Shown in pieces: positions 1-64,000 of a stretch of DNA of 64,000 bases. Within the stretch, counting starts at the first letter, position 1; each line of letters starts with the position of its first letter. Source of the DNA: Comamonadaceae bacterium (GTDB taxonomy: Bacteria > Pseudomonadota > Gammaproteobacteria > Burkholderiales > Burkholderiaceae_C); the NCBI GenBank assembly GCA_947476285.1, contig CANJPU010000008.1, forward strand, positions 1 to 64,000, read 5' to 3'. A model generated the notes under the pieces. That model made no database searches and was not told where the DNA came from. It was given only the letters and a program-made list of their open reading frames with translations. The translations under genes were made by a program, and so were the position numbers.

Positions 1-108
1 AATTTCTACAACCATACAAGATTGCACTCGACGCTGGGCTACGTCAGCCCGATGACGTTCGAGCAACGCTGGATCGCGGCCCAGCAGCAAGACAGGAAGT
101 CCGCATAA
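1..108 (+). mobile_element. IS3-family transposase (OrfB), C-terminal fragment
   Basis: Frame 1 is open from the window edge to a TAA at 106-108 and gives 35 residues with the motif RLHSTLGYVSP, the hallmark of the C-terminus of IS3-family OrfB (DDE integrase-type) transposases, followed by FEQRW. Only the tail is visible, so whether the element is intact cannot be judged. It is the catalytic half of a cut-and-paste/copy-out transposase. The probable right inverted repeat follows at about 128-147. The family assignment rests on that conserved block; the subgroup is not assigned. Confidence 0.85.
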
Positions 109-127
109 TGGGCAGCCTATGGAGTGC

Positions 128-147
128 GGTAAACAGGGGCAAGGTCA
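128..147. repeat. Probable right terminal inverted repeat of the IS3-family element
   Basis: The 20 bases here, read on the complementary strand, start TGACCTTGCCCC, which resembles the TGA-initial, C-rich termini of many IS3-family elements. The site lies 20 bp after the transposase stop, the usual place for the right end. The left end is outside the window, so pairing cannot be checked. Confidence 0.45.
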
Positions 148-180
148 CTTTTGTGCGCGGACGTTCCGTAAGGTTCACAC

Positions 181-226
181 GCTCTAGCACACGCTCTAGC
201 ACCGCTCTAGCACCCTGCTCTAGCAC
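181..226. repeat. Four copies of GCTCTAGCAC in tandem
   Basis: Exact copies of the decamer GCTCTAGCAC start at 181, 193, 204 and 217 (spacings 12, 11 and 13 bp). They lie between the IS end and the dioxygenase gene at 321. The near-helical spacing would suit a repeated protein-binding site, but slipped-strand duplication next to an insertion is equally possible. No function is claimed. Confidence 0.7.
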
Positions 227-320
227 CCTTGACTGCGGAAGCACTTATGCTTACTATAAGCTTCGACCTAGCTGAGAGAGCCCCTCGGGGACATGCTCCC
301 TTCACCACGCCGTAAATTTT

Positions 321-1172
321 ATGACCCTGAATGTCAAGGCCCTATCCCCCCACATAGGTGCCGAGATCGAAGGGCTCGATCTCTCTGCTCCAATGTCAGA
401 TGAAGACTTTGCCGTGGTGCGCGATGCCTTCTACAAGCATGCAGTCATCGTCGTTCGCGGACACAGTTTCGATGATGACGACCACATTCGCTTCAGCAGT
501 CGTTTCGGCGAGCTCAGGACACTTAAGTTCGACAAGTACCTGGGCGAGCGTCGTCCTGAGATTTTTGTAGTTTCCAATATCAAGAAAGACGATCAATACA
601 TAGGCGCGCATGACGCAGGAATGTTCTGGCACAGCGATGCACCGTTCATTCCAAAGCCTCACGGCCCGTCGGCGCTGCATGCGCTGGAGGTGCCGCAGCA
701 GGACGGCCGCGCACTCGGCGCAACCCATTTTGCGAGTGCGGCAGCCGCCTATGAGGCTCTTCCAGCTGGAACCAAAAAGCTTGTCGATGGCCTGCAAGCC
801 GTGCAAAGCCTGGCGCGACGGCTTGAGTTGGCGGAAGCGATCGGCATCACCAGCGCGACGCTGCAGCAGTCCAAGGACCAGGAAGTCCAGGCGGTCCACC
901 CTGTCGTCAGGATCCATCCGGTGACCGGACAGAAATGCCTATACGTCTGCGACGGGTACACCTCGGAGATTCTCGGGGTGCCTGCAGACGAAGGGAAGGC
1001 TTTGCTCAAGGAATTGACCACCCATGTCATCAAGCCGGAATTTTGCTTTACCCACTCATGGCGTGTACATGACCTGGTGATGTGGGACAACTGTTCGTCG
1101 CAGCACAAGGCCACGTTCGACTACCAGCTGCCGCAACGTAGGTTGATGCACAGGACCACCCTTGTCGGGTGA
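321..1172 (+). CDS. TauD/TfdA-family Fe(II)/2-oxoglutarate dioxygenase
   Basis: 283 aa, the usual length for taurine/2,4-D-type dioxygenases, which couple decarboxylation of 2-oxoglutarate to hydroxylation (often cleavage) of an organic acid in the cytoplasm. The iron triad is visible: H104-x-D106 in the WHSDAPF motif and distal H262 in WDNCSSQH, with the 2-oxoglutarate-binding Arg expected in PQRRLMHR near the C-terminus. It is closely similar in its last 40 residues to the dioxygenase at 51670-52560. The ATG at 321 has no clear Shine-Dalgarno sequence. It is followed by an SDR gene and a hydrolase in the same direction, probably one operon. The substrate is unknown. Confidence 0.88.
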   Translation: MTLNVKALSPHIGAEIEGLDLSAPMSDEDFAVVRDAFYKHAVIVVRGHSFDDDDHIRFSSRFGELRTLKFDKYLGERRPEIFVVSNIKKDDQYIGAHDAGMFWHSDAPFIPKPHGPSALHALEVPQQDGRALGATHFASAAAAYEALPAGTKKLVDGLQAVQSLARRLELAEAIGITSATLQQSKDQEVQAVHPVVRIHPVTGQKCLYVCDGYTSEILGVPADEGKALLKELTTHVIKPEFCFTHSWRVHDLVMWDNCSSQHKATFDYQLPQRRLMHRTTLVG

Positions 1173-1200
1173 CGGCGCAAGCTAACCGGGGCACAAGGCA

Positions 1201-1989
1201 ATGAGACGAATTCTGATGACCGGTGCGGCCGGGCTGATCGGCAGGTACCTCAGGGACTTGTTGCCAGAAGCCTATCCCAAATTGCGCCTTTCCGACATAG
1301 CCGACCTGGGTGAAGCGCGACCGGGCGAAGAGCTGGACCGCACCGACCTTCGGGATCGGGCTGCGGTTGACAAGATGGTGCAAGGGGTCGATGGAATCAT
1401 TCACCTCGGGGGAATTCCAGGCAAGCACACCTGGGATGACATCTCGGCCATCAACATCGAGGGAACGCGCAACGTTTTGGAGGCTGCGCGTGAACACGGC
1501 GTGAAGCGCATCGTCTTTGCGAGCAGCAACCATGCGATAGGCTTCTATCCTCGCGACCAGCGCATCGACCACACGGCGGCGCCGCTTCCCGACAGCCGTT
1601 ATGGCGTGTCCAAGGCCGCAGGTGAAGCGCTGTGTGCGATGTACGCCTATCGGCATGCGATCGGCGCGCTGGTCATTCGGATCGGACACGTCAATCTGAG
1701 GCCCAAAGAAGATCGCCACCTGGCGATATGGCAAAGTCCCCGGGACCTGCTTCAATTGGTTCGCATCGGCCTGGATCGGCCGGGGCTTCGCCATGAGGTC
1801 GTGTATGGCGTCTCCGACAACCAGCGATCCTGGTGGGACAACGCGAATGCTGTCCGGCTGGGATACCGTCCCGTAGACCGTTCGGAAGACTACGCGTCTT
1901 CCGTCACCGCCGGTGCGCCGCAATCTTGCGCGGCGGATGAAGCCATCGTGGGGAAGTACCAGGGCGGCTTCTATTGCGTGCTTCCCTGA
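1201..1989 (+). CDS. NAD-dependent epimerase/dehydratase-family SDR, uronate-dehydrogenase-like
   Basis: 262 aa extended-type SDR. The N-terminus has the NAD-binding motif GAAGLIG (residues 8-14), and the catalytic pair is Y134-x3-K138 in RYGVSK. The overall pattern (HLGGIPG, FASSNHAIGFYP, a WWDN-type C-terminal motif) matches the small uronate dehydrogenase-like group that oxidises hexuronates or related sugars to lactones. The chemistry is supported; the uronate substrate is inference, because this group is often misassigned. It lies 28 bp after the dioxygenase, and the alpha/beta hydrolase that follows could act on a lactone or ester product. Confidence 0.8.
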   Translation: MRRILMTGAAGLIGRYLRDLLPEAYPKLRLSDIADLGEARPGEELDRTDLRDRAAVDKMVQGVDGIIHLGGIPGKHTWDDISAINIEGTRNVLEAAREHGVKRIVFASSNHAIGFYPRDQRIDHTAAPLPDSRYGVSKAAGEALCAMYAYRHAIGALVIRIGHVNLRPKEDRHLAIWQSPRDLLQLVRIGLDRPGLRHEVVYGVSDNQRSWWDNANAVRLGYRPVDRSEDYASSVTAGAPQSCAADEAIVGKYQGGFYCVLP

Positions 1990-2081
1990 ATCGCATCAAA
2001 TACCAGGAGACGACAAACTGACCTTGCCATCAGGAGGCCTAGAAAATTGCAGCACTCCGGCCGAGCGTGGAGAATGCTGCG

Positions 2082-2927
2082 ATGGATATCGAACACACGA
2101 ACGCCATTGACATCGTCGCTGATCTGGAGCGGCTCGCCAGCCGCCATCCCATGCCGTTTGATGGCGGCGAGGTGATGTGGCGGCGCTTTGGGCAGGGGCC
2201 GCACAGGCTGCTGTTTCACGGTGGTCATGGAGGATGGCTGCACTGGGTCAGGAATATTCTTCCTCTGGCCGAGCACTTCACGGTCTGGGTTCCCGACCTG
2301 CCAGGGTACGGTGATTCCCAGGCGCCGCGGGAGCCGACGCTGGCTTCGCTTGTCGATGCGCTTGAGCACACATTCGATGCGCTGCTTGGCCCGCGCACTG
2401 ACGTGGGCGTGGCCGGGTTTTCGTTCGGTGGTCTGGTGGCTGCCGAGTTCGCTTGCCGCCGTGCCAGTGTGACCCACTTGGCGCTGCTTGGGCCCGCCGG
2501 ACACGGCAGCCCGCGCCGCCCGAGGGGCACGGTCCAATCCTGGCGCAGCGCCCAGGCCAACGCAGACGTCCAGGCCGTGCGTGAAATCATGCGCCATAAC
2601 CTGTGCGTTCACATGCTGGCCAAGCCCGAGAGCGCCGACGAACTGGCCGTGCGCATTCATACCGATGCCTGCCTGCGCACCCGCTTTCGCAGCAAACCCA
2701 TCTCTCGCGCTGGCGGGCTTGCCGAGCGACTGGACCGACGTGTCGGCCCGCTGACCATGGCATGGGGCGAACACGACATCACCGCCACGCCCAACGATGT
2801 CGTGTCACGGCTGATCGATGGACATCCCGACCGACGCGCAGTCATATTGCCCGACGCAGGGCATTGGGTTCAGTATGAAGCTGCAGAACAGGTCAACGCG
2901 CTGCTGCTTGAAGCGCTGTCAATCTGA
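2082..2927 (+). CDS. Alpha/beta hydrolase
   Basis: 281 aa with a standard alpha/beta-hydrolase layout: oxyanion region FHGGHGGWLHW near residues 45-55, nucleophile S114 in GFSFGG, acid Asp in WGEHD and catalytic His in DAGHW near the C-terminus. I chose the ATG at 2082 because GGAG at 2069-2072 stands 9 bp ahead of it; a GTG at 2067 would add five residues. It is the third gene after the dioxygenase and SDR and may hydrolyse an ester or ring-cleavage product. The substrate class is not readable. Confidence 0.85.
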   Translation: MDIEHTNAIDIVADLERLASRHPMPFDGGEVMWRRFGQGPHRLLFHGGHGGWLHWVRNILPLAEHFTVWVPDLPGYGDSQAPREPTLASLVDALEHTFDALLGPRTDVGVAGFSFGGLVAAEFACRRASVTHLALLGPAGHGSPRRPRGTVQSWRSAQANADVQAVREIMRHNLCVHMLAKPESADELAVRIHTDACLRTRFRSKPISRAGGLAERLDRRVGPLTMAWGEHDITATPNDVVSRLIDGHPDRRAVILPDAGHWVQYEAAEQVNALLLEALSI

Positions 2928-2944
2928 AAATAACTGGACGACAG

Positions 2945-2960
2945 CCGGCAGGCTTGCCGG
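2945..2960. terminator. Short hairpin between convergent genes, possible terminator
   Basis: CCGGCA and TGCCGG form a perfect 6-bp stem around a GGCT loop. It sits in the 53-bp gap between the converging hydrolase and Bug genes. There is no T-run after it, so an intrinsic terminator is not proven. Confidence 0.3.
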
Positions 2961-2980
2961 GATTCGCTGTGCCCTTGGCC

Positions 2981-3958
2981 TCAATCAGCCTTGATCCCAG
3001 CCGCCCGAATCAACTCCCCCCACTTCACCGTCTCTGCATTCACAAACGCGGAAACCTTCTGCGCGTCTTCGCCGCTTCCCGGCTCGTAGCCGAGCGCGCG
3101 CATCTTGGAGACGACTTCGGGATCGGCCAGCACCTTTGCGATTTCGGTGTTGAGCTTTGCGACGATGTCCGCTGGCGTGCCGCGCGGCGCGAACCATACA
3201 TTCCAGGCGACCAGATTGAATCCGGGTAATCCAGACTCGGCGAAAGAAGGCACCGCCGGCAGCACGCTGGTGCGCGCGGAACTGGTCACGCCCAGCGCCT
3301 TCATCTTTCCTGCATTGATCTGCGGCGTGGCGGCCATCGCAGTGTCTATGCTCAGTTGCACATGGCCGCCCAGCACATCGGTGATGGCCGCGCCGCTGCC
3401 CTTGTAGGGTACGTTCTTGAAGTGGGCGCCTGAGCTTTTGGCGAGCATTTCCAGCACCACCCTGGCGGTCGAGCTGGGTATGGCGACCGACACGCTGTCC
3501 GGGTTGGCCTTGGCCATCTGCACCAGTTCGCGAATGCTGGAAGCAGGAAAGCCGGGCGCGGCGATCAGCGCCATCGGCACCGCGCCGATGTAGGAGACGG
3601 ACACAAAGTCCTTGATGGGATCGAATCGCAGCGATGTGTACATCGCCGCATTGGCGGCGTGGGTTGCGTTGGAGCCGACCAGCAGGGTATAGCCATCGGG
3701 CGGCGCCTTTGCTACGAACTCGGCGCCGATGTTGCCGGCCGCGCCCGGGCGGTTGTCGATCACCACCGGCTGCTTCAGACGCTCCGACAGCTTGGTGGCC
3801 ACCAGCCGCGCGGCCGAGTCAGCGCCCTGTCCCGGCGTATAGGGAACGACCAGTTTGATCGCATGGTTGGGGTAAGCATCCTGCGCGCTGGCATACCCGC
3901 AAAATACGGCGAGCAATGTGCCGACGAACTGGCGCTTGGTGAAACATGGGGTGCTCAT
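2981..3958 (-). CDS. Bug/TctC-family periplasmic binding protein
   Basis: 325 aa with an N-terminal Sec-type signal ending in GYASA, then the family start (YPNHAIKLVVPYTPGQGADSAAR), PVVIDNRPGAAGNIGAE near residue 70 and DGYTLLVGS near 90. These proteins bind carboxylates in the periplasm. No TctA/TctB membrane genes are nearby, so it may work with a distant permease or as a sensor. Its ATG overlaps the stop of the upstream MetX-like gene (ATGA), showing translational coupling. It is the last gene of a three-gene minus-strand operon. Confidence 0.92.
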   Translation of the reverse strand: MSTPCFTKRQFVGTLLAVFCGYASAQDAYPNHAIKLVVPYTPGQGADSAARLVATKLSERLKQPVVIDNRPGAAGNIGAEFVAKAPPDGYTLLVGSNATHAANAAMYTSLRFDPIKDFVSVSYIGAVPMALIAAPGFPASSIRELVQMAKANPDSVSVAIPSSTARVVLEMLAKSSGAHFKNVPYKGSGAAITDVLGGHVQLSIDTAMAATPQINAGKMKALGVTSSARTSVLPAVPSFAESGLPGFNLVAWNVWFAPRGTPADIVAKLNTEIAKVLADPEVVSKMRALGYEPGSGEDAQKVSAFVNAETVKWGELIRAAGIKAD

Positions 3959-5064
3959 TGGCTTGGCTCCGTTTGAAGAAATTGTGAAACCTCGGCGGCT
4001 ATCAGCCGACTTTCGGCGGCGCCTTCAACCGCGCGCCATCCCAGGTGGCCGCGGTCGGTGGGAATCTCGACCAGCTTCGATCCCGCGATGTGTTTGGCGA
4101 GCTCGCGGCCACTGCCCGTGCCAAGCAGCCGCTCGCTTGATGAGGGCATGATCAAGGTCTTGGCCCGCACCTGCGCCAGCGCTTTGACGATGTCGCCCTG
4201 GAAGGGGATGCCCACATCGTGGCTCGCCGATGCCTCATAGCGCAGCACGAAATCCCACAGATTCCACTGCTGCGAGCGCTCGATGGCGGCCGCGATCTCT
4301 TGCTCAATTAGCGCCGTAGGCACGCGCTCCAGATAGGCATCGCTCACGGTCCAGGGAAAATACAGTCGCATGGCACAACGCAGCGCGGCCGATCCGGCCA
4401 TGGTGGCTTGGTCTTGGTCCCAGCGCGGATCGAGCTGAAGGATTTCCCTGGACGCCGCCACCACCGATTTAAAAATGTTGCTGGCACGCGCCGCCGGCAC
4501 CACCAACACAGCGCGGTCCATGAACCCTGGGTATGCGATGGCCCATTCCAGCGCCTGGAAGGCACCCATCGATGCACCTGCGACAGCGGCCACGCGGGGC
4601 AGATCGAAGTGCTCAGTCACCACCTGGTGCTGCGTCCTGACCAGGTCGCGGATGTTGTAGGCGGGGAACGCGCGGCCCAGACCATCTGAGGGTTTGGACG
4701 ATGTGCCCGAGCCGAGCGCTTCGAAAGCAATGATGAAGTGCCGATCGGGATCAAAGGCATTGCCCGGCCCGATGTAGCCGTCCGCGCTGTGGCGCGAGTT
4801 GGTCGTGCCCGGCAGCAAGAGCACCGCGTTGTCGCGGCGCGCGTTGAGCTTGCCATGCGTCACGAAGCCGATACGAGTGTTCTCCAGACCTTGGCCATTC
4901 TCAAGGTGCAAGCTGCCGATCTGACAGCTTCTCTCGGTGCCTGGGACCAACTCCTGCGGCTTGCAATAACTCTGCACTTCTTCTTCTACAGAGCTCCGGT
5001 TCATGCGCTTGTTCCACGAGGGTGCGGCAACGGTTTCCGGTTTGAAAACAGTCACTGCGGCCAT
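3955..5064 (-). CDS. MetX-like alpha/beta hydrolase (homoserine O-acetyltransferase family)
   Basis: 369 aa counted from the ATG at 5064. The MetX-type nucleophile elbow is AGASMGAFQALEW with S165, and the terminal His is in DRGHLGW. Where MetX has the catalytic Asp (usually SDRLF) this protein reads SSERLL, so the acid may be Glu or lie elsewhere. The open frame extends upstream, but only over the CoA-transferase gene; the ATG at 5064 overlaps that gene's end by 13 bp. An alternative ATG at 5004 has GTGGAA about 6 bp ahead and would avoid the overlap. Its place between a CoA-transferase and a Bug protein suggests a catabolic acyl hydrolase or acyltransferase, not methionine synthesis. Confidence 0.75.
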   Translation of the reverse strand: MAAVTVFKPETVAAPSWNKRMNRSSVEEEVQSYCKPQELVPGTERSCQIGSLHLENGQGLENTRIGFVTHGKLNARRDNAVLLLPGTTNSRHSADGYIGPGNAFDPDRHFIIAFEALGSGTSSKPSDGLGRAFPAYNIRDLVRTQHQVVTEHFDLPRVAAVAGASMGAFQALEWAIAYPGFMDRAVLVVPAARASNIFKSVVAASREILQLDPRWDQDQATMAGSAALRCAMRLYFPWTVSDAYLERVPTALIEQEIAAAIERSQQWNLWDFVLRYEASASHDVGIPFQGDIVKALAQVRAKTLIMPSSSERLLGTGSGRELAKHIAGSKLVEIPTDRGHLGWRAVEGAAESRLIAAEVSQFLQTEPSQ

Positions 5065-6440
5065 GCCGGCGGGTCGGAGCCCAGGGGCACGGGCGCGCGC
5101 GACCATCCGGGTACCGTCTCGGACAATTTGATGGTCGGGCCCAAGTGCGTCAGGCGACCGATGACTGAATCGGTCTGCATGGTCATGCGTGCGATTTCTT
5201 CCTCCGACGGCTCCATCGGCAGGCCGCTGATCTCGGATGTTGGGAAGGTGCCCCGGCCAACGAGCCATTGCCCGGCAGCCGCCAGCGACACCTTGACCAT
5301 CCAGCTGCCGCCCTCTCGGGCACGGCGGCCCAATGCCACCATGGTGCCGAAGGCCATGGTCCAGCCAGCGATGTAATCGATCGCTGAAACTGGCTGCAGA
5401 CGCGGGCTGTTTTCATCGCCCGTGAGATGCCCCATGCCGGTGGCGGACTGCACCACGGTGTCATAGCCGCGGCGGTTTCGCCAAGGACCTTCATAGCCCC
5501 ATGCGCACAGTGAGGTGCAAATGATGCCCGGGCGTAGCTCGGCGAGCTCTTGCGGCCCGAACCCTTTGGCAGCGAGCGTTCCCGGCCGATAGCCTTGCGA
5601 AAAGACATCGGCTTGTCGCAAGAGGTTTTTCAAAGTTTCGTTTTGCTTGGGATCACGCAGATCGAGGTCGGCCGCGTATTTTCCGAAGCCCGATTCGATC
5701 TCCAATACCCCCGAGCTTGGCAAGTCGGCACGGGTGATCTTGAGCACCTGGGCGCCGTGCTCGGCAAGCGTGCGCCCGCAGGTGGGGCCGGCGATCACGC
5801 GCGTCATGTCGATCACACGAATGCCTTGCAGCGGGCGTGTCCCGTGCTTGTCAAAGGGCTCTGGCGGCGCTTCGCCGATCTTGACGATCTCAAGGATGGG
5901 AGAGGCTGCCACGTAAGCGTAATGAGGATGCGCCTGCCACTCGCTCGCTGTGCGAACGTAGGCGCCGCAACCGCCGGCGTCCATCAGTGCGGTCTCCAGC
6001 TTTTCGCCTTCCCAGGCCCGCAGCTTCTCGGTGACGGACTCTCTGTTGTTGGCTGCGCCCAGCACCCGAACTGCCGCCGCGCGATGGTGAGGAAAGTTGC
6101 AGTGCAGAAAAATCCATCGGTCGTTCTTGACTCGGTAATAGCCGCTGATGGGATCCACCACCTCGGGTAGAGGCGCGCCGTTGACCAGCAAATGGCGTCC
6201 GGCTCTCATCGCAGCCATTGCCGATCGCATGTCGACCGAGGCACTCATCTGGCGGCCGGTGCGCAGCGCCCACAGATCTGCAACCGCCACCCCCAGCGAA
6301 GCGATCGACGCCGCACCGGCGGTTCCCAGCTTATAGGGCGTGCGGAGCAAGGGGTCGGTACCCGTAATGACGAAACGCGACGGATCGGGATCCGCCAGGC
6401 CGGCGCTGCGGGTCAGTTCGCGCAAAGCTGCATATGGCAT
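5052..6440 (-). CDS. Family III CoA-transferase (CaiB/BaiF), permuted domain order
   Basis: 462 aa from the ATG at 6440. Family III enzymes move CoA between carboxylic acids. The motif that normally opens these proteins (PLQGIRVIDMTRVIAGP) occurs here at about residues 203-219, and a segment resembling the usual C-terminal part (ASEWQAHPHY) lies before it at about 166-174. The domain order is therefore permuted relative to classic 400-aa members. The frame is open to 6509, but the extra 23 codons are a His/Asn-rich low-complexity run and are probably not translated. It heads the minus-strand operon with the MetX-like and Bug genes. Confidence 0.82.
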   Translation of the reverse strand: MPYAALRELTRSAGLADPDPSRFVITGTDPLLRTPYKLGTAGAASIASLGVAVADLWALRTGRQMSASVDMRSAMAAMRAGRHLLVNGAPLPEVVDPISGYYRVKNDRWIFLHCNFPHHRAAAVRVLGAANNRESVTEKLRAWEGEKLETALMDAGGCGAYVRTASEWQAHPHYAYVAASPILEIVKIGEAPPEPFDKHGTRPLQGIRVIDMTRVIAGPTCGRTLAEHGAQVLKITRADLPSSGVLEIESGFGKYAADLDLRDPKQNETLKNLLRQADVFSQGYRPGTLAAKGFGPQELAELRPGIICTSLCAWGYEGPWRNRRGYDTVVQSATGMGHLTGDENSPRLQPVSAIDYIAGWTMAFGTMVALGRRAREGGSWMVKVSLAAAGQWLVGRGTFPTSEISGLPMEPSEEEIARMTMQTDSVIGRLTHLGPTIKLSETVPGWSRAPVPLGSDPPAWPQ

Positions 6441-6871
6441 GGTGTGGTGTGCTCGCTTGTGATTGTGGTTGTGATCGTGGAAATCGGGATTGAATTGGAA
6501 GTGCCGCATGGCGTGGAACGCCGCACTGGACTGTGGCGCGACGCGATAGTTTTAGAACGCCGGTCCATTCCCGGAAGTCAAATCCTAGCGGCTTGACAGC
6601 CCAGGGGCAAGCGGGATTGCTTGGGGTAGCAGCCGATTGCATCCCAAGAGTGATTGGGTTATAGTTTTTTTCAGTCGACGTCCGGTCTGAAACCAAAAGC
6701 AATAGCAATAGCAATAGCAATACCAACAGCAATACAGGACGATAGCGTGGCTTGCGCTAGCGACTTCATCAAAGGATCCAGATTGCGGCGTTTCGGCTCT
6801 TTCACCTCGTGCGTTGACTGCCCTGTGCCCGGGGCTGGTGTGGTCGATCCCCATAGGCGAAGCAGACTCGA
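6441..6871. other. 431-bp divergent intergenic region
   Basis: This gap separates the minus-strand CoA-transferase operon from the plus-strand ABC operon and should hold both promoters. It contains a CAT/AAT-rich stretch near 6460-6490, an AGCAAT hexamer array at 6698-6733 and a T-run at 6665-6671. No convincing gene is present: open frames here are low-complexity products of the repeats. Confidence 0.6.
6698..6733. repeat. AGCAAT hexamer microsatellite
   Basis: Four perfect tandem copies of AGCAAT fill 6698-6721 and a fifth follows at 6728-6733 after a CCAAC interruption. The array is about 140 bp ahead of the ABC permease start. Hexamer repeats can change length by slippage and alter promoter spacing, but that is inference. 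Confidence 0.8.
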
Positions 6872-8575
6872 ATGAAGGGGCATGCCGTGTTGCATGGCCT
6901 GGAGCGGGCCGTGATCAGCTTGGTCCCGGTGACAACGGCGGTTCTGGTCACTGTGCCCCTTATCTATGTGTTCGTGGCGTCGTTCACCAGCGGCCCGCCG
7001 GGCGACCCGACCGCGCACTTCACCTTGTCGAAATGGCAAGAGGTCTACACCGGCGCACCGTTCCTGGAGGCGCTGTGGAACTCACTGGAGCTTGGCCTGA
7101 CAGTGGCGGTCTTCTCAACTCTGTTGGGATTTATCCTTGCCTGGATCGCCATTCGCACCGACACGCCCGGGCGCAAGTACTTCGACGTGGCCATGCTGTT
7201 TCCCCTCTACCTCTCGCCCTTGATTCTGGCCCTGGCCTGGGTCGCTCTAGGGTCCAGCAAGGTGGGCTATGTCAACATCTTGTGGCGACAGATGTTCGAC
7301 ACAAGCGGGCCCTTGATGAACATCTACTCCTATGGGGGAATCGTTTTTGTCCTGGTGCTTCACTTTGTTCCGCATGCGTATCTGATCATCGGAAGCAACC
7401 TCGCGTCGCTGCCACGCTCACTGGAGGAAGCCTCCCAAACCTGCAGAGCCAGCAGTTGGCAGACCCTTCGCTACATCACAGTTCCGATGCTGCTGCCAGC
7501 TATTCTTGCGTCGCTGATCCAGGTGGGTGTGTTTTCGGCGGAGCAGTTTTCAGTGCCTTTCTACCTGGGAATCTCCCAGGGTTTCGAGACCGTGCCGTCT
7601 CAGGTCTATCTGGCCATGGCGCGCTACCCCACCGACTACAACGTGGCCGCTGCAACCGGAACCATGCTTTTGTGGTTCACCGTCACCGGCGTCATTGTGT
7701 ATCGCTACATGATCAGTCGCTCCAACCAGTACGCCACGCTTTCTGGCAAGGGTGATGGCGCTTACGTCAAGAAACTGGGCTGGGCGAAGTATTTGGCCGC
7801 CGGGCTCATGCTGGTGTACTTGCTGGCGGCGGTGGTGCTGCCGCTGCTGGCTTTGTTGTGGGGCTCATTGCAAAGTTATGTGTCGCCCGTCTTTACCCTT
7901 GAGACCTTCAGCCTCAAGCACTGGGAAAAACTGCTGACCGATGACACCGTGTTCGGCGCCATCAAGAACAGCCTGCTGCTGGGCACGGTAGGGGCCACCG
8001 CGACGCTCTTGTTCTGCCTGTTGATCAGCTACGTGTCGCTCAGAACCCGGGCGCTGGGGCGAACCGTGGCCGACTACCTGTCGACCATTCCCATGTCCAT
8101 GCCGGGAATCGTGCTGGCGCTGGGCTTCCTGTGGTTCTATGTGCGCAGCCCGCTTCCCTTGTATGGAACCTTGTTCGGTCTGGGTCTGGCCTACGCGATT
8201 CGCTTCATGGGCCACGGGGTTCGCATGACCTCAACAGGCTTGCTGCAGGTGCACACCGAGCTGCTTGAGGCCGCACGCATGAACCGCGCCGGCCCGCTTC
8301 GCACCATCAAGGACATTTTGCTGCCCCTGTTGCGCCCGCACCTTGTGTCGGCCTGGATGATTCTCTTCGTGTTGTTCATTCTTGAATTGAACATCACCAT
8401 ATTGTTGTACCGAAGCTCTTCGCGAACCATGTCGGTTTACATCTGGAGCCAGCTCGACACACTCAGCCAGAGCGCCGCGTATCCGGTCAGCTTGCTGCAG
8501 TGCTTGATCGTTGCCGTGGTCTTGTTTGTGGTGGCCCGCTTCAAGATGAGCATTCGGGTGCGGGCCGCGCAATGA
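6872..8575 (+). CDS. ABC transporter permease, fused double-domain (FbpB/ThiP-like)
   Basis: 567 aa with about twelve hydrophobic segments in two homologous halves. Each half carries an EAA loop for docking the ATPase: EEASQTCRASSWQTLRYITVP near residues 188-208 and LEAARMNRAGPLRTIKDILLP near 467-487. Fused permeases of this kind belong to the iron(III)/thiamine/putrescine-type importers. The ATPase gene follows 36 bp downstream, while the matching extracytoplasmic binding protein is the last gene of the same operon at 16696. The substrate may be an organic anion, given the CoA-ligase, lyase and hydantoinase genes between them. Confidence 0.9.
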   Translation: MKGHAVLHGLERAVISLVPVTTAVLVTVPLIYVFVASFTSGPPGDPTAHFTLSKWQEVYTGAPFLEALWNSLELGLTVAVFSTLLGFILAWIAIRTDTPGRKYFDVAMLFPLYLSPLILALAWVALGSSKVGYVNILWRQMFDTSGPLMNIYSYGGIVFVLVLHFVPHAYLIIGSNLASLPRSLEEASQTCRASSWQTLRYITVPMLLPAILASLIQVGVFSAEQFSVPFYLGISQGFETVPSQVYLAMARYPTDYNVAAATGTMLLWFTVTGVIVYRYMISRSNQYATLSGKGDGAYVKKLGWAKYLAAGLMLVYLLAAVVLPLLALLWGSLQSYVSPVFTLETFSLKHWEKLLTDDTVFGAIKNSLLLGTVGATATLLFCLLISYVSLRTRALGRTVADYLSTIPMSMPGIVLALGFLWFYVRSPLPLYGTLFGLGLAYAIRFMGHGVRMTSTGLLQVHTELLEAARMNRAGPLRTIKDILLPLLRPHLVSAWMILFVLFILELNITILLYRSSSRTMSVYIWSQLDTLSQSAAYPVSLLQCLIVAVVLFVVARFKMSIRVRAAQ

Positions 8576-8611
8576 GCAAGCACTCTCGCACTCACGAAAG
8601 GATTGCCCGCG

Positions 8612-9691
8612 ATGGCCGTCATTGAAGTCAAGAACTTGGTCAAGACATTCGGTAAGGTAACCGCGGTCAACGGCATCAGTTTCAGGGTGGAAAGCGGAGA
8701 AATTCTTTCTCTGGTGGGTGCCAGCGGCTGCGGCAAGACCACCACACTGCGCAGTATTGCGGGCCTGGATCAACCCACCAGCGGGCGAATTGAAATGGAT
8801 GGGGAACTGCTGTTTTCCGAAGAAAAATCTGTTCCGCCCGAGCGCCGAGACATCGGCATGGTGTTTCAGTCCTACGCCTTGTGGCCGCACATGACGGTTG
8901 CCCAGAACATCGGGTATGGCTTGAAGGTGCAAGGCAACTCCAAACAGCATATCGATCGCAAAGTGGCCGATGTCGCGCGGCTGGTTGGCCTGGTCGGTCT
9001 GACCGATCGGTATGTGAGCGAACTCAGCGGCGGCCAGCAGCAGCGCGTTGCGCTGGCCCGCGCCCTGGCGCTGGAGCCCAAGGCCGTGCTGTTCGACGAG
9101 CCGCTGAGCAACCTGGATGCGAAGCTGCGCGAGCACGTCAGGGTGGAGTTGCGCCGCCTGTTGAACAAATTGAAAATCACGGCCATCTATGTCACCCACG
9201 ATCAGGCAGAAGCGATGGTTATTTCTGACCGCGTGGCAGTGATGGAAGCGGGCAGCATCAGGCGTCTGGGCGCTCCGGCCGATGTCTACCAAGACCCGCG
9301 CGATCACTTCGTCGCTGACTTTCTGGGTAGCGTCAATGTTCTGCAGGGTGAGGTTCAGGCGCGCGGCGCCGATCTGATGCTTGCTCTTGGCCCCGACCTG
9401 GTCGTTCGCTGCGGGTCTGTGCTTGGCGCAGGCAAAGCCGGCGACACGATGACGGTGGCGATCCGGCCCGAGCATGTGGAAGTCTCGCCCAGCCCACTGA
9501 CGGGCGAGAACACATGCCAGGGCGTTGTGGAGGAAGTGGTCTTCCTGGGCTCGACGCAGGAATACCTGGTGCGGGTCGGCACGATCCAGATCACCGCCCT
9601 GCAGATCGCACGCAAATCGACCGCGCTGCTTTTCGGGAGCGCGTGCTTTGTGCGGCTACCCGAAGCCGATTTTTTTCTATTGAACGACTAA
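8612..9691 (+). CDS. ABC transporter ATP-binding protein (PotA/FbpC type)
   Basis: 359 aa ATPase that powers the permease at 6872. Walker A is GASGCGKTT, the signature is LSGGQQQR, Walker B is AVLFDEP followed by LSNLD, and the H-loop is in VTHDQAEAM. A C-terminal TOBE-type region (about residues 240-355) is typical of the CUT1/iron/polyamine class. I chose the ATG at 8612, 9 bp after GAAAGGA; a TTG at 8603 is in frame but too close to that site. Confidence 0.93.
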   Translation: MAVIEVKNLVKTFGKVTAVNGISFRVESGEILSLVGASGCGKTTTLRSIAGLDQPTSGRIEMDGELLFSEEKSVPPERRDIGMVFQSYALWPHMTVAQNIGYGLKVQGNSKQHIDRKVADVARLVGLVGLTDRYVSELSGGQQQRVALARALALEPKAVLFDEPLSNLDAKLREHVRVELRRLLNKLKITAIYVTHDQAEAMVISDRVAVMEAGSIRRLGAPADVYQDPRDHFVADFLGSVNVLQGEVQARGADLMLALGPDLVVRCGSVLGAGKAGDTMTVAIRPEHVEVSPSPLTGENTCQGVVEEVVFLGSTQEYLVRVGTIQITALQIARKSTALLFGSACFVRLPEADFFLLND

Positions 9692-9718
9692 GTTCCAAAA
9701 CAAGAAGGAGGACGGATC

Positions 9719-11875
9719 GTGCTTGGAGATCAATCGGATTCATTGGACGCCATAGAGCCCATCAGGGCGATGCTCAATCCCCGCTCCATCGCAGTGATCG
9801 GCGCGTCCAACCGAATGGAGTATGGCGGGCGCGTCGTTGCCAATCTCAAGAGCGGAGGGTTTCCTGGGGAAATCTATCCGGTCAATCCGAAAGAGACCGA
9901 GATTCAGGGCTTGAAGGCGTATGCGGACGTGCGCGATATTCCCGGGCCGGTCGATATGGCCGTCATCGTGGTCCCCGCGCGGGCCATGCTGGATGTGGTG
10001 AAGGCTGCGGGAGAGAAAGGCATTCGAGCCGGGGTTGTCATCTCCGCCGGATTCGCCGAGCGCGGGGCCGACGGAATCGCGCTCCAGCGGCAGGTGGTTG
10101 ACTTGGCCAGAAGTTATGGCATGCGCTTGTCTGGTCCCAACAGCCTGGGCGTTTCGAATTTGCAAGACCGGGTGTTTGCCACGGGACCCAACTGGGACTG
10201 GAGCGTGCAAAAGACCAAGCCGGGTCCAATTTCCGTTGTCTCACAAAGCGGCGCGCTTGCCTTTACGACGCTGCTGTCTCGGGCACAAGAGGGAGGCGTC
10301 GGGTTCAGGCACCTCGTGTCGGTAGGAAACCAGGCCGATCTCACCGTGGTCGACTTCATCGAATACCTGGTGGAGGCAGACGAAGGCACCAAAGTCATCG
10401 CTGTCTTTCTGGAAGGGCTTCCCCCTGGGGACGGCAAACGCTTCATGCGCGTTGCACGACGCGCGGCGGTGTTGGGCAAACCCATCCTCGTGCTTAAAGT
10501 GGGACGCTCCGACCAGGGCCGGCAAGCCGCGCTGTCGCACACCGCAGCACTCGTTGGCAAGGATGCCGTCTACGAGGCGGCATTTCGCCAATGCGCCGTG
10601 GTGCGCGTAGCCGATCTGGACGACTTGTGGGAGGCGGGCTATTTGTTTAGCGCGGTGCCGCGTTTAAGCCGAGACGGTGGGGTTGGCGTCCTGTCCAATT
10701 CAGGGGGCATGAACTCACTGTTCGCCGACATCTGCGGCGAAGCGGGCGTTCCGGTTCCGCCGATCGGCGATGCAACAACCGAAGAAATCGAACGCCTGCT
10801 GGCGGGTCGGGGCAGCGCGGGCAACCCGGTGGATGCGAGCGGGCAACTGACCAAAGACAGTTTGCACGACATCCTGCGATCGCTTCAAGACGACCCACAA
10901 ATCAATCTGATCACACTTGCACTGACGGCTCTGGCTTCAGGCAAGCGCTCGCTCGACATTTCTCGCAATGTCTGTGCGGCCTATGCGAAGGCCAGCCTTC
11001 CCTTTGTCGTGCTGTGGGCATCGAGCACCACCGCGCATGGCGTTGTCACTGCCCAGACTGCTGGCTTCATGCAGATCCGTGAGGCTGGAATTCCGATGTT
11101 TCAAGAACCCACCAAATGCGCGCGCGCGCTGCGGTGGCTGCGCGACTACCATGCGGGGCGCCAAGACGTCGTCAAGCAGTTGCAGGCTCGCGATGAAGCC
11201 TTGAGCGATCATGGCGCGCCTGTCACTGGCGATCATGTCCAAGGCCTTCAGCTCTTGTCAGACGCGGGCATTCCTGTGGCCGTGACGCTGGTGGCCACCG
11301 GTCTTGCCAGCGCCCTGGAATGCGCGGGCCGCATCGGCTATCCGGTCGTTCTCAAGATCGATGCGCCCGAACTCCTGCACAAGACCGAAGTGGGCGGCGT
11401 TGAACTGAACGTCGGTGACGCACAGGCGCTTGCGTCGGCCTACGCGAACGTGTGGGGGCGCACGTCTGCACTGGGCGAGCGCCGGCGTGTGCTGGTGCAG
11501 CAACAGGTGAGTGGGGGTGTCGAATTCATCCTGGGCGGCATGATGGATCCTGTCTTCGGCCCTGTGGTGATGCTGGGTGCGGGCGGCGTGTGGGTAGAAG
11601 TTGCCGACGATATTTCCCTGCGCGTGGCCCCGGTGGATGCCGACACGGCGAAGTCGATGCTGGCTGAATTGAAGAGCGCAAAACTGCTTCAGGGCTTGCG
11701 AGGGCAGCCGCCTCGTGATGCCGATGCACTGATCGACGCCCTTGTCCGATTCAGCCGCCTGCTGGTGTCTTGCGCTTCGCAAGTGGCCGGGTTGGAGGTC
11801 AACCCGATTCTTGTCTTGCCCAAGGGGCAAGGGGTGCGTGCTGTGGATATGCTTGTTTTGCCAATCAAGGAGTGA
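9719..11875 (+). CDS. NDP-forming acyl-CoA synthetase (acetate-CoA ligase family)
   Basis: 718 aa single-chain enzyme that makes acyl-CoA from an acid, CoA and ATP through a phosphohistidine. Domains in order: CoA-binding Rossmann domain (about 20-120, PRSIAVIGASNR), succinyl-CoA-ligase-like domains (about 150-470) with the SHTAALVG block expected to carry the phosphorylated His, and a C-terminal ATP-grasp domain (about 490-718). The GTG start at 9719 is set by a strong AAGGAGGA 6 bp ahead. It sits in the ABC operon, so its substrate is probably the imported acid. A truncated relative occurs at 48318. Confidence 0.9.
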   Translation: MLGDQSDSLDAIEPIRAMLNPRSIAVIGASNRMEYGGRVVANLKSGGFPGEIYPVNPKETEIQGLKAYADVRDIPGPVDMAVIVVPARAMLDVVKAAGEKGIRAGVVISAGFAERGADGIALQRQVVDLARSYGMRLSGPNSLGVSNLQDRVFATGPNWDWSVQKTKPGPISVVSQSGALAFTTLLSRAQEGGVGFRHLVSVGNQADLTVVDFIEYLVEADEGTKVIAVFLEGLPPGDGKRFMRVARRAAVLGKPILVLKVGRSDQGRQAALSHTAALVGKDAVYEAAFRQCAVVRVADLDDLWEAGYLFSAVPRLSRDGGVGVLSNSGGMNSLFADICGEAGVPVPPIGDATTEEIERLLAGRGSAGNPVDASGQLTKDSLHDILRSLQDDPQINLITLALTALASGKRSLDISRNVCAAYAKASLPFVVLWASSTTAHGVVTAQTAGFMQIREAGIPMFQEPTKCARALRWLRDYHAGRQDVVKQLQARDEALSDHGAPVTGDHVQGLQLLSDAGIPVAVTLVATGLASALECAGRIGYPVVLKIDAPELLHKTEVGGVELNVGDAQALASAYANVWGRTSALGERRRVLVQQQVSGGVEFILGGMMDPVFGPVVMLGAGGVWVEVADDISLRVAPVDADTAKSMLAELKSAKLLQGLRGQPPRDADALIDALVRFSRLLVSCASQVAGLEVNPILVLPKGQGVRAVDMLVLPIKE

Positions 11876-11879
11876 ATCA

Positions 11880-12794
11880 ATGGGCGAGAAAATTTCATCC
11901 AAACCGTTTCTGCGGCGATCGAGCCTGATCATGCCGGCCCACAACGAACGCTTCGTGGCCAAGGCGCACACCTGCGGCGCTGATGCGATCTGCATCGATC
12001 TTGAAGATTCCGTGTCGCCGCACAAGAAAAGCGAAGCACGTGCGGCAGTGCGCCACGCCATCCCACTCGTGGCCAAGGGGGGGGCTGATGTTTTGGTGCG
12101 GATCAATTCCGAATGGGAGCTGGCGTTTCTGGATCTGGATGCCGCCGTCGCTCCGGGCGTCACTTGCATCCAGCTACCGAAGGTGGACGCACCCGAGACC
12201 ATTTACGCCATCGACAAACTGATCGAAGACCGTGAGCGCCGCCAGGGTCTGCCGCCCGGCGCAATTGAGTTGGCCGTTGGCATGGAGACAGCCAAGGGCT
12301 TGGTGCGCGACATGGAGATTGCATGCGCAAGCCCGCGCATCCGAACCATATCCTGCGGCATTGAAGACCTGGCCACTGACCTGGAGGTCGAACTGACTGA
12401 CGATGCCTGGGAACTGTTTTATTCCAAGACCCGGCTTGTTGTGGTTGCAAGTGCGCATGGCCTGCAACCCCAGGGCCTGGTGGGCCGGGTGTCCGACTAC
12501 CGCAACCTCGATGCTTTCCGTGCAACCGCGCTTCGCTCCAGGCGCCTGGGATACCGCGGCGCCAGTTGCATTCATCCTGATCAAGTGGCCATATTGAACG
12601 AAGTCTTCAGCCCAAGCGAGGCTGAAATTCAGAGAGCAAAGAAAATTTTAGCCTTGGGTGAGCAGGCAGAAGGCCTGGGCAAGGGGGCCTTCGGTGTCGA
12701 TGGCCAGATGGCCGACATCCCCACGGTGGAGCGGGCCCGCAGACTTCTGTACCGGGCAAAAGTGATTCAGGACAGAAAGGACCGCAACAAATGA
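11880..12794 (+). CDS. HpcH/HpaI aldolase / citrate lyase beta-like protein (CitE family)
   Basis: 304 aa TIM-barrel lyase of the CitE/malyl-CoA-lyase superfamily, which cleaves or condenses 3-hydroxyacyl-CoA-type substrates using Mg2+. Family motifs seen: RRSSLIMPAHNERF at the start, DAICIDLEDSVSP near residues 35-47 and a GIEDLATDLEVE metal-site region near 160. The frame runs further upstream but overlaps the synthetase gene; the ATG at 11880, with AAGGAG just ahead, is the real start. It lies directly after the acyl-CoA synthetase, so a ligate-then-cleave route is plausible. A second paralogue is at 59188. Confidence 0.87.
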   Translation: MGEKISSKPFLRRSSLIMPAHNERFVAKAHTCGADAICIDLEDSVSPHKKSEARAAVRHAIPLVAKGGADVLVRINSEWELAFLDLDAAVAPGVTCIQLPKVDAPETIYAIDKLIEDRERRQGLPPGAIELAVGMETAKGLVRDMEIACASPRIRTISCGIEDLATDLEVELTDDAWELFYSKTRLVVVASAHGLQPQGLVGRVSDYRNLDAFRATALRSRRLGYRGASCIHPDQVAILNEVFSPSEAEIQRAKKILALGEQAEGLGKGAFGVDGQMADIPTVERARRLLYRAKVIQDRKDRNK

Positions 12795-14923
12795 GTTCGC
12801 CCACCACATCGGCCGAAGCCGGCGTACTGGTCGGTGTCGACATCGGCGGCACCTTCACCGACATCGTGGCCGCGATGCCCGACGGCCGCATGATCTCAGC
12901 CAAAGTCAGGTCCACGCCCAGCGATTTTTCTCTGGGCATTTGCGACGGGCTCGCGCAGCTCTTCAAGCAACAGGGCCAGGGGCTCGCGCCGGTGGTGCAG
13001 ATCAACCACGGCACCACTGTGGCCACCAATTGCATTCTGGAGCGAAAGGGCGCGCGCACCGCGCTCTTGACAACATCTGGGTTTCGCGATGTCTTCGAGA
13101 TCGGCAGGGTGCGCGTGCCAGTGCTCTATGACCTCAACTATCAGAAGCCCGCTCCTCTGGTCGAGCGTCTGTGGCGCCTTGAGATCAACGAACGCGTCGG
13201 ATCGCAAGGCCAGGAGCTTGCCGCCATCGACGAGAAAGAGGTGGAGCGACATATCGACCGCATGACCGAAGGCGGCATCGATGCGGTGGCGGTGTGTCTC
13301 TTGAATTCCTACGCCAATCCGGCGCACGAGCGGCAGATTGGCGCTTTGCTGGCCAAGCGACCCGGTTTGTATTTCTCACTGTCCTGCGATCTGCTTCGCG
13401 AGATCGGCGAATACGAGCGCACCAGCACCACCGTGATGAACGCCTACCTGATGCCCGTGGTCAGCCGCTATCTGGAGAAGCTGCGCTCGGGCCTGGGCAG
13501 CCTGGGTTTTCAAGGCGGCGTCATGGTCATGGGCTCGAACGGCGGACTGATGGAGGTGCAGGCCGCAGCCGAGCAGCCCGCATTCATGATCGAGTCCGGG
13601 CCTGCTGCGGGCGTTATCGCCGCGCAGGCGATTGGGCGGGTGTGCGGGTACCCCAACCTGATCACCTTCGACATGGGAGGAACGACAGCCAAGGCCAGCA
13701 TGGTGGAGGACGGCAAGGTCAGCGAAAGCCCCGAGCTTGAAGTGGGCGGCGGAATTTCATACGGGCGCAAGCTCATGGGCGGTGGCGGCTATCCAGTGCG
13801 TTCCACCGTCATTGATCTGGCCGAGGTGGGCGCCGGGGGTGGCTCGCTGGTGTGGTTCGACGAGGCCAACGGCCTGCACGTCGGGCCGCAAAGCGCAGGC
13901 GCCGACCCTGGGCCTGCATGCTATGGGCGCGGTGGCCAAGAGCCCACCGTCACCGATGCCTGCTCCGTGTTGGGCTACCTTGGCGATTCCATCGCAGGTG
14001 GGTCCGTGGTGCTCCATCGCGACCGAGCGCAGGCGGCCATCACGCAGAAGGTCGCCAATCGCCTGGGCAAGCCTGCAGAAGAAACCGCCTATGGCATCTA
14101 CGAGATTGCGGCGGCCAACATGATGCGGGCCATCAAGGCGGTTTCGATCGAGCGGGGCCGCGACCCGCGTGACTTCACCCTGATGGCTTTTGGCGGCAAC
14201 GGGGCATTGTTCGCCTGCCAAATAGCGGCGGCGATTCAAATGAAGAAGGTGTTGATTCCGCCGCTTGCAGGGCTTTTCAGCGTCATCGGCTTGCTCGCCG
14301 CAGATGTGAAAAATCACTTGGTCATCAGCTTGAAACGCAAACTGCACGAGCTCGGTCCGGGCGATCTGGCCAAGCTGTTTGCCGCCGAAGAGAGCGACTA
14401 TGTGGAGCGCCTTCGCAAACACGGGCGTGCCGTGCAGAAGACCGAGCGCACAGTGGACCTTCGCTATGCCGGCCAGAGCTACCACCTCAGTGTCCCGGTG
14501 CCGGCCGGCCCGATCGACGCTGATGCCCAAGCCCAACTGATCGAAGCGTTTCACAAAGAGCATCACAAGAACTACGGGCACAACGCACCCGGTGAGGCTG
14601 TTGAGTTGGTCAACCTTCGATTGACCGCGGTGCAGCGACCCGGCATTTCCTCCGATGCATTGAGCAAGATGGCAAGGGCGGCCTATCCGATGTCGCGCGC
14701 CAACGACGCATCGCCAACGCGCGCCGCGTTCTTCGGGGTCGAACTGGGTTGGCAGCAGACCCGCGTGTTGCCAGCGCGCGCCGACATTCCGGCCGCGGGA
14801 ATCGCCGGGCCGGTGATCATCGAAGAATACGACGCCACCATATTGATTCCTCCGGGGTGGACCGCCACGCTTGACGCGAACCAGAACATCGTGATGAACA
14901 GGCAGGGGCAAGACAATGATTAA
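12791..14923 (+). CDS. Hydantoinase/oxoprolinase family protein, subunit A
   Basis: 710 aa protein of the HyuA/OplA family, the ATP-binding half of ATP-dependent hydantoinases, 5-oxoprolinases and related acetone-carboxylase-type enzymes. It opens with the phosphate-binding motif GVDIGGTFTD, has the NHGTTVATN motif near residue 75 and a second actin-like motif ITFDMGGTTAK near 295. It overlaps the upstream lyase by 4 bp (ATGA) and the downstream B subunit by 8 bp, so the subunits are probably co-translated. The substrate cannot be told from sequence; hydantoin itself is only one option. Confidence 0.9.
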   Translation: MSSPTTSAEAGVLVGVDIGGTFTDIVAAMPDGRMISAKVRSTPSDFSLGICDGLAQLFKQQGQGLAPVVQINHGTTVATNCILERKGARTALLTTSGFRDVFEIGRVRVPVLYDLNYQKPAPLVERLWRLEINERVGSQGQELAAIDEKEVERHIDRMTEGGIDAVAVCLLNSYANPAHERQIGALLAKRPGLYFSLSCDLLREIGEYERTSTTVMNAYLMPVVSRYLEKLRSGLGSLGFQGGVMVMGSNGGLMEVQAAAEQPAFMIESGPAAGVIAAQAIGRVCGYPNLITFDMGGTTAKASMVEDGKVSESPELEVGGGISYGRKLMGGGGYPVRSTVIDLAEVGAGGGSLVWFDEANGLHVGPQSAGADPGPACYGRGGQEPTVTDACSVLGYLGDSIAGGSVVLHRDRAQAAITQKVANRLGKPAEETAYGIYEIAAANMMRAIKAVSIERGRDPRDFTLMAFGGNGALFACQIAAAIQMKKVLIPPLAGLFSVIGLLAADVKNHLVISLKRKLHELGPGDLAKLFAAEESDYVERLRKHGRAVQKTERTVDLRYAGQSYHLSVPVPAGPIDADAQAQLIEAFHKEHHKNYGHNAPGEAVELVNLRLTAVQRPGISSDALSKMARAAYPMSRANDASPTRAAFFGVELGWQQTRVLPARADIPAAGIAGPVIIEEYDATILIPPGWTATLDANQNIVMNRQGQDND

Positions 14924-16661
14924 GATCGATCCGATCGCGCTGGAGCTGATGAACAACAGCCTGTCGTCCATCACCGATGAGATGATGATCACCACGCACA
15001 GAACTGGCTATTCCGGGTCCATCAAGTACCTGATGGATTTTTCCGCCGCACTGTTCAATGCGCGCGGTGACATGATTGCCCAGGGCGTCGCCCTGCCTCA
15101 CCACCTGGGTGCGATGCCCGGTGCGTACCAGTCCATCATGGCGAAGTTCAGTGACGAGATCTATCCGGGGGATTTGTTTGCGTTGAACGATCCTTATGAG
15201 GGCGGGACCCACCTGCCGGACATCTATTTGTTCAAGCCGATCTTCGTTGGCGAGGTGTGTGTGGGGTATGCGGTGCTCATGGCGCACCACATTGATGTCG
15301 GCGGCCGCACGGCCGGCTCGATGGCGGCGGACAACACCAGCATCCATCAAGAGGGATTGAGGCTACCCCCCTTGAAACTATACGAACGCGGTGTTCCCAA
15401 CCGCGCAGTGTTCGACATCATCGGCAAGAACGTGAGAATTCCAGACAAAGTGTTTGGCGACTTGCGCGCCCAGGCGGCGGCCTGCGCCATTGCCGAGCGC
15501 GGCATCCAGGCGATGGTCAAACGCCATGGACTGGAGACTGTGCAAGCCTACTGGGATGAGCTGCTCAATTACACCGAGCGCATGATGCAAAAGGTGATTG
15601 GCGACATGCCCGATGGCTCCTACACCTTTGAGGATTTCGTCGACGACGATGGCATGACTGGCGAGCCGGTTCGCATCGCGGTGAAGCTGGACGTGCTGGG
15701 CGACGCGGTCACGGTCGATTTCACCGGAAGCTCGCCGCAGGCCAAGGGCGCGATCAACAGCACCTACTGGTACACCATCTCCTGTGTTCAGGCCGTCTTT
15801 CGTTGCCTGGTGCCGCCCCAGACACCCAACAACGCCGGCGCGTTCCGACGCATCAAGGTGATTGCACCTGAGGGCAGCTTCGTCAACCCGAGATATCCTG
15901 CCGCGGTGGCTGCGCGGGGTGTCACTGGCTATCGAATCGATGACGCGATTCTGGGCGCGCTGTCCAAAGCGCTGCCGGGGCAGATACCCGCGGCCAGCGA
16001 AGGGGGCAACACTTCGTTGCGCATGGCTGGCAGCGACGAGAGCGGGCGCCAGTTCATCTTGATGGAAGTGGTGTGCGGCAGTCGCGGCGGACGCCCCACC
16101 ATCGATGGCATCGAGGGAGTCAACAACCCCACCCAGAACTTGTCGAACACGCCTGTCGAAGCACTGGAGGCGGACTTTCCGGTGCGCGTCAAGCAATACG
16201 GATTCGTACCCGACACCGGCGGTGCGGGGCAGTTCAGAGGCGGAATGTCGCTGGTGCGCGAGTGGGAGTACCTGACCGACGCGATGCTGCAAGTACGCTC
16301 GGACCGTTCGCGTTTCGTGCCTTGGGGAGCGCAAGAAGGTTGCCCGGGAACCGGATCGGAGAATCTGCTTAACGCGGGGTCGGCCAATGAGGTTCGCCTG
16401 GCTGCAAAGTTTGTGCGGGACGTTCACAAGGGCGATCGATTTCGCCACATCACGCCGGGAGCGGGCGGCTACGGAAACCCATTGAAGAGGGACGCCCAAG
16501 GTGTTCTCAAAGACGTCCTCAACGGAAAGTTGAGCACCGAATATGCGCGCCGAGTGTATGGCGTGGTGCTTGACCTTGCGAACCAAGCCGTTGATACGCA
16601 GGCGACTCATGCAGAGCGTGCGCGTCTGGCGAGCCACCCATCAGCCGCATCGACTGCTTAA
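14916..16661 (+). CDS. Hydantoinase/oxoprolinase family protein, subunit B
   Basis: 581 aa partner of the A subunit at 12791, with HyuB-family features: DPIALELMNNSLSSITDEM at the N-terminus, NDPYEGGTHLPDI near residues 90-102, and a C-terminal glycine-rich block ending GAGGYGNP. Length is normal for the family. It overlaps the A gene by 8 bp and is followed 34 bp later by the solute-binding protein of the operon's ABC transporter. Confidence 0.9.
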   Translation: MIKIDPIALELMNNSLSSITDEMMITTHRTGYSGSIKYLMDFSAALFNARGDMIAQGVALPHHLGAMPGAYQSIMAKFSDEIYPGDLFALNDPYEGGTHLPDIYLFKPIFVGEVCVGYAVLMAHHIDVGGRTAGSMAADNTSIHQEGLRLPPLKLYERGVPNRAVFDIIGKNVRIPDKVFGDLRAQAAACAIAERGIQAMVKRHGLETVQAYWDELLNYTERMMQKVIGDMPDGSYTFEDFVDDDGMTGEPVRIAVKLDVLGDAVTVDFTGSSPQAKGAINSTYWYTISCVQAVFRCLVPPQTPNNAGAFRRIKVIAPEGSFVNPRYPAAVAARGVTGYRIDDAILGALSKALPGQIPAASEGGNTSLRMAGSDESGRQFILMEVVCGSRGGRPTIDGIEGVNNPTQNLSNTPVEALEADFPVRVKQYGFVPDTGGAGQFRGGMSLVREWEYLTDAMLQVRSDRSRFVPWGAQEGCPGTGSENLLNAGSANEVRLAAKFVRDVHKGDRFRHITPGAGGYGNPLKRDAQGVLKDVLNGKLSTEYARRVYGVVLDLANQAVDTQATHAERARLASHPSAASTA

Positions 16662-16695
16662 GGTAAGTCACTCACTACGCCAAGGAGAAATCGTC

Positions 16696-17829
16696 ATGAA
16701 ACTACGTTGCGCATTTTTCAGGACACAGGCCTTGCACCTGCTTGCCTGCTTGTCGTCCATCTGTCTTCTGGGAGCACCTGGGGTAGCGGCAGCGGCCGAT
16801 GCTTCTCCTGCCGCGATTCAGGCTTCGATCAACTACGCCAAGCAGAACCTGCCGGCGGTCAGCCCCGAGTTAATTCGGGCTGCGGCCAAGGAGGGTAAGC
16901 TGATGCTCAACCACATGGCCTGGGGGCCTGAGCAGGCCATCATGCTCAAACAGTTCAACGCCGCATTTCCGTTCATCAAGGTTGACACCAGTGAAGGCAG
17001 TGGCGGCCAGCAGTTGGCCCGCTTCCAGGCTGAAGCCGGCGCACGGCGCGGCGAGGGCGACGTGTTTCAGGTGAGCAATGTGGCTGCGATCGATGCCCTG
17101 GTGGCGCAGAACGCAGTGCTAAAGCACGCCCTTGGGGATGACGCCCTGTTCGGTGCGGGCGACAAAAGCACCGGCTACTGGTACTCGATACACAACACGA
17201 CGCCATTGATCGCCTACCGCAAGGGCGCCCTCACGCCTGCGGAGTTGACCAAACTCTCGACCTGGGAAGGCGCGCTGGACCCGGTCTTCAAGGGCCGCGT
17301 CGGGGTGCCTGATGTTTCATCGGGCGGGCTGGTGGTGGCGGGCTATTACTTGTTCCGCACCCGATATGGAAAAGAATACTTCACCAAGCTGTCGCAAAAC
17401 CAGCCCAAGATTTACGTGGCACTTAATCCGTCCCTCGATGCCTTGGTTGCCGGCGAGGTTGACTTCATTCTCATGGCCAGTGTGGTGGGCTCTACCCGGC
17501 ACTGGGCCAACAAGGCGCCGATCAATTTCATCGAATCGAGCCCTAAGTGGGGCAGCCAGACGCCGCAGTTTATCTCTGCCTACGCACCCAATCCGAACGC
17601 GGCCAAGCTATACCAGGAGTGGTCGTTCTCAAAACCGGTTCAGGAGCTTTGGCAGAAGTTGGTTGGCGCCCCGTCGGCCAGGAAGGGCGTGGCCGATACG
17701 CGTCCCTACATCAAGGAGCCGTGGTTCAAGTCGGTGAGCGAAACCACCGCGATCGACTGGGACCAAGTGGGCAAGAACCAGAAATTGATCTTTGAAGAAT
17801 TTAACCAGAGCTTGAAGAAAAGGAAGTGA
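16696..17829 (+). CDS. Extracellular solute-binding protein (family 1, iron/polyamine ABC type)
   Basis: 377 aa. A Sec signal (positively charged start, hydrophobic core, AAAAD cleavage region about residue 35) leads into a two-lobed binding protein with VDTSEGSGGQQLARFQAE near residue 96 and a KGRVGVPDVSSGG hinge region near 200. ATG at 16696 has AAGGAGAAA ahead; a longer in-frame start at 16543 lies inside the hydantoinase gene and would remove the signal peptide. It is likely the partner of the permease/ATPase at 6872-9691, separated from them by four enzyme genes. Confidence 0.88.
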   Translation: MKLRCAFFRTQALHLLACLSSICLLGAPGVAAAADASPAAIQASINYAKQNLPAVSPELIRAAAKEGKLMLNHMAWGPEQAIMLKQFNAAFPFIKVDTSEGSGGQQLARFQAEAGARRGEGDVFQVSNVAAIDALVAQNAVLKHALGDDALFGAGDKSTGYWYSIHNTTPLIAYRKGALTPAELTKLSTWEGALDPVFKGRVGVPDVSSGGLVVAGYYLFRTRYGKEYFTKLSQNQPKIYVALNPSLDALVAGEVDFILMASVVGSTRHWANKAPINFIESSPKWGSQTPQFISAYAPNPNAAKLYQEWSFSKPVQELWQKLVGAPSARKGVADTRPYIKEPWFKSVSETTAIDWDQVGKNQKLIFEEFNQSLKKRK

Positions 17830-17882
17830 CCGACGGGTTGACTTGATGGTCCGTGCAGGAGGGTTCAGGCTGTGGGTCTGCT

Positions 17883-19055
17883 CTATCCTGCCTTGATGGA
17901 TTCGCCAGGCGCGGTTCCCGGTGGCTTCTTGTGCTCTCCTGGGTCGCTCATGCGGCCGCCCCAAGCCAACAGCACGCCATTGATCCAGAACACCACCAGC
18001 AAGCCCACCAGCGAAGCCAGCCCGCCAAAAAGTGCGGGTCCGACCACGCGCGCGACATTGTTTGCAGTGACCCGCAGACCGATGGCCTCTCCGACGCGGC
18101 CTTCTTCGGCGCTGTTGAACATGAGCATCAGCGTCAGCGGCATCATGCAGCCTTGGGCAGTGCCAAACACAAAAGCCAGGACCGCCAGGATGACTGTGTC
18201 GGTCACCAGCGGCACCAGCATCAATACAGCGGCAGCGCCATAAAACGCAATGGCCAACAGCCGCTTCTCGTTGACCCAGGTAGTGAGGTGGACCATGCCG
18301 ATTCGCACGCAGAACGAACCGGCCGCCATTGCCGCGAGCACAAAGCCGATCGCGGACGCGGACACCCCGACACCATGCGCATAGATGGGCAGGAACATCT
18401 GAAAAATGTCGTTGCCAAGCTGCGCGAGTGTGCTGATGACGAGCATGGGCCGCAGCCGGCGATCAGCAAGCGTGTGCAGAAGGTTTCCACTGCTTCTGAC
18501 CTTGGGTTCGCTGCGCGGCAGCACCTTTCCCCAGATGAGCAGGCAGGCGACGCCTGAGAGCAGGACGATGGAAATCCCGGCACAGGCCATCCCGTAGCCG
18601 AAGTGGTCGATCGTGAAGCCAGCGAACAGCGGACCGACGAAGTTTGCCACTGACCCCGCCATCGCATAGTTGCTGAAGTTTCTGGTTCGCTCGTGCGGCT
18701 GGCTCAAGGAGCCGACCACGCTTTGCCCGATGACGACGAGCAAGGCGTGCGTCAGCCCGAGCAGGGTGGAAGCGACGTAGAGCGATGCCAAGGTCGGAAA
18801 GAACAGGGGAACGAGCATGCCGCAGGCGCCGACAGCCGTGCCGCCGGCCAGCAGCCACGTCGGGTGGAAGCGGTCAGAAAGCACACCGATCGGCCAGGAG
18901 AGCAACACAGGCAAGGCATACATCATGGCCATCACGCCGCCAACGCCGGCGGCGCTGGCGCCGAGATTCAGGCTGTACAGGGAGAAGACAATTCGCGCCG
19001 CAGCGATGCCGATGAAGACGATGACGTTGAGAGCCAGGATCAGGAAAATTGCCAT
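17883..19055 (-). CDS. Major facilitator superfamily transporter
   Basis: 390 aa, about twelve hydrophobic segments with MFS-type loops (WPIGVLSDRFHPTW near residues 54-67, matching the cytoplasmic 2-3 loop G-x-L-x-D-R). It converges on the upstream ABC operon and is divergent from the dioxygenase gene at 19256. Such permeases export or import small organic compounds by proton coupling; direction and substrate are unknown. The ATG start at 19055 has only a weak ribosome site. Confidence 0.85.
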   Translation of the reverse strand: MAIFLILALNVIVFIGIAAARIVFSLYSLNLGASAAGVGGVMAMMYALPVLLSWPIGVLSDRFHPTWLLAGGTAVGACGMLVPLFFPTLASLYVASTLLGLTHALLVVIGQSVVGSLSQPHERTRNFSNYAMAGSVANFVGPLFAGFTIDHFGYGMACAGISIVLLSGVACLLIWGKVLPRSEPKVRSSGNLLHTLADRRLRPMLVISTLAQLGNDIFQMFLPIYAHGVGVSASAIGFVLAAMAAGSFCVRIGMVHLTTWVNEKRLLAIAFYGAAAVLMLVPLVTDTVILAVLAFVFGTAQGCMMPLTLMLMFNSAEEGRVGEAIGLRVTANNVARVVGPALFGGLASLVGLLVVFWINGVLLAWGGRMSDPGEHKKPPGTAPGESIKAG

Positions 19056-19255
19056 CTTGGCGGCCGAAGGCCTCTTGCTACAGACTTAAGTTTCATGGAT
19101 TCTATGCTAAAGTAATTCTTAATCTGATTCGGGTTGTCTGCGTTGCTTGTGCCTGCTCACTCGAAGGTGCATACGACCTCATGCCCTATAGGTTCGGCGC
19201 ACTTTTTGGAAGCTTCATTCACACCGAGCAAGCGCAACTCACCAGGAGCCATGCA

Positions 19256-20206
19256 ATGACCTGTGCTTTCGAAGTTGAAGCGCTAACGCCAGGGTTTGGC
19301 GTCAAGCTCACTGGCGTCGACCTCGAGTCTGCCATTCGCGACCCCGCCTTCCTCAAGGATTTGCGATCGCTCGTTGATTCGCGGCTGGTGGTCTACGCAC
19401 CCGGGCAAAAACTCAGTCCACGCGCGTTGCAGGACCTCGCCGCAAGCTTTGGCCCGCCGGCCAACATCAAGTGGGCGGGGTACGACGCGCATCATGTACC
19501 CGGCTGCGAGTGGATCAAGGTCATCTCCAATGGGCTTGCGCCCGACGGCAAGCCCTATGGCGATGGAAATGCCAGCGCGCAGATCTGGCACACCGACGCA
19601 ACATGGGAAGTCCCCGTCGGCCACGTCGCCTTCTACTGCCGCCAAACACCAGAACCCCCGCCAAAGACCTACTTCAAGAACATGATCGCAGTGTATGAAG
19701 CGCTGCCCGAAGAAACAAAGAATCGGATTGCTCGGTTGCGTGCGATTCATCATCTCTATCCCAAGCAGATCGAAGTGAAGGTTCACGAGGAAGGGCCATC
19801 GCTTCCTCGTGAACGCCGAGAATTGGGTTTCGCCCATCCCCTGGTGCGGCGTCACTTCGGCACCGACAAACCGATCCTGTACCTGCCCACGCGCAGGGAC
19901 AGCGTCATACCGGGCATGTCGGACGAACAAGCACATGCACTGCTTGACGAACTGTGGTCCTTCGCGCAGCGCGATGATTTCTCCATCGGCGTTCCCCTGC
20001 GGGCCGATGACGTCGTCCTGTGGGACAACCGGGCCTGCGTGCACAGCCGCGACGGTTGGCCCGAAGATCAGACCCGCATCATGTGGCATGTGGCGGCTTT
20101 CGGCGAGGCATCCACGCCGATGTTTCCGCGTCAGAGCCTCAATGTCATAGGCCTGACGCCGGAAGCCGCAAGCAAGGTGCTTCTGGGCGAAGACGCAGCC
20201 TACTGA
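19256..20206 (+). CDS. TauD/TfdA-family dioxygenase, second subfamily
   Basis: 316 aa Fe(II)/2-oxoglutarate dioxygenase. The iron site is H112-x-D114 (QIWHTDATW) and distal H263 (WDNRACVH). Its C-terminus differs clearly from the pair at 321 and 51670, so it is another subfamily with another substrate. The frame is open far upstream, but ATG 19256 has CAGGAG 7 bp ahead and begins the conserved fold. The next gene, a Bug protein, follows 28 bp later and may bind the substrate. Confidence 0.87.
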   Translation: MTCAFEVEALTPGFGVKLTGVDLESAIRDPAFLKDLRSLVDSRLVVYAPGQKLSPRALQDLAASFGPPANIKWAGYDAHHVPGCEWIKVISNGLAPDGKPYGDGNASAQIWHTDATWEVPVGHVAFYCRQTPEPPPKTYFKNMIAVYEALPEETKNRIARLRAIHHLYPKQIEVKVHEEGPSLPRERRELGFAHPLVRRHFGTDKPILYLPTRRDSVIPGMSDEQAHALLDELWSFAQRDDFSIGVPLRADDVVLWDNRACVHSRDGWPEDQTRIMWHVAAFGEASTPMFPRQSLNVIGLTPEAASKVLLGEDAAY

Positions 20207-20234
20207 AAACACAAGCTCAATCAAGGAGACAAAC

Positions 20235-21224
20235 ATGTACCAGTTCCAGAAGCTGCGCTGCGCCGCGTTCGCATCGGCTGTCGCGATGGGTTTTGTCCTG
20301 TCCGCCACCTGCGTTTCGGCGCAGACTGCGGCCTACCCGACCAAGCCGATCCGGCTGGTCGTACCCTATCCGCCGGGTGGGAACACCGACGTCCTGGCCC
20401 GCGTTGTCGCACAGAAGCTGAGTGAAGCCATCGGCCAGCCCGTCGTCATCGACAACCGTCCAGGGGCCAACTCGCTCGTTGGTACCCGGGCAGCCCTGGC
20501 TGCACCTGCAGATGGCTACACGCTGCTGATGGCCAACAGCACGACGGCCGTGCTGCCTTTCATCGCTGCGACGTCCACCGGCTACACCCTAGACGACATC
20601 CGAGCGATCGGACCCATGGGAACGGTTCCGACGGTGCTCGATGTCCCGCCATCGCTGCCAGTGAAGACCGTCGCCGAGCTGATCGCCTACGGCAAGGCGC
20701 GTCCGGGCACGCTCAACATCGGCCAGATCGGGGGGCAGACAACTCTGGTGGCTGAGCGCTTCAAGTATCTGACGGGCCTGGACATGGTCTACATCAGCTA
20801 CCCCGGCGCGACCCAGGCCTTGACCGCCGTGACCACGGGAGACATTCACATCTTCTTCGACGGCGCACCGACCAGCATCCCGCTCCACAAGGGCGGCCAG
20901 ATCCGGATCATCGCTGTTGGGGCCGACAAGCGTCTGGAGGCGCTGCCGGATGTTCCGACCTTCAAGGAGCAAGGCCTGCCGGCGATGTCCATCAACATCT
21001 GGTATTCAGTGGCTGTCTCGGCAAAGGTCCCTGATGCGGTTTACCAAAAGCTCGCGAGCGCCATGGCCAAGGTGCTGGCCGACCCAGAACTCAAGTCGAG
21101 GATGAGGGCGGCTGGTGGCGAGCCCTGGGGTGCAAGCCTGCTGGAATTCGAGCAGTTCATCAAGAAGGATGCAGAAGCGTACAAGGAAGACGCGCTGCGC
21201 TCTGGCTACAAGCTCCCATCCTGA
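20235..21224 (+). CDS. Bug/TctC-family periplasmic binding protein
   Basis: 329 aa with a Sec signal ending about residue 30 (TCVSAQ), then YPTKPIRLVVPYPPGGNTD, PVVIDNRPGANSLVGT and DGYTLLMAN, the three conserved blocks of the family. AAGGAGA stands 6 bp before the ATG. It pairs with the dioxygenase just upstream, an arrangement often seen when the binding protein recognises the enzyme's substrate. No TctAB permease is nearby. Confidence 0.92.
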   Translation: MYQFQKLRCAAFASAVAMGFVLSATCVSAQTAAYPTKPIRLVVPYPPGGNTDVLARVVAQKLSEAIGQPVVIDNRPGANSLVGTRAALAAPADGYTLLMANSTTAVLPFIAATSTGYTLDDIRAIGPMGTVPTVLDVPPSLPVKTVAELIAYGKARPGTLNIGQIGGQTTLVAERFKYLTGLDMVYISYPGATQALTAVTTGDIHIFFDGAPTSIPLHKGGQIRIIAVGADKRLEALPDVPTFKEQGLPAMSINIWYSVAVSAKVPDAVYQKLASAMAKVLADPELKSRMRAAGGEPWGASLLEFEQFIKKDAEAYKEDALRSGYKLPS

Positions 21225-21260
21225 GTCGAAGCGGGAGCCCGAGCGATGATTCGTTGAGCC

Positions 21261-21281
21261 ATCTCTAGCTTAAATAGAGAT
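21261..21281. repeat. Inverted repeat over the end of the CoA-transferase B gene
   Basis: ATCTCTA and TAGAGAT form a 7-bp stem with a 7-nt loop between the converging Bug and pcaJ-like genes; it spans the latter's stop codon at 21270-21272. It could stall transcription from either side but has no T-run. Confidence 0.3.
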
Positions 21282-21914
21282 CGACAAGCCAATGAGATCT
21301 TCAAGCTCGGAGTGTGCCAGGCCATCGACCTTTTCGATGAGCTTCAGACCTTGCGGCGTGCAGGCCAGCGTGGCGATGTCCAAGTAAATGCGTTTGACGC
21401 AGCCACCCGCAGTGAGCGGGTAGCTGCATTGCTTGACGATTTTGCTCTCGCCAGTCTTGGTCAGCAACTCCATCATCACCCAGATTTGTTTGGCCCCGAT
21501 GGCCAAGTCCATGGCGCCACCCACGCCCGGGATGGAGTCTGCTTCGTCAGTGCTCCAATTGGCGAGGTCGCCCGTACTTGAAACCTGATAAGCCCCGAGC
21601 ACGCAAATATCAATATGGCCGCCGCGAATCATGCCAAAGCTGTCGGCATGATGAAAGAACGAGCCTCCCTTGAGCAGCGTGACGGGCTGCTTGCCGGCGT
21701 TGACCAGGTCATAGTCTTCTTCGCCCGGCGGCGGCGTGGGGCCCATACCCAAGACGCCGTTCTCGCTGTGCAAGATGATTTCACGACCCCCGAGGTGTTC
21801 CCCGACAAGAGTGGGTCGCCCGAACCCGAGGTTGACAACCGCGCCCTCGAATATGTCCTGCGCCACACGCGCAGCGAGCTGATCTTTGGTGCGTCTTTGG
21901 TAAGCCATGGTCAT
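21270..21914 (-). CDS. pcaJ: 3-oxoacid (3-oxoadipate-type) CoA-transferase subunit B
   Basis: 214 aa family I CoA-transferase beta subunit. The catalytic Glu is E51 in the SENGVLGMGP motif, followed by the usual GGSFFHHADSFGMIRGGHID. Subunits A and B together move CoA from succinyl-CoA to a 3-oxoacid. It overlaps the A-subunit gene by 4 bp. Sequence style is closest to PcaIJ (3-oxoadipate), but ScoAB/AtoDA-like roles cannot be excluded, and no other beta-ketoadipate genes are in the window. It is the last gene of the selenoprotein operon. Confidence 0.88.
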   Translation of the reverse strand: MTMAYQRRTKDQLAARVAQDIFEGAVVNLGFGRPTLVGEHLGGREIILHSENGVLGMGPTPPPGEEDYDLVNAGKQPVTLLKGGSFFHHADSFGMIRGGHIDICVLGAYQVSSTGDLANWSTDEADSIPGVGGAMDLAIGAKQIWVMMELLTKTGESKIVKQCSYPLTAGGCVKRIYLDIATLACTPQGLKLIEKVDGLAHSELEDLIGLSISI

Positions 21915-22612
21915 GCTGCCTGCTTGGAGCCGACGGCCGGACTGGAGACGCGGTCAATCTTGACGATCTTGTGAACGAAGATGCCGGGGGTGACGATGGT
22001 TTCGGGATCCATCTGGCCCAGCTCGACGATTTCATGCACGCTCGCCACGGTGCGCTGTGCGGCCGTCGCCATCACTGGCCCGAAGTTGCGTGCGGTCTTG
22101 CGGTAGCTGAGGTTGCCCCAGCGGTCCCCCGTCTCGGCCTTGATCAGCGCCACATCGCCATGGATCGGATATTCCAGCACATACTGCTTGCCGCTGATCT
22201 CACGCGTTTCGCGGTCGCCAGCCAGGCGCGTGCCAAAGCCCGTGGGGCAGAAGAAGGCACCAATGCCGGCGCCGGCCGCGCGGATGCGCTCGGCCAGATT
22301 GCCCTGCGGCACCAGCTCCAGCTCCAGCTTGCCGCTGCGGTACAGGCCGTCAAACACATGACTGTCGGCCTGGCGCGGAAAACTGCAAATGATCTTCTTC
22401 ACCCGGCCCGCCTTGAGCAGGGCCGCCAAGCCGTATTCGCCATTACCGGCGTTGTTGTTGACGACGGTCAGGTCTTTGGCCCCCTGCTCGATCAGGCCCT
22501 CAACCAGCTCATTGGGAATGCCCGTGGTGCCGAAACCGCCGATCAAGACGGTGGAGCCATCTTTCACGCCTGCCAGCGCATCGGCCGCAGAGCGCGCAAT
22601 CTTGTTGATCAT
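21911..22612 (-). CDS. pcaI: 3-oxoacid (3-oxoadipate-type) CoA-transferase subunit A
   Basis: 233 aa CoA-binding subunit with the family glycine-rich motif GGFGTTGIPNEL (residues 25-36), NNNAGNGEYGLAALLKAG and GTRLAG later in the chain. Length is normal. It starts 12 bp after the stop of the UGSC selenoprotein gene, so the selenoprotein and this enzyme are almost certainly co-transcribed. The CoA acceptor may be the product of the selenoprotein's unknown reaction (inference). Confidence 0.88.
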   Translation of the reverse strand: MINKIARSAADALAGVKDGSTVLIGGFGTTGIPNELVEGLIEQGAKDLTVVNNNAGNGEYGLAALLKAGRVKKIICSFPRQADSHVFDGLYRSGKLELELVPQGNLAERIRAAGAGIGAFFCPTGFGTRLAGDRETREISGKQYVLEYPIHGDVALIKAETGDRWGNLSYRKTARNFGPVMATAAQRTVASVHEIVELGQMDPETIVTPGIFVHKIVKIDRVSSPAVGSKQAA

Positions 22613-22624
22613 TCCCCAAACACC

Positions 22625-23170
22625 CTATGCAAGGTTCGTCTTCGTCAGTTTCTCGATCGTCTGCGTGCACACTTCGTCGCACACCTCCATCAGTGCTTCA
22701 TCGCTGATGTACTCCGGGTTGCCCTTGATGTGAATCCCAATGGACTCTGGCACATTCTGGGCGCGCATCACCGTCAAGGCGAGCTTATGGAATTGCTCGG
22801 TACAAACCACAACAGCGGGCAAGCCACGCTTGATCAACTCTGCGGTGCCATGGACACTCCACGACGTGCAGGCTCCTCAGTTGGCCATCCCTAAGATGGC
22901 TGCATCGTTCTCCTGCGCGATCTGGTCCATCAGGCTCGGCGGCGCTATGTGCGAAGAGGAAAACCTATACGTGGTGAACGACGCAATGCCCAAGGGCTGC
23001 AGCAGCACTTCCAGCCGCTCGCCCATCTTGCCAAAGCTCTTCCAGCCGTTTTCGACGAACGCAATCCGTTTGCCGCGCAGGCCCTCCAGCGTGGGCACTT
23101 TCAGTCGTCCATCCTTGGGCGGTATGGATGGGTCCAGATACTGCATGCTTGCGCTTGCGCCTTGCATCAT
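22625..23170 (-). CDS. UGSC-family selenoprotein; TGA at 22877-22879 read as selenocysteine (Sec98)
   Basis: 181 aa if the in-frame TGA (codon 98) is decoded as selenocysteine. Codons 1-97 end ILGMAN; after the TGA the same frame continues GACTSWSVHGTAEL and runs to a stop at 22625. The combined product matches the UGSC (seleno)protein family: VENGWKSFGK region, then the U-G-x-C redox motif (here U98-G-A-C101), TSWSVH, KRGLPAVVVCTEQF. Coding character is the same on both sides of the TGA. ATG 23170 has AGGAG 7 bp ahead and overlaps the upstream stop (ATGA). Gene callers would give two ORFs, the second with a false TTG start at 22837. A hairpin just after the TGA is a candidate SECIS. The reaction is unknown; U-x-x-C suggests redox chemistry. 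Decoding needs selA/selB/selC/selD elsewhere in the genome. Confidence 0.87.
22841..22870 (-). promoter_or_regulatory. Candidate bacterial SECIS hairpin after the Sec codon
   Basis: In the mRNA, GUCGUGGA pairs with UCCAUGGC (8 bp including two G-U pairs) around a GUG loop; below an AC/ACC internal loop, UGC pairs with GCA. The apical loop begins 19 nt after the UGA and contains G in its first two bases, in line with the usual description of bacterial SECIS elements (stem-loop just 3' of UGA, short loop with G/U). The folding was done by eye; no energy was calculated. Confidence 0.55.
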
Positions 23171-24228
23171 GGTTTGCTCCTGTGAGGTTGATCGATGGCC
23201 ACGGTCACCGGGTCGGTGTGCCCGAAGCTGGGTATGTAGGTGATGTGGTAGGCCTCGGGCCCTCCCGCCACCACAATGGCGATGTCTTCTGGCTTGCGGC
23301 AGATCAGGCACATTTGTTCGGGCGGGAAATCAAGGTACACGGGGCGCAAGAGGTTACGCTCTCTCGGAATATGCGAGCGCGGTATCTTGGTGTGCTCAAA
23401 TAGGTGTTCCTGAATGCGCCGCTTGCTCCAGCCGGCCTGCGCAAAAAACTTTGCATGGCCCGGATTCATCACCACCATCGGGCTGCCCACCGCGCGAAGG
23501 TAAGTGTTGTAGCCATAGCAGCGCATCGCATCGGCCAGCATGTGCAGCACGTTCTCTGGCTCCAGGTACTGTGCCAGGATATTGGCGGTGCCTTGCCCGC
23601 CAAAGGCAGTGACCGTGCTTTGCTCCCGAGCGAACCCGTGTTCGACATGGTAGGGTTCCCAAGGGGTCTCTTCGTCCAGCTCGCCAAAGCAGAAGGTGAA
23701 CTTGCCCGGCATGCCGTGCGTGGCCTTGTCGATCTCGCCAGGGGTGGCGCCACCGCAATTGATCATGATCAGTCGCAAGGCTCTGCCGATGGTGGCATTG
23801 GCGCGCCAGCCCGGCCCCAGGCATCCGCGCCCGCCGTTGATGTCGAGTTCCTTGCGGATCGGCCCATTCACCACCAGGATGGGCGAGACCGGATTGGTGG
23901 TGGCCTGTATGCCAAGCAGGTTGAAATCAGGCGTTGCAATCGCCTTGAGTGCAGCGACGATCACAGGAAAGTATTGCGGCAGGCATCCGGCCATGACCGC
24001 ATTGATCGCAGCCTTTTCCACCGTGACAGGAACGTCATTGGGCATGAGCTGGACGATCACCGCATCAGGAGCCATCCCCATGTATTCGATGACTTCAAGC
24101 ACAGCCTCTTCGGTGGGGGGAACCACCGGCAGTCCGTCAGTGAAGCCGCGGTCGTACATGTCCGACTGCAAGGCGCGGTTGTCGTCGGTCGTTTGCCATC
24201 TGCGCGCGCTGAGCGTGATCGTGGACAT
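23167..24228 (-). CDS. Conserved protein paired with the UGSC selenoprotein, function unknown
   Basis: 353 aa, probably cytoplasmic (no signal peptide or membrane segment). I do not recognise a named catalytic domain. Visible blocks: YDRGFTDGLPVVPPTEE near residues 26-42, NPVSPILVVNGPI near 112, GRGCLGPGWRANATIGRA near 133-150 and CLICRKPEDIAIVVAGGPEAY near the C-terminus (a C-x2-C pair). The downstream UGSC gene starts inside its stop codon, so the two are translationally coupled and may form one complex or pathway. Start ATG 24228 has AGGG 7 bp ahead. Confidence 0.8.
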   Translation of the reverse strand: MSTITLSARRWQTTDDNRALQSDMYDRGFTDGLPVVPPTEEAVLEVIEYMGMAPDAVIVQLMPNDVPVTVEKAAINAVMAGCLPQYFPVIVAALKAIATPDFNLLGIQATTNPVSPILVVNGPIRKELDINGGRGCLGPGWRANATIGRALRLIMINCGGATPGEIDKATHGMPGKFTFCFGELDEETPWEPYHVEHGFAREQSTVTAFGGQGTANILAQYLEPENVLHMLADAMRCYGYNTYLRAVGSPMVVMNPGHAKFFAQAGWSKRRIQEHLFEHTKIPRSHIPRERNLLRPVYLDFPPEQMCLICRKPEDIAIVVAGGPEAYHITYIPSFGHTDPVTVAIDQPHRSKP

Positions 24229-24333
24229 GAATTCACCCTAATTGTTCGGAATGGGACCTGTCTGCTCGGGCTCAGACAAAGAAGGAATCAGGCACTGCGG
24301 GTCAAAAGGGACTCGCGGGTCGAGGACGGCACA

Positions 24334-24459
24334 ATGATCTCCCCAACAGCCACCCCTGTCGATATAGAAGATCCGAAAACTGATTTTGGCCACGAATTCT
24401 CAACTTCCGGCGGATGTGACGATGCCAGCCTGCAGCCAGGCCTGAGCCTCAGTTCGTAA
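24334..24459 (+). CDS. Possible 41-aa small protein, unknown
   Basis: ATG at 24334 follows GAGGA with a 7-bp spacer and opens 41 codons ending in TAA (MISPTATPVDIEDPK..., Ser/Asp-rich, one Cys in GGCDD). It lies in the divergent gap between the selenoprotein operon and the liv operon. I see no homology. It could be a leader peptide or chance; confidence is low. Confidence 0.2.
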   Translation: MISPTATPVDIEDPKTDFGHEFSTSGGCDDASLQPGLSLSS

Positions 24460-24489
24460 AACAAAAAAGTGTTTTCTCATCAGTCGCAC

Positions 24490-24517
24490 TTGCGTCGAAG
24501 CGGCCACGCCCTAGAAT
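24490..24517 (+). promoter_or_regulatory. Possible sigma-70 promoter for the liv operon
   Basis: TTGCGT and TAGAAT are separated by 16 bp and end 64 bp before the start of the livK-like gene. The rest of the 353-bp gap 24229-24581 holds no convincing gene apart from a 41-codon frame. No experimental support. Confidence 0.35.
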
Positions 24518-24581
24518 TCCATCGATTAGAAGTGGACTCGGGGCATAAGCCCTCATCATTCAATACAGTAGGAGACTCAGC

Positions 24582-25763
24582 ATGATTACGCATTCCGGAC
24601 GGACTCTTCTCGCTGCAGTTGCAGCAAGCTTGATGGCAAGCACAGCAATGGCTGCCGACACCATCAAACTAGGGCTTAGTGTGCCAATGTCAGGTGGAGG
24701 AGCCGCCTGGGGGCTGGGAAGCCAGTGGGCTTGCAAAGAAGCCGCCCAGGAGATCAACGCGGCTGGCGGCGTCAAGGTGGCTGGCAAGGTCTACGAGTTT
24801 TCTTGCATCGCGTACGACAACAAGTACACATCGGCAGAAGGCACCAAGGTTGCTCAGACGCTTCTTAATAGAGATGGCGTCAAGTTCGTGGTTGGCATTG
24901 TCGGTACGCCGCCGTATCAGGCGCTGCAGTCGCTGTCGGAGCGTCAAGGTGTTCTGATCTTCACCCACAGTTGGTCGAGCAGCACCAAAGGCCCCAAGTT
25001 TCCACTCACGTTCACGGCAGCCAACACGCCCAACGAGATCTTTCCCAGCTTCATCAAATACATCGCTTCAGCCAACCCGCAGGCCAAGACGGTCGCTCTG
25101 CTCGGCGCGAACGACTCCACTGGCAAGGAAGTCGAGCCCAAGTCCCTTAGCGCCTGGAAGGACGCTGGTGTGCAGGTTGTAGGGAGTGACTTCTATGAGC
25201 GCGGCACCACCGACTTCCAGCCCATCGCATTGCGCCTCACCTCAAAGTCCCCGGCCATCATCGATTTGGGTGCCATCTCGCCTGGCGATGCCGGTCTGAT
25301 TTTGAAGGAGCTCGCGGCTCTGGGGTGGAAGGGTGTGAAAGCCTGGGGTGCGGGGTCTGGCGCCGAAGACGTTGTTGCGACAGCGGGCGCGGCCGCAAAT
25401 GGTGTTTACATGTCGCTGGGCGTGCCCTACGGCACGAGCGCAGTTCCCGGCCCACTTGCCAAACTCAACGAAAAGGCGCTCCCGGTACTGGGCGTGTCCC
25501 TCGGCGCCAGCCACATTGCGGTGTACGACACGGTTCACGCGCTCAAGGCTGGAATGGAGAAAGCACAGAGCGTAGAGCCCACCAAGGTGGCGGCAGTTCT
25601 GCCATCGGTGCGGTTTAACACTCTCTACGGTGGGACAGCCGGCTTCGGTGGAACCAGCACTTACGGTTCGCCGCAACAAACCCTTCTGCCTTACTTCGTG
25701 ACCCAGGTGCGCGAGGGCAAGCTGGTGGGGGTGTCTCGTATGGACGGTCCAAAGGGCAACTGA
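24582..25763 (+). CDS. Branched-chain-amino-acid-type ABC transporter substrate-binding protein (LivK-like)
   Basis: 393 aa periplasmic receptor. A Sec signal ends at AMAA (about residue 24), followed by TIKLGLSVPMSGGGAAWG, the typical opening of type I (LivJ/K) binding proteins, AAQEINAAGGV near residue 50 and CIAYDNKYTSAEGTKVAQ. TAGGAGAC precedes the ATG. It is the first gene of a complete five-gene liv operon. Many relatives in Burkholderiales bind aromatic or aliphatic acids, so amino acids are not certain. Confidence 0.9.
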   Translation: MITHSGRTLLAAVAASLMASTAMAADTIKLGLSVPMSGGGAAWGLGSQWACKEAAQEINAAGGVKVAGKVYEFSCIAYDNKYTSAEGTKVAQTLLNRDGVKFVVGIVGTPPYQALQSLSERQGVLIFTHSWSSSTKGPKFPLTFTAANTPNEIFPSFIKYIASANPQAKTVALLGANDSTGKEVEPKSLSAWKDAGVQVVGSDFYERGTTDFQPIALRLTSKSPAIIDLGAISPGDAGLILKELAALGWKGVKAWGAGSGAEDVVATAGAAANGVYMSLGVPYGTSAVPGPLAKLNEKALPVLGVSLGASHIAVYDTVHALKAGMEKAQSVEPTKVAAVLPSVRFNTLYGGTAGFGGTSTYGSPQQTLLPYFVTQVREGKLVGVSRMDGPKGN

Positions 25764-25801
25764 CTTCACGGTATTGAGCATCCTGCAGGGGTAATTGACG
25801 C

Positions 25802-26680
25802 ATGCAAACTGTGATCCAGCTCGCCACAATTTGCCTGCAGGTCAGTTCTGTTTACATACTGTTTTCACTGGGGTTGACACTGGTTTACGGTGTCATGGGG
25901 ATCGTCAATTTTGCCCACGGACAGATCTTCGCGCTGTCCGCGCTGATCGTCGCGGTCACCATTCCACCTCTGGCCAGTGCCGGCTTCTCGGTACTGACAG
26001 CCTATACGCTGGCGAGTTTGCTTGGATTCGTGGTTGCGGTGACTGCGGGGATATTGGTCTACATTTTCTTTCTCCGCTTCTTCTGGAGCGACCACAACGG
26101 CTCGTTCATCTTGACGATAGGCATCGTGCTGTTTACAGACGGTGTCCTGCTCGCCTTGTTTGGAGGAAACGTTCGGCAGGTGCCGGACGTATTCAATGGC
26201 GATGCCATTTCAGTGTTCGGTGCGCGTGTGGCATCGCAACGCTTGATCCCTTGTGCGGTGGCGATTGTGGCCACGCTTGTGCTGTACCTGGCACTGGCTC
26301 GAACGAAACTGGGCCTAGCATTGCGGGCTGTGGCGGCTGATCATGAGGCCGCGATGCTGCAGGGTATTCCCTATGCACGCATCGCTTTCCTCGGCTTTGT
26401 CATCGCGACGGCGCTTGCCGCAATCGCAGGCGCGGTGATCGCTCCCCTTGCTGCCGTGTCCCCCAATCTGGGTGCCGACTACATCATCAGGGGCTTCATC
26501 GCAGTGATCCTGGGTGGGCTGGGGAGCGTGTCCGGCGCGATTCTTGGATCAATATTCATCGCCGTCATTGAAACCGTTGGCGGTTTTTACTTCGACGCAT
26601 CTTCGGCCAACATACTGATCTTTGTTCTTGTGATCCTGGTTCTGCTCTTGCGTCCAAGAGGCTTGTTGGGACATGCATAA
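25802..26680 (+). CDS. Branched-chain-type ABC permease (LivH family)
   Basis: 292 aa, about eight hydrophobic segments, with the LivH-type GVMGIVNFAHGQIFALSALI near residues 31-50 and the inner-loop motif RAVAADHEAAMLQGI that docks the ATPases. It overlaps the LivM-like gene by 8 bp. It forms half of the inner-membrane channel for the LivK-like receptor at 24582. Confidence 0.92.
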   Translation: MQTVIQLATICLQVSSVYILFSLGLTLVYGVMGIVNFAHGQIFALSALIVAVTIPPLASAGFSVLTAYTLASLLGFVVAVTAGILVYIFFLRFFWSDHNGSFILTIGIVLFTDGVLLALFGGNVRQVPDVFNGDAISVFGARVASQRLIPCAVAIVATLVLYLALARTKLGLALRAVAADHEAAMLQGIPYARIAFLGFVIATALAAIAGAVIAPLAAVSPNLGADYIIRGFIAVILGGLGSVSGAILGSIFIAVIETVGGFYFDASSANILIFVLVILVLLLRPRGLLGHA

Positions 26681-27623
26681 ACTCTCGGCCCGTTGGCTGC
26701 TGGCTTTTTGTGTGCCAGCGCTCGCCCTTTCCGTGTTCGTCACTGATCCTTACCGGCTCAGCCTGCTGAATCTGATCGCCATCAGTGCGGTCATTGCGGC
26801 CAGCCTTCGCTTTGTCATGCTGATTGGTGAGCTCAATATGGCTGTGGCGGCTTCCATGGGCCTGGGCGCCTACGGCGCGGGTGCGGCCACCACCATGTTT
26901 CAACTGCCATTCTTGAGTTCTCTCATGATTGGAGCGCTGGTCGCCACGATCATCTGCACGGTGTTTGGTGCGATCACACTGCGCGCCAAAGGTCCCTATT
27001 TCATGCTGATGGGGTTTGCCTTTTCAGAATTCATGAGAATCCTCTATACCAGGAGCGACTGGCTCGGTGGCAATTCGGGGCTGGTAGGAATATTCCCGCC
27101 AAAGTATATGACGCCCTGGATGCCGACCTTCGTTGTCGTGGTCGCGATCATCCTGCTTGCTTTGCTATTTTGGTTGGAAAATCTTGACTTCGGTAGGGTC
27201 CTCGTCGGAATCCGTGACAACGAAGAAGTGGTACGCACGGTGGGCATCAACGTGACGCTCTATAAGATTTTGTGCGTCTCGATTGCCTCATTTTGCGCAG
27301 GCGCGGCAGGGGCACTCCATGCCTTTGTGAACAACGTCATCAGCCCCGCTGATTTTGGTTTTCTGGTGGGCGTCTTTGCGCTGAGTTACGTCAAGATCGG
27401 CGGTGAGTCGACGATTGTCGGACCAATCTTGGGCTCGATTCTTCTGGTCCTGCTCGGAAGCTACGCATTGGGGCTGGGCACTGGAGAGCACCTGTTCTAT
27501 GGGGCGGTCATCGTCTTCAGTATGTTGTTGTTGCCCGGTGGCATTTTGGGCCTTGGCTCCAAGTGGTATCGCTTGGCAATGGCAAAGCGGCGTGGCCTGT
27601 CTGCTCCTGCAAGCCCGAACTAG
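26673..27623 (+). CDS. Branched-chain-type ABC permease (LivM family)
   Basis: 316 aa second channel subunit, with the LivM-type loop ASMGLGAYGAG near residues 61-71 and RDNEEVVRTVGINVTLYK near 180. It overlaps livH and ends one base before the livG-like start, so the genes are tightly coupled. Confidence 0.92.
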   Translation: MHKLSARWLLAFCVPALALSVFVTDPYRLSLLNLIAISAVIAASLRFVMLIGELNMAVAASMGLGAYGAGAATTMFQLPFLSSLMIGALVATIICTVFGAITLRAKGPYFMLMGFAFSEFMRILYTRSDWLGGNSGLVGIFPPKYMTPWMPTFVVVVAIILLALLFWLENLDFGRVLVGIRDNEEVVRTVGINVTLYKILCVSIASFCAGAAGALHAFVNNVISPADFGFLVGVFALSYVKIGGESTIVGPILGSILLVLLGSYALGLGTGEHLFYGAVIVFSMLLLPGGILGLGSKWYRLAMAKRRGLSAPASPN

Positions 27624-27624
27624 C

Positions 27625-28395
27625 ATGACAAGCTCAGCAAGCGCAGCGGTGGATAAATCCGCCCCCCTTCTTGCCGCTTCCAATTTGACACGGCGCTTTG
27701 GCGGTTTGGTGGCCGTGTCAGATCTCAGCATGGAAGTCTGGCCAGGGGAAATCGCCGGCCTCATCGGGCCCAATGGCGCTGGCAAGAGCACGACCTTCAA
27801 TATGTTGAGCGGGTTTCTCAAGCCCTCGAGTGGTCGGCTCATGCTTTTTGGAAAAGATTGCACCGGGAAGTCACCGCTGGCGATCAGCAGAATGGGCCTT
27901 GTCAGGACTTTCCAGCACGGCAGCCTGATTCCGAGCATGACTGTTCGGGACAACATTCTTCTCGGAACCTTCCACAGCCTTTCTGGGCCCAAACACCGAG
28001 AGCGCAACTTGCGGGCAGAAGAGACCGCCGAGATCTTCGGCCTGAGCGATTACCTGGACTACATGTCTGGCGCATTGCCGCATGGGCTTCAACGCTTGGT
28101 CGGAATCGCGCTTGCGTTTGCGGCCAGGCCCAGGTTGCTTTGTCTGGACGAGCCACTGACCGGCCTGAATCAGACAGAGGTTGCCAGCACCCTGGAAGTG
28201 TTTCAGACCATTCGGCGCAGCTTTGACTGCTCCATCTTGCTTGTCGAGCACAACATGAAAGCGGTCATGACTGTCTGCGACAGAATCATCGTCATGCACC
28301 ACGGCCAGTATCTGGCAAGCGGCACCCCGCGAGAGATCCAGGCCAACGACGACGTTGTCGCCGCATACCTGGGCAAGCGTCATGCAAAACAGTGA
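27625..28395 (+). CDS. Branched-chain-type ABC ATP-binding protein (LivG family)
   Basis: 256 aa ATPase. Walker A is GPNGAGKST, the Q-loop region contains RTFQHGSLIPSMTVRDN (the LivG signature), Walker B is RLLCLDEPLTGLN and the switch His is in LLVEHNMKAVM. The usual LSGG signature reads GALPHGLQR, close to the LivG consensus (LSYGxQR) but with ALPHG. ATG 27625 begins one base after the livM stop; longer in-frame starts lie inside livM. Confidence 0.88.
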   Translation: MTSSASAAVDKSAPLLAASNLTRRFGGLVAVSDLSMEVWPGEIAGLIGPNGAGKSTTFNMLSGFLKPSSGRLMLFGKDCTGKSPLAISRMGLVRTFQHGSLIPSMTVRDNILLGTFHSLSGPKHRERNLRAEETAEIFGLSDYLDYMSGALPHGLQRLVGIALAFAARPRLLCLDEPLTGLNQTEVASTLEVFQTIRRSFDCSILLVEHNMKAVMTVCDRIIVMHHGQYLASGTPREIQANDDVVAAYLGKRHAKQ

Positions 28396-29104
28396 GATCT
28401 CGCTCCAAGTGCAGGGGCTGTGCGCCTCTTACGGTGTCACGCCTGCCATCCGGTCGGTGTCGCTGGAAGTCAAGCGCGGCACCATCGTCACCATCATTGG
28501 TGCCAACGGCGCAGGAAAATCGACGATCATCAAGACCATTTGCGGCTTGGTCAAGCCTACTGCTGGCAGCGTTCGGCTGTTCGGCGAGGAAGTGACCGGT
28601 CTTCCCACCCATGTGCTGGTGAAGAAGGGCATCTCAGTGGTGCCCGAAGGCCGGCGCCTCTTTACCAAGATGACGTTCAAGGAGAACCTTGAACTTGGCG
28701 CCTATGCAAGAAGTGATCGCATGGCCGTTCGACGCGACCTGGAACGCGTGCTGAATCTGTTTCCAGATCTTAAAGATCGACTGTCCACGGTTGTCGGCCG
28801 ATTCAGCGGCGGGCAGCAGCAGATGGTGGCAGTGGCAAGGGCATTGATGAACGAGCCGCGAATCATGCTGCTTGACGAGCCCACCATTGGCCTGGCGCCA
28901 GCCGTGGTGGACCGCATATCGGAACTGGTTGTCGAGATCTCCCGCAGCGGCGTCGACATCCTCCTTGTTGAACAGAATGCAGAGATCGCCCTTGAGATCG
29001 CCAGTTACGCCTACATCCTGGAGGCCGGGCAGGTGATTGCCCAAGACGCTGCCAGTACGCTGGCCAAAAGCGAGGCCGTACAGAAAGCCTACATGGGTAT
29101 TTGA
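28382..29104 (+). CDS. Branched-chain-type ABC ATP-binding protein (LivF family)
   Basis: 240 aa ATPase, second of the pair with LivG. Walker A is GANGAGKST, signature FSGGQQQM, Walker B IMLLDEPTIGLAP, switch His position replaced by the LivF-typical Q in LLVEQNAEIAL. The ATG at 28382 overlaps the livG end by 14 bp; the longer in-frame start at 28355 is unlikely. Confidence 0.92.
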   Translation: MQNSEISLQVQGLCASYGVTPAIRSVSLEVKRGTIVTIIGANGAGKSTIIKTICGLVKPTAGSVRLFGEEVTGLPTHVLVKKGISVVPEGRRLFTKMTFKENLELGAYARSDRMAVRRDLERVLNLFPDLKDRLSTVVGRFSGGQQQMVAVARALMNEPRIMLLDEPTIGLAPAVVDRISELVVEISRSGVDILLVEQNAEIALEIASYAYILEAGQVIAQDAASTLAKSEAVQKAYMGI

Positions 29105-29130
29105 CATGACGAACTCACCGGAGAGAGCTG

Positions 29131-30765
29131 TTGGCAATTGACGACCCTGTTCACTATGACTTCATCGTTGTCGGTGGGGGATCGGCCGGATGCGTCCTGG
29201 CCAACCGCTTGTCGGCGAACCCGCGCAACACAGTGCTCCTGCTTGAAGCAGGCCCTCCTGACCGCGATCTTCGCATTCACGTCCCCGGCGCCTATGTTTT
29301 TAATCTCACCAATCCTGGCGTCACTCGCCACTGCTTGACCGAGCCCATCCCAGGCTTGAACGGCAGACGCCTGGATTGGCTGCGGGGGCAGGTGCTGGGG
29401 GGTTCGAGCGCGATCAATGGCCTCTTGTACATGCGCGGACAACGCCAGGATTTCGATGAATGGCGCCAGCTCGGAAACATCGGATGGGGTTATGAAGATT
29501 TGCTGCCGTATTTCCGCAAGGCTGAGTGCGCTGAGCAGGGTGAAAGCAAGTATCACGGTGGAGACGGCCCCCTGCATGTTTCAAACTTGCGCGCCAATTA
29601 TGAATTGCATGACGCGTTCATCAGCGCGGCGGTGGATGCGGGCTATCCGCTGAACAATGACTTCAATGGCGAAACTCAGGAAGGGGCAGGGCGCTTTCAG
29701 CTCACCATAAAAGGCCGGCGCCGAAGCAGCTCGGCGTACGCCTATCTGAGCAAAGCAAAGTCCAGGCGCAATCTCACGATCCAGACCGGCGCTGTGGTTG
29801 ACCGTGTGGTGTTTGAGGGGCAACGCGCGGCAGGTGTGGCGTACTCGGTCGGGGGTGTCAAGAGCACCGCGATGGCACGATCAGAGATCGTGCTGTCTGC
29901 CGGGACCATCGGCTCGCCGCTGATCTTGCAGCGCTCGGGCATCGGCGACGCCGATGAACTTGGCAGACTTGGGGTCAACATCGTTGCCAACGCACCGGCG
30001 GTCGGTCGAAACTTGCAAGACCATCTCGGGATGCGGCTGGTCTACCAGACAAACCGCCCCAATACGCTCAACGATGTTTACAGAAGTCCCATCAGGAAGC
30101 TGTTGACGGGTCTTGACTACATTTTTCGCGGACATGGCGCACTGATGATGGGGGCAGGGCCGATCGGCCTGTGCGCGAAGAGCAGGCCCGAGCTGCAGAC
30201 ACCTGACGTCCAGATTCTCTTCTTTGCAGGCAGTGCGGACGGCGTAGGTAAACCGCCTCACCCGTTTCCGGGGTGTTCTCTGGTTGCCGTGCCCGGGCGC
30301 ATGAAGAGCCGTGGCTCCTTGCGTATTCGCTCCACAGATCCACACGACGATCCGATCATCGAACCGAACTATCTGTCAGCGCCTGGGGACTTGGCCAAAC
30401 TGGTCGAAGGGGTCAAGATCGTGCGGCGCGTCATGTCCATGCCGTCCATCGCAAAGCAGGTGGTGCAAGAGTTCATTCCGGGCCAATCGGTCGCGGATGA
30501 AGCGGCCTTGGAGCAGTTTGTCCGTGACCGTGCATCCACTACGTTTCACTTTGTGGCCACCTGCGCGATGGGGCCGGGTGAAGACAGCGTTGTCGACAAC
30601 ACGCTTAGAGTGCGCGGCGTTCAAAATTTGCGCGTGGCCGATGCATCTGTGTGCCCTTTCGTCATATCCGGAAACACCAACGCCATTGCGATTGCCATCG
30701 GGGAAAAGGCGGCCGACCTGCTACTGCAAGTGGATGTCGGCCGCACAACCGCAGCCGTGGCTTGA
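29131..30765 (+). CDS. GMC-family FAD-dependent oxidoreductase (choline/alcohol dehydrogenase-like)
   Basis: 544 aa flavoenzyme that oxidises alcohols to aldehydes. The N-terminal FAD-binding motif is DFIVVGGGSAGCVLANRLS (residues 10-28), followed by WLRGQVLGGSSAING, the second family signature. The active-site His is in TTFHFVATCAMG and the Asn/His partner position in VISGNTNAIAIAIGEKAADLL. The TTG start at 29131 has GGAGAG 5-6 bp ahead. It stands right after the liv transporter and shortly before an aldehyde dehydrogenase (31801, opposite strand), suggesting alcohol-to-acid oxidation of the imported compound. Confidence 0.88.
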   Translation: MAIDDPVHYDFIVVGGGSAGCVLANRLSANPRNTVLLLEAGPPDRDLRIHVPGAYVFNLTNPGVTRHCLTEPIPGLNGRRLDWLRGQVLGGSSAINGLLYMRGQRQDFDEWRQLGNIGWGYEDLLPYFRKAECAEQGESKYHGGDGPLHVSNLRANYELHDAFISAAVDAGYPLNNDFNGETQEGAGRFQLTIKGRRRSSSAYAYLSKAKSRRNLTIQTGAVVDRVVFEGQRAAGVAYSVGGVKSTAMARSEIVLSAGTIGSPLILQRSGIGDADELGRLGVNIVANAPAVGRNLQDHLGMRLVYQTNRPNTLNDVYRSPIRKLLTGLDYIFRGHGALMMGAGPIGLCAKSRPELQTPDVQILFFAGSADGVGKPPHPFPGCSLVAVPGRMKSRGSLRIRSTDPHDDPIIEPNYLSAPGDLAKLVEGVKIVRRVMSMPSIAKQVVQEFIPGQSVADEAALEQFVRDRASTTFHFVATCAMGPGEDSVVDNTLRVRGVQNLRVADASVCPFVISGNTNAIAIAIGEKAADLLLQVDVGRTTAAVA

Positions 30766-30802
30766 CGCCCGACCGCATAACTCATCACTCTGAAGGAAAG
30801 CC

Positions 30803-31783
30803 ATGACACGACTGTTGCGCGCCTTTTTCACCTTGGGGATGTTCGGCCTGATGCTTATTGCCAGTCAGGCAGGGGCACAGATCTTTCCCTCGCAGCCCAT
30901 CCGCCTGATCGTGCCTGTGGCACCAGGCGGCTCCACTGATTTGCTGGCCCGCACTCTGGGCCGGATCATCCAGGAGCAGACCGGCGCGACTGTGATTGTG
31001 GAAAACAAGGCCGGCGCTGGCGGCACCATCGGTGTGCAGGCGCTGACCCAGGCCGCGCCAAATGGCTACACACTGCTGATGACGGCGCCCGATGGCATCA
31101 CGGTGCTGCCCCATCTGCGCAAGGACATTCCTTACAACGTCGAGCGCGACCTGTTGCCCATTGGGTTGGTCGCCGAGACCAGCTGGGTTTTCGCGATCAA
31201 TCCAAAGGTACCCGCGCGCAACATGAAAGAGCTGGTCGCGCTGGCAGCGGCCAAATCAGGTGCGATCAGATTCGCATCGCCTGGCACCGGCACTTCGGCG
31301 CACCTCGTTACCGAAAACCTGGCGCTGATCGGCAACGTGCAAATGCTGCATGTTCCCTACAAGGGCGCGGGCCCTGCGACCACTGCGGTGCTCGCGGGCG
31401 AGGTTGACATGGTCACGACCTCACCCGCCAGTCTGAAGAATTTCCTGGACAGCGGCCAACTGCGCGGCCTAGCCATCACCGGCGGCAGCCGAGCGGTAGC
31501 GCTGCCCAATATTCCCACCATGGTGGAAGCGGGCTTTCCTGAGTTCGTGGCATCGGCATGGTTTGGTGTGTTCGCGCCCGCGGGCCTGCCTGCGGGGCGG
31601 GCCGAGAGACTCGAAGAAATCGTATCGGCCGCAGTGCGCCACCCGGATCTGCAAAAGCAGATTGCGTCCACAGGGCTGGATTCAAAGCTCATGAACCGAG
31701 CTGAATTCTCACGCTATGTCACCACGGATTCTTTGCGGTGGCGAAATGTGATCGAGAAGTCCAAGGTGGTGCTGACGGACTAA
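30803..31783 (+). CDS. Bug/TctC-family periplasmic binding protein
   Basis: 326 aa: Sec signal ending ASQAGAQ, then FPSQPIRLIVPVAPGGSTDLLART, ATVIVENKAGAGGTIGVQ and NGYTLLMTAPDG, the family blocks. GAAGGAAA stands ahead of the ATG. It follows the GMC oxidoreductase by 37 bp and converges with the aldehyde dehydrogenase gene. No permease partner is local. Confidence 0.92.
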   Translation: MTRLLRAFFTLGMFGLMLIASQAGAQIFPSQPIRLIVPVAPGGSTDLLARTLGRIIQEQTGATVIVENKAGAGGTIGVQALTQAAPNGYTLLMTAPDGITVLPHLRKDIPYNVERDLLPIGLVAETSWVFAINPKVPARNMKELVALAAAKSGAIRFASPGTGTSAHLVTENLALIGNVQMLHVPYKGAGPATTAVLAGEVDMVTTSPASLKNFLDSGQLRGLAITGGSRAVALPNIPTMVEAGFPEFVASAWFGVFAPAGLPAGRAERLEEIVSAAVRHPDLQKQIASTGLDSKLMNRAEFSRYVTTDSLRWRNVIEKSKVVLTD

Positions 31784-31800
31784 AGGACGGCTCACCAGCC

Positions 31801-33288
31801 CTATCCCACCACTCGGCCTGCTGATTTCGGCATCGCATCCAGAATGACGGTTTTCGTCTCAAGGTAGGCCAGGAGTCCTTCGGTGCCGCCCTCGCGGCCG
31901 ATGCCCGATTGCTTGAAGCCACCGAACGCGATGCTGAAATCGGTGCGGAATGAGTTGTGTCCGACGGTGCCTGAGCGCAGTTGACGCGCCACCGCGTAGG
32001 CGCGCTCCACGTCGTTTGTGAACACCGAGGCGTTCAGCCCGTAGATCGTGTCATTGGCGATGTCGATCGCGTCGGCTTCGTTTTGTGCGGGAATCACCGA
32101 TAACACGGGGCCGAAGATTTCCTCTCTTGCGATTGTCGAATCATTGTTGACATTGCCGAACACGGTTGGCTCGACGAAGAACCCACGATCGAGATTCGCA
32201 GGACGTCCACCTCCTGTCGCGAGCTTGGCGCCCTCGGCTTTGCCTTTTTCGATGTAGCCCTCGACTCGCTTGAGATGGTGGCGCGTCGCGAGCGGCCCCA
32301 TTTCGGTGGTCGCGTCGAACGGGTCTCCCACTTTCACTTTTGCGAAGTGGAAGCTCAGCGCTTCCACCAACTCGTCGTGCCGATGGCTTGAGACAACGAT
32401 GCGGGTCAGGGATGAGCAGACCTGCCCACACAGGAACCTACCCCGGTCAGCAATGGACTTGGCGGCGGTGTCGATGTCGTAGTCATCCAGAATGACGGCA
32501 GCCGACTTGCCGCCCAGCTCCAGTGTGCAGCGCGCGATGCGCTCCCCGCAAATGGAAGCGATGCGACGGCCGGCAGCGGTTGACCCGGTGAAGGCCACCT
32601 TGTCCACGCCAGGGTGGCGCACCAGACACTCCGAGACCTCGCGGTCTGCGGTCAGAATGTTCACGACGCCCGGCGGCAGGCCGGCCTTTTCGCATGCCTG
32701 CGCAAGCAGGTAGGCGGCGCCCGGTGCCTCTGGGGAGGCTTTGACTATCATGGTGCAGCCTGCCAGAAGCGCTGGCGCGCACTTGGACGCAATGATGCCC
32801 GGTGGGCCGTTCCAGGGAATGATGGCGGCGACCACACCGACCGGCTCACGCACCAGGAGTCCGACGTTTCCGCCAGCCTGCGGCGTGTGCCGCTCCTGAA
32901 ACGCGAACGTGTCGGCCAGGCCCGCATAGTAGGCATAGGTGCTGCTCAAAGTCCGCATCCGCATCTTGGCGATGTTGTGCAACACACCCGATTCGCTGGT
33001 CCAGATCAATGCGCCGTCTTCGGCCAGCTTGTCCAGTTCGACGCAAAGAGCCAACATGTACTGCGCCCGCTCGCTGGGAGACATGCGTGGCCACGGCCCC
33101 TTGTCAAAAGCCTTGCGCGCTGCATCGACAGCCCGATTCACATCGGCTTGCTGAGCCTGCGCAACGGTGGCGAACAATTCCTCGGTGACGCAGCTGAAAA
33201 CGTCGATTTTCGAATTGCTTGACGGTGCAACCCAGTCGCCGTCGATGAAAAACCGATTCGGAAATTTGATGGGATTAGTGAGCTTCAA
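31801..33288 (-). CDS. Aldehyde dehydrogenase
   Basis: 495 aa NAD(P)-dependent enzyme that turns an aldehyde into the acid. General base E257 (LELGGKS) and nucleophile C291 (GQVCSS) are present, as are IIPWNGP near residue 157 and the NAD-binding FTGSTAAG near 233. The length is normal. It lies downstream of the LysR gene on the same strand and tail-to-tail with the GMC/Bug operon. It is one of two aldehyde dehydrogenases in the window (other at 53596) but the two are clearly different in sequence. Confidence 0.92.
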   Translation of the reverse strand: MKLTNPIKFPNRFFIDGDWVAPSSNSKIDVFSCVTEELFATVAQAQQADVNRAVDAARKAFDKGPWPRMSPSERAQYMLALCVELDKLAEDGALIWTSESGVLHNIAKMRMRTLSSTYAYYAGLADTFAFQERHTPQAGGNVGLLVREPVGVVAAIIPWNGPPGIIASKCAPALLAGCTMIVKASPEAPGAAYLLAQACEKAGLPPGVVNILTADREVSECLVRHPGVDKVAFTGSTAAGRRIASICGERIARCTLELGGKSAAVILDDYDIDTAAKSIADRGRFLCGQVCSSLTRIVVSSHRHDELVEALSFHFAKVKVGDPFDATTEMGPLATRHHLKRVEGYIEKGKAEGAKLATGGGRPANLDRGFFVEPTVFGNVNNDSTIAREEIFGPVLSVIPAQNEADAIDIANDTIYGLNASVFTNDVERAYAVARQLRSGTVGHNSFRTDFSIAFGGFKQSGIGREGGTEGLLAYLETKTVILDAMPKSAGRVVG

Positions 33289-33488
33289 TTAGGTCTCCAA
33301 AATGGAAGGTCTTGGCCGAGATGATTTCATCCAAGTAGCGCGAGAGATTGGAAGTGAAACCCACTTAGGATCGCTGCGATCCATGCCGGGAGTGCTTACC
33401 GTCGAATTGCAGACATCATAGATACCGCAAGGCGACTTGTCAGAAGGCGCGCATGAAAACACATTTTGGAGTTTTGAGGTCCTGGTGC

Positions 33489-34385
33489 TCAGGATCCGCC
33501 GGTTGCCAGCACAAGCAAGCTGCGCAGCGGCGCAAACTCGACGGCGTCTGTGCGATAGGAAACGCCAAGCTGGATCCGCCAAAGCGGCGCATCCAGCCGC
33601 AACTGCTGCAAACCTGCAGCCGTGGCACGATCCTTCAAGAGGTCGGACAAAAAGGTGAGGCTGTCGGACGCAGCGACGGTAGCCAGCAGTGTCTCAAGAG
33701 AAGAGGTTCGCAAGATGATGCGAGGCGCTGACAGGCCCCTGTCAACGAAGCGAAGCGCAAGCTGTCGCTCAGACTCGTGGTCTTGCAGAAATCCGATGAA
33801 ATCGCTTTGCTCTAACTCACCCAACTGAAGGTTTTCCAATCGTGTCAGCGGGTGATCATGACGACAGAAAACGCACACATCCGAACCCGGCAGCTCTTGC
33901 ACGCAATACTTGTCTGGCAAGGGGTGGGGAGGCAGAGACCCCAGCAATACATCCAGCGTCCCGTCCATCAGGCGGGGCAGCAGTTGGGTCACCAGGCCCG
34001 ATTGCAGTGTGATTTCAAGCTTAGGATACTGCGCATGAAGCGCGGCAAGCAAGGAAGGCATCCGAGTTGCGCTCCAGACAATGGTGCTGCCGATGCGCCA
34101 GGTGCCGACGCCGCCACCGCGCAAAATTGCAATCTCCATCTCCATGTAGCGGCTGCTGTTGACGATGTGTTGTCCGTGGGAACGCACAATCTGCGCTGCC
34201 GGTGTCGGCACCATGCCGGTGGCGCTTCGCTCGAACAAGGTCACGCCAAGCTCAGCCTCCAGAGCCTGCAGGCTCTTGGTCAACGCGGGCTGGGTGACCG
34301 AGCAGATCTCGGCTGCTTTGCGCAGGCTCCCCGTTTCGCACACGGCCAGGAAGTGCCGCAGGTGGCGGGAGTACAGCAATCTCAC
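33489..34385 (-). CDS. LysR-family transcriptional regulator
   Basis: 298 aa. The N-terminal winged helix-turn-helix is HLRHFLAVCETGSLRKAAEICSVTQPALTKSLQALEAELG (about residues 7-46), followed by the effector-binding domain. I place the start at the GTG at 34385, because AAGGAGGA lies 5 bp ahead and it opens right at the conserved RLLYSRHLRHF; the 16 extra codons upstream include that ribosome site. It is divergent from the P450 gene, and a perfect 20-bp palindrome with LysR-box character lies between them, so it probably controls the P450 operon and perhaps itself and the aldehyde dehydrogenase. Confidence 0.9.
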   Translation of the reverse strand: MRLLYSRHLRHFLAVCETGSLRKAAEICSVTQPALTKSLQALEAELGVTLFERSATGMVPTPAAQIVRSHGQHIVNSSRYMEMEIAILRGGGVGTWRIGSTIVWSATRMPSLLAALHAQYPKLEITLQSGLVTQLLPRLMDGTLDVLLGSLPPHPLPDKYCVQELPGSDVCVFCRHDHPLTRLENLQLGELEQSDFIGFLQDHESERQLALRFVDRGLSAPRIILRTSSLETLLATVAASDSLTFLSDLLKDRATAAGLQQLRLDAPLWRIQLGVSYRTDAVEFAPLRSLLVLATGGS

Positions 34386-34449
34386 GGATCCTCCTTGAAA
34401 GTGACGGGCGGCTCGAAATTGTCTCATCGCCAAGGCGAGGGTGTTGGTT

Positions 34450-34469
34450 TTCTTATAGGGGCATAAGAA
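34450..34469. promoter_or_regulatory. Perfect palindrome, candidate LysR operator
   Basis: TTCTTAT and ATAAGAA flank a 6-bp AGGGGC spacer. Nested inside is a T-N11-A style LysR box. The centre lies about 55 bp ahead of a plausible P450 transcription start (TACAAT at 34503-34508), the position usual for LysR activator sites. Confidence 0.55.
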
Positions 34470-34479
34470 TATTTCACTG

Positions 34480-34508
34480 TTCTCGAAATCGGCGACCGTG
34501 CCTACAAT
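34480..34508 (+). promoter_or_regulatory. Possible activator-dependent promoter of the P450 operon
   Basis: A good -10 (TACAAT, 34503-34508) is preceded at 17 bp by a poor -35 (TTCTCG). A weak -35 next to a LysR palindrome is what an activator-dependent promoter looks like. Inference by eye. Confidence 0.35.
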
Positions 34509-34542
34509 GCTCAGTTGCTACACCAGAACAGCCGGAGACAAC

Positions 34543-35961
34543 ATGAGCGAACACGTAGGCAACCCGCCGTCTTTCCCCATGAAGCGCTGCACCTTCGGGC
34601 CTCCGGCCGAATATGCACAGTTGCGCGCCAGTGAGCCCGTCGCGCGGGTGGTGCTGCCCGACGGCAAGCTCGCATGGCTGTTCACTCGCTTCGCTGATGT
34701 GCGCACGATCTTGGGCGACAACCGGTTCTCAACTTCACCCAAGCACGAAGGCTATCCATTCCCAGCGCCCAGCCGGGCGCCCGTTATGCGTGCCGAAAAC
34801 ACCTTGCTGCGCAAGGATCCACCTGAGCACACCAAGTACCGCCGCATGCTGACGGCCGAGTTCACGGTCCAGGCGATCAATGCGATGGTGCCGTACCTGG
34901 AGGAAACCGCGACCAGGCTCATGGATGAAATGGAAGCCAATGGGCCAGCGTGCGACTTCGTTCAGGCTTTCGCGCTGCAGCTTCCTTCTACCGTGATAGC
35001 CGAGCTATTGGGGGTGCCACGGGAAGACCATAAATTTTTCCAGGAACGCAGCACGCTAAAGCTCGACATGACGGTTCCAACTCACATTCAGGCCAGGGCC
35101 AGCTCAGAGTTGCGTGAGTATTTCGACCGCATGCTCACCAACACCATCAACAGGCCTGACAGGCCAGACAACCTGACAAGCCGCCTGTACGCCTCGCAGG
35201 TGGAGACCGGCAACATCACACGCGAGGAAGTACTGCACACGCTTGAGATTTTGTTGCAGGCCGGTCATGAAACGACAGGAAACATGATCGCCCTGAGCGT
35301 GCTGTCGGTGTTGACAAATCCGCAGATCAAGGACGCCATCATTGCCGACCCCGCGCTGATCCGAAACACCGTGGAGGAGATGCTGCGCTATCACTCCATC
35401 GTTCACTTCAACGGCGCACGCGTTGCGCTGGAGGATGTCGAAGTCGGTGGCCATCTGGTTCGCAAGGGCGAGGGTGTCTTGGCCATGATCAGCGCAGCCA
35501 ATTACGACCCCGAGATGTTCCCCAAGCCTGATGAGCTCAACATCCACCGCGAAGAAGTCCGCAATCACCTGGCCTTCAGCTATGGCGTCCACCACTGCCT
35601 GGGCCAGGCGCTGGCCCGGGCAGAGTTGCAAATCGTCTTTCGTTTGCTGTTCAAGCGCTTTCCAGATTTGGCGCTGGCCGTGCCTGCGTCAGAGATCGAG
35701 TTCAAGCAAGATGCAGTGGTGTGGGGCGTGCGCAAGCTGCCCGTTACATTGACGAAAAGACGCAAAGCGTTCTTCACTGCCGACGTCGAGAGGTGCGTGG
35801 GCGGCGGTTTGTGCGTCGAGACTTCGCCTACGGTGTTCGCCCAGGGCAAAGAAGACGGGCTCGTGCGTATCTTGCAGGAAGACCCGCCGCCAGAACTGCA
35901 CGACTCTATCCGGGAAGCAGCCCAGAGGTGTCCTGCCAGGGTTTTCAAGATCCAAGAGTGA
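34543..35961 (+). CDS. Cytochrome P450 with fused C-terminal [3Fe-4S]-type ferredoxin domain
   Basis: 472 aa. Residues 1-405 are a bacterial class I P450: I-helix AGHETT (240-245), ExxR at E279/R282, and heme ligand C352 in FSYGVHHCLGQ. Residues about 410-472 are a ferredoxin of the type that usually lies next to P450 genes as a separate protein: C418 and C424 (CVGGGLCV), then C463-P, the three-Cys pattern of [3Fe-4S] ferredoxins. A short basic linker (TKRRKAF) joins them. The fusion would carry its own electron donor but still need a ferredoxin reductase, which is not in the window. ATG 34543 has GGAGA ahead. It probably hydroxylates the substrate of the following amidohydrolase's pathway. 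Confidence 0.9.
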   Translation: MSEHVGNPPSFPMKRCTFGPPAEYAQLRASEPVARVVLPDGKLAWLFTRFADVRTILGDNRFSTSPKHEGYPFPAPSRAPVMRAENTLLRKDPPEHTKYRRMLTAEFTVQAINAMVPYLEETATRLMDEMEANGPACDFVQAFALQLPSTVIAELLGVPREDHKFFQERSTLKLDMTVPTHIQARASSELREYFDRMLTNTINRPDRPDNLTSRLYASQVETGNITREEVLHTLEILLQAGHETTGNMIALSVLSVLTNPQIKDAIIADPALIRNTVEEMLRYHSIVHFNGARVALEDVEVGGHLVRKGEGVLAMISAANYDPEMFPKPDELNIHREEVRNHLAFSYGVHHCLGQALARAELQIVFRLLFKRFPDLALAVPASEIEFKQDAVVWGVRKLPVTLTKRRKAFFTADVERCVGGGLCVETSPTVFAQGKEDGLVRILQEDPPPELHDSIREAAQRCPARVFKIQE

Positions 35962-36012
35962 TCGTCGCCGATCTTGCTCGGGCAATGCCATGAACAAGCA
36001 AATCAAGCAGCA
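34543..36012 (+). other. P450-amidohydrolase gene junction region (operon head)
   Basis: This span covers the P450 gene and the first codons of the amidohydrolase. The two genes are separated by only 28 bp with no terminator, and a third gene (lysR at 37130) follows in the same direction. They are read here as one transcription unit starting at the promoter near 34480-34508. Confidence 0.35.
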
Positions 36013-37042
36013 AGTCTTTGGACGACTTATTCCGCCAAACGAGGAATGGCTTTCGCGTGCCGCGCCAGAGCCTGCGCTTGAACCCGACCTTCCGATCGTC
36101 GACGCCCATATGCACCTGTGGCATCGAGATAACGGGCACAAGTATTTCGTCGAAGACTACGCAAGAGACCTTGTTGCGTCGGGTCACAATGTCGAATCCA
36201 CCGTCTTCATCGAGTGTCATGCGATGTATCGTGCCGACGGCCCTGAGCATCTCAAGTGCGTGGGTGAGACTGAGTTCGCGGTGGGTATGGCGGCCATTGC
36301 GGCCAGCCGCATGTACACCCGTTCACGCGTTGCGGCAGGCATCGTCGGGTACGCAGACCTGATGCTGGGTGATCGGACGAGGGAAACGCTGCAAGCCCAC
36401 ATCGAGCTTGCCAATGGTCGCTTCAAAGGTGTTCGGCAAGGGGCCAAGTGGGACGCGGACCCTCTGGTCAAAGGGCAGGTGAGCGCGGACGGCCCGGGTC
36501 TGTACCTGGACCCCGCGTTCGGTCGCGGTCTGGATATGGTGACCGCGTTGGGGCTTTCTTTCGACGCCAGCGTCTACCATCCGCAGATTCCCGATGTGAC
36601 GGCGCTGGCAAGGGCGCACCCTGACGCCAGCATCGTGCTGATCCACACAGGCAGCCCCGTGGGACACAGCTCCTATGCGGGCAGGCAGGATGAGAACCGC
36701 GCCAACTGGCTTGCCAGCATCAAGGAGCTGGCCTCGTGCCCCAACGTATCGATCAAGCTTGGCGGTGTGCTCATGCACTTGGCCAACTACGACTTCACGC
36801 AGGTCGACGCGCCAGTGACATCAGAGCAGCTTGCCCAATTGTGGCGCCCCTATATCGAGCCATGTATCGAGCTGTTTGGCGCGGATCGCTGCATGGTTGC
36901 ATCTAATTTTCCGGTGGACAAGGCTGGCTTTAGTTATCGCACCGTGTGGAACATGTTCAAACGCATCACATCTGCCTGCTCGGACCATGAAAAGCAACTG
37001 ATCTACGCAGGTACGGCCAAGCGAGTCTATCGGCTGAAGTGA
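35990..37042 (+). CDS. Amidohydrolase-family metal-dependent hydrolase (amidohydrolase 2 type)
   Basis: 350 aa TIM-barrel hydrolase. The metal-binding H40-x-H42 is in DAHMHLW; a barrel His is in VLIHTGSPVG and the C-terminal motif is VASNFPVDK, typical of the 2-pyrone-4,6-dicarboxylate lactonase / ACMSD-like group, which hydrolyse lactones or decarboxylate aromatic acids. It follows the P450-ferredoxin gene by 28 bp, so an oxygenation product may be its substrate. Confidence 0.85.
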   Translation: MNKQIKQQVFGRLIPPNEEWLSRAAPEPALEPDLPIVDAHMHLWHRDNGHKYFVEDYARDLVASGHNVESTVFIECHAMYRADGPEHLKCVGETEFAVGMAAIAASRMYTRSRVAAGIVGYADLMLGDRTRETLQAHIELANGRFKGVRQGAKWDADPLVKGQVSADGPGLYLDPAFGRGLDMVTALGLSFDASVYHPQIPDVTALARAHPDASIVLIHTGSPVGHSSYAGRQDENRANWLASIKELASCPNVSIKLGGVLMHLANYDFTQVDAPVTSEQLAQLWRPYIEPCIELFGADRCMVASNFPVDKAGFSYRTVWNMFKRITSACSDHEKQLIYAGTAKRVYRLK

Positions 37043-37129
37043 TTCCAGGGTGAACATGAGCACGCTCCGCAGCCGACTATTGTTTTCATACAATGCCCGC
37101 TTCAGCATTCACAGCTGAGGATACGTTCT

Positions 37130-38068
37130 ATGGACAGGCTGTTTGCCATGCAAGTTTTCGTGCGAGTTGCCGAGTGCGGCAGCTTTTCGCGTGCGGCGCA
37201 ATCGCTGGACGTTGCGAACGCGACCGTCACCACCTGCGTGCGCAACCTGGAGCGTCACCTCAATGTCATGCTGATCAACCGGGACACGCGCCGGCTGCGG
37301 CTGACTGAGGCGGGTCAGACCTATCTGGAGCGCGTGCGCGTGCTCCTCGATGGTGTGGCACGCACCGAAGAAGATTTGCGTGCGCAGGTCTCTGAGCTGC
37401 GCGGCTGGCTTCACATCGAGACCACCATTTCGCTGGGCCATGTGCTGTTGTGTCCCAGGCTGCCGGAATTTGCCAAGCGTTACCCCGACATCACCGCGGT
37501 GGTCACGCTGACCAACCATCCGCACAATGTGATCGAGCGGGCGATCGACGTGGCGATTCGGGTTGGCCATGTGGAAGACGGCGACCTGGTGGCCCGTCCG
37601 CTGCATGATTGCCGCTACCTTGTGTGTTGCGCGCCCAGCGTCGCGGGCACACTGCCAGCGCACCCAGGCCAGTTGAATCCGCGCCAGTGCATCGGTCACT
37701 TGGAGAACGACCGGAGTTCCATCCTGCCCTGGTCGCTGGAGAATGCCGAGGAGAAGGTCCATATTCAGCCCGATGGACCCTTGCATATCAACAGCAGCTA
37801 CGACGTGCTGGAGGCGGCACGGGCTGGCATGGGTGCGGCCTATGTGCTGGACGTGCTTGCCCAGGGCCACCTCGCCAACGGTTCGCTCGTGCGAGTCTAT
37901 CCAGAGTGGACTTCAGCGGTGAAGACTTTGTACGTCGTCATGCCCAAGTCGCGCGTCGGCTCGGCCAAGGTCAAGGCCCTCAGCGATTTTCTGTTCGAGA
38001 CGATTGGCGCTCAGAATCTACCGTGCACCCGCCAGAGCGTGGGAGTGAAGGCGCGAGGCCGGAAATAG
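37130..38068 (+). CDS. LysR-family transcriptional regulator
   Basis: 312 aa with the helix-turn-helix at about residues 1-60 (MQVFVRVAECGSFSRAAQSLDVANATVTTCVRNLE) and DTRRLRLTEAG, as in the CrgA/DsdC-like subgroup of single-gene repressors or activators. TGAGG stands 9 bp ahead of the ATG. It is 87 bp after the amidohydrolase and converges with the Bug gene at 38115. Which promoter it controls is not clear from position. Confidence 0.88.
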   Translation: MDRLFAMQVFVRVAECGSFSRAAQSLDVANATVTTCVRNLERHLNVMLINRDTRRLRLTEAGQTYLERVRVLLDGVARTEEDLRAQVSELRGWLHIETTISLGHVLLCPRLPEFAKRYPDITAVVTLTNHPHNVIERAIDVAIRVGHVEDGDLVARPLHDCRYLVCCAPSVAGTLPAHPGQLNPRQCIGHLENDRSSILPWSLENAEEKVHIQPDGPLHINSSYDVLEAARAGMGAAYVLDVLAQGHLANGSLVRVYPEWTSAVKTLYVVMPKSRVGSAKVKALSDFLFETIGAQNLPCTRQSVGVKARGRK

Positions 38069-38114
38069 CCTGAGCACGGCGCTTGCACGCGATCGAGCGG
38101 ACGTTTTTTCCTCG

Positions 38115-39089
38115 TCAGTCGAGCGCGATGCCAGCCGACTGCGCTACCTTGCGCCACTTGGCGAGTTCGCCGTTGATGAACGCGCCAAGCTCCTTTCGTG
38201 TCGAGGGCTCGGCCACCACCCCCATGCGCGACATCCTGTCGCGCAGCTCCGGCGAATTGATCGCCTTGACCACGGCGGTGTTCAATGCATCGAGGATAGG
38301 CTCGGGTACGCCAGCGGGCGCGCACAAGTGGTTCCATGAGACCACCTGATAGCCCGAGACGCCAGCCTCGTCGAAGGAGGGGACATCGGGCAGCGACGGA
38401 TGGCGCTTGAGTGATGAGACGGCGATGGGTCTGAGCAGGCCCGACTTGATGGACGCGGCGAGTTCGCCGACGCTGCCGAACATGGTGGGTACATGACCCG
38501 CTATCACGTCCTGCTGCGCCGGTGCGCCACCTTTGTAGCTGATGCGTACCAGGTCGATCCCCGTGGAAAGCTTGAGAAACAGCATCGCCATATCGGGCGA
38601 GGTGCCGACGCCAGAGGAAGCAAAGCCGATCTTGCCGGCGCCGGCTTTTGCCCAGGCGAGATATTCCGGCACGGTGCGTGCAGGCACTGTCGGGTTGACC
38701 ACCAACACGTTGGGTGTCGATGCAAAAGTGGAAATCGGCGCGAAATCCTTTTCGGCGTCGAAGGGCAATTTCTTGTAGACCGCCGGGCTGATTCCGTGGG
38801 TGGCGATGTTGCAGTTGAACAGCGTGTAGCCATCCGGCGCTGCCCTTGCCGCAGCCTCTGCGCCGATGTTGCCTCCGGCGCCAGCGCGGTTCTCGACGAT
38901 GACTGGCTGCCCGAGCACTTGCGCCAGGGTCTGCGCCAGGGCACGGTTTTGATTGTCAGATCCGCCACCTGCTGGAAAGGGCACGATGATCCGCAGCGCC
39001 CGATTGGGAAACTGTTGAGCATTCACAGGGGCCACTAAGACCAACACAGACAAAAGCCATGCCAGACGCGTTGCGATGTAGCCGATCAT
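38115..39089 (-). CDS. Bug/TctC-family periplasmic binding protein
   Basis: 324 aa starting at ATG 39089, where AAGGAGG precedes the start; a longer in-frame start at 39152 would put 21 residues ahead of the signal peptide. Signal ends at PVNAQ, then FPNRALRIIVPFPAGGGSDNQNR, PVIVENRAGAGGNIGAEAA and DGYTLFNCN. It is divergent from the MmgE/PrpD gene, with which it probably shares a regulatory region (39090-39357). Confidence 0.92.
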   Translation of the reverse strand: MIGYIATRLAWLLSVLVLVAPVNAQQFPNRALRIIVPFPAGGGSDNQNRALAQTLAQVLGQPVIVENRAGAGGNIGAEAAARAAPDGYTLFNCNIATHGISPAVYKKLPFDAEKDFAPISTFASTPNVLVVNPTVPARTVPEYLAWAKAGAGKIGFASSGVGTSPDMAMLFLKLSTGIDLVRISYKGGAPAQQDVIAGHVPTMFGSVGELAASIKSGLLRPIAVSSLKRHPSLPDVPSFDEAGVSGYQVVSWNHLCAPAGVPEPILDALNTAVVKAINSPELRDRMSRMGVVAEPSTRKELGAFINGELAKWRKVAQSAGIALD

Positions 39090-39357
39090 GATGCCTCCTT
39101 GCTTCAGAAATAACCAACAGGGACGCCGCCGCGCCGATGATGGCGCAACCAATTGAAACGGAAGTTCTCCTGCGTGGACCGCCAGATGATGTCTCTGGCC
39201 GCGAGACCTGTCGAGGCTGAAAATCTGATAACTCCTTTCACAAAAAATTGGTTAGTGTTGCTTACCACGGCTGAAAAAAATACGACTCGACACCAAGAGC
39301 GCCATCTCCGAAACTGGAGGGTGGCCGTAAACCTAGAAACGCAGAAAGCATAGCCCC

Positions 39358-40740
39358 ATGTCCACTTTACCCGACCTGTCCCGCGAATTCGCTGCCATGG
39401 TGGCGGACACCCAGTACGCGAACCTTCCCGCCAGTGCGATCGAGGGCGCCAAGAAAAGCATCCTGGACACCATTGGCGTCATCATGGGGGCCAGTGGTGT
39501 CGAGCCATCGGTGCGCGGTGTGGTCGAACTGGTGCGCGAAACTGGTGGCACGCCAGAGAGCACGGTGCTGGGCTTTGGCGGGCGCGCGCCGGCGCTGATG
39601 GCCGCTTACGCCAACGGGGCCATGGCGCATTGCCTTGACTTTGACGACCACGCGCCCGAAGGCCACCACCCCAGCAGCTCCATCGTGCCGGCCTCATTCG
39701 CGCTGGCCGAGCGCGCTGGCGGCATCTCGGGCCGCGAGATGATCGCGGCGGTTGCCGCGGGGCAGGACATGTTTCTGCGTCTGCGCCGCAACGTCGAATC
39801 GCGCCTTGACTGGCACTTGACGACCGTGCTGGGTGTGTTCTCCGCGGCCGCCAGCGCTGCTCGGGTGCTGCGGCTGGACCAGGAGAGCACCGTGGACACA
39901 CTTGGCATCGCGGGCATGCAGTCGTGCGGCACGATGGAGCTGGCCTATGGCGTGGGCAGCGGCCTGCGCGGCATGTACGCGGGCTTCACATCCAAGGGCG
40001 CGGTGCTCTCGGCGCTGATGGCGCAAAAAGGCATCAGCGGCGTCAAGAGCATGTTCGAGGGCAAGGCCGGCTTGTTCAATACTTACTTTGGCGGGAAATA
40101 CGACCGCGCGAAGATGACCGAGAACCTGGGCAAGGTCTACTCCGGCGGAGAAATCCTCTACAAACCTTGGCCCTCCTGCGGCGTCTCGCACGGCTTCATT
40201 CACGCCACCATCGGTCTGATGAAAGAGCACCACCTCACCATCTCCGACATCGAACAACTGCGTGTGAACGTGGGCGACTACCAGCAGCAGATGTGCCTGC
40301 CCATCGAAGGGCGGCGCGCGCCGGCGACCTCGGCCGACGCGAAGTTCAGCATCCCCTTTTGCGTGGCTGTGGCAGCCACCAACGGGCAAGTCAAGGTGTC
40401 GGACTTCTTCGGCGAAGGCCTGAAAAATCCGCAGGTGCTGGCGGCTGCGCAGAAGGTGGTGCCCGTGGTGGACGCCAGCTTCAACTGGACTTCCAAGCTG
40501 CCCAAGGGGCGTCTTGACATCGTCATGCGCGACGGGCGCACGTTCTCGCGCGTGGGCGACGATGTGCCTGGCGATGCAGAGTCTCCGATGACTTGGGATT
40601 ACCTCTTGGACAAATTCCGCGACTGCGCCTCACTGGCTGCCGTGGCGCCATCGGCGGACAAGATCCGCACGGCCCAGGAGATGGTGCGCAAGCTGGAAAC
40701 CCTGGACGACGCGACTGAAATCTTGCGCGTATTGGCATGA
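39358..40740 (+). CDS. MmgE/PrpD-family protein (2-methylcitrate dehydratase-like)
   Basis: 460 aa member of the MmgE/PrpD family, which includes 2-methylcitrate dehydratase and immune-responsive gene 1-type decarboxylases acting on tricarboxylates. Blocks seen: HCLDFDDHAPEGHHPSSSIVPASFALAER near residues 88-116 (active-site region) and GGEILYKPWPSCGVSHGFIHATI near 265. The specific substrate is unknown; the neighbouring Bug gene may bind the same acid. It has no obvious Shine-Dalgarno sequence. Confidence 0.88.
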   Translation: MSTLPDLSREFAAMVADTQYANLPASAIEGAKKSILDTIGVIMGASGVEPSVRGVVELVRETGGTPESTVLGFGGRAPALMAAYANGAMAHCLDFDDHAPEGHHPSSSIVPASFALAERAGGISGREMIAAVAAGQDMFLRLRRNVESRLDWHLTTVLGVFSAAASAARVLRLDQESTVDTLGIAGMQSCGTMELAYGVGSGLRGMYAGFTSKGAVLSALMAQKGISGVKSMFEGKAGLFNTYFGGKYDRAKMTENLGKVYSGGEILYKPWPSCGVSHGFIHATIGLMKEHHLTISDIEQLRVNVGDYQQQMCLPIEGRRAPATSADAKFSIPFCVAVAATNGQVKVSDFFGEGLKNPQVLAAAQKVVPVVDASFNWTSKLPKGRLDIVMRDGRTFSRVGDDVPGDAESPMTWDYLLDKFRDCASLAAVAPSADKIRTAQEMVRKLETLDDATEILRVLA

Positions 40741-40997
40741 GTCGGGTGGAGGTAGAAACTGGCGTCCGCGTGGCCGACCTTCACCACTCAGACGCAAAGA
40801 GTTAGTCGGCGACCTGCCTGGTCTTTACCTCCAAAGTGACCTGCAGCACAGCGACTCTGGCCCAACTCACCTCAGCCAAACCAACTTTCATCGCCGATGT
40901 GGCAGGCGTCTATACCGCCATGCTGATCGTCAACTGGCTGGAGGTTCTTGCTGGATCAATTCGCAAAGGTCGCGAAGGATCTTTGACTTGGACCCGT

Positions 40998-42050
40998 CTA
41001 ACGAAGGGCCGCTACAAATTTCGGTTCGATCACATCGGCGAATTGCACCGATTTGACGTTGTCGCCAAAGCGCGTCATGAACTTGACGTTCTGGTCAAAT
41101 GCCTGCACCGATAGTGTCATGCGTTTGGAGAACCCGCCTTTCTGGTCCTTGACGGTCTCCTCCAGCAGGCCATAGTCGGTCTGGCTGAAATAAACTGGGT
41201 GCAGCAGCTTGGCAACCCGGACAGGATCGTCCTGGATCAGCACGTTGGCTTTTTGCAGTGCACGTACCACCCGAGCGATGGTGTCATTGTTCGCGGCAAT
41301 GTAGGCGGGCTTGGCAGCGATCGACGTGTACAGGAAATCGGTGAGGCCCGGCACCTCCCCCTGCGATGGACGAGCCGCCCATACCGCCAGACCTTCCTGG
41401 ACCGCACGGTTGTTCGAAGGGGCGCTGGCATTGAAACCATCAATCTGGCCGGCGCGCAGCGCAGCGTACATCTGGTCTAGCCGCACGACCGTGAGCGTGA
41501 CGTCCCGATCCGGATCCATGCCGGCGAGCTCCAGCAGGTAGCGCCACATCTTGTCGGCCCCGCTGCCCCGGCCCGTGATTGCCAGCGTCATACCCTTGAG
41601 CCGCTTGATCCTTTCCAGCAAGGGCATGCCTGGGGTGATACCGGCCTTCGCGGCCGCACTCTTGCTAATCACCGCATCGCTGGCGAACTGTGTCAGCAGG
41701 GGCGCGACGGTCTGCACTTTTTGTCCTTTGGTAGCCGCAAGGATTGCGTCACTCATGACCACGCCGCCCAGTTCCACGCTGCCGCCCAACAGCGCCGCCA
41801 TGGTGTTGGTGCCGCCACCGGTATTGATCAGTGTGACTTCCAGGTTCTCCTGGGCAAACAGCTTGGCAACGTCTGCGGTGAGCACCGACAGGAAGGCAAA
41901 CGAAAATCCGCCAACACCAATGGTGATCTTGACGGGCGTCCTGGCGGCTTGCGCCGACGCAGGGTTCCAGGTCACCGACGCGGCCAAGACCGCGAAGGAC
42001 AGCGCGAGCGCCGCAGCAGCCCGCAAAGGCAGAGTTTTGAGATTGATCAT
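40998..42050 (-). CDS. ABC transporter substrate-binding protein (NMT1/SsuA-like)
   Basis: 350 aa with a Sec signal ending at PASAQ (about residue 34) and a NMT1/THI5-like fold: KITIGVGGFSFAFLSVLTADVAKLFAQENLEVTLINTGGG, typical of aliphatic sulfonate, taurine or related organic-anion receptors. ATG 42050 has GAGGAGA 9 bp ahead; the longer in-frame start at 42095 is less likely. Permease and ATPase genes follow upstream on the same strand (42140-43851), completing the transporter, with this gene last in the operon. Confidence 0.9.
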   Translation of the reverse strand: MINLKTLPLRAAAALALSFAVLAASVTWNPASAQAARTPVKITIGVGGFSFAFLSVLTADVAKLFAQENLEVTLINTGGGTNTMAALLGGSVELGGVVMSDAILAATKGQKVQTVAPLLTQFASDAVISKSAAAKAGITPGMPLLERIKRLKGMTLAITGRGSGADKMWRYLLELAGMDPDRDVTLTVVRLDQMYAALRAGQIDGFNASAPSNNRAVQEGLAVWAARPSQGEVPGLTDFLYTSIAAKPAYIAANNDTIARVVRALQKANVLIQDDPVRVAKLLHPVYFSQTDYGLLEETVKDQKGGFSKRMTLSVQAFDQNVKFMTRFGDNVKSVQFADVIEPKFVAALR

Positions 42051-42078
42051 TGCACGGTCTCCTCTGGTTATCGATTCA

Positions 42079-42106
42079 CACCTGTCACCTGTCACCTGTC
42101 ACCTGT
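42079..42106. repeat. CACCTGT tandem repeat
   Basis: Four perfect 7-bp copies of CACCTGT between the binding-protein and permease genes, followed by a degenerate fifth (CATCGGT). A slippage-prone spacer; no function is evident. Confidence 0.75.
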
Positions 42107-42139
42107 CATCGGTCTTGGCCCCGCATCGTCGGCTGGCCC

Positions 42140-42979
42140 TCAACGCCATCGAAAAATCCACCGCTCGATCGAGGCCAAGGTTTCGTTCAGCGTAGTCGTC
42201 ACCACCATCAATGCCAGTAGCGCAGCGAACACGCCTGCGGTTTCAAACTGGCCGGCCGATTGCTGTGTCAAATAGCCGATACCGGCATTGGACGCCATCA
42301 TCTCTGCGGCCACTGCCCCAATGAAACCATAAGGAAGACCCAACTTCAACCCGAGGAAGATCCAAGGCAGCGAGGCCGGTAGAACGACCTTGCGCTGAAT
42401 GTCCATTCGGCTGGCGCCCATCGTCTGCAGCGCCTCGATCAGTCGGCGGTCGACTTCCTTGACTCCGCTCAAGGTGTTGAAGAACACCAAGAAGAAAACG
42501 CTGACTGCGGCCAGCACAATCTTGGGCATCATGCCGATGCCAAACCACATGATGAACAGCGGTGCCAGCGCCACTTTGGGTACGCCATAGAGCGCGGTGA
42601 CGAAAGGATCCAGGGTGCGGCGCAAAACCTCGCTCTGGCCTACCAGTGCGCCACCAAGCACCCCTAGAACCGCACCAATCGCAAATCCGGCGGCAGTCTC
42701 CTGAAAGGTCACCCCAAGATGGCGCAGGAGTAAGCCTGACTGCAGCCACTTCCACAGCGTGCGCAAAATCTCGGATGGGCTGCTGGTCCAGAAGGCATCA
42801 AAGACGCGCCCGGCGCTAAGTTCCCAGACGGTGAGCACTCCGATCAGGAAGCAGGCGCGATAAAGCCAGATACGAGCGCCCGCGCTGCCCGCATTGTCGC
42901 TGGGCGCGACGACCCCAGCGACTTCTGCCGACGCGGCAGATGCAGGTGCGAGGTCTGCAGAGCCTTGCGTTCGGCTCAT
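42140..42979 (-). CDS. ABC transporter permease (SsuC/TauC-like)
   Basis: 279 aa, about six membrane segments. The EAA-type loop is IEALQTMGASRMDIQRKVVLPASLPWI near residues 180-207. The first 50 residues are Ala-rich and unlike the family core, perhaps a linker. Its start overlaps the ATPase gene's stop by 4 bp. Confidence 0.9.
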   Translation of the reverse strand: MSRTQGSADLAPASAASAEVAGVVAPSDNAGSAGARIWLYRACFLIGVLTVWELSAGRVFDAFWTSSPSEILRTLWKWLQSGLLLRHLGVTFQETAAGFAIGAVLGVLGGALVGQSEVLRRTLDPFVTALYGVPKVALAPLFIMWFGIGMMPKIVLAAVSVFFLVFFNTLSGVKEVDRRLIEALQTMGASRMDIQRKVVLPASLPWIFLGLKLGLPYGFIGAVAAEMMASNAGIGYLTQQSAGQFETAGVFAALLALMVVTTTLNETLASIERWIFRWR

Positions 42980-43851
42980 TGCAATGCTCCACGCATCACG
43001 TCAACCTCGATAGACTTCCACAGACGCAAGTAATGTTCCTCGAACTCTCGGGCGAAGCGCACGGTGTGAATGTCGCGAGGGCGTGCAAGCACAATCGTTT
43101 CAATCAACTTGATCCGCGAAGGCCGCGCTGACAACACGATGACCCGGTCAGCCAGACTGACAGCTTCGACGATGTCGTGGGTGACGAAGATGATGGTCTT
43201 GCCAGAATTCGACCACAAGCGCAGCAACTCGGCCTGCATCACCAGCCGCAACTGTGCGTCCAAGGGCCCAAACGGCTCATCCATCAGCATGGTGTCGGGG
43301 TCGTAGATCAGCGAGCGAGCGAGCATCATGCGCTTTCGCATGCCACCCGAGAGCTGACGTGGATAGTGGTTCTCAAAGCCGGTCAGCCCTACCATGCGGA
43401 CCATCGCGGCCACGCGCTCTTTGCGTTCCGGCTCGGGAACGCGGCGAATCTCCAGCGGGACTGCGATGTTGTTTGCCACAGTGCGCCAAGGCAACAGGCT
43501 GTCGTCCTGTGTCAGATAGCTCACGGCGTTGTTGACGGCCGTGACGGGCTTGTTGTCATACATGATCTCGCCGGAACTCGGCTGTACGTGACCGGCCACC
43601 AAGTTCAATACAGTGGACTTGCCGCTGCCACTTGGCCCGACGATGGCCAGGAACTCGCCTCGCTCGACCGAGAAGCTGATGTCGTCCAGAACATGTGTGG
43701 ATTGGCCGTGTGATTCGAAGGACTTCTGCACATGACGGAACTCGATCAAGGGACGCGGGGCGCCCGCCGTCTCCACCACGGGCGTATGCGTGGCGGACGC
43801 GGCAGCCACTGAATCGAATGGGATGGGCATGAGGGTTGCGCCGGTCATCAA
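42976..43851 (-). CDS. ABC transporter ATP-binding protein (SsuB/TauB-like)
   Basis: 291 aa ATPase. Walker A is GPSGSGKST, signature LSGGMRKRM, Walker B TMLMDEPFGPLD and switch His in VTHDIVEAV, matching the nitrate/sulfonate/taurine class. It is the first gene of the transporter operon. The start may be ATG 43851 or the next Met codons; the first 35 residues are a variable extension. It is divergent from the hydantoinase pair at 43997, which may therefore act on the imported compound. Confidence 0.9.
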   Translation of the reverse strand: MMTGATLMPIPFDSVAAASATHTPVVETAGAPRPLIEFRHVQKSFESHGQSTHVLDDISFSVERGEFLAIVGPSGSGKSTVLNLVAGHVQPSSGEIMYDNKPVTAVNNAVSYLTQDDSLLPWRTVANNIAVPLEIRRVPEPERKERVAAMVRMVGLTGFENHYPRQLSGGMRKRMMLARSLIYDPDTMLMDEPFGPLDAQLRLVMQAELLRLWSNSGKTIIFVTHDIVEAVSLADRVIVLSARPSRIKLIETIVLARPRDIHTVRFAREFEEHYLRLWKSIEVDVMRGALQ

Positions 43852-43945
43852 TCTATCAGTTCAAGTCTGTGCAAGTGAGGTTCTCCGAGGACCCGGGTAG
43901 GTATGCGCCCAGTAGATACGCGCTCGACAGGCCGAGACCGAAGAG

Positions 43946-43957
43946 ATAATATATTAT
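43946..43957. promoter_or_regulatory. AT-rich perfect palindrome in a divergent promoter region
   Basis: ATAATATATTAT is a 12-bp perfect palindrome in the 145-bp gap between the divergent ABC and hydantoinase operons, the natural site for a shared operator. It could also simply be a -10 region. Confidence 0.35.
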
Positions 43958-43996
43958 GCATTCTACATAGGCAAAGAATAATCGGTGGGAGAGACG

Positions 43997-45682
43997 ATGA
44001 AAAGACAATCGCAGTCTGGCAGCGCAGAGGCGTTCGATCCCATACTGCTGCAGATCCTGTGGAACCGTTTGATCTCGATCGCGGACGAAGGCCGGGCGAC
44101 GCTCGTGCGCACAGCCTTCTCAACCGCGGTCAGTGAATCCAACGACTGTGCGGTGGTCATCACCGATGCCGCAGGCAACTCTCTCGCGCAAAACAGTGGT
44201 TCACCGCCTTCTTATGTCGGCGTGCTTCCGTCGGTGGTCAAGGAGTACCTCAGGGACGGCACCGGCGGGCCCTTGGCGCCGGACGACATCCTGATCACCA
44301 ACGATCCGTGGATCGGCAGTGGTCATCTGCCAGACATCATTTTGGTCGAGCCCATCTTCTGGGGCACACGTCTGGTTGCCTTCGGCACTTGCGCCGCACA
44401 TACATCCGACATCGGCGGCTTGATGTGGGCAGCCGATGCCAACAGCGTGTTCGAGGAGGGCGTACGCATTCCCCCCATGAGACTCTCGCGCAAGGGTCGA
44501 ATCAATCGCACCCTGACCGACTTGCTGACCGCCAATGTGCGCCAGCCCGAGCAGATCATGGGCGACCTGTACGCTTTGCGTGCGGCCCTGCGGGTAATGA
44601 AGCGCGGGGTGCTGGAGTTGTTGGCGGAGATGCCTTCGCACGACCTTCAGCACCTGTCCGACGGTATCCTCAGCCGCTCGGAGAGGGCAATGCGTACCGC
44701 AATCTCCGCGGTTCCCGATGGCGACTATCCCTACGCGGTCGAACTCGATGGTGTCGGCGCGCCGCTCATATTGAAAATGAAAATGAGCGTGCGTGGCGAC
44801 CGCATTCACATGGATTTTTCGGGCTCATCAAACCAAGTGGCAGCCGGCATCAATTCGCCGCTCAAGTTCACTTACGCCTATGCCAGCTATCCGCTCAAAT
44901 GCGCGCTCGATCCCACCACGCCGCAGACCGAAGGCGCATACCGCCCCATCACCATCGAAGCGCCCCTTGGTTCTATTCTCAATGCGCCGCATCCCGCGCC
45001 GGTCGGCGCGCGCCACTTGACGGGTCAATGCGTGTCCAACCTCGTGCTCGCGGGGCTGAGCCTGGCGATGCCCAAGTTGGCAGTGGCCGAGGCCGGATCG
45101 ACCCCGGCCCTGAGGGTCGTGTTCAGCGGCGAGCGCAAGGACAACAATCGCTTTACGACCGTCCTGTTTGCCAGCGGTGGTATGGGCGGGGGTTCCACGC
45201 GCGATGGTCAGGACTGCACGCCTTTTCCCACCAATACAGGCGGTGGGTCGATCGAGGTCATGGAAAGCACCGCTCCGCTGCGCTTTCACAAGCGCGAAAT
45301 GCTGATCGACTCGGGCGGCAGTGGCCAATTCCGCGGTGGTGTCGGCCAGGAGATCGTCGTAGAGGTGACCTCGCCCAAACCGAGTCGGCTGTCCACCCTG
45401 GCCGACCGGGTTGACCATGCGGCGCAAGGCATCCTCGGTGGGACCGCAGGGGCGCCGACTGTACTCTCGGTGGACGGCACCACGATGCCGCCCAAAGCCC
45501 GGGCCACCGTGGCTGCCGGGGCCAAGTTGACGATCCACTATGCGGGCGGCGGAGGATACGGCGACCCGCACAAACGCAACCCCGAGAGCATCGCCGCGGA
45601 CATCAAGAACGGACTGGTTTCAAGCGAGGCGGCCCGCCGTGACTATGGATTCGAAGTTGGATTCGATGGGGCCACCAAATGA
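43997..45682 (+). CDS. Hydantoinase/oxoprolinase family protein, subunit B (second copy)
   Basis: 561 aa, starting at ATG 43997 with GGGAG ahead (a GTG at 43985 is in frame). HyuB motifs: DPILLQILWNRLISIADEG, NDPWIGSGHLPDII near residue 100 and a terminal GGGGYGDP. Here the B gene precedes A, the reverse of the pair at 12791-16661, and the two B proteins are only moderately similar, so this is a separate system. It is 13 bp from the A subunit. Confidence 0.9.
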   Translation: MKRQSQSGSAEAFDPILLQILWNRLISIADEGRATLVRTAFSTAVSESNDCAVVITDAAGNSLAQNSGSPPSYVGVLPSVVKEYLRDGTGGPLAPDDILITNDPWIGSGHLPDIILVEPIFWGTRLVAFGTCAAHTSDIGGLMWAADANSVFEEGVRIPPMRLSRKGRINRTLTDLLTANVRQPEQIMGDLYALRAALRVMKRGVLELLAEMPSHDLQHLSDGILSRSERAMRTAISAVPDGDYPYAVELDGVGAPLILKMKMSVRGDRIHMDFSGSSNQVAAGINSPLKFTYAYASYPLKCALDPTTPQTEGAYRPITIEAPLGSILNAPHPAPVGARHLTGQCVSNLVLAGLSLAMPKLAVAEAGSTPALRVVFSGERKDNNRFTTVLFASGGMGGGSTRDGQDCTPFPTNTGGGSIEVMESTAPLRFHKREMLIDSGGSGQFRGGVGQEIVVEVTSPKPSRLSTLADRVDHAAQGILGGTAGAPTVLSVDGTTMPPKARATVAAGAKLTIHYAGGGGYGDPHKRNPESIAADIKNGLVSSEAARRDYGFEVGFDGATK

Positions 45683-45695
45683 ATAGGAAGTACGC

Positions 45696-47789
45696 ATGAT
45701 TCTCGGCGTTGATGTGGGCGGCACGTTCACTGACCTTGTGGCAATCAACGAGACAGACGGTGCCGTGCTGTCGGCCAAGACCTCGACGACACCCGAAGAC
45801 CCATCCAAGGGGATTTTGACTGGCATAGGCATCATCCTCAAGCTGGCCGGTGCGCAGCGCGAGTCGATGACCGAATTAGTGCACGGAACAACCCTGGTGG
45901 CAAACGCGCTGATCGAGCGAAAGGGCGCCCAGACTGGACTGATCACCACCAAGGGATTTCGCGACATCCTTGAGATAGGGCGCGAGACACGATTTGACAT
46001 CTACGACATGGCGATCCGCCGGCCCGAGCCTTTGGTGGAGCGCTGGCGGCGCGCCACCGTGAGCGAGCGATTGGACGCCGAAGGCGGTGTCGTCGAGCCG
46101 CTTGACGAGACGCAGGCAATGGCAGTGGCCGACGGCTTGATCCGCGGCGGTGTCGAATCGATCGCCATCTGCTTGATGCACTCCTGGGCCAACCCATCGC
46201 ATGAGAAGGCAATTCGCGACCGCGTGAAGGCGGCCTTCCCTGACACCTACGTGAGCATTTCATTCGACGTCGCGCCGGAAATCCGCGAATACGAGCGCAC
46301 TTCAACGACGGTTGCCAACGCGTATGTTCAGCCGATGATGACGCGCTATCTCGTTCGGCTGCGCCAACAGATCGAAGGGCTTGGCCTGAAGCCTCGGCTG
46401 CAAGTGATGCTCTCTTCGGGTGGGGTCACCACATTTGGGCAGGCTGCGAACCTGCCGGTGCGGCTGGTCGAATCGGGCGCCGCCGGTGGTGCCATCGCCG
46501 CCAGCTACTGGGGCAAGCTGGCCGGGCATCTGAAGATCGTCGCATTTGACATGGGCGGCACCACCGCCAAGATCACGCTGATCGATGGCGGTCGTCCAGA
46601 GATCGTCAACGAACTGGAAGTCGCCCGGCTGCATCGCCTGAAGCAAGGCAGCGGTTTGCCGATGAAGACGGCTTCCATCGACGTCATTGAAATCGGCGCA
46701 GGCGGCGGAAGCATTGCCCACCTCGACAACCTGCAGCTGCTGCAAGTTGGCCCGCAAAGCGCTGGCGCTCAACCCGGCCCGGCGTGCTACGCCCGCGGCG
46801 GTGACAAGCCCACGGTGACCGACGCTGACCTGGTGCTGGGCTATCTCGATCCAAACTATTTCCTTGGTGGTGCGATGGCGCTCGATCGGGGGCGGGCGCA
46901 GAAAGCGATCGGCGAGACGGTCGCTCACGCGCTGGGCTGCTCGATCGAACAAGCGGCCGCGCACATCCGCGCCACCGTCAACGACGGCATGGCTCGGGCA
47001 TTGCGGGTGCATGCCGCCGAGCGCGGCCGCGACGTGCGCGGCTTCACCTTGGTCACCTTTGGCGGCGCGGGCCCAACCCATGCGTACGACATCGCAAGAC
47101 TGCTGCGCATCGAGCGCATCTTGTGCCCTTTCGGCGCTGGGGTCGCGTCGGCGCTCGGCTTTGCCGTCGCGCCCAAAGTGGTGGACGACGTGCGAAGCTA
47201 CGTCGCGCGTTTGAGCGATGTCGATTGGACGCGGGTGAACGCCTTGTTCGCCGAGATGCAGGAGCACACGCGCGATGTGCTGGCCCAGGCGGAGGGCGCC
47301 ACTTTGGCGCCAAAGGTCGAGTACATGGTGGAGATGCGCTACACCGGCCAGACCCACAACATCACGGTCGATCTGCCGGTGCGAAAGTTCGGCCAGGAGG
47401 GCGATGCGGCTGACATGACGCGCCGCTTCCAGAGCACCTACAAGCGGCGCTTCGGCCACGCATTGAGCGGCGCCTCGATCGAGACGCTGAACTGGCGCTT
47501 GCGGGTCACCGTGCCCAATGCCGTCGGGCTGCAGACCCTGCATTTCGCTGAAGCCGGCGCAAGTGCCGCGCGTCCTCGCGAGCGCATGGCGTTCTTCGAA
47601 GAGGCGGGCGGCATGATCCCGTGCAAGGTGTACAGCCGCTACGAACTGGCGGTTGGCGATGTGCTGGCTGGGCCGGCTCTGATCGAGGAACGTGAATCGA
47701 CCTTCGTGGTGGGTCCGGGCGCGAAGATCACGGTCGACTCGTCTCGCAACCTCATCGTCGATGTGCACCTGCCCGCATCACCGGCCTAG
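45696..47789 (+). CDS. Hydantoinase/oxoprolinase family protein, subunit A (second copy)
   Basis: 697 aa partner of the B subunit just upstream, with GVDVGGTFTDLV at the N-terminus, VHGTTLVANALIERKGAQ near residue 67 and VAFDMGGTTAKITL near 286. TAGGAAG precedes the ATG. Its TAG stop lies inside the left inverted repeat of the MITE-like element that begins at 47786, so the final residues may be altered by the insertion; the family fold appears complete. Confidence 0.9.
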   Translation: MILGVDVGGTFTDLVAINETDGAVLSAKTSTTPEDPSKGILTGIGIILKLAGAQRESMTELVHGTTLVANALIERKGAQTGLITTKGFRDILEIGRETRFDIYDMAIRRPEPLVERWRRATVSERLDAEGGVVEPLDETQAMAVADGLIRGGVESIAICLMHSWANPSHEKAIRDRVKAAFPDTYVSISFDVAPEIREYERTSTTVANAYVQPMMTRYLVRLRQQIEGLGLKPRLQVMLSSGGVTTFGQAANLPVRLVESGAAGGAIAASYWGKLAGHLKIVAFDMGGTTAKITLIDGGRPEIVNELEVARLHRLKQGSGLPMKTASIDVIEIGAGGGSIAHLDNLQLLQVGPQSAGAQPGPACYARGGDKPTVTDADLVLGYLDPNYFLGGAMALDRGRAQKAIGETVAHALGCSIEQAAAHIRATVNDGMARALRVHAAERGRDVRGFTLVTFGGAGPTHAYDIARLLRIERILCPFGAGVASALGFAVAPKVVDDVRSYVARLSDVDWTRVNALFAEMQEHTRDVLAQAEGATLAPKVEYMVEMRYTGQTHNITVDLPVRKFGQEGDAADMTRRFQSTYKRRFGHALSGASIETLNWRLRVTVPNAVGLQTLHFAEAGASAARPRERMAFFEEAGGMIPCKVYSRYELAVGDVLAGPALIEERESTFVVGPGAKITVDSSRNLIVDVHLPASPA

Positions 47790-48034
47790 CCCGCATATTT
47801 CATCAGGGACGCGGGATGGCTGTGGGTCAGGCGGTGGTCAGTTTGGGCGAGACGGCCGCAGCCAAGGCCCGTAGGCCTTGGCGAGGAGTTGAGCCCAAAA
47901 TGGCCACCGCATGGCCCGCAGGCACCCGCGTAGGCGCTCAATCCAAATTGGATTTTCCCGTCAAGGCTACAAGTCATTGTTTTCATTGGTAATGCTTGCT
48001 GAAACAAGCCGACCTGGTGAAATATGCGGGCTAG
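47786..48034. mobile_element. MITE-like element with 22-bp terminal inverted repeats
   Basis: The ends 47786-47807 and 48013-48034 are inverted copies matching at 21 of 22 positions; each outer end reads CTAGCCCGCATATTTCA. No transposase fits in 249 bp, so this is a miniature or deletion derivative of a larger element. The interior holds two hairpins: 47862-47881 (8-bp stem, CGTA loop) and 47940-47954 (7-bp stem). The CTAG at each edge is palindromic and might be a 4-bp target duplication. The IS family is not assigned. Confidence 0.72.
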
Positions 48035-48317
48035 CAATGAATACATGTTCGGTGGCGAGCCCTGGTTGATATGGGGCCCTCCGCACGCATCCAAACTGGC
48101 TTTCATTTGGCGTCGGTAATCATCCTGAAAACAGGAGTTGACCGCTGTTTCCATGTGCGATCACACTTGGCCAAATCAGACATTGAGGCATGTCAAAGTA
48201 AACATTATTAGGAACACCCGGGTTAGAATTCTCGCTGATGGGCGAGCCCATTGGGGCGAATTGATCCTGAGTGTTCTCCAGTCCAACCGACGTTTGACGA
48301 CACATTGAGGTACAAGC
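48035..48317. other. Region between the MITE-like element and the chimeric gene
   Basis: 283 bp without a convincing gene. It should hold the promoter of the chimeric gene at 48318, probably inherited from a former Bug gene. On the minus strand 48154-48000 a short open frame (starting METAVNSC) looks protein-like for about 45 residues, but has no ribosome site and no recognised family. Confidence 0.45.
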
Positions 48318-49757
48318 ATGCGCAGACATATTGTTGCGGTAGTCCGGGCGCTGACGGTCGGCGCACTATTGGTTTTCGCGGGCGGCGCCGGCGCCCAGCA
48401 AGGTTTCCCCAATAGGCCAATAAAAATCATCACAGCCAGCCTCGCTGGCGAAGATCGGGTCTACGACGGCGTGCTGCATGAACTGGGAGTGGCGCGCGCA
48501 CGCGGCTTTGCCCACCTGCTCGACATCGGACGCGTATTTGCCGCGTATCCGAAGCCTTTCGGCCCGCGCGCCTCGATTGTTTCGATTTCGGGCGGGGTCG
48601 GCATCATGCTGACCGATGCGCTGGAGCATGCCGGCATGGGGCTGGCCACATTCACCGAGACCGTGCTGGCCGACATCGACCCCATCCTGCCGCCGTTTCT
48701 CGGCCGTCAAAATCCGCTTGATGTCAGCGGCGGGCCATTCCACTATCTCGACCGCTTGCGCGCATTGCTCCAGATATTCGACCGCAACCCGGAGAGCGAT
48801 TTTTCCATCGTTGCCATCGGCGCGTTCGAACGGCGCCAGATGGAGATCGCCGAAGTGATTGCCGACGAGGCCAAGAAGCGCGACAAGCCCACCTTCGTGT
48901 TGTGGTTCGGCGGTGGCGACCTGGCAACGCGTTATCTCAATGGTCAAGGCGTGCCCTGTTTCCCCGATGCGGCACGTCTGGTGCAAGCCATAGCCCCAGG
49001 GGTAGCGCAACGGGAGCGGCCGCTTCGTCGAGACTTGTCAGCAGATTTCAAGCCCGACCTGGCGATGGTACGGGCCACACTCGTCGCGGCGCGCGAGGCC
49101 GGCCATAAAGTCATCGACGAGGTCGGCGGCAAGCAGATTCTGGCCGCGTATGGCATCGATGTCGTCAAGGAATGTGTGGTCGATTCGCCCGCAGCCGCGC
49201 AGGCAGCACTTGCGGCTCTGCGCTTTCCTGTGGTGGCTAAACTTCGTTCCGTCGATCTCGTCCACAAGGCACAGGCAGGTGGCGTACGCCTGAATCTGAT
49301 CAACCCCGAGGCGGTGGAGCTTGCGATCACCGAACTCATGATGCTGTCACGCCAACTGGGCCTGTCGCACGCCGATGTCGTGTTGCAGGAGCAGGTGCCG
49401 GCCGGGGTCGAACTGCTGCTCGGGGCCAAGCGCGATGCCACCTTTGGTATGGTCGTGACACTGGGCATAGGCGGGGTGCTCGCTGAAGCCTGGGACGACG
49501 TGCAGATTCGCCTGGCCCATGGCGCTCCTGACGCGCAGGACATGCTGGCCATGTTGGCGCACCAGTCGCTGCTCGATGGAACAGGGGGCCGCCCGAGGGT
49601 GGACCCGGCCGTCCTGGCGCCCACTCTGGCGCGCTTCGCGCAGCTGGCGCGGGACCTTGCCGAAGAGGTCGAAGCCATTGATGTGAACCCGATCATCGTG
49701 CATCACAGCGCACGCGCAGCCACTGCAGTGGATGCGGTGATTTTTCTGCGCGATTAG
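48318..49757 (+). CDS. Chimeric gene: Bug signal peptide fused to C-terminal part of an NDP-forming acyl-CoA synthetase
   Basis: 479 aa. Residues 1-38 are the start of a Bug/TctC protein (Sec signal ending GGAGAQ, then FPNRPIKII). From residue 39 (codon at 48432) the sequence is an acyl-CoA synthetase: TASLAGEDRVYDGVL corresponds to the region of the 9719 protein just after its SHT, and the rest continues through the ligase domain and the C-terminal ATP-grasp domain (VVAKLRSVDLVHKAQAGGVRLNL, VDPNPIIV-like VNPIIV) to the normal end; 441 residues match the expected 440-odd. The CoA-binding domain and the His of the phosphohistidine motif are lost. It is most likely a deletion fusion and nonfunctional as a full ligase, though in frame. 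Confidence 0.85.
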   Translation: MRRHIVAVVRALTVGALLVFAGGAGAQQGFPNRPIKIITASLAGEDRVYDGVLHELGVARARGFAHLLDIGRVFAAYPKPFGPRASIVSISGGVGIMLTDALEHAGMGLATFTETVLADIDPILPPFLGRQNPLDVSGGPFHYLDRLRALLQIFDRNPESDFSIVAIGAFERRQMEIAEVIADEAKKRDKPTFVLWFGGGDLATRYLNGQGVPCFPDAARLVQAIAPGVAQRERPLRRDLSADFKPDLAMVRATLVAAREAGHKVIDEVGGKQILAAYGIDVVKECVVDSPAAAQAALAALRFPVVAKLRSVDLVHKAQAGGVRLNLINPEAVELAITELMMLSRQLGLSHADVVLQEQVPAGVELLLGAKRDATFGMVVTLGIGGVLAEAWDDVQIRLAHGAPDAQDMLAMLAHQSLLDGTGGRPRVDPAVLAPTLARFAQLARDLAEEVEAIDVNPIIVHHSARAATAVDAVIFLRD

Positions 49758-49843
49758 TTTGAACCTAGCTTTAGCGGGAGTGGCACTTACTTAACCACCA
49801 AGATGGCCGCAGATTTCATGAGACACAACAGGAGCACAAGCAT

Positions 49844-50242
49844 ATGACACAAGCAGGCAAGAAGTCCCCGGTTTTGTACACCATCACACAGGCCAATCGC
49901 GCGAAGGTTAAGACCTTGGTGCCCAAGTTGGTCGAGCTCACCGAGAAGGTGCTGTATGGCGATGTGTGGGAGCGGCCTGGCCTGTCAAAGCGCGAACGCA
50001 GCATGGCCACTATTGCGGTGCTGGTGGCGCTGGGCAAGCCCGACCAATTGCGCGCCCATATCGAACGCGGCGCAAGCTACGGGATTACCGAAGCCAAGAT
50101 CGGTGAACTGTTCACGCATCTGGCGTTCTACGCGGGCTGGCCCGCTGCAATGGCGGCCGCGACCGTGGCAAACGGTGTGTTCGACGAACTCAAGGCGAGC
50201 AAGACGAGTAAGAAGATTAAGAAGAGCAAGAGCAAAAAGTAA
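49844..50242 (+). CDS. Carboxymuconolactone decarboxylase-like protein
   Basis: 132 aa AhpD-like helical protein (VWERPGLSKRERSMATIAVLVALGKPDQLRAHIERGASYGITEAKIGELFTHLAFYAGWPAAM is the family core, from about residue 40). The AhpD CxxC pair is absent, as in gamma-carboxymuconolactone decarboxylases. The last fourteen residues are Lys-rich (KKIKKSKSKK), unusual for the family. AGGAG stands ahead of the ATG. A related gene at 51284 faces it across the dehydrogenase. Confidence 0.85.
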   Translation: MTQAGKKSPVLYTITQANRAKVKTLVPKLVELTEKVLYGDVWERPGLSKRERSMATIAVLVALGKPDQLRAHIERGASYGITEAKIGELFTHLAFYAGWPAAMAAATVANGVFDELKASKTSKKIKKSKSKK

Positions 50243-50262
50243 TCCTTCAAAGGAGGCTTGAC

Positions 50263-51219
50263 ATGCAGATCGGCTTTATCGGCTTGGGCAACATGGGTGG
50301 CCCGATGGCAATGAATCTGCGCAAGGCGGGGCATCGCCTGCTGGTCCACGATGTGCGCCGAGCCAGCGCTACGCCCTTGACAGACGCCGGTGCCGTCTGG
50401 GCAGACACGGTCCGCGAACTTGCCCAAGCCTCGGATGTCGTCTTCACCGCATTGCCGGGTCCACCAGAGGTTGAAGCGATTGCGCTCGGCGCGGACGGCC
50501 TGCTGGCGAGCATGCACCCCGGGTCCACCTATTTCGACTTGTCGACCAACGCGCCCTCCATGATCCGCGCAATCCATGCCGCCTTCGCCGAGCGCGAGCT
50601 GCATGTGCTGGACGCACCGATCAGCGGTGGCCCGCGCGGCGCCAGACAAGGCGACCTCGCCATCTGGGTGGGCGGCGACCGTGCGGTGTTCGATCAACAC
50701 AAGCCGCTACTCGACCTGATGGGCCATCACATTGTCTATGTTGGGCCAATCGGCGCAGGGTCGATCGCCAAGTTGGTCCACAACTGCACCTCCTATACGG
50801 TTAACTGTGCGTTGGCCGAGATGTTCTCGCTAGGTGTGAAGGCAGGCGTGGAGCCGCTGGCGCTGTGGGAGGCTGTGCGCCAAGGCGCCGTGGGCCGCCG
50901 CCGCACGCTGGACGTGATGATCGACCAATTCTTGCCCGGCAAATACGATCCCGCAGCCTTCGCGCTGCGTCTTGCCCATAAAGACGTGGTGCTTGGCACG
51001 GCGCTTGGCCGTGAGCTTGATGTGCCGATGCGCATGGCCAACTTGGCGCTGGCCGAGTTGACCGAGGCGATGAATCGTGGCTGGGGCGATCGCGACGCAC
51101 GCTCGTTCATGCTGCTGCAGCAGGAGCGGGTGGGCATCCATATTGCGGTCGAGCCCGAACGTCTGCGCGAAGCGCTAGAGCGCGATCCCCCGGCCAAAGG
51201 TGATCCAAAGCACGGGTGA
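50263..51219 (+). CDS. NAD(P)-dependent 3-hydroxyisobutyrate dehydrogenase-like protein
   Basis: 318 aa beta-hydroxyacid dehydrogenase: N-terminal GFIGLGNMGGPMA (NAD(P)-binding), DAPISGGPRGARQGDLAIWVGG near residues 124-145 (substrate site) and the catalytic Lys in GAGSIAKLVHN near 170. AAAGGAGG precedes the ATG. It follows the CMD-like gene closely, and both are downstream of the chimeric gene, so they probably came with its parent operon. Confidence 0.9.
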   Translation: MQIGFIGLGNMGGPMAMNLRKAGHRLLVHDVRRASATPLTDAGAVWADTVRELAQASDVVFTALPGPPEVEAIALGADGLLASMHPGSTYFDLSTNAPSMIRAIHAAFAERELHVLDAPISGGPRGARQGDLAIWVGGDRAVFDQHKPLLDLMGHHIVYVGPIGAGSIAKLVHNCTSYTVNCALAEMFSLGVKAGVEPLALWEAVRQGAVGRRRTLDVMIDQFLPGKYDPAAFALRLAHKDVVLGTALGRELDVPMRMANLALAELTEAMNRGWGDRDARSFMLLQQERVGIHIAVEPERLREALERDPPAKGDPKHG

Positions 51220-51283
51220 TCTTTGCGGCGCTACCAGGGCGGGTCCAGCAGCGCTGAATGTCTCAACAAGACTTTGCCTGGTC

Positions 51284-51646
51284 CTACAGTCCAAGCTCGG
51301 TGAGCACCTTGTCCGCCACAGTCAGACTGGCCGTGCCATTGGCCCATCCGGCATAGAAGCCAGCTTGCTGGATCGCTTCCACAATCTCGTCGGATGTTGC
51401 GCCATTGCTGACAGCACCGCGAACATGCAACGCTAATTGTTCCGGCCGCGACTGCGACGCGAGTATGGCGATCGTAATCAGGCTTCGTGTCCGCAGATCC
51501 AGCTTGTCGCTGCTCCACAGCTCGCCGTAGAGCACCGCCTTGGCCCAGCGAGCCCATCTGGGCGAGCGAGGCCGGTCCGCTTGGTCGGCGCCAAACATTT
51601 GGCGATGCAAGGCAACGCCGCGTTCCAGTGATTCGTCATCGTTCAA
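51284..51646 (-). CDS. Carboxymuconolactone decarboxylase-like protein
   Basis: 120 aa AhpD-like protein with core LDLRTRSLITIAILASQSRPEQLALHVRGAVSNGATSDEIVEAIQQAGFYAGWANG. No CxxC pair. It is the last gene of a minus-strand group (aldehyde dehydrogenase, Bug, dioxygenase, this gene) and faces the dehydrogenase at 50263. It is clearly related to, but different from, the 132-aa protein at 49844. Confidence 0.85.
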   Translation of the reverse strand: MNDDESLERGVALHRQMFGADQADRPRSPRWARWAKAVLYGELWSSDKLDLRTRSLITIAILASQSRPEQLALHVRGAVSNGATSDEIVEAIQQAGFYAGWANGTASLTVADKVLTELGL

Positions 51647-51669
51647 AATCGGTCTCCTTGCTTGATCGG

Positions 51670-52560
51670 TCAGTACGGAGTGGCACCGACAACAGTCGTG
51701 CGATGCAGCAGGCGCCGCTGCGGCAACTTATAGTCGAAGGTCGCCAGATGCTGGACAGCGCAGTTGTCCCACATCACCGCATCGCCAACCCGCCAGCTAT
51801 GGCGATACCTGAATGCCGGGTTCTTGCAGGCCTCCCAGGCGGTTGCCAGCAAGGCGTCACTCTCTTCACGCGCAAGGTCCAGGATCCTGTCGGTGTGCGC
51901 TTCGTTCACGAAGATGCACTTTCTGCCATTTGCCGGGTGAGTCCTGATGGCTGGGTGGGTGGCTTCGGCCAGTTTGCTCTTTTCCGGGCTGAGAATATTC
52001 ACATCCTCTTTCCTGGCGAAGCGCTTTGCCAAGGTGTTCACTGCCTTTCGACCTTCGAGGCGCTGCTTCACAGCATCTGGCAATGATGCGTAGGCTCGGC
52101 TCATGCTGGCAAACTGAGTGTCGCCTAATGCCTTGCCCGCATCATCGTGCGGTATTTCCAGTGCATAGAGCATGGAGCACATGCTCGGCTTGGCCTCATA
52201 CGAGAGATCAAAGTGCCACATGCGGCCTGCGTCGTAAGCCCCGAGGTGGCGCCCGTCCTTGTCCACGATGTTGGAGACAAGGAAGATTTCCGGATGACCC
52301 GGATGCAGGTATTGGCTGAGCACGCTGCTCTTGTCCAGCTCGCCAAAGCGCTGGCTAAAGGATATCTGGTCTTCTACTGTCAGAGTTTGGCCGCGAAAAT
52401 AGATCACACCATATTCAAAGAAGGCAGCGCGAATCCCTGAGAACACTGCATCGCTCATGGCTTGCGTCAGATCCACGCCCGATATTTCGGCGCCGACGCC
52501 ATTGAGCGACGGAACCACTGTGAATGACTCGTTAGTGACTTGCGGCTTGGGCTCGCTCAT
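51670..52560 (-). CDS. TauD/TfdA-family Fe(II)/2-oxoglutarate dioxygenase
   Basis: 296 aa. Iron ligands H116-x-D118 (MWHFDLSYE) and distal H271 (WDNCAVQH), with PQRRLLHRTTVVG at the end as in the dioxygenase at 321; the two are near paralogues. It lies 18 bp after the Bug gene at 52578-53564 in transcription order and 23 bp before the CMD-like gene. The substrate is unknown; 2-oxoglutarate dependence is family knowledge. Confidence 0.9.
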   Translation of the reverse strand: MSEPKPQVTNESFTVVPSLNGVGAEISGVDLTQAMSDAVFSGIRAAFFEYGVIYFRGQTLTVEDQISFSQRFGELDKSSVLSQYLHPGHPEIFLVSNIVDKDGRHLGAYDAGRMWHFDLSYEAKPSMCSMLYALEIPHDDAGKALGDTQFASMSRAYASLPDAVKQRLEGRKAVNTLAKRFARKEDVNILSPEKSKLAEATHPAIRTHPANGRKCIFVNEAHTDRILDLAREESDALLATAWEACKNPAFRYRHSWRVGDAVMWDNCAVQHLATFDYKLPQRRLLHRTTVVGATPY

Positions 52561-52577
52561 ATCAATCTTGTCCTGTG

Positions 52578-53564
52578 CTACTCGGTCACTTTGATGCCGG
52601 TGGTCTCGATGAATTTCTTCCAGTGGTCATACTCGCTTTTGACAACTGTTCGGAGATCGTCGGGAGATCCGCCTATCGGAGTCGCAAATCGCGACGCGAG
52701 CGTATCGGCCACCGAGGGCGTTTTCAGCATGGCGTTGATTTCGCGGTTTAGAAAGTTGACGATCTCCTGCGGCGTATTGCGTGGGGCAAGTAGTCCATAG
52801 TAGATGTTCAATCTAAGATCAGGAAAGCCGGCCTCGGCCACCGTTGGCACGTTTGGCAGCGCCTTCAGGCGACCCGATCCACCCACGGCAAGCGCCTTCA
52901 CACGCCCCGCTGTGATCAGGGGCGATACAGCGCCCGTATCAGTAAAGCTCAGTTGCACTTCGTTGGAAACGACGGCCGTGTTCGCTGGGCCGATTCCCTT
53001 GTACGGAACGTGCGACATCGCAATTCCCGCGCTCTTTTTGAAGTCTTCCCCGGCAAGGTGCGATATCCCTCCGAGACCGCTGGATCCGTAGAAGAGCTTC
53101 GAAGGATTGCTTTTGCCGTATGCGACGAACTCTTTCAAATTCGTCGCGGGCACGGCCGGGCTGGTCACCATGATCAAGGGAGCATCCACGACCCGAATGA
53201 CGTGCGCAAAGTCAGCCACGGGATCGTAGGGTGTCTTCGATACGGCCGAAGCCACAGAGAAACTGGCAGACACGATGAGGAGCGTGTGGCCATCGGGAGC
53301 TGCCTTTGCCACCATATCGGCGCCGACGGTCCCGCCGGCGCCGAGCTTGTTCTCCACAACAACGCTCTGCCCCAGGCGAACGCTCAGATTTTCGGCGACC
53401 AACCTGCCAAGATAATCGAGTCCTCCTCCAGGGGCAAAGGGCACGATCAGCTTGATCGGCCTGTTCGGATAGCGCGGTGAATCCTGTGCGGATACGCTGG
53501 CGGACATCAGCGCAGATAGGGCGATGGCAATCACCGCCATGGGTTTCGACATCAATTGTTTCAC
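52578..53564 (-). CDS. Bug/TctC-family periplasmic binding protein
   Basis: 328 aa. I choose the GTG at 53564 because AAGGAG stands 7 bp ahead and the product opens with a compact Sec signal (KQLMSKPMAVIAIALSALM...SVSAQ); upstream TTG/ATG codons at 53591/53585 would place the ribosome site inside the gene. Family blocks YPNRPIKLIVPFAPGGGLD, SVVVENKLGAGGTVGAD and DGHTLLIVS follow. It is between the aldehyde dehydrogenase and the dioxygenase on one strand. Confidence 0.88.
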   Translation of the reverse strand: MKQLMSKPMAVIAIALSALMSASVSAQDSPRYPNRPIKLIVPFAPGGGLDYLGRLVAENLSVRLGQSVVVENKLGAGGTVGADMVAKAAPDGHTLLIVSASFSVASAVSKTPYDPVADFAHVIRVVDAPLIMVTSPAVPATNLKEFVAYGKSNPSKLFYGSSGLGGISHLAGEDFKKSAGIAMSHVPYKGIGPANTAVVSNEVQLSFTDTGAVSPLITAGRVKALAVGGSGRLKALPNVPTVAEAGFPDLRLNIYYGLLAPRNTPQEIVNFLNREINAMLKTPSVADTLASRFATPIGGSPDDLRTVVKSEYDHWKKFIETTGIKVTE

Positions 53565-53595
53565 GCTCGGACTCCTTCTATTCATGATCAAAGGC

Positions 53596-55071
53596 CTACA
53601 CGCCCTTGAAGGGCGTCGTCAATTCATCGTTGAGATCGATCCAGACACTTTTTACCCTGAGGTAGTCCTTGATCGCGTCTGTGCCGCCTTCTTTGCCCAA
53701 GCCCGACATCTTGAAGCCGCCGAACGCAGACAACTGCGAAGTCAGACGGTAATTGTTGACCCAGACCGTGCCGGCATCGAGCCTGCCTGCCACCCGATGC
53801 GCGCGATTCAGATCGCGCGTCCACAGACCGGCCGCCAAGCCATACTTCGAATCGTTCGCGATGGAAATGGCATGCGCTTCGTCGCGAAACGGAATCACGC
53901 ACAGGATGGGACCGAACACCTCTTCCTGTGCGATTCGCATTTGGTTGTTTGCTCCAACGAATACGGTTGGTTCCACGAAGAGTCCGCTTCCGCATTCCGG
54001 GCGAGTCGATTTCGTTCCACCAGCCGCCAGGCGAGCGCCGTCCTCTTTGGCGATCTCGATGTAGCGCATGATCTTGTCGAAATGAGGCCGATTGGCCACT
54101 GGGCCAACTTCAGTCGCCGGATCCATCGGATCGCCGAATCGAATGGCCTGGACCAGCTTGGTGACGCGAGCCATCACCTGATCGTGAATGCTTTCCTGCA
54201 GCAGCAGGCGGGAGCCCGCGACACAACTTTGGCCTCCTGAGCCAAAGATGGCCGACACCGCGCCGCGCGACGCACGTTCGATATCTGCATCCTCGAACAC
54301 AATGTTGGGCGATTTTCCACCTAGCTCCAGTGTCACAGGCTTTATCCTGCGCGCGGCCGCCTCATAGATTGCCACGCCTGCGCCAGGGCCGCCAGTGAAG
54401 GCGATCTTGTCCACGTCGGGGTGGTTAGCCAGCGCCGTCCCGACCTCGGCTCCAAGACCAGTGATCACGTTCACAACGCCAGGAGGAAACCCGGCTTGTT
54501 CAATCAGCCGCGCGAAAATCAAAGATGAAGTCGATGCGAACTCGGAAGGCTTGATGACCACTGTGTTGCCTGCCGCAAGCGCGGGCGCCAGCTTCCAGGC
54601 AAGCAGACGCAGAGGGGAGTTCCAGGGGATGATCAGCGCGATGACACCGATGGGTTCGTAGCGCAGGTAGTTGAAAAACCCCGGACGCTGCGTGTGCAAA
54701 ACATCCCCAGCAAACTTGTCCGCAAGACCGGCGTAATAGTAGTACCACTCAGCGACGTTGGTGATCTGGCCGCGCATCTCGGTGATGGTCTTTCCGTTGT
54801 CGCGAACCTCGGCAACCGCCAGCTCTTCGACATTCTTCAGAACCAAGTCGCCCAGACGACGCAGCAGGGTGGCCCGATCGGTAGGTGCAAGCCTGGACCA
54901 TGGCCCCGTGCTAAAGGCCGCTTTGGCTGCCGCGACGGCAGCATCTGCATCGCGGTCGTCCCCGCGCGCGATACGCGCCCAGGGCAAGCCGGTGTAGGGG
55001 TTCTCGGTGTCCAGATACCTGTCCGAGGAGGCGGTGGACTCGCCGTTGATGTAGTGTTTGAAGGTTTGCAT
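53596..55071 (-). CDS. Aldehyde dehydrogenase
   Basis: 491 aa NAD(P)-dependent dehydrogenase with general base E249 (TLELGGKSP) and nucleophile C283 (GGQSCVAG), IIPWNSPL near residue 148 and FTGGPGAG near 225. It is the first gene of the minus-strand operon that continues with Bug, dioxygenase and CMD-like genes. The upstream region 55072-55328 carries a candidate operator shared with the divergent epimerase gene. Confidence 0.92.
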   Translation of the reverse strand: MQTFKHYINGESTASSDRYLDTENPYTGLPWARIARGDDRDADAAVAAAKAAFSTGPWSRLAPTDRATLLRRLGDLVLKNVEELAVAEVRDNGKTITEMRGQITNVAEWYYYYAGLADKFAGDVLHTQRPGFFNYLRYEPIGVIALIIPWNSPLRLLAWKLAPALAAGNTVVIKPSEFASTSSLIFARLIEQAGFPPGVVNVITGLGAEVGTALANHPDVDKIAFTGGPGAGVAIYEAAARRIKPVTLELGGKSPNIVFEDADIERASRGAVSAIFGSGGQSCVAGSRLLLQESIHDQVMARVTKLVQAIRFGDPMDPATEVGPVANRPHFDKIMRYIEIAKEDGARLAAGGTKSTRPECGSGLFVEPTVFVGANNQMRIAQEEVFGPILCVIPFRDEAHAISIANDSKYGLAAGLWTRDLNRAHRVAGRLDAGTVWVNNYRLTSQLSAFGGFKMSGLGKEGGTDAIKDYLRVKSVWIDLNDELTTPFKGV

Positions 55072-55168
55072 GATTTCGTGTTGACGTCGATCGCAAGGCG
55101 AAAATTTAGAGACTTCTGACTTGATCGCCGATGCGCCCAGATATGGGCGCCTTCATGGCCGGTCGCAG

Positions 55169-55198
55169 TGTGCAATGTATTGCGCTTCTGTGCAATAC
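55169..55198. promoter_or_regulatory. Overlapping direct and inverted repeats, candidate operator
   Basis: TGTGCAAT occurs at 55169-55176 and again at 55189-55196 (20 bp apart, two helical turns). GTATTGC at 55177-55183 and GCAATAC at 55192-55198 form a perfect 7-bp inverted repeat with an 8-bp spacer. The cluster lies between the divergent aldehyde dehydrogenase and epimerase genes. Confidence 0.45.
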
Positions 55199-55275
55199 GG
55201 ATGAACGCGAACGCGAGCGGTGGGGTCATGCCAGCTTGCTTGAGTGGGTCGGTCTGCTCCCCTTGGGCTGACACT

Positions 55276-55303
55276 TTGCACAATGGATCAAATACTATAT
55301 ATT
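55276..55303 (+). promoter_or_regulatory. Likely sigma-70 promoter of the epimerase gene
   Basis: TTGCAC and TATATT are separated by 16 bp and end 25 bp before the ATG at 55329. The candidate operator at 55169-55198 lies about 80 bp further upstream. Confidence 0.5.
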
Positions 55304-55328
55304 CTTACCCAGCTCCAGGAGAAGTGGT

Positions 55329-56267
55329 ATGACGACGCTGATCGTAGGCGGCGCGGGATTCATCGGGCCAAGAGTCGTGAGTCAATTGGTTTTGCGCGGG
55401 GAAGATGTCGTTTGCATGGACATCAATCCCGGTGCCATTGCGCCGTCAACGCTGTCGCCCAAAGTCAAGGTCGTCTACGGTGACGCCACGCGTGCAGAAG
55501 ACGTCATGCGGGTACTGATGGAGTGCAAGGCCGAGCGGCTGCTGAACCTTGCTTACCGGATCGGAGGCGAGAGCGAACCCCACCAGGCCATTCGGCTCAA
55601 TGTGATGGGGATGGAGAACTGCCTTGAGGCCGCGCGCCTATGTGGAGTCAAGCGGTTTGTCTACGCCAGCTCATTGGCCATCTACGGAAAGCAGTTCCAT
55701 TTCGGCGAGCGACAAGTCACTGAAGAGGACACTTGCTACCCTGAGAACGTTTACTCTACCTGCAAGCGGTTCAACGAATTTCAGGCCAAGCAGTTCGAAG
55801 AAATCTACGGCTTGAGCACCACCGGAATCCGGGTGGCCAACGTCACGGGCTCCAACAAGGTTCGAGGCTCGGTGGACCATGTGACTTGCATCACCAAGCC
55901 GGCTGCCGGCCAGCCTGTTCATTTTCGTTTAACAGGAACGATGTTCTTGCCGATTCATCTGGACGACATTGCCGATGTCTTTGCTCGCGTCCTGCTCGCT
56001 GACAGCACCCGATATCCGATCTACAACTCCGGTGGGCATTCGACCAGCATCTCGGATCTGGCCGACATGGTGCGACGCGTACTGCCTGAGGCACAGATCA
56101 CATTCGGGGGCGAAGGGGGGCGAGAAGATTCCCGGAACATCTACTTGATGGACAACACGCGATTGGTGCAGGAGTTCGGTGTCTCCTATCCGCCGTTCCA
56201 AGACCGGGTATTGCAGATCATCAACGAAATTCGCAGCGCCGACGGAAGGCCGCCGGTGCGCATGTAG
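55329..56267 (+). CDS. NAD-dependent epimerase/dehydratase-family protein
   Basis: 312 aa extended SDR. GGAGFIG at residues 7-13 binds NAD; the catalytic Y-x3-K is in VYSTCKRFNEFQ near residue 140, with the partner Ser in YASSLAIYG. AGGAG precedes the ATG. It begins a plus-strand group with the racemase-like, Bug, isomerase-like and CitE-like genes. It could modify a nucleotide sugar or a small hydroxy acid; only the fold is certain. Confidence 0.87.
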   Translation: MTTLIVGGAGFIGPRVVSQLVLRGEDVVCMDINPGAIAPSTLSPKVKVVYGDATRAEDVMRVLMECKAERLLNLAYRIGGESEPHQAIRLNVMGMENCLEAARLCGVKRFVYASSLAIYGKQFHFGERQVTEEDTCYPENVYSTCKRFNEFQAKQFEEIYGLSTTGIRVANVTGSNKVRGSVDHVTCITKPAAGQPVHFRLTGTMFLPIHLDDIADVFARVLLADSTRYPIYNSGGHSTSISDLADMVRRVLPEAQITFGGEGGREDSRNIYLMDNTRLVQEFGVSYPPFQDRVLQIINEIRSADGRPPVRM

Positions 56268-56348
56268 AGGGGCGCTCCACACTTGGCGAGCCTGGCACTG
56301 GCTCGCACTTTTCCATAGGTAATTATTCTTTAAGGTCTGAGGTAATAC

Positions 56349-57179
56349 ATGATGAAACTTGCTTGGCATGTTGGGTTAACTGAGTCTGCTACCGAGCGAC
56401 TCCCGAACGCACCCGCCCTGTGGGCTGCGCTGCGCAAACAGGCCGCCGAGGTCGTGAATCCGGGAACGAACGTGGAGATCTGCTTCTCGCGGAAGACAAC
56501 GCTGAGCACGCAGCCGTTCATGGGCTCTGTCAACGCATTCATGGTGGCGCAAGACGTGCAGCGCCTGGAGGCCGAAGGCTTTGATGGCGCCATGATTGCA
56601 GCGTCCGTCGATTCGGGCGTCTATGAGGCGCGCACCTCGGTGGCCATGCCGGTCATCGGATCCACCGAAGCAGCCATGGGCTTCAGCGAATTCGTCGGTC
56701 GGCGTGTGGGCGTCGTTTGCATCGCTGGGGCTGGCGACTATCTCGGCTATGTCCGCGCAATCGAAGGACTGGCTGATCGCTACGGCTATCGGGGGCGATT
56801 CATCTCTCATCGTCCGGTGCGACCCCTTGGGAAGAGTTGGGAGCATTTTTTCGAAACCTTCGCGCGCGCGATTGACGGTGACAGTGACGAATTGGCCAGC
56901 ATGTATGACACGGTGTGCGCCGAGTTCGCCCGCGACGGCGCCGACGTCTTGTTGTCCGGCAATCAATTCATGGGGGCCGTCATGCGAATGGCAGGCATTC
57001 CCTTCCTCACGCCACAAGGGCTGCCCTTCATTGACAACGCGGCGATCGGCTTGAAGATGCTGGAGACGCTGGTCTCATTGCGCCGCACGATGGGACTCAA
57101 CAAGAGCGAAGCCGGTGATTACCGGGCGGTCGCCAAGGCTCAGGTCGATTCGGTCAGCGGCTGGTTCGCCAAGCGTTAG
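56349..57179 (+). CDS. Asp/Glu-hydantoin racemase/maleate isomerase-like protein lacking the usual cysteines
   Basis: 276 aa of the aspartate/glutamate racemase superfamily: MIAASVDSG (family IACFDDPG) near residues 78-86, MPVIGSTEAAM near 98 and GADVLLSGNQFMG (family LGCAGM) near 199. Both positions that normally hold the catalytic Cys pair are non-Cys here, so if active it must use other chemistry (decarboxylase- or hydratase-like). GAGGT stands ahead of ATGATG. It is 81 bp after the epimerase and 53 bp before a Bug gene. Confidence 0.75.
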   Translation: MMKLAWHVGLTESATERLPNAPALWAALRKQAAEVVNPGTNVEICFSRKTTLSTQPFMGSVNAFMVAQDVQRLEAEGFDGAMIAASVDSGVYEARTSVAMPVIGSTEAAMGFSEFVGRRVGVVCIAGAGDYLGYVRAIEGLADRYGYRGRFISHRPVRPLGKSWEHFFETFARAIDGDSDELASMYDTVCAEFARDGADVLLSGNQFMGAVMRMAGIPFLTPQGLPFIDNAAIGLKMLETLVSLRRTMGLNKSEAGDYRAVAKAQVDSVSGWFAKR

Positions 57180-57232
57180 AGGCGGCGAGGTCACCTGAGC
57201 AAGCGCGACAACACGCGCAAGGAGTTGATGAA

Positions 57233-58192
57233 ATGAAACTGTTTTCAAATGCAATTGTCTGGGTCGCGCTGCTTGTGGCCTCAAGCAATGCCGCCGCGCA
57301 AGCGTTTCCAAGCAAGCCGCTGCGCGTGATCGTGCCCTATGGGGCGGGATCGGGAACGGACGTGGCGGTGCGCATTGTCACGAACCGCATGACGCAGTCG
57401 ATCGGACAGGCGATTGTTGTAGAGAACAGAGCTGGTGCGTCCGGCAACATCGGAATGGAAGCCGGTGCAAAGGCGCCTCCTGATGGGCACACGCTGGTTG
57501 TGGGTGCCGCGGGCACACTCGCCATGAACCCGTTCTTGTTCCAGACCCTCCCGTTCAATCCCGAGAAAGATTTCGAGCCGATCATTCTCATCGCACGCAT
57601 GCCAATGGTGTTGCTGGCCCCGCCCAACGTTCCGATGAAAAACCTTGCCGACCTGACAGCGCGAGCCAGAGCCAAGCCGGGTGGTCTCAATGCGGGCATT
57701 CCAAGCACTTCGGCCGTGATGGTGTCCGAGCTGCTCAAGCAAAGCGGCGTGCCACTTGTCAACATCAACTACAAGTCATCGGGATTGGCGCTTTCAGATG
57801 TCGCTGGAAATCAGCTCGACATCGCCATAGACACGGTGGTGGCCGCTGTTCCGCTGATCCGCGCGGGAAGGCTGACCGCTCTGGGCGTCTCGACCAGCAA
57901 ACGCAGCGACCTGATTCCGGATGTTGCGACCGTGGCAGAGCAAGGACTGCCGGGCTTCGAAGTCTCGGCCTGGATCGGGTTCTACGCACCCAAGGGCACG
58001 CCACGGCAGGTCATCGAGCAACTGAACGCAGCAGCGCGCAAGGCGATTGACAATCAAGAGACGCGCGCGCTCTTGCTGCAGGCCGGCTTTGACGCTGCCG
58101 GGGGCGGCATGCAAGAGTTGGCCGAGTTCGAACGTGCGGAACGCGAGAAGTGGGGCCGCGTCATCAAGGCCGCTGGCATCAAGGCGGAATAG
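57233..58192 (+). CDS. Bug/TctC-family periplasmic binding protein
   Basis: 319 aa with a short Sec signal ending NAAAQ, then FPSKPLRVIVPYGAGSGTD, AIVVENRAGASGNIGMEAG and DGHTLVVGA. AAGGAG lies ahead of the ATG. Its stop overlaps the GTG of the next gene by one base, so the isomerase-like enzyme downstream is translationally coupled and may act on the bound solute. Confidence 0.92.
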   Translation: MKLFSNAIVWVALLVASSNAAAQAFPSKPLRVIVPYGAGSGTDVAVRIVTNRMTQSIGQAIVVENRAGASGNIGMEAGAKAPPDGHTLVVGAAGTLAMNPFLFQTLPFNPEKDFEPIILIARMPMVLLAPPNVPMKNLADLTARARAKPGGLNAGIPSTSAVMVSELLKQSGVPLVNINYKSSGLALSDVAGNQLDIAIDTVVAAVPLIRAGRLTALGVSTSKRSDLIPDVATVAEQGLPGFEVSAWIGFYAPKGTPRQVIEQLNAAARKAIDNQETRALLLQAGFDAAGGGMQELAEFERAEREKWGRVIKAAGIKAE

Positions 58193-59028
58193 TGTTTCCC
58201 TCGCGTGCGCTGCGGGACAATGGCCTGGGCTTTCGGTTTTCTGCGGGTTTGGGGCATCTCTTGCCCGACGTGTCGTTTCTAGAGCGCTTCGGCGTGGCGG
58301 CAAGCTTGGGCTTTACAGGCGTCGAGTATCCAGCCCCTTATGCATACAAAGCCGATGTGCTGCGTGAGCAGTTGGATGCGCATGGCTTGCAGCAGGTGCT
58401 GTTCAATGTGCCAGTTGGGTCACGCAGCGGTGATCTGGGCCTGGCCTGCGATCCACAGCGTCGGATGGAGTTTCAAGATTCCATTGGGATTGCTCTGGAA
58501 TACGCGAGCACGCTCCAATGCGCACAGATCAACTGCCTGTCCGGTTATTCCCCACCCGGTGTGCCTTACGAAGAACTGAACGACACCTACGTCTCCAACC
58601 TCAAGTACGCCGGCCGGCAGGCGCGAGAGCGCAGCGTACGCATCGTCATTGAGCCACTCAACCCATTTGACTATCCGAACTTCTTCCTGTCGCGCACCGA
58701 GCAAGCCACCCGCATTCTTGCTGAAGTTGACCTGCCCAACGTGGGCCTGGAATATGACATCTATCACGCACAGATGACGCAGGGGCGCCTTGGCCCCACC
58801 CTGAGGGAGCACCGCGCCATCATCTGGCACATTCAGTTCGCGGATGCACCAACTCGTGCGACCCCCGGTACAGGAGAGATCCGATTCGACTACATACTCG
58901 ATGAACTAGAGCTGCTGGACTATTCGGGCTGGATCGGGTGCGACTATCGGCCGATGGGGCCCAAGGGTAGCTTCGATTGGCTGGCGCAATGGCTCACGGC
59001 CAGGGGCGCAGCGCAGAAGACGGACTGA
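58192..59028 (+). CDS. Sugar-phosphate isomerase/epimerase-like TIM-barrel (hydroxypyruvate isomerase family)
   Basis: 278 aa from the GTG at 58192 (AAGGCGG 5 bp ahead); the frame extends 14 codons into the Bug gene. The TIM-barrel metal-site pattern of the Hyi/xylose-isomerase-like family is present: VIEPLNPFDYPNFFL near residues 160-174 (Glu), GLEYDIYHAQM near 197-207 (Asp/His) and HIQFADAPTRATPGTGEI near 225-242 (His/Glu). These enzymes interconvert hydroxypyruvate/tartronate semialdehyde or sugars. Confidence 0.85.
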   Translation: MFPSRALRDNGLGFRFSAGLGHLLPDVSFLERFGVAASLGFTGVEYPAPYAYKADVLREQLDAHGLQQVLFNVPVGSRSGDLGLACDPQRRMEFQDSIGIALEYASTLQCAQINCLSGYSPPGVPYEELNDTYVSNLKYAGRQARERSVRIVIEPLNPFDYPNFFLSRTEQATRILAEVDLPNVGLEYDIYHAQMTQGRLGPTLREHRAIIWHIQFADAPTRATPGTGEIRFDYILDELELLDYSGWIGCDYRPMGPKGSFDWLAQWLTARGAAQKTD

Positions 59029-59187
59029 ACGAAACGACATTCCAGCTACCCCATCAAGCCCCAGCAGCCAGGGCAGGAGCGGGCAGCCGTGAAGACCAAG
59101 CCGCGATATCCTGGATGTAGAATGGGATGCAAAAGCTCGCCAACCCGCATGGACCCGTCGAGTCCAAAACACAGGACCTGTTAAGCC

Positions 59188-60048
59188 ATGGAAATCATCC
59201 GAAGCTGGCTGATCGCGCCAGCCAATCGCCCCGAGTACATCTATAAGTTCGCCACCCTGGGGGCCGATTGTTCCGTCATGGACTTGGAAGACGGCACGCC
59301 TGAGCCCTACAAGAACGCAACCCGCGACAATCTGCCGGCCATGGTGACACGGCTGCGCAGCGAAGGCCTCGTCAAAGGTTTGTACCTGCGCGTCAACCAT
59401 CCGCGCACCGAACACTACCCTCGCGATCTTGCCGCTGCTGCTGCCGCAGGGGTTGATGGCGTCTGCATCCCCAAGCTCAACACGGTGGCCGAGTTGCACG
59501 CTGCAGTGCAGGTGTTGGCCCCGGCCGAAGATAAATTGCAGCGCCGTTTCAAAATCATAGGCGGCATTGAGTCGGCACTGGGCGTCCTCAATGTCTCGGA
59601 GATCGCCTTTGCCGACCCCAGGCTCATCGGTCTGTATTTCGGCGGTGAGGATTTCGCCACCGATCTTTTGGGCGCGCGGCGCACGCGCGAAGGGCTGGAG
59701 GTGCTGTACGCACGCTCTCGTATCGTGCTGGCCGCCAAAGCCGCGCGGATCTGCGCAATCGATCAGGGTGTGCTTGAAATACATGACGATGAGCGCTTTC
59801 GCTACGACTCAGAGCAAGCGCGCAACCTCGGATATGACGGTAAGGTCTGCCTCAACCCAAAACAAGTTGTGTTGGCCAACGAACTCTTCAGTCCGACCAA
59901 GGAGGAGGTAGCGTTCAGCCGTCGCCTGGTCGAAGCTTCGCGCGCCGCAGAGGCACGAGGCATAGGCACCATCGCCTTCGAAGGCATGATGGTCGATGGG
60001 CCCTTGCTCAAACGCAGCGAGCACATCATTGCAATGGCCAGTAAGTGA
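59188..60048 (+). CDS. HpcH/HpaI aldolase / citrate lyase beta-like protein (CitE family)
   Basis: 286 aa TIM-barrel lyase paralogous to the protein at 11880: RSWLIAPANRPEY at the start, DCSVMDLEDGTPEPYKNATR near 28-45, IIGGIESALGV and GGEDFATDLLGARRT near 157-172. It would cleave a 3-hydroxyacyl-CoA or act on a free acid. It stands alone, 160 bp after the isomerase-like gene, with no clear ribosome site. Confidence 0.87.
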   Translation: MEIIRSWLIAPANRPEYIYKFATLGADCSVMDLEDGTPEPYKNATRDNLPAMVTRLRSEGLVKGLYLRVNHPRTEHYPRDLAAAAAAGVDGVCIPKLNTVAELHAAVQVLAPAEDKLQRRFKIIGGIESALGVLNVSEIAFADPRLIGLYFGGEDFATDLLGARRTREGLEVLYARSRIVLAAKAARICAIDQGVLEIHDDERFRYDSEQARNLGYDGKVCLNPKQVVLANELFSPTKEEVAFSRRLVEASRAAEARGIGTIAFEGMMVDGPLLKRSEHIIAMASK

Positions 60049-60156
60049 ATCGGCGCAGGTGAGGGTCGCTTAGCGCAGCCCCGCCGGAATCGGCCGACTG
60101 CCGCCGACACAACACCTCAATGGGTCAAAGCGTCTATCTAACACACCCACATCACC

Positions 60157-61335
60157 ATGAGCCAAACAACTAAGAAAGCGGCCATCGTCGGCATCGGCGA
60201 GAGCAAGCTTGGGCGCGTGCCCAACCGCACCAGTTTCCAGCTTCAGGCCGACGCGGCGCTTGCTGCGCTGGACGATGCGGGCCTTCGCATGTCAGACATC
60301 GACGGCTTGCTCACCACACCCATGCGGGTGCAGTACCTGGGCATGCCGTGTGGCGTGGTTGCCAGCCAACTGGGCATCCGGCCGCGGCATCTGGCGACGG
60401 TGGACGTGGCAGGGGCTTCGGGCTGCTCCATGATCGAGCAAGCGGTTGCGGCGATCGAGGAGGGGCGCTGCACCACGGTGCTGTGTGTGGCCGGGCAGAA
60501 CATGCTGTCGCATGGATCGCGCGCGACAGCGGTGCAGGCCATGGCCGAGAGCGGTGTTGCGCATCCGCAATTCGAAGTGCCTTACGGCCCGCTGGTGCCT
60601 TCGCTCTACGCGCTGGTGGCGCAGCGCCACATGCACTTGTACGGCACCACACCCGAACAATTGGCCGAAGTAGCCGTGGCCCTGCGTTCGAATGCGGTGC
60701 TCAATCCCAATGCCCACAAGCGTGACCCCATCACGATTCAAGATGTGATGGCCTCGCCGATGATCACCTCGCCGCTGCGCATGCTCGATTGCGCGCTGGT
60801 CTCAGACGGCGCCTGCGCAGTGATTGTCACCAGCGCCGACCGAGCGCGCGATCTGCGCAAGAAGCCGGTGCATGTGCTGGGCCAGGGCTACGGCCTGCGC
60901 CACAGCTACATCGGCGAGCATCGGGATCTGACCACCACCGGCGCGGTGGAGTCGGGCCGTGACGCGTTTCGCACAGCCGGCCTCACACCCGCGGACATCG
61001 ACGTGGCCGAGCTCTACGACTGCTTCACCATCACGGTGCTGATCGAGCTGGAGGACCTGGGCTTTTGCCCCAAGGGGGAGGGCGGCCGTTTTGTCGAAGG
61101 GGGTCGCATCCGGCTGGGCGGTGCGCTGCCTGTGACCACGCACGGCGGTCTCTTGTCGGCCGGCCACCCGGGTCTGCCGGGAGGCTTCTTCCATGTGGTC
61201 GAGGGGATCAGGCAACTGCGCGGCGAAGCCGGGGCACGGCAGGTTGCCAACGCCAAGACCGCGCTCATCCACGGCAACGGTGGCGTGCTTGCCATCCACT
61301 GCTCCCTGATACTCGGCTCAGCCGACACCGTGTGA
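60157..61335 (+). CDS. Thiolase-superfamily protein without the nucleophilic Cys; likely acyl-CoA retro-aldolase subunit (Ltp2-like)
   Basis: 392 aa of the SCP2-thiolase class (lipid-transfer-type). Where thiolases have the acylated Cys (CASG) this protein reads VAGASGCSM, with Gly at that position and a Cys three residues later. The His region GHPGLPGGFFH and HGNGGVLAIH near the end are present. A thiolase-like protein without the nucleophilic Cys, next to a DUF35 partner, is the arrangement of the steroid-side-chain aldolase Ltp2/ChsH2. The enoyl-CoA hydratase and acyl-CoA dehydrogenase genes downstream would supply the 3-hydroxyacyl-CoA substrate. The aldolase role is inference. Confidence 0.82.
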   Translation: MSQTTKKAAIVGIGESKLGRVPNRTSFQLQADAALAALDDAGLRMSDIDGLLTTPMRVQYLGMPCGVVASQLGIRPRHLATVDVAGASGCSMIEQAVAAIEEGRCTTVLCVAGQNMLSHGSRATAVQAMAESGVAHPQFEVPYGPLVPSLYALVAQRHMHLYGTTPEQLAEVAVALRSNAVLNPNAHKRDPITIQDVMASPMITSPLRMLDCALVSDGACAVIVTSADRARDLRKKPVHVLGQGYGLRHSYIGEHRDLTTTGAVESGRDAFRTAGLTPADIDVAELYDCFTITVLIELEDLGFCPKGEGGRFVEGGRIRLGGALPVTTHGGLLSAGHPGLPGGFFHVVEGIRQLRGEAGARQVANAKTALIHGNGGVLAIHCSLILGSADTV

Positions 61336-61342
61336 GGCCGAC

Positions 61343-61753
61343 ATGAGCATGGAAAGACTGCTACCCAATCCCGATCCCATCTCCGCCCCCTATTGGGAGG
61401 CGGCCCATCAGGGCATCTTGCGCGTGCCGCGCTGCGAAGACTGTGGGCACATGCACATGTACCCACGCAGCATCTGCCCCTTCTGTGGATCGGCTCGCCT
61501 GCGCTGGGCCCAGGTCAGCGGGCTGGGCGAACTTCATTCCTTCACCGTGGTGCACCGCGCGCCCAGTCCGGCCTTTGCCGACAAAGTGCCTTATGCCGTG
61601 GCCATCGTCGCTTTGGACGAAGGACCGCTGCTCATGAGCAACATTGTCGGCACAGCGCCCAGCGATCTGAAGATCGGCCAGAAGCTGCGAGTGAAGTTCG
61701 AGCAGGTGAGCGCCGAGATTTCATTGCCGGTGTTTGAAGTGGCCGCCACTTGA
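61343..61753 (+). CDS. DUF35 OB-fold/zinc-ribbon protein, partner of the thiolase-like protein
   Basis: 136 aa. A rubredoxin-like zinc ribbon C-x2-C-x10-C-x2-C (RCEDCGHMH...CPFCG, about residues 31-48) is followed by the OB-fold (GLGELHSFTVVHRAPSPAF). DUF35 proteins bind acyl-CoA and complex with thiolase-like enzymes. It begins 7 bp after the thiolase-like gene, so the two are co-expressed. All four Cys are present. Confidence 0.9.
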   Translation: MSMERLLPNPDPISAPYWEAAHQGILRVPRCEDCGHMHMYPRSICPFCGSARLRWAQVSGLGELHSFTVVHRAPSPAFADKVPYAVAIVALDEGPLLMSNIVGTAPSDLKIGQKLRVKFEQVSAEISLPVFEVAAT

Positions 61754-61845
61754 TGCAAGGTAGGAGCTTGCAGACTTGACCGCACACGCCTTAGTTGCCT
61801 AAACTCGAACTCGAACAGAGTGGCAGCACCGCAGGAAGGTCAGCA

Positions 61846-62388
61846 TTGCTATATATGGTCGAGATGGACATGTCGCATGGCGATCGGCTGGCGCAGTGGC
61901 ATGCCTGGTATGAAGCGCATGTGGACAAGCTGTTGACCATGCCGGGCTTCATCAGCGCGCAGCGTTTTGTATCGATCGGGCCCACCCTCTCGCCTTATCT
62001 TGCGATCTATAGCGTCACCGACGAGTCCGCGTTGACCAACCCGACCTACACTGCCCGCGCCGGCCCACAATCTGCTTCGACCTGGGCCCCCTTCATGAGC
62101 AATTGGCAACGCAATCTTCTGGACGGAGTGACCGTGGCGGCTGAAGTCAACTCCGGTCAGTGGATCGCGCTGATCGACAGGCAGGCGCCTGATGCGCCCG
62201 AGTTGCCTCCAGGGTTTGCGCGGCTCAAGCCAGTGGGCCTTGACTGCAGCATGGTCGAGCGCGGCCTGCGATGGGGCGCCCAGGATGAGGCGCCGCCGTC
62301 GCCGGCACAGGCACAGGGATGGACCCTGCGCGTGTGGCGTCCCTTGTCAGCCCAGAAGGTGGCAAGCGGCGCCAGAGCTGGGCCATGA
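61846..62388 (+). CDS. Small protein of unknown function (EthD/dimeric barrel-like)
   Basis: About 180 aa. The start is uncertain: a TTG at 61846 has AGGAAGG with 6-bp spacing, an ATG follows at 61855, and the open frame begins earlier at 61795. The visible pattern MVEMDMSHGDRLAQWHAWYEAHVDKLLTMPGFISAQRFV resembles dimeric alpha-beta-barrel proteins that act as accessory enzymes. It lies between the DUF35 and enoyl-CoA hydratase genes. I do not recognise a specific function. Confidence 0.7.
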   Translation: MLYMVEMDMSHGDRLAQWHAWYEAHVDKLLTMPGFISAQRFVSIGPTLSPYLAIYSVTDESALTNPTYTARAGPQSASTWAPFMSNWQRNLLDGVTVAAEVNSGQWIALIDRQAPDAPELPPGFARLKPVGLDCSMVERGLRWGAQDEAPPSPAQAQGWTLRVWRPLSAQKVASGARAGP

Positions 62389-62453
62389 TTGTCGGAAATG
62401 GCTGTTGTATCATCCGGTTGTCGGACAATCCACCTGATTGAGTCACGCGTGCG

Positions 62454-63305
62454 ATGACCCGCCTCAGACCCGAAGGAAGCCGCTTGCCAGACACTGCAGA
62501 TCCCGCCCCGCCCACGACACCCGGCACCCCGCAAGAGCTGCAGATCTCCACCGTGGGACATGTGAGACTGCTGGTGCTGAACCGGCCTGGGCGTCTCCAT
62601 GCCTTGTCCCGGCCACTGTGGGACGCACTGATCGATGCCTATCTGGAAGCCGGAGCCGATGCCGAGGTTCGCGCCATCGTGATCACGGCCACGGGTGACA
62701 AGGCCTTTTGCTCAGGATTTGACCTGAAGGACGTCCAGGAGCGAGACAATGCAGGCAAACCATTTCGCGGCCCCATGGATCAAGACAAGCGGCTGCTGTT
62801 TGAGGTGGTGCACGAAACCTGGAAACCCACCATCGCGGCAGTCAATGGCGCCGCCATCGGCGCAGGCTTTGAACTCGCGTTGGCCTGCGATCTGCGCATT
62901 GCCAGCGCGCATGCGCGCTTCGCGTTGCCCGAAGCCAGGATCGGCATGGGTGGCATCTATGGCTCGGTGGTGCTGCCGCGCACCATACCCGTTGGCATTG
63001 CACTGGAGATGATGTACACCGGTGACTACATGTCGATGGACGAGGCGCGGCGCTGGGGTCTGGTCAACAATGTGGTGGACTCAAAAGATCTCTTTGACAC
63101 GGCCATGGGCATGGCCGAGCGCATTGCGGCCAATGCGCCCATCACCGTCAGGCGCATGAAGGAGATGGCACTGAAGGGACTTAGCTTGCCCGTCGCCACC
63201 GCATTGCGTCTCAACGTGGGGCCCGACCCGTACACCGCACAAGACCGCAAGGAAGGCATTGCTGCGTTTCTGGAAAAGAGAAAGCCTGTATGGAAGGGGC
63301 GATGA
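62454..63305 (+). CDS. Enoyl-CoA hydratase/isomerase family protein
   Basis: 283 aa crotonase. The oxyanion-hole strand is AFCSGFDLKDV near residue 83 and GAAIGAGFELALACDLRIA near 128-146; both catalytic-Glu positions of true hydratases are kept (E in GFELA and E in LPEARIG). It overlaps the acyl-CoA dehydrogenase by 4 bp. It would hydrate the enoyl-CoA made by that enzyme to give the substrate for the thiolase-like/DUF35 pair. Confidence 0.9.
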   Translation: MTRLRPEGSRLPDTADPAPPTTPGTPQELQISTVGHVRLLVLNRPGRLHALSRPLWDALIDAYLEAGADAEVRAIVITATGDKAFCSGFDLKDVQERDNAGKPFRGPMDQDKRLLFEVVHETWKPTIAAVNGAAIGAGFELALACDLRIASAHARFALPEARIGMGGIYGSVVLPRTIPVGIALEMMYTGDYMSMDEARRWGLVNNVVDSKDLFDTAMGMAERIAANAPITVRRMKEMALKGLSLPVATALRLNVGPDPYTAQDRKEGIAAFLEKRKPVWKGR

Positions 63306-64000
63306 GCGATCCGGGGCTGCGCGCCTACCGCGCCAGTGTGCGTGCGTGGCTGTCACAAGCGGTTTTCCCCAAGGTCGGATCCAACATGGAGGAGACCTAC
63401 GCCGCCAATCGTGCCTGGCACAAGCAACTTGCGCAGGCGGGTTGGTTGGGCGTGAACTGGCCGGTCGAATACGGGGGGCAGGGGCTGAGCACCCTGCATC
63501 AGATGGCGGCAATGGAAGAACTCGCCCGGGGCGGCGCGCCGCTTCCGCTGGCGATCGTCAACCTGTATGTGGTGGGGCCCACTCTCGTGTCATGGGCAAG
63601 CCAAGCGCAGAAGCAGCGCTTCCTCAAAGCCCTCTTGCACGCCGATGAGATTTGGTGCCAGGGTTTTTCTGAGCCGAACGCGGGCTCGGATCTCGCTTCG
63701 CTCAAAACGCGTGCGCTTCCTGATGGGTCCGACTTCATCATCAATGGACAAAAGATATGGACCAGTCAAGCGCAGTTTGCCGACTACTGCGCCGTGTTGG
63801 CACGCACCGATACCGCATCGAACAGCCACGCTGGCCTGAGCTACTTCATCGTCGACATGAAGTCCCCAGGCATCCGCGTCAGGCCGATTGAGCAACTGAC
63901 CGGAGATGCCATGTTCAATGAAGTCTTCTTCGAGAACGTGCGTGTACCTGCTGCCAACATCATCGGCGAGCTCAATGAAGGATGGAAGGTGGCGATGCGT
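63302..64000 (+). CDS. Acyl-CoA dehydrogenase family protein, N-terminal part (cut by window end)
   Basis: 233 codons are visible and the gene runs off the right edge. The ATG overlaps the hydratase stop (ATGA). It has the flavoprotein signature CQGFSEPNAGSDLASLKT near residues 119-136, the INGQKIWTSQAQFADY block near 147-162, and the central beta-domain region FNEVFFENVRVPAANIIGELNEGW near its visible end. It oxidises acyl-CoA to enoyl-CoA using FAD; the catalytic Glu lies beyond the window. Confidence 0.88.
   Translation, partial: MSDPGLRAYRASVRAWLSQAVFPKVGSNMEETYAANRAWHKQLAQAGWLGVNWPVEYGGQGLSTLHQMAAMEELARGGAPLPLAIVNLYVVGPTLVSWASQAQKQRFLKALLHADEIWCQGFSEPNAGSDLASLKTRALPDGSDFIINGQKIWTSQAQFADYCAVLARTDTASNSHAGLSYFIVDMKSPGIRVRPIEQLTGDAMFNEVFFENVRVPAANIIGELNEGWKVAMR

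What the first reader, a model, noticed from the sequence alone, without database searches (positions are those of the whole stretch)
22625..23170. In-frame TGA in a UGSC-family gene: selenocysteine encoded at residue 98 (motif U-G-A-C)
On the minus strand the frame from ATG 23170 runs into TGA at 22877-22879 and continues without a break in the same frame to 22625. The residues on both sides (ILGMAN / GACTSWSVH) form the family signature in which the first position of U-G-x-C is Sec or Cys. Gene callers split it into two ORFs or call the second from a false TTG start. The variant UGAC, in place of the UGSC the family is named for, is also notable. The family's biochemical role is, as far as I know, not established.
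Basis: partly seen in the sequence, partly recalled or inferred. Interest (0 to 1): 0.93.

Follow-up and report, generated by a model that had tools for sequence, protein, structure and literature searches.

The report
Selenocysteine gene and its obligate partner
This gene runs on through an in-frame UGA codon that is predicted to be read as selenocysteine, one of eleven such genes in its genome that each lie beside or fused to the same unnamed kind of partner gene, and the two proteins likely form an enzyme that breaks down small organic molecules by reduction.

Summary
Confirmed. On the minus strand one frame runs from ATG 23170 through TGA 22877-22879 to TAG 22625 and encodes a 181-residue UGSC-family protein (Pfam PF24696, 86 bits). 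The genome has selA, selB, selC and selD, and 12 UGSC domains, 11 with TGA at the same motif position; all 120 listed homologues have Cys there. Among 40 distant genomes selB passed its cut-off in 32 of 35 with the TGA form and 0 of 5 with the Cys form.

The larger result is the partner. The 353-aa gene upstream (23167-24228) matched no Pfam, NCBIfam or PDB family. All 12 copies in this genome sit beside or fused to a UGSC domain, as do 75 of 80 loci elsewhere. Fusions occur in both orders. Two relatives have 24 UGSC matches each.

UGSC proteins weakly but specifically resemble the selenocysteine domain of glycine and D-proline reductases (22 of 47 members; best E 4e-5). I propose a two-subunit selenolate reductase: the partner binds the substrate, Sec/Cys cleaves it, a thioredoxin-type system resets it. 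That chemistry is inferred. UGSC selenoproteins are known; I did not find the rest in print, but a key 2025 paper was not readable.

The parts
22625..23170 (-). UGSC-family gene, 181 aa with the TGA read as Sec (residue 98)
   Evidence: Pfam PF24696 86.4 bits; NF041046 68.2 bits, below its cut-off of 125
22877..22879 (-). in-frame TGA, predicted selenocysteine codon
   Evidence: Cys in this column in 120 of 120 listed homologues
22868..22879 (-). U-G-A-C motif codons
   Evidence: third position Ala in 6 and Gly in 7 of 134 sites
22836..22874 (-). candidate bacterial SECIS hairpin right after the UGA, loop G at +20
   Evidence: fold -17 kcal/mol, z -1.68 against dinucleotide shuffles, 13 of 200 shuffles as good; hairpin in 8 of 8 own-genome sites evaluated; nucleotide-level conservation across four genes
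23177..23181 (-). AGGAG, likely ribosome-binding site of the UGSC gene, 6 nt before the ATG
   Evidence: sequence
23167..24228 (-). partner gene, 353 aa, D-G-L-P-V-V-P-P-T family; its stop overlaps the UGSC start
   Evidence: no Pfam or NCBIfam family; 12 of 12 copies paired with a UGSC domain
21911..22612 (-). 3-oxoacid CoA-transferase subunit A, 12 nt downstream of the UGSC stop
   Evidence: TIGR02429 367.8 bits
21270..21914 (-). 3-oxoacid CoA-transferase subunit B, overlapping subunit A
   Evidence: TIGR02428 262.9 bits
20235..21224 (+). TctC solute-binding protein, convergent neighbour
   Evidence: PF03401 180 bits

Best explanation
The gene at 22625-23170 contains an in-frame UGA that is predicted to be read as selenocysteine, and its UGSC-family product likely works as the selenolate half of a two-subunit reductase whose other half is the 353-aa protein encoded just upstream. 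Shown by sequence: the open frame, the conserved motif, the selA, selB, selC and selD genes, and the pairing with the partner. Inferred: the partner binds and polarises a small organic acid or a similar catabolic substrate; the Sec (Cys in other organisms), which the model places after the third core strand of a Rossmann-like domain, attacks a C-N, C-S, C-O or C-halogen bond, as proposed for GrdB, PrdB and FarB; the neighbouring Cys of U-x-x-C resolves the adduct as a selenenyl sulphide; and a thioredoxin reductase-type flavoprotein encoded between selC and selB resupplies electrons. The product would pass to the CoA-transferase encoded downstream. The many paralogous pairs would serve different substrates.
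For: Sec: frame and family; selC 74 bits, selB 407.5, selA 567, selD 427; 11 of 12 own UGSC domains with TGA; Cys in 120 of 120 listed; selB over cut-off in 32 of 35 TGA-form genomes, 0 of 5 Cys-form; p 8.5e-5; constraint on the RNA after the UGA. Pairing: with 27, 29, 30 (12 of 12), (75 of 80 loci within 2 kb, median gap 61 nt; 28 of the 30 genomes holding either family hold both, of 250 searched), fusions in both orders. Reductase resemblance: at E up to 0.1 (GrdB model in 22 of 47 members, GrdF 16, GrdB/PrdB subfamily 14, GrdH 8, PrdB 7; no unrelated family in more than 3); U-x-x-C-x-x-C in 22 of 118 sites. Electron supply: TrxR-like protein with CADC between selC and selB, with a relative beside selB in 3 of 6 relatives examined. 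Catabolic setting: CoA-transferase operon, TctC in 44 of 99 neighbouring ORFs of betaproteobacterial loci.
Against: No enzyme activity or substrate is known. The resemblance to GrdB rests on weak scores (E 0.00029 for the window protein), and Pfam shows nothing comparable. The partner shows no similarity to GrdE or PrdA, and its two frequent cysteines (C82 in 79 of 80, C180 in 77 of 80 rows) are absent from some own-genome paralogues (C82 from 2 of 12, C180 from 3 of 12), so the pyruvoyl mechanism is not supported. GrdA, GrdC and GrdD were not looked for. TctC genes are very common in this genome (at least 150), so that neighbour says little about the substrate; the neighbours in other phyla are mixed. 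The hairpin of the window gene alone is only moderately stable (z -1.68); in 3 of 8 own-genome sites the best of 12 shuffles folded better; RNAalifold found only a 4-pair consensus. Three order members with TGA-form UGSC genes show no selB (G052, G059, G144; 84%, 96% and 84% complete), as do 3 of the 35 distant ones.
Confidence: 0.5

Rival explanations
1. It is a real selenoprotein with its partner, but a thiol-redox or peroxide-detoxifying protein, as the 2008 survey supposed (thioredoxin-like fold, redox function), not a substrate-cleaving reductase.
For: The U-x-x-C motif is shared with many redox selenoproteins; PMC2398784 (passages) calls the UGSC protein likely Trx-like; one own partner carries an N-terminal stretch with C-P-T-C (L032).
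Confidence: 0.22
2. It is a Sec/Cys-dependent lyase, isomerase or hydrolase: the selenolate serves as a nucleophile without net reduction, and the partner is the main catalytic subunit.
For: The partner has invariant polar residues (D31, R149, E183, W190 in 80 of 80 rows); Foldseek ranks 1-14 for the partner are fumarate hydratases, weakly (best E 3.4e-3).
Confidence: 0.2
3. The TGA is an ordinary stop, a sequencing error or a pseudogene mutation.
For: One copy in the genome has a degenerate motif (C87).
Against: Eleven copies with the TGA in one column, full Sec machinery, conservation after the TGA, and association with selB.
Confidence: 0.02

Closest known systems
UGSC family (seleno)protein, Pfam PF24696 / NCBIfam NF041046
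   Same: Length, motif position, Sec or Cys at the first position; over 47 aligned members P14, the Sec/Cys and G99 are invariant and C101, D108, G116 and F127 nearly so; the 47 scanned match both models.
   Different: Motif is UGAC; the score is under the NF041046 cut-off (68 of 125 bits). The partner gene is not part of either model.
Glycine/sarcosine/betaine reductase protein B (GrdB, GrdF, GrdH) and D-proline reductase PrdB
   Same: Weak but specific profile similarity around the Sec, window residues 76-155 against GrdB profile positions 325-401; U-x-x-C; a second subunit encoded beside it (GrdE, PrdA: recalled); substrate-specific paralogues.
   Different: 181 aa against GrdB profiles of 431-435 positions; the window gene lacks the third Cys of UxxCxxC; the partner is unrelated by sequence to GrdE/PrdA; the loci found lie mostly in betaproteobacteria, Chloroflexota, Rokubacteria, Nitrospinota and the like.
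FarB/FarE of monofluoroacetate reduction in Synergistota (PMC10838667, passages)
   Same: A predicted selenoprotein related to GrdB with a second subunit that is not a pyruvoyl proprotein, proposed to attack C-F with Sec; eight grdB-type genes in that genome.
   Different: FarB and FarE are homologues of GrdB and GrdE; the UGSC pair is only distantly similar in one half.
UGSC/Unknown_1 fusion reported in the ocean survey (PMC2398784, passages)
   Same: A UGSC domain fused to a conserved domain of unknown function.
   Different: Whether Unknown_1 is this partner could not be checked, since the supplementary figure was not read. That paper infers a Trx-like fold.

Membership tests
UGSC family (PF24696) | score above the Pfam gathering threshold | tested here: met
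   86.4 bits against 25
UGSC family (NF041046 equivalog) | score above the curated equivalog cut-off of 125 bits | tested here: not met
   68.2 bits; so filed under PF24696 only
UGSC family (PF24696) | Sec or Cys at the first motif position, Cys at the fourth | tested here: met
   TGA and TGC codons; Cys in both columns in 120 of 120 listed homologues
Bacterial selenoprotein | Sec biosynthesis and insertion genes in the same genome | tested here: met
   selC, selB, selA, selD over cut-off
Bacterial selenoprotein | SECIS hairpin directly after the UGA with a G in the apical loop | tested here: met
   hairpin with loop G at +20; energy alone is moderate (z -1.68); family-wide signal beyond synonymous shuffles. 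The criterion is recalled from the bSECIS literature
Bacterial selenoprotein | selenium in the purified protein | not testable with these tools
   needs 75Se label or mass spectrometry
GrdB/PrdB selenoproteins | score above the curated cut-off of a GrdB/PrdB model | tested here: not met
   19.9 bits against 602.2 for TIGR01917, 14.9 against 65.45 for TIGR01918, 14.9 against 800 for GrdF
GrdB/PrdB selenoproteins | UxxCxxC motif | tested here: not met
   window gene has U-G-A-C-T-S-W; 22 of 118 other sites have UxxCxxC
GrdB/PrdB selenoproteins | GrdE/PrdA-type pyruvoyl second subunit | tested here: not met
   no GrdE or PrdA family among the matches of 80 partner proteins at E up to 1
GrdB/PrdB selenoproteins | GrdA, GrdC, GrdD or PrdC in the genome | not tested
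Thioredoxin-fold selenoproteins | Trx fold | tested here: inconclusive
   predicted order of elements is alternating strand-helix, Rossmann-like; the structural search covers only Foldseek's own hits

The most novel reading that the evidence does not exclude
UGSC proteins and the D-G-L-P-V-V-P-P-T partner family form a large, unrecognised superfamily of two-subunit selenocysteine reductases, remote cousins of the Stickland glycine and proline reductases, spread through betaproteobacteria, Chloroflexota, Rokubacteria and haloarchaea. Genomes carry up to two dozen pairs, each for a different organic acid or halogenated, aminated or sulphonated substrate, and the Sec machinery of these betaproteobacteria is kept, and passed on, chiefly for them.
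Probability: 0.38. Interest if true: 0.87.

Novelty: new variant of a known kind. Interest (0 to 1): 0.66.

Why it matters
UGSC has been listed as a selenoprotein family without a known role since 2007-2008, and a 2016 survey of more than 5200 organisms counted 33 in 26 organisms. Here one genome has 11 with TGA and two relatives have 24 UGSC matches each. Nearly 8000 partner proteins matched, and none of the 120 listed bears a name beyond hypothetical protein; the nine partner-UGSC fusions among them are cut one residue before the Sec. A fixed partner, a likely enzyme class and a candidate electron donor turn an orphan family into something that can be assayed. If the reductase reading holds, selenium-dependent reductive cleavage reaches far beyond amino-acid fermenters, with consequences for breakdown of fluorinated, aminated and sulphonated carbon in water and soil.

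Tried and rejected

Literature: searches (listings). Read as passages: PMC2398784, PMC13188914, PMC9312934, PMC5029168, PMC10838667; one part of the reference list of PMC13188914; PMC12013277 was searched for five terms, none found. Not held: PMC12013261 (Haft and Tolstoy 2025, selenoprotein neighbourhoods), PMC9879109, PMC1976440. So the partner and the reductase link may already be in print there.

Full report
Observation. On the minus strand a frame runs from ATG 23170 to TAG 22625 with a single in-frame TGA at 22877-22879, residue 98. The ORF list ends a 144-aa frame at that TGA. The joined 181-aa product matches Pfam PF24696 UGSC over residues 23-176 (86.4 bits, gathering score 25). It matches NCBIfam NF041046 at 68.2 bits, below the curated 125. 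The start has AGGAG 6 nt upstream and overlaps the stop of the upstream gene.

Sec machinery. The window is contig C8 of a 4.89 Mb genome in 117 contigs, 94.9% complete. It has tRNA-Sec (C95, 74 bits; a second, marginal match of 47.2 bits against a cut-off of 47 lies on C22), selB near it (407.5 bits), selA (567 bits) and selD (427 bits), all over their cut-offs. ARAGORN also calls the C95 tRNA-Sec, anticodon TCA.

Paralogues. A search with the window protein found 9 matches, each with exactly one TGA inside; a search with the alignment of 11 found 12. Eleven carry TGA in the same motif column: C8, C19, C90, C12, C70, C1 twice, C56, C57, C49 and C5. The twelfth (C87) is a fused, degenerate copy without the motif. 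In the 11, P14, the Sec/Cys, the following Gly and C101 are invariant.

Homologues. Of 411 homologous proteins found with the profile, the best 120 are listed, and these 120 have Cys at the TGA column, Ser at the third and Cys at the fourth position. Predicted-protein databases should favour the Cys form, because Sec genes are split, so this shows the Sec/Cys exchange but not its frequency. In DNA of the loci held, 134 of 140 distinct motif sites have TGA and 6 a Cys codon. The third position among the TGA sites is Ser in 119, Gly in 7, Ala in 6, Thr in 1 and Asn in 1; so UGAC is a minor variant.

Link to selB. In 250 genomes of the same order, strong UGSC matches occur in 28 (one further weak match, G215, E 1.4e-4, was left out) and selB over cut-off in 68. 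Twenty-five of the 28 have selB, against 43 of the other 222. The three without are G052, G059 and G144 (84%, 96% and 84% complete). Relatedness is not controlled in that comparison. A second test used the genomes of 40 of the 80 named loci: selB passed its cut-off in 32 of 35 with the TGA form and in 0 of 5 with the Cys form (two haloarchaea, two sphingomonads and one methanogen record; p 8.5e-5). At E 1e-60 the bacterial selB model found only E. coli and the archaeon Methanocaldococcus jannaschii among 14 control genomes, which suggests that an archaeal SelB would be seen.

SECIS. The 47 nt from the UGA fold at -17 kcal/mol with a hairpin whose loop G lies at +20, but the z-score is only -1.68 and 13 of 200 shuffles do as well. 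Eight distinct own-genome sites were evaluated (3 of 11 fell out of the site list): all 8 have such a hairpin, -12.6 to -19.8 kcal/mol, shuffles averaging -8.7; in 3 of the 8 the best of 12 shuffles was lower. Over 119 sites the 45 nt after the UGA fold at -18.25 on average, against -16.39 (sd 0.22) when synonymous codons are shuffled between sequences; the 48 nt before it give -15.31 against -14.75 (sd 0.24). RNAalifold of the same sites gives only four pairs. A qualifying hairpin of -10 or better occurs in 106 of 118 sites, against 73-87 in six shuffles. The window gene and three genes of 44-51% protein identity to it are identical over 15 nt starting 7 nt after the Sec codon, synonymous positions included.

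Partner. The 353-aa gene 23167-24228 has no Pfam or NCBIfam family, and in 80 aligned relatives no family matches more than 4, none convincingly. No PDB chain matches its profile at E up to 10. The family is large: 7994 of the 7998 scored candidates match. The own genome has 12 copies, and each is adjacent to or fused with one of the 12 UGSC domains. In the order-wide set 28 genomes hold both families, one only the partner (G235) and one only a weak UGSC match (G215) (at most 8 and 13 candidates per genome were scored there). The 80 best-scoring partner loci of a collection of 84,980 species (574 confirmed, more exist) were kept: 75 have a UGSC domain within 2 kb (median gap 61 nt), one has it at 3.9 kb, and four have none, two of these lying at a contig end. 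They come from betaproteobacteria, Chloroflexota, Rokubacteria, Nitrospinota, a Bacillus, archaea and others. UGSC-partner fusions occur in the own genome (C1, C5, C87) and in L050, L054 and L097. Nine partner-UGSC fusions among the 120 listed partner proteins end with ...AIGD, one residue before the expected Sec: databases hold them truncated.

Expansion. With all candidates scored, two relatives have 24 UGSC matches each (G055: 24 with TGA; G140: 23 with TGA, one of these partial, and 1 without), others 19 and 14. A survey of more than 5200 organisms in 2016 listed 33 UGSC selenoproteins in 26 organisms (PMC5029168, passages; its abstract start). The largest selenoproteomes that a 2026 review names have 57 and 63 genes of all families (PMC13188914, passages). 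Six other genomes of the window's family in the set have neither UGSC nor partner, so the trait is patchy.

Reductase resemblance. When 47 UGSC proteins (a selection of those held) were scanned, GrdB (TIGR01917) appeared for 22 at E up to 0.1 (best 4e-5), GrdF for 16, the GrdB/PrdB subfamily for 14, GrdH for 8 and PrdB for 7; no unrelated family appeared for more than 3. Pfam showed nothing comparable. The window protein's stretch 76-155 aligns to GrdB positions 325-401, which by recall includes the GrdB Sec. In 22 of 118 sites the motif is U-x-x-C-x-x-C, the motif that the review gives for GrdB. The scores are below the curated cut-offs, so UGSC is not filed as GrdB or PrdB.

Setting. The likely operon is partner, UGSC, CoA-transferase A, CoA-transferase B. 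Between selC and selB lies a flavoprotein of the pyridine nucleotide-disulphide reductase family with a C-A-D-C motif, overlapping selB. I fetched six relatives because a UGSC or partner gene lies near selB there; three have a relative of this flavoprotein beside selB (L202, L203, L207), and in L202 the order on one strand is selB, flavoprotein, tRNA-Sec, UGSC, partner. Of 109 neighbouring ORFs from betaproteobacterial loci 99 were scanned: 44 are TctC solute-binding proteins. Of 114 from other phyla 100 were scanned: luciferase-like monooxygenases 6, class III CoA-transferases 5, family 5 solute-binding proteins 5, amidohydrolases 4, acyl-CoA dehydrogenases 3. The ORF calls come from a simple script.

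Interpretation. Shown: a conserved Sec codon, the machinery, the fixed partner, the expansion. Inferred: a two-subunit reductase in which the selenolate or thiolate cleaves a bond of a bound organic acid and is reset by a thioredoxin-type system. FarB/FarE, a GrdB-like predicted selenoprotein pair proposed to attack the C-F bond of monofluoroacetate, is a precedent for such chemistry with a second subunit that is not a pyruvoyl proprotein (PMC10838667, passages). I hold the selenoprotein reading at about 0.97 and the reductase mechanism at about 0.5.

Noticed in passing
C87 of the own genome; L046:4796-6412 (+): A fused UGSC-partner protein whose UGSC half lacks the U/C-x-x-C motif (reads LCDAG); perhaps a regulatory or decayed copy.
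   Followed up: partly
L032:7350-8786 (-), contig C56 of the own genome: A partner protein with an extra N-terminal stretch of about 110 aa holding C-P-T-C, thioredoxin-like by eye (Pfam gives only TraF at E 0.045), and with Ala in place of C82.
   Followed up: partly
L034:1487-4344 (-), contig C95: TrxR-like flavoprotein gene overlapping selB, with tRNA-Sec at its far side; a similar set lies beside UGSC genes in relatives (L202, L203).
   Followed up: partly
L076:722-1243 and L108:5345-5854: UGSC proteins with motif UGSS: the second redox Cys is Ser while the TGA is kept.
   Followed up: no
L184 (G002:C58:665-1180): A Cys-form UGSC gene in a genome that has selB over cut-off.
   Followed up: no
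L057 and L072 (Chloroflexota): Partner genes with no UGSC domain found in a locus of about 13 kb.
   Followed up: no
own genome: At least 150 TctC solute-binding protein genes (150 of 341 candidates scored).
   Followed up: no
L059, L068, L070, L114, L124: Metagenome-assembled records titled Bordetella parapertussis; their UGSC and partner genes resemble those of environmental betaproteobacteria, and the label is probably wrong (not tested).
   Followed up: no
window 24582-29104 (+): What looks like a branched-chain-type ABC transporter set (periplasmic binding protein PF13458 at its start), followed by a GMC oxidoreductase (29131-30765), divergent from the partner-UGSC operon.
   Followed up: no
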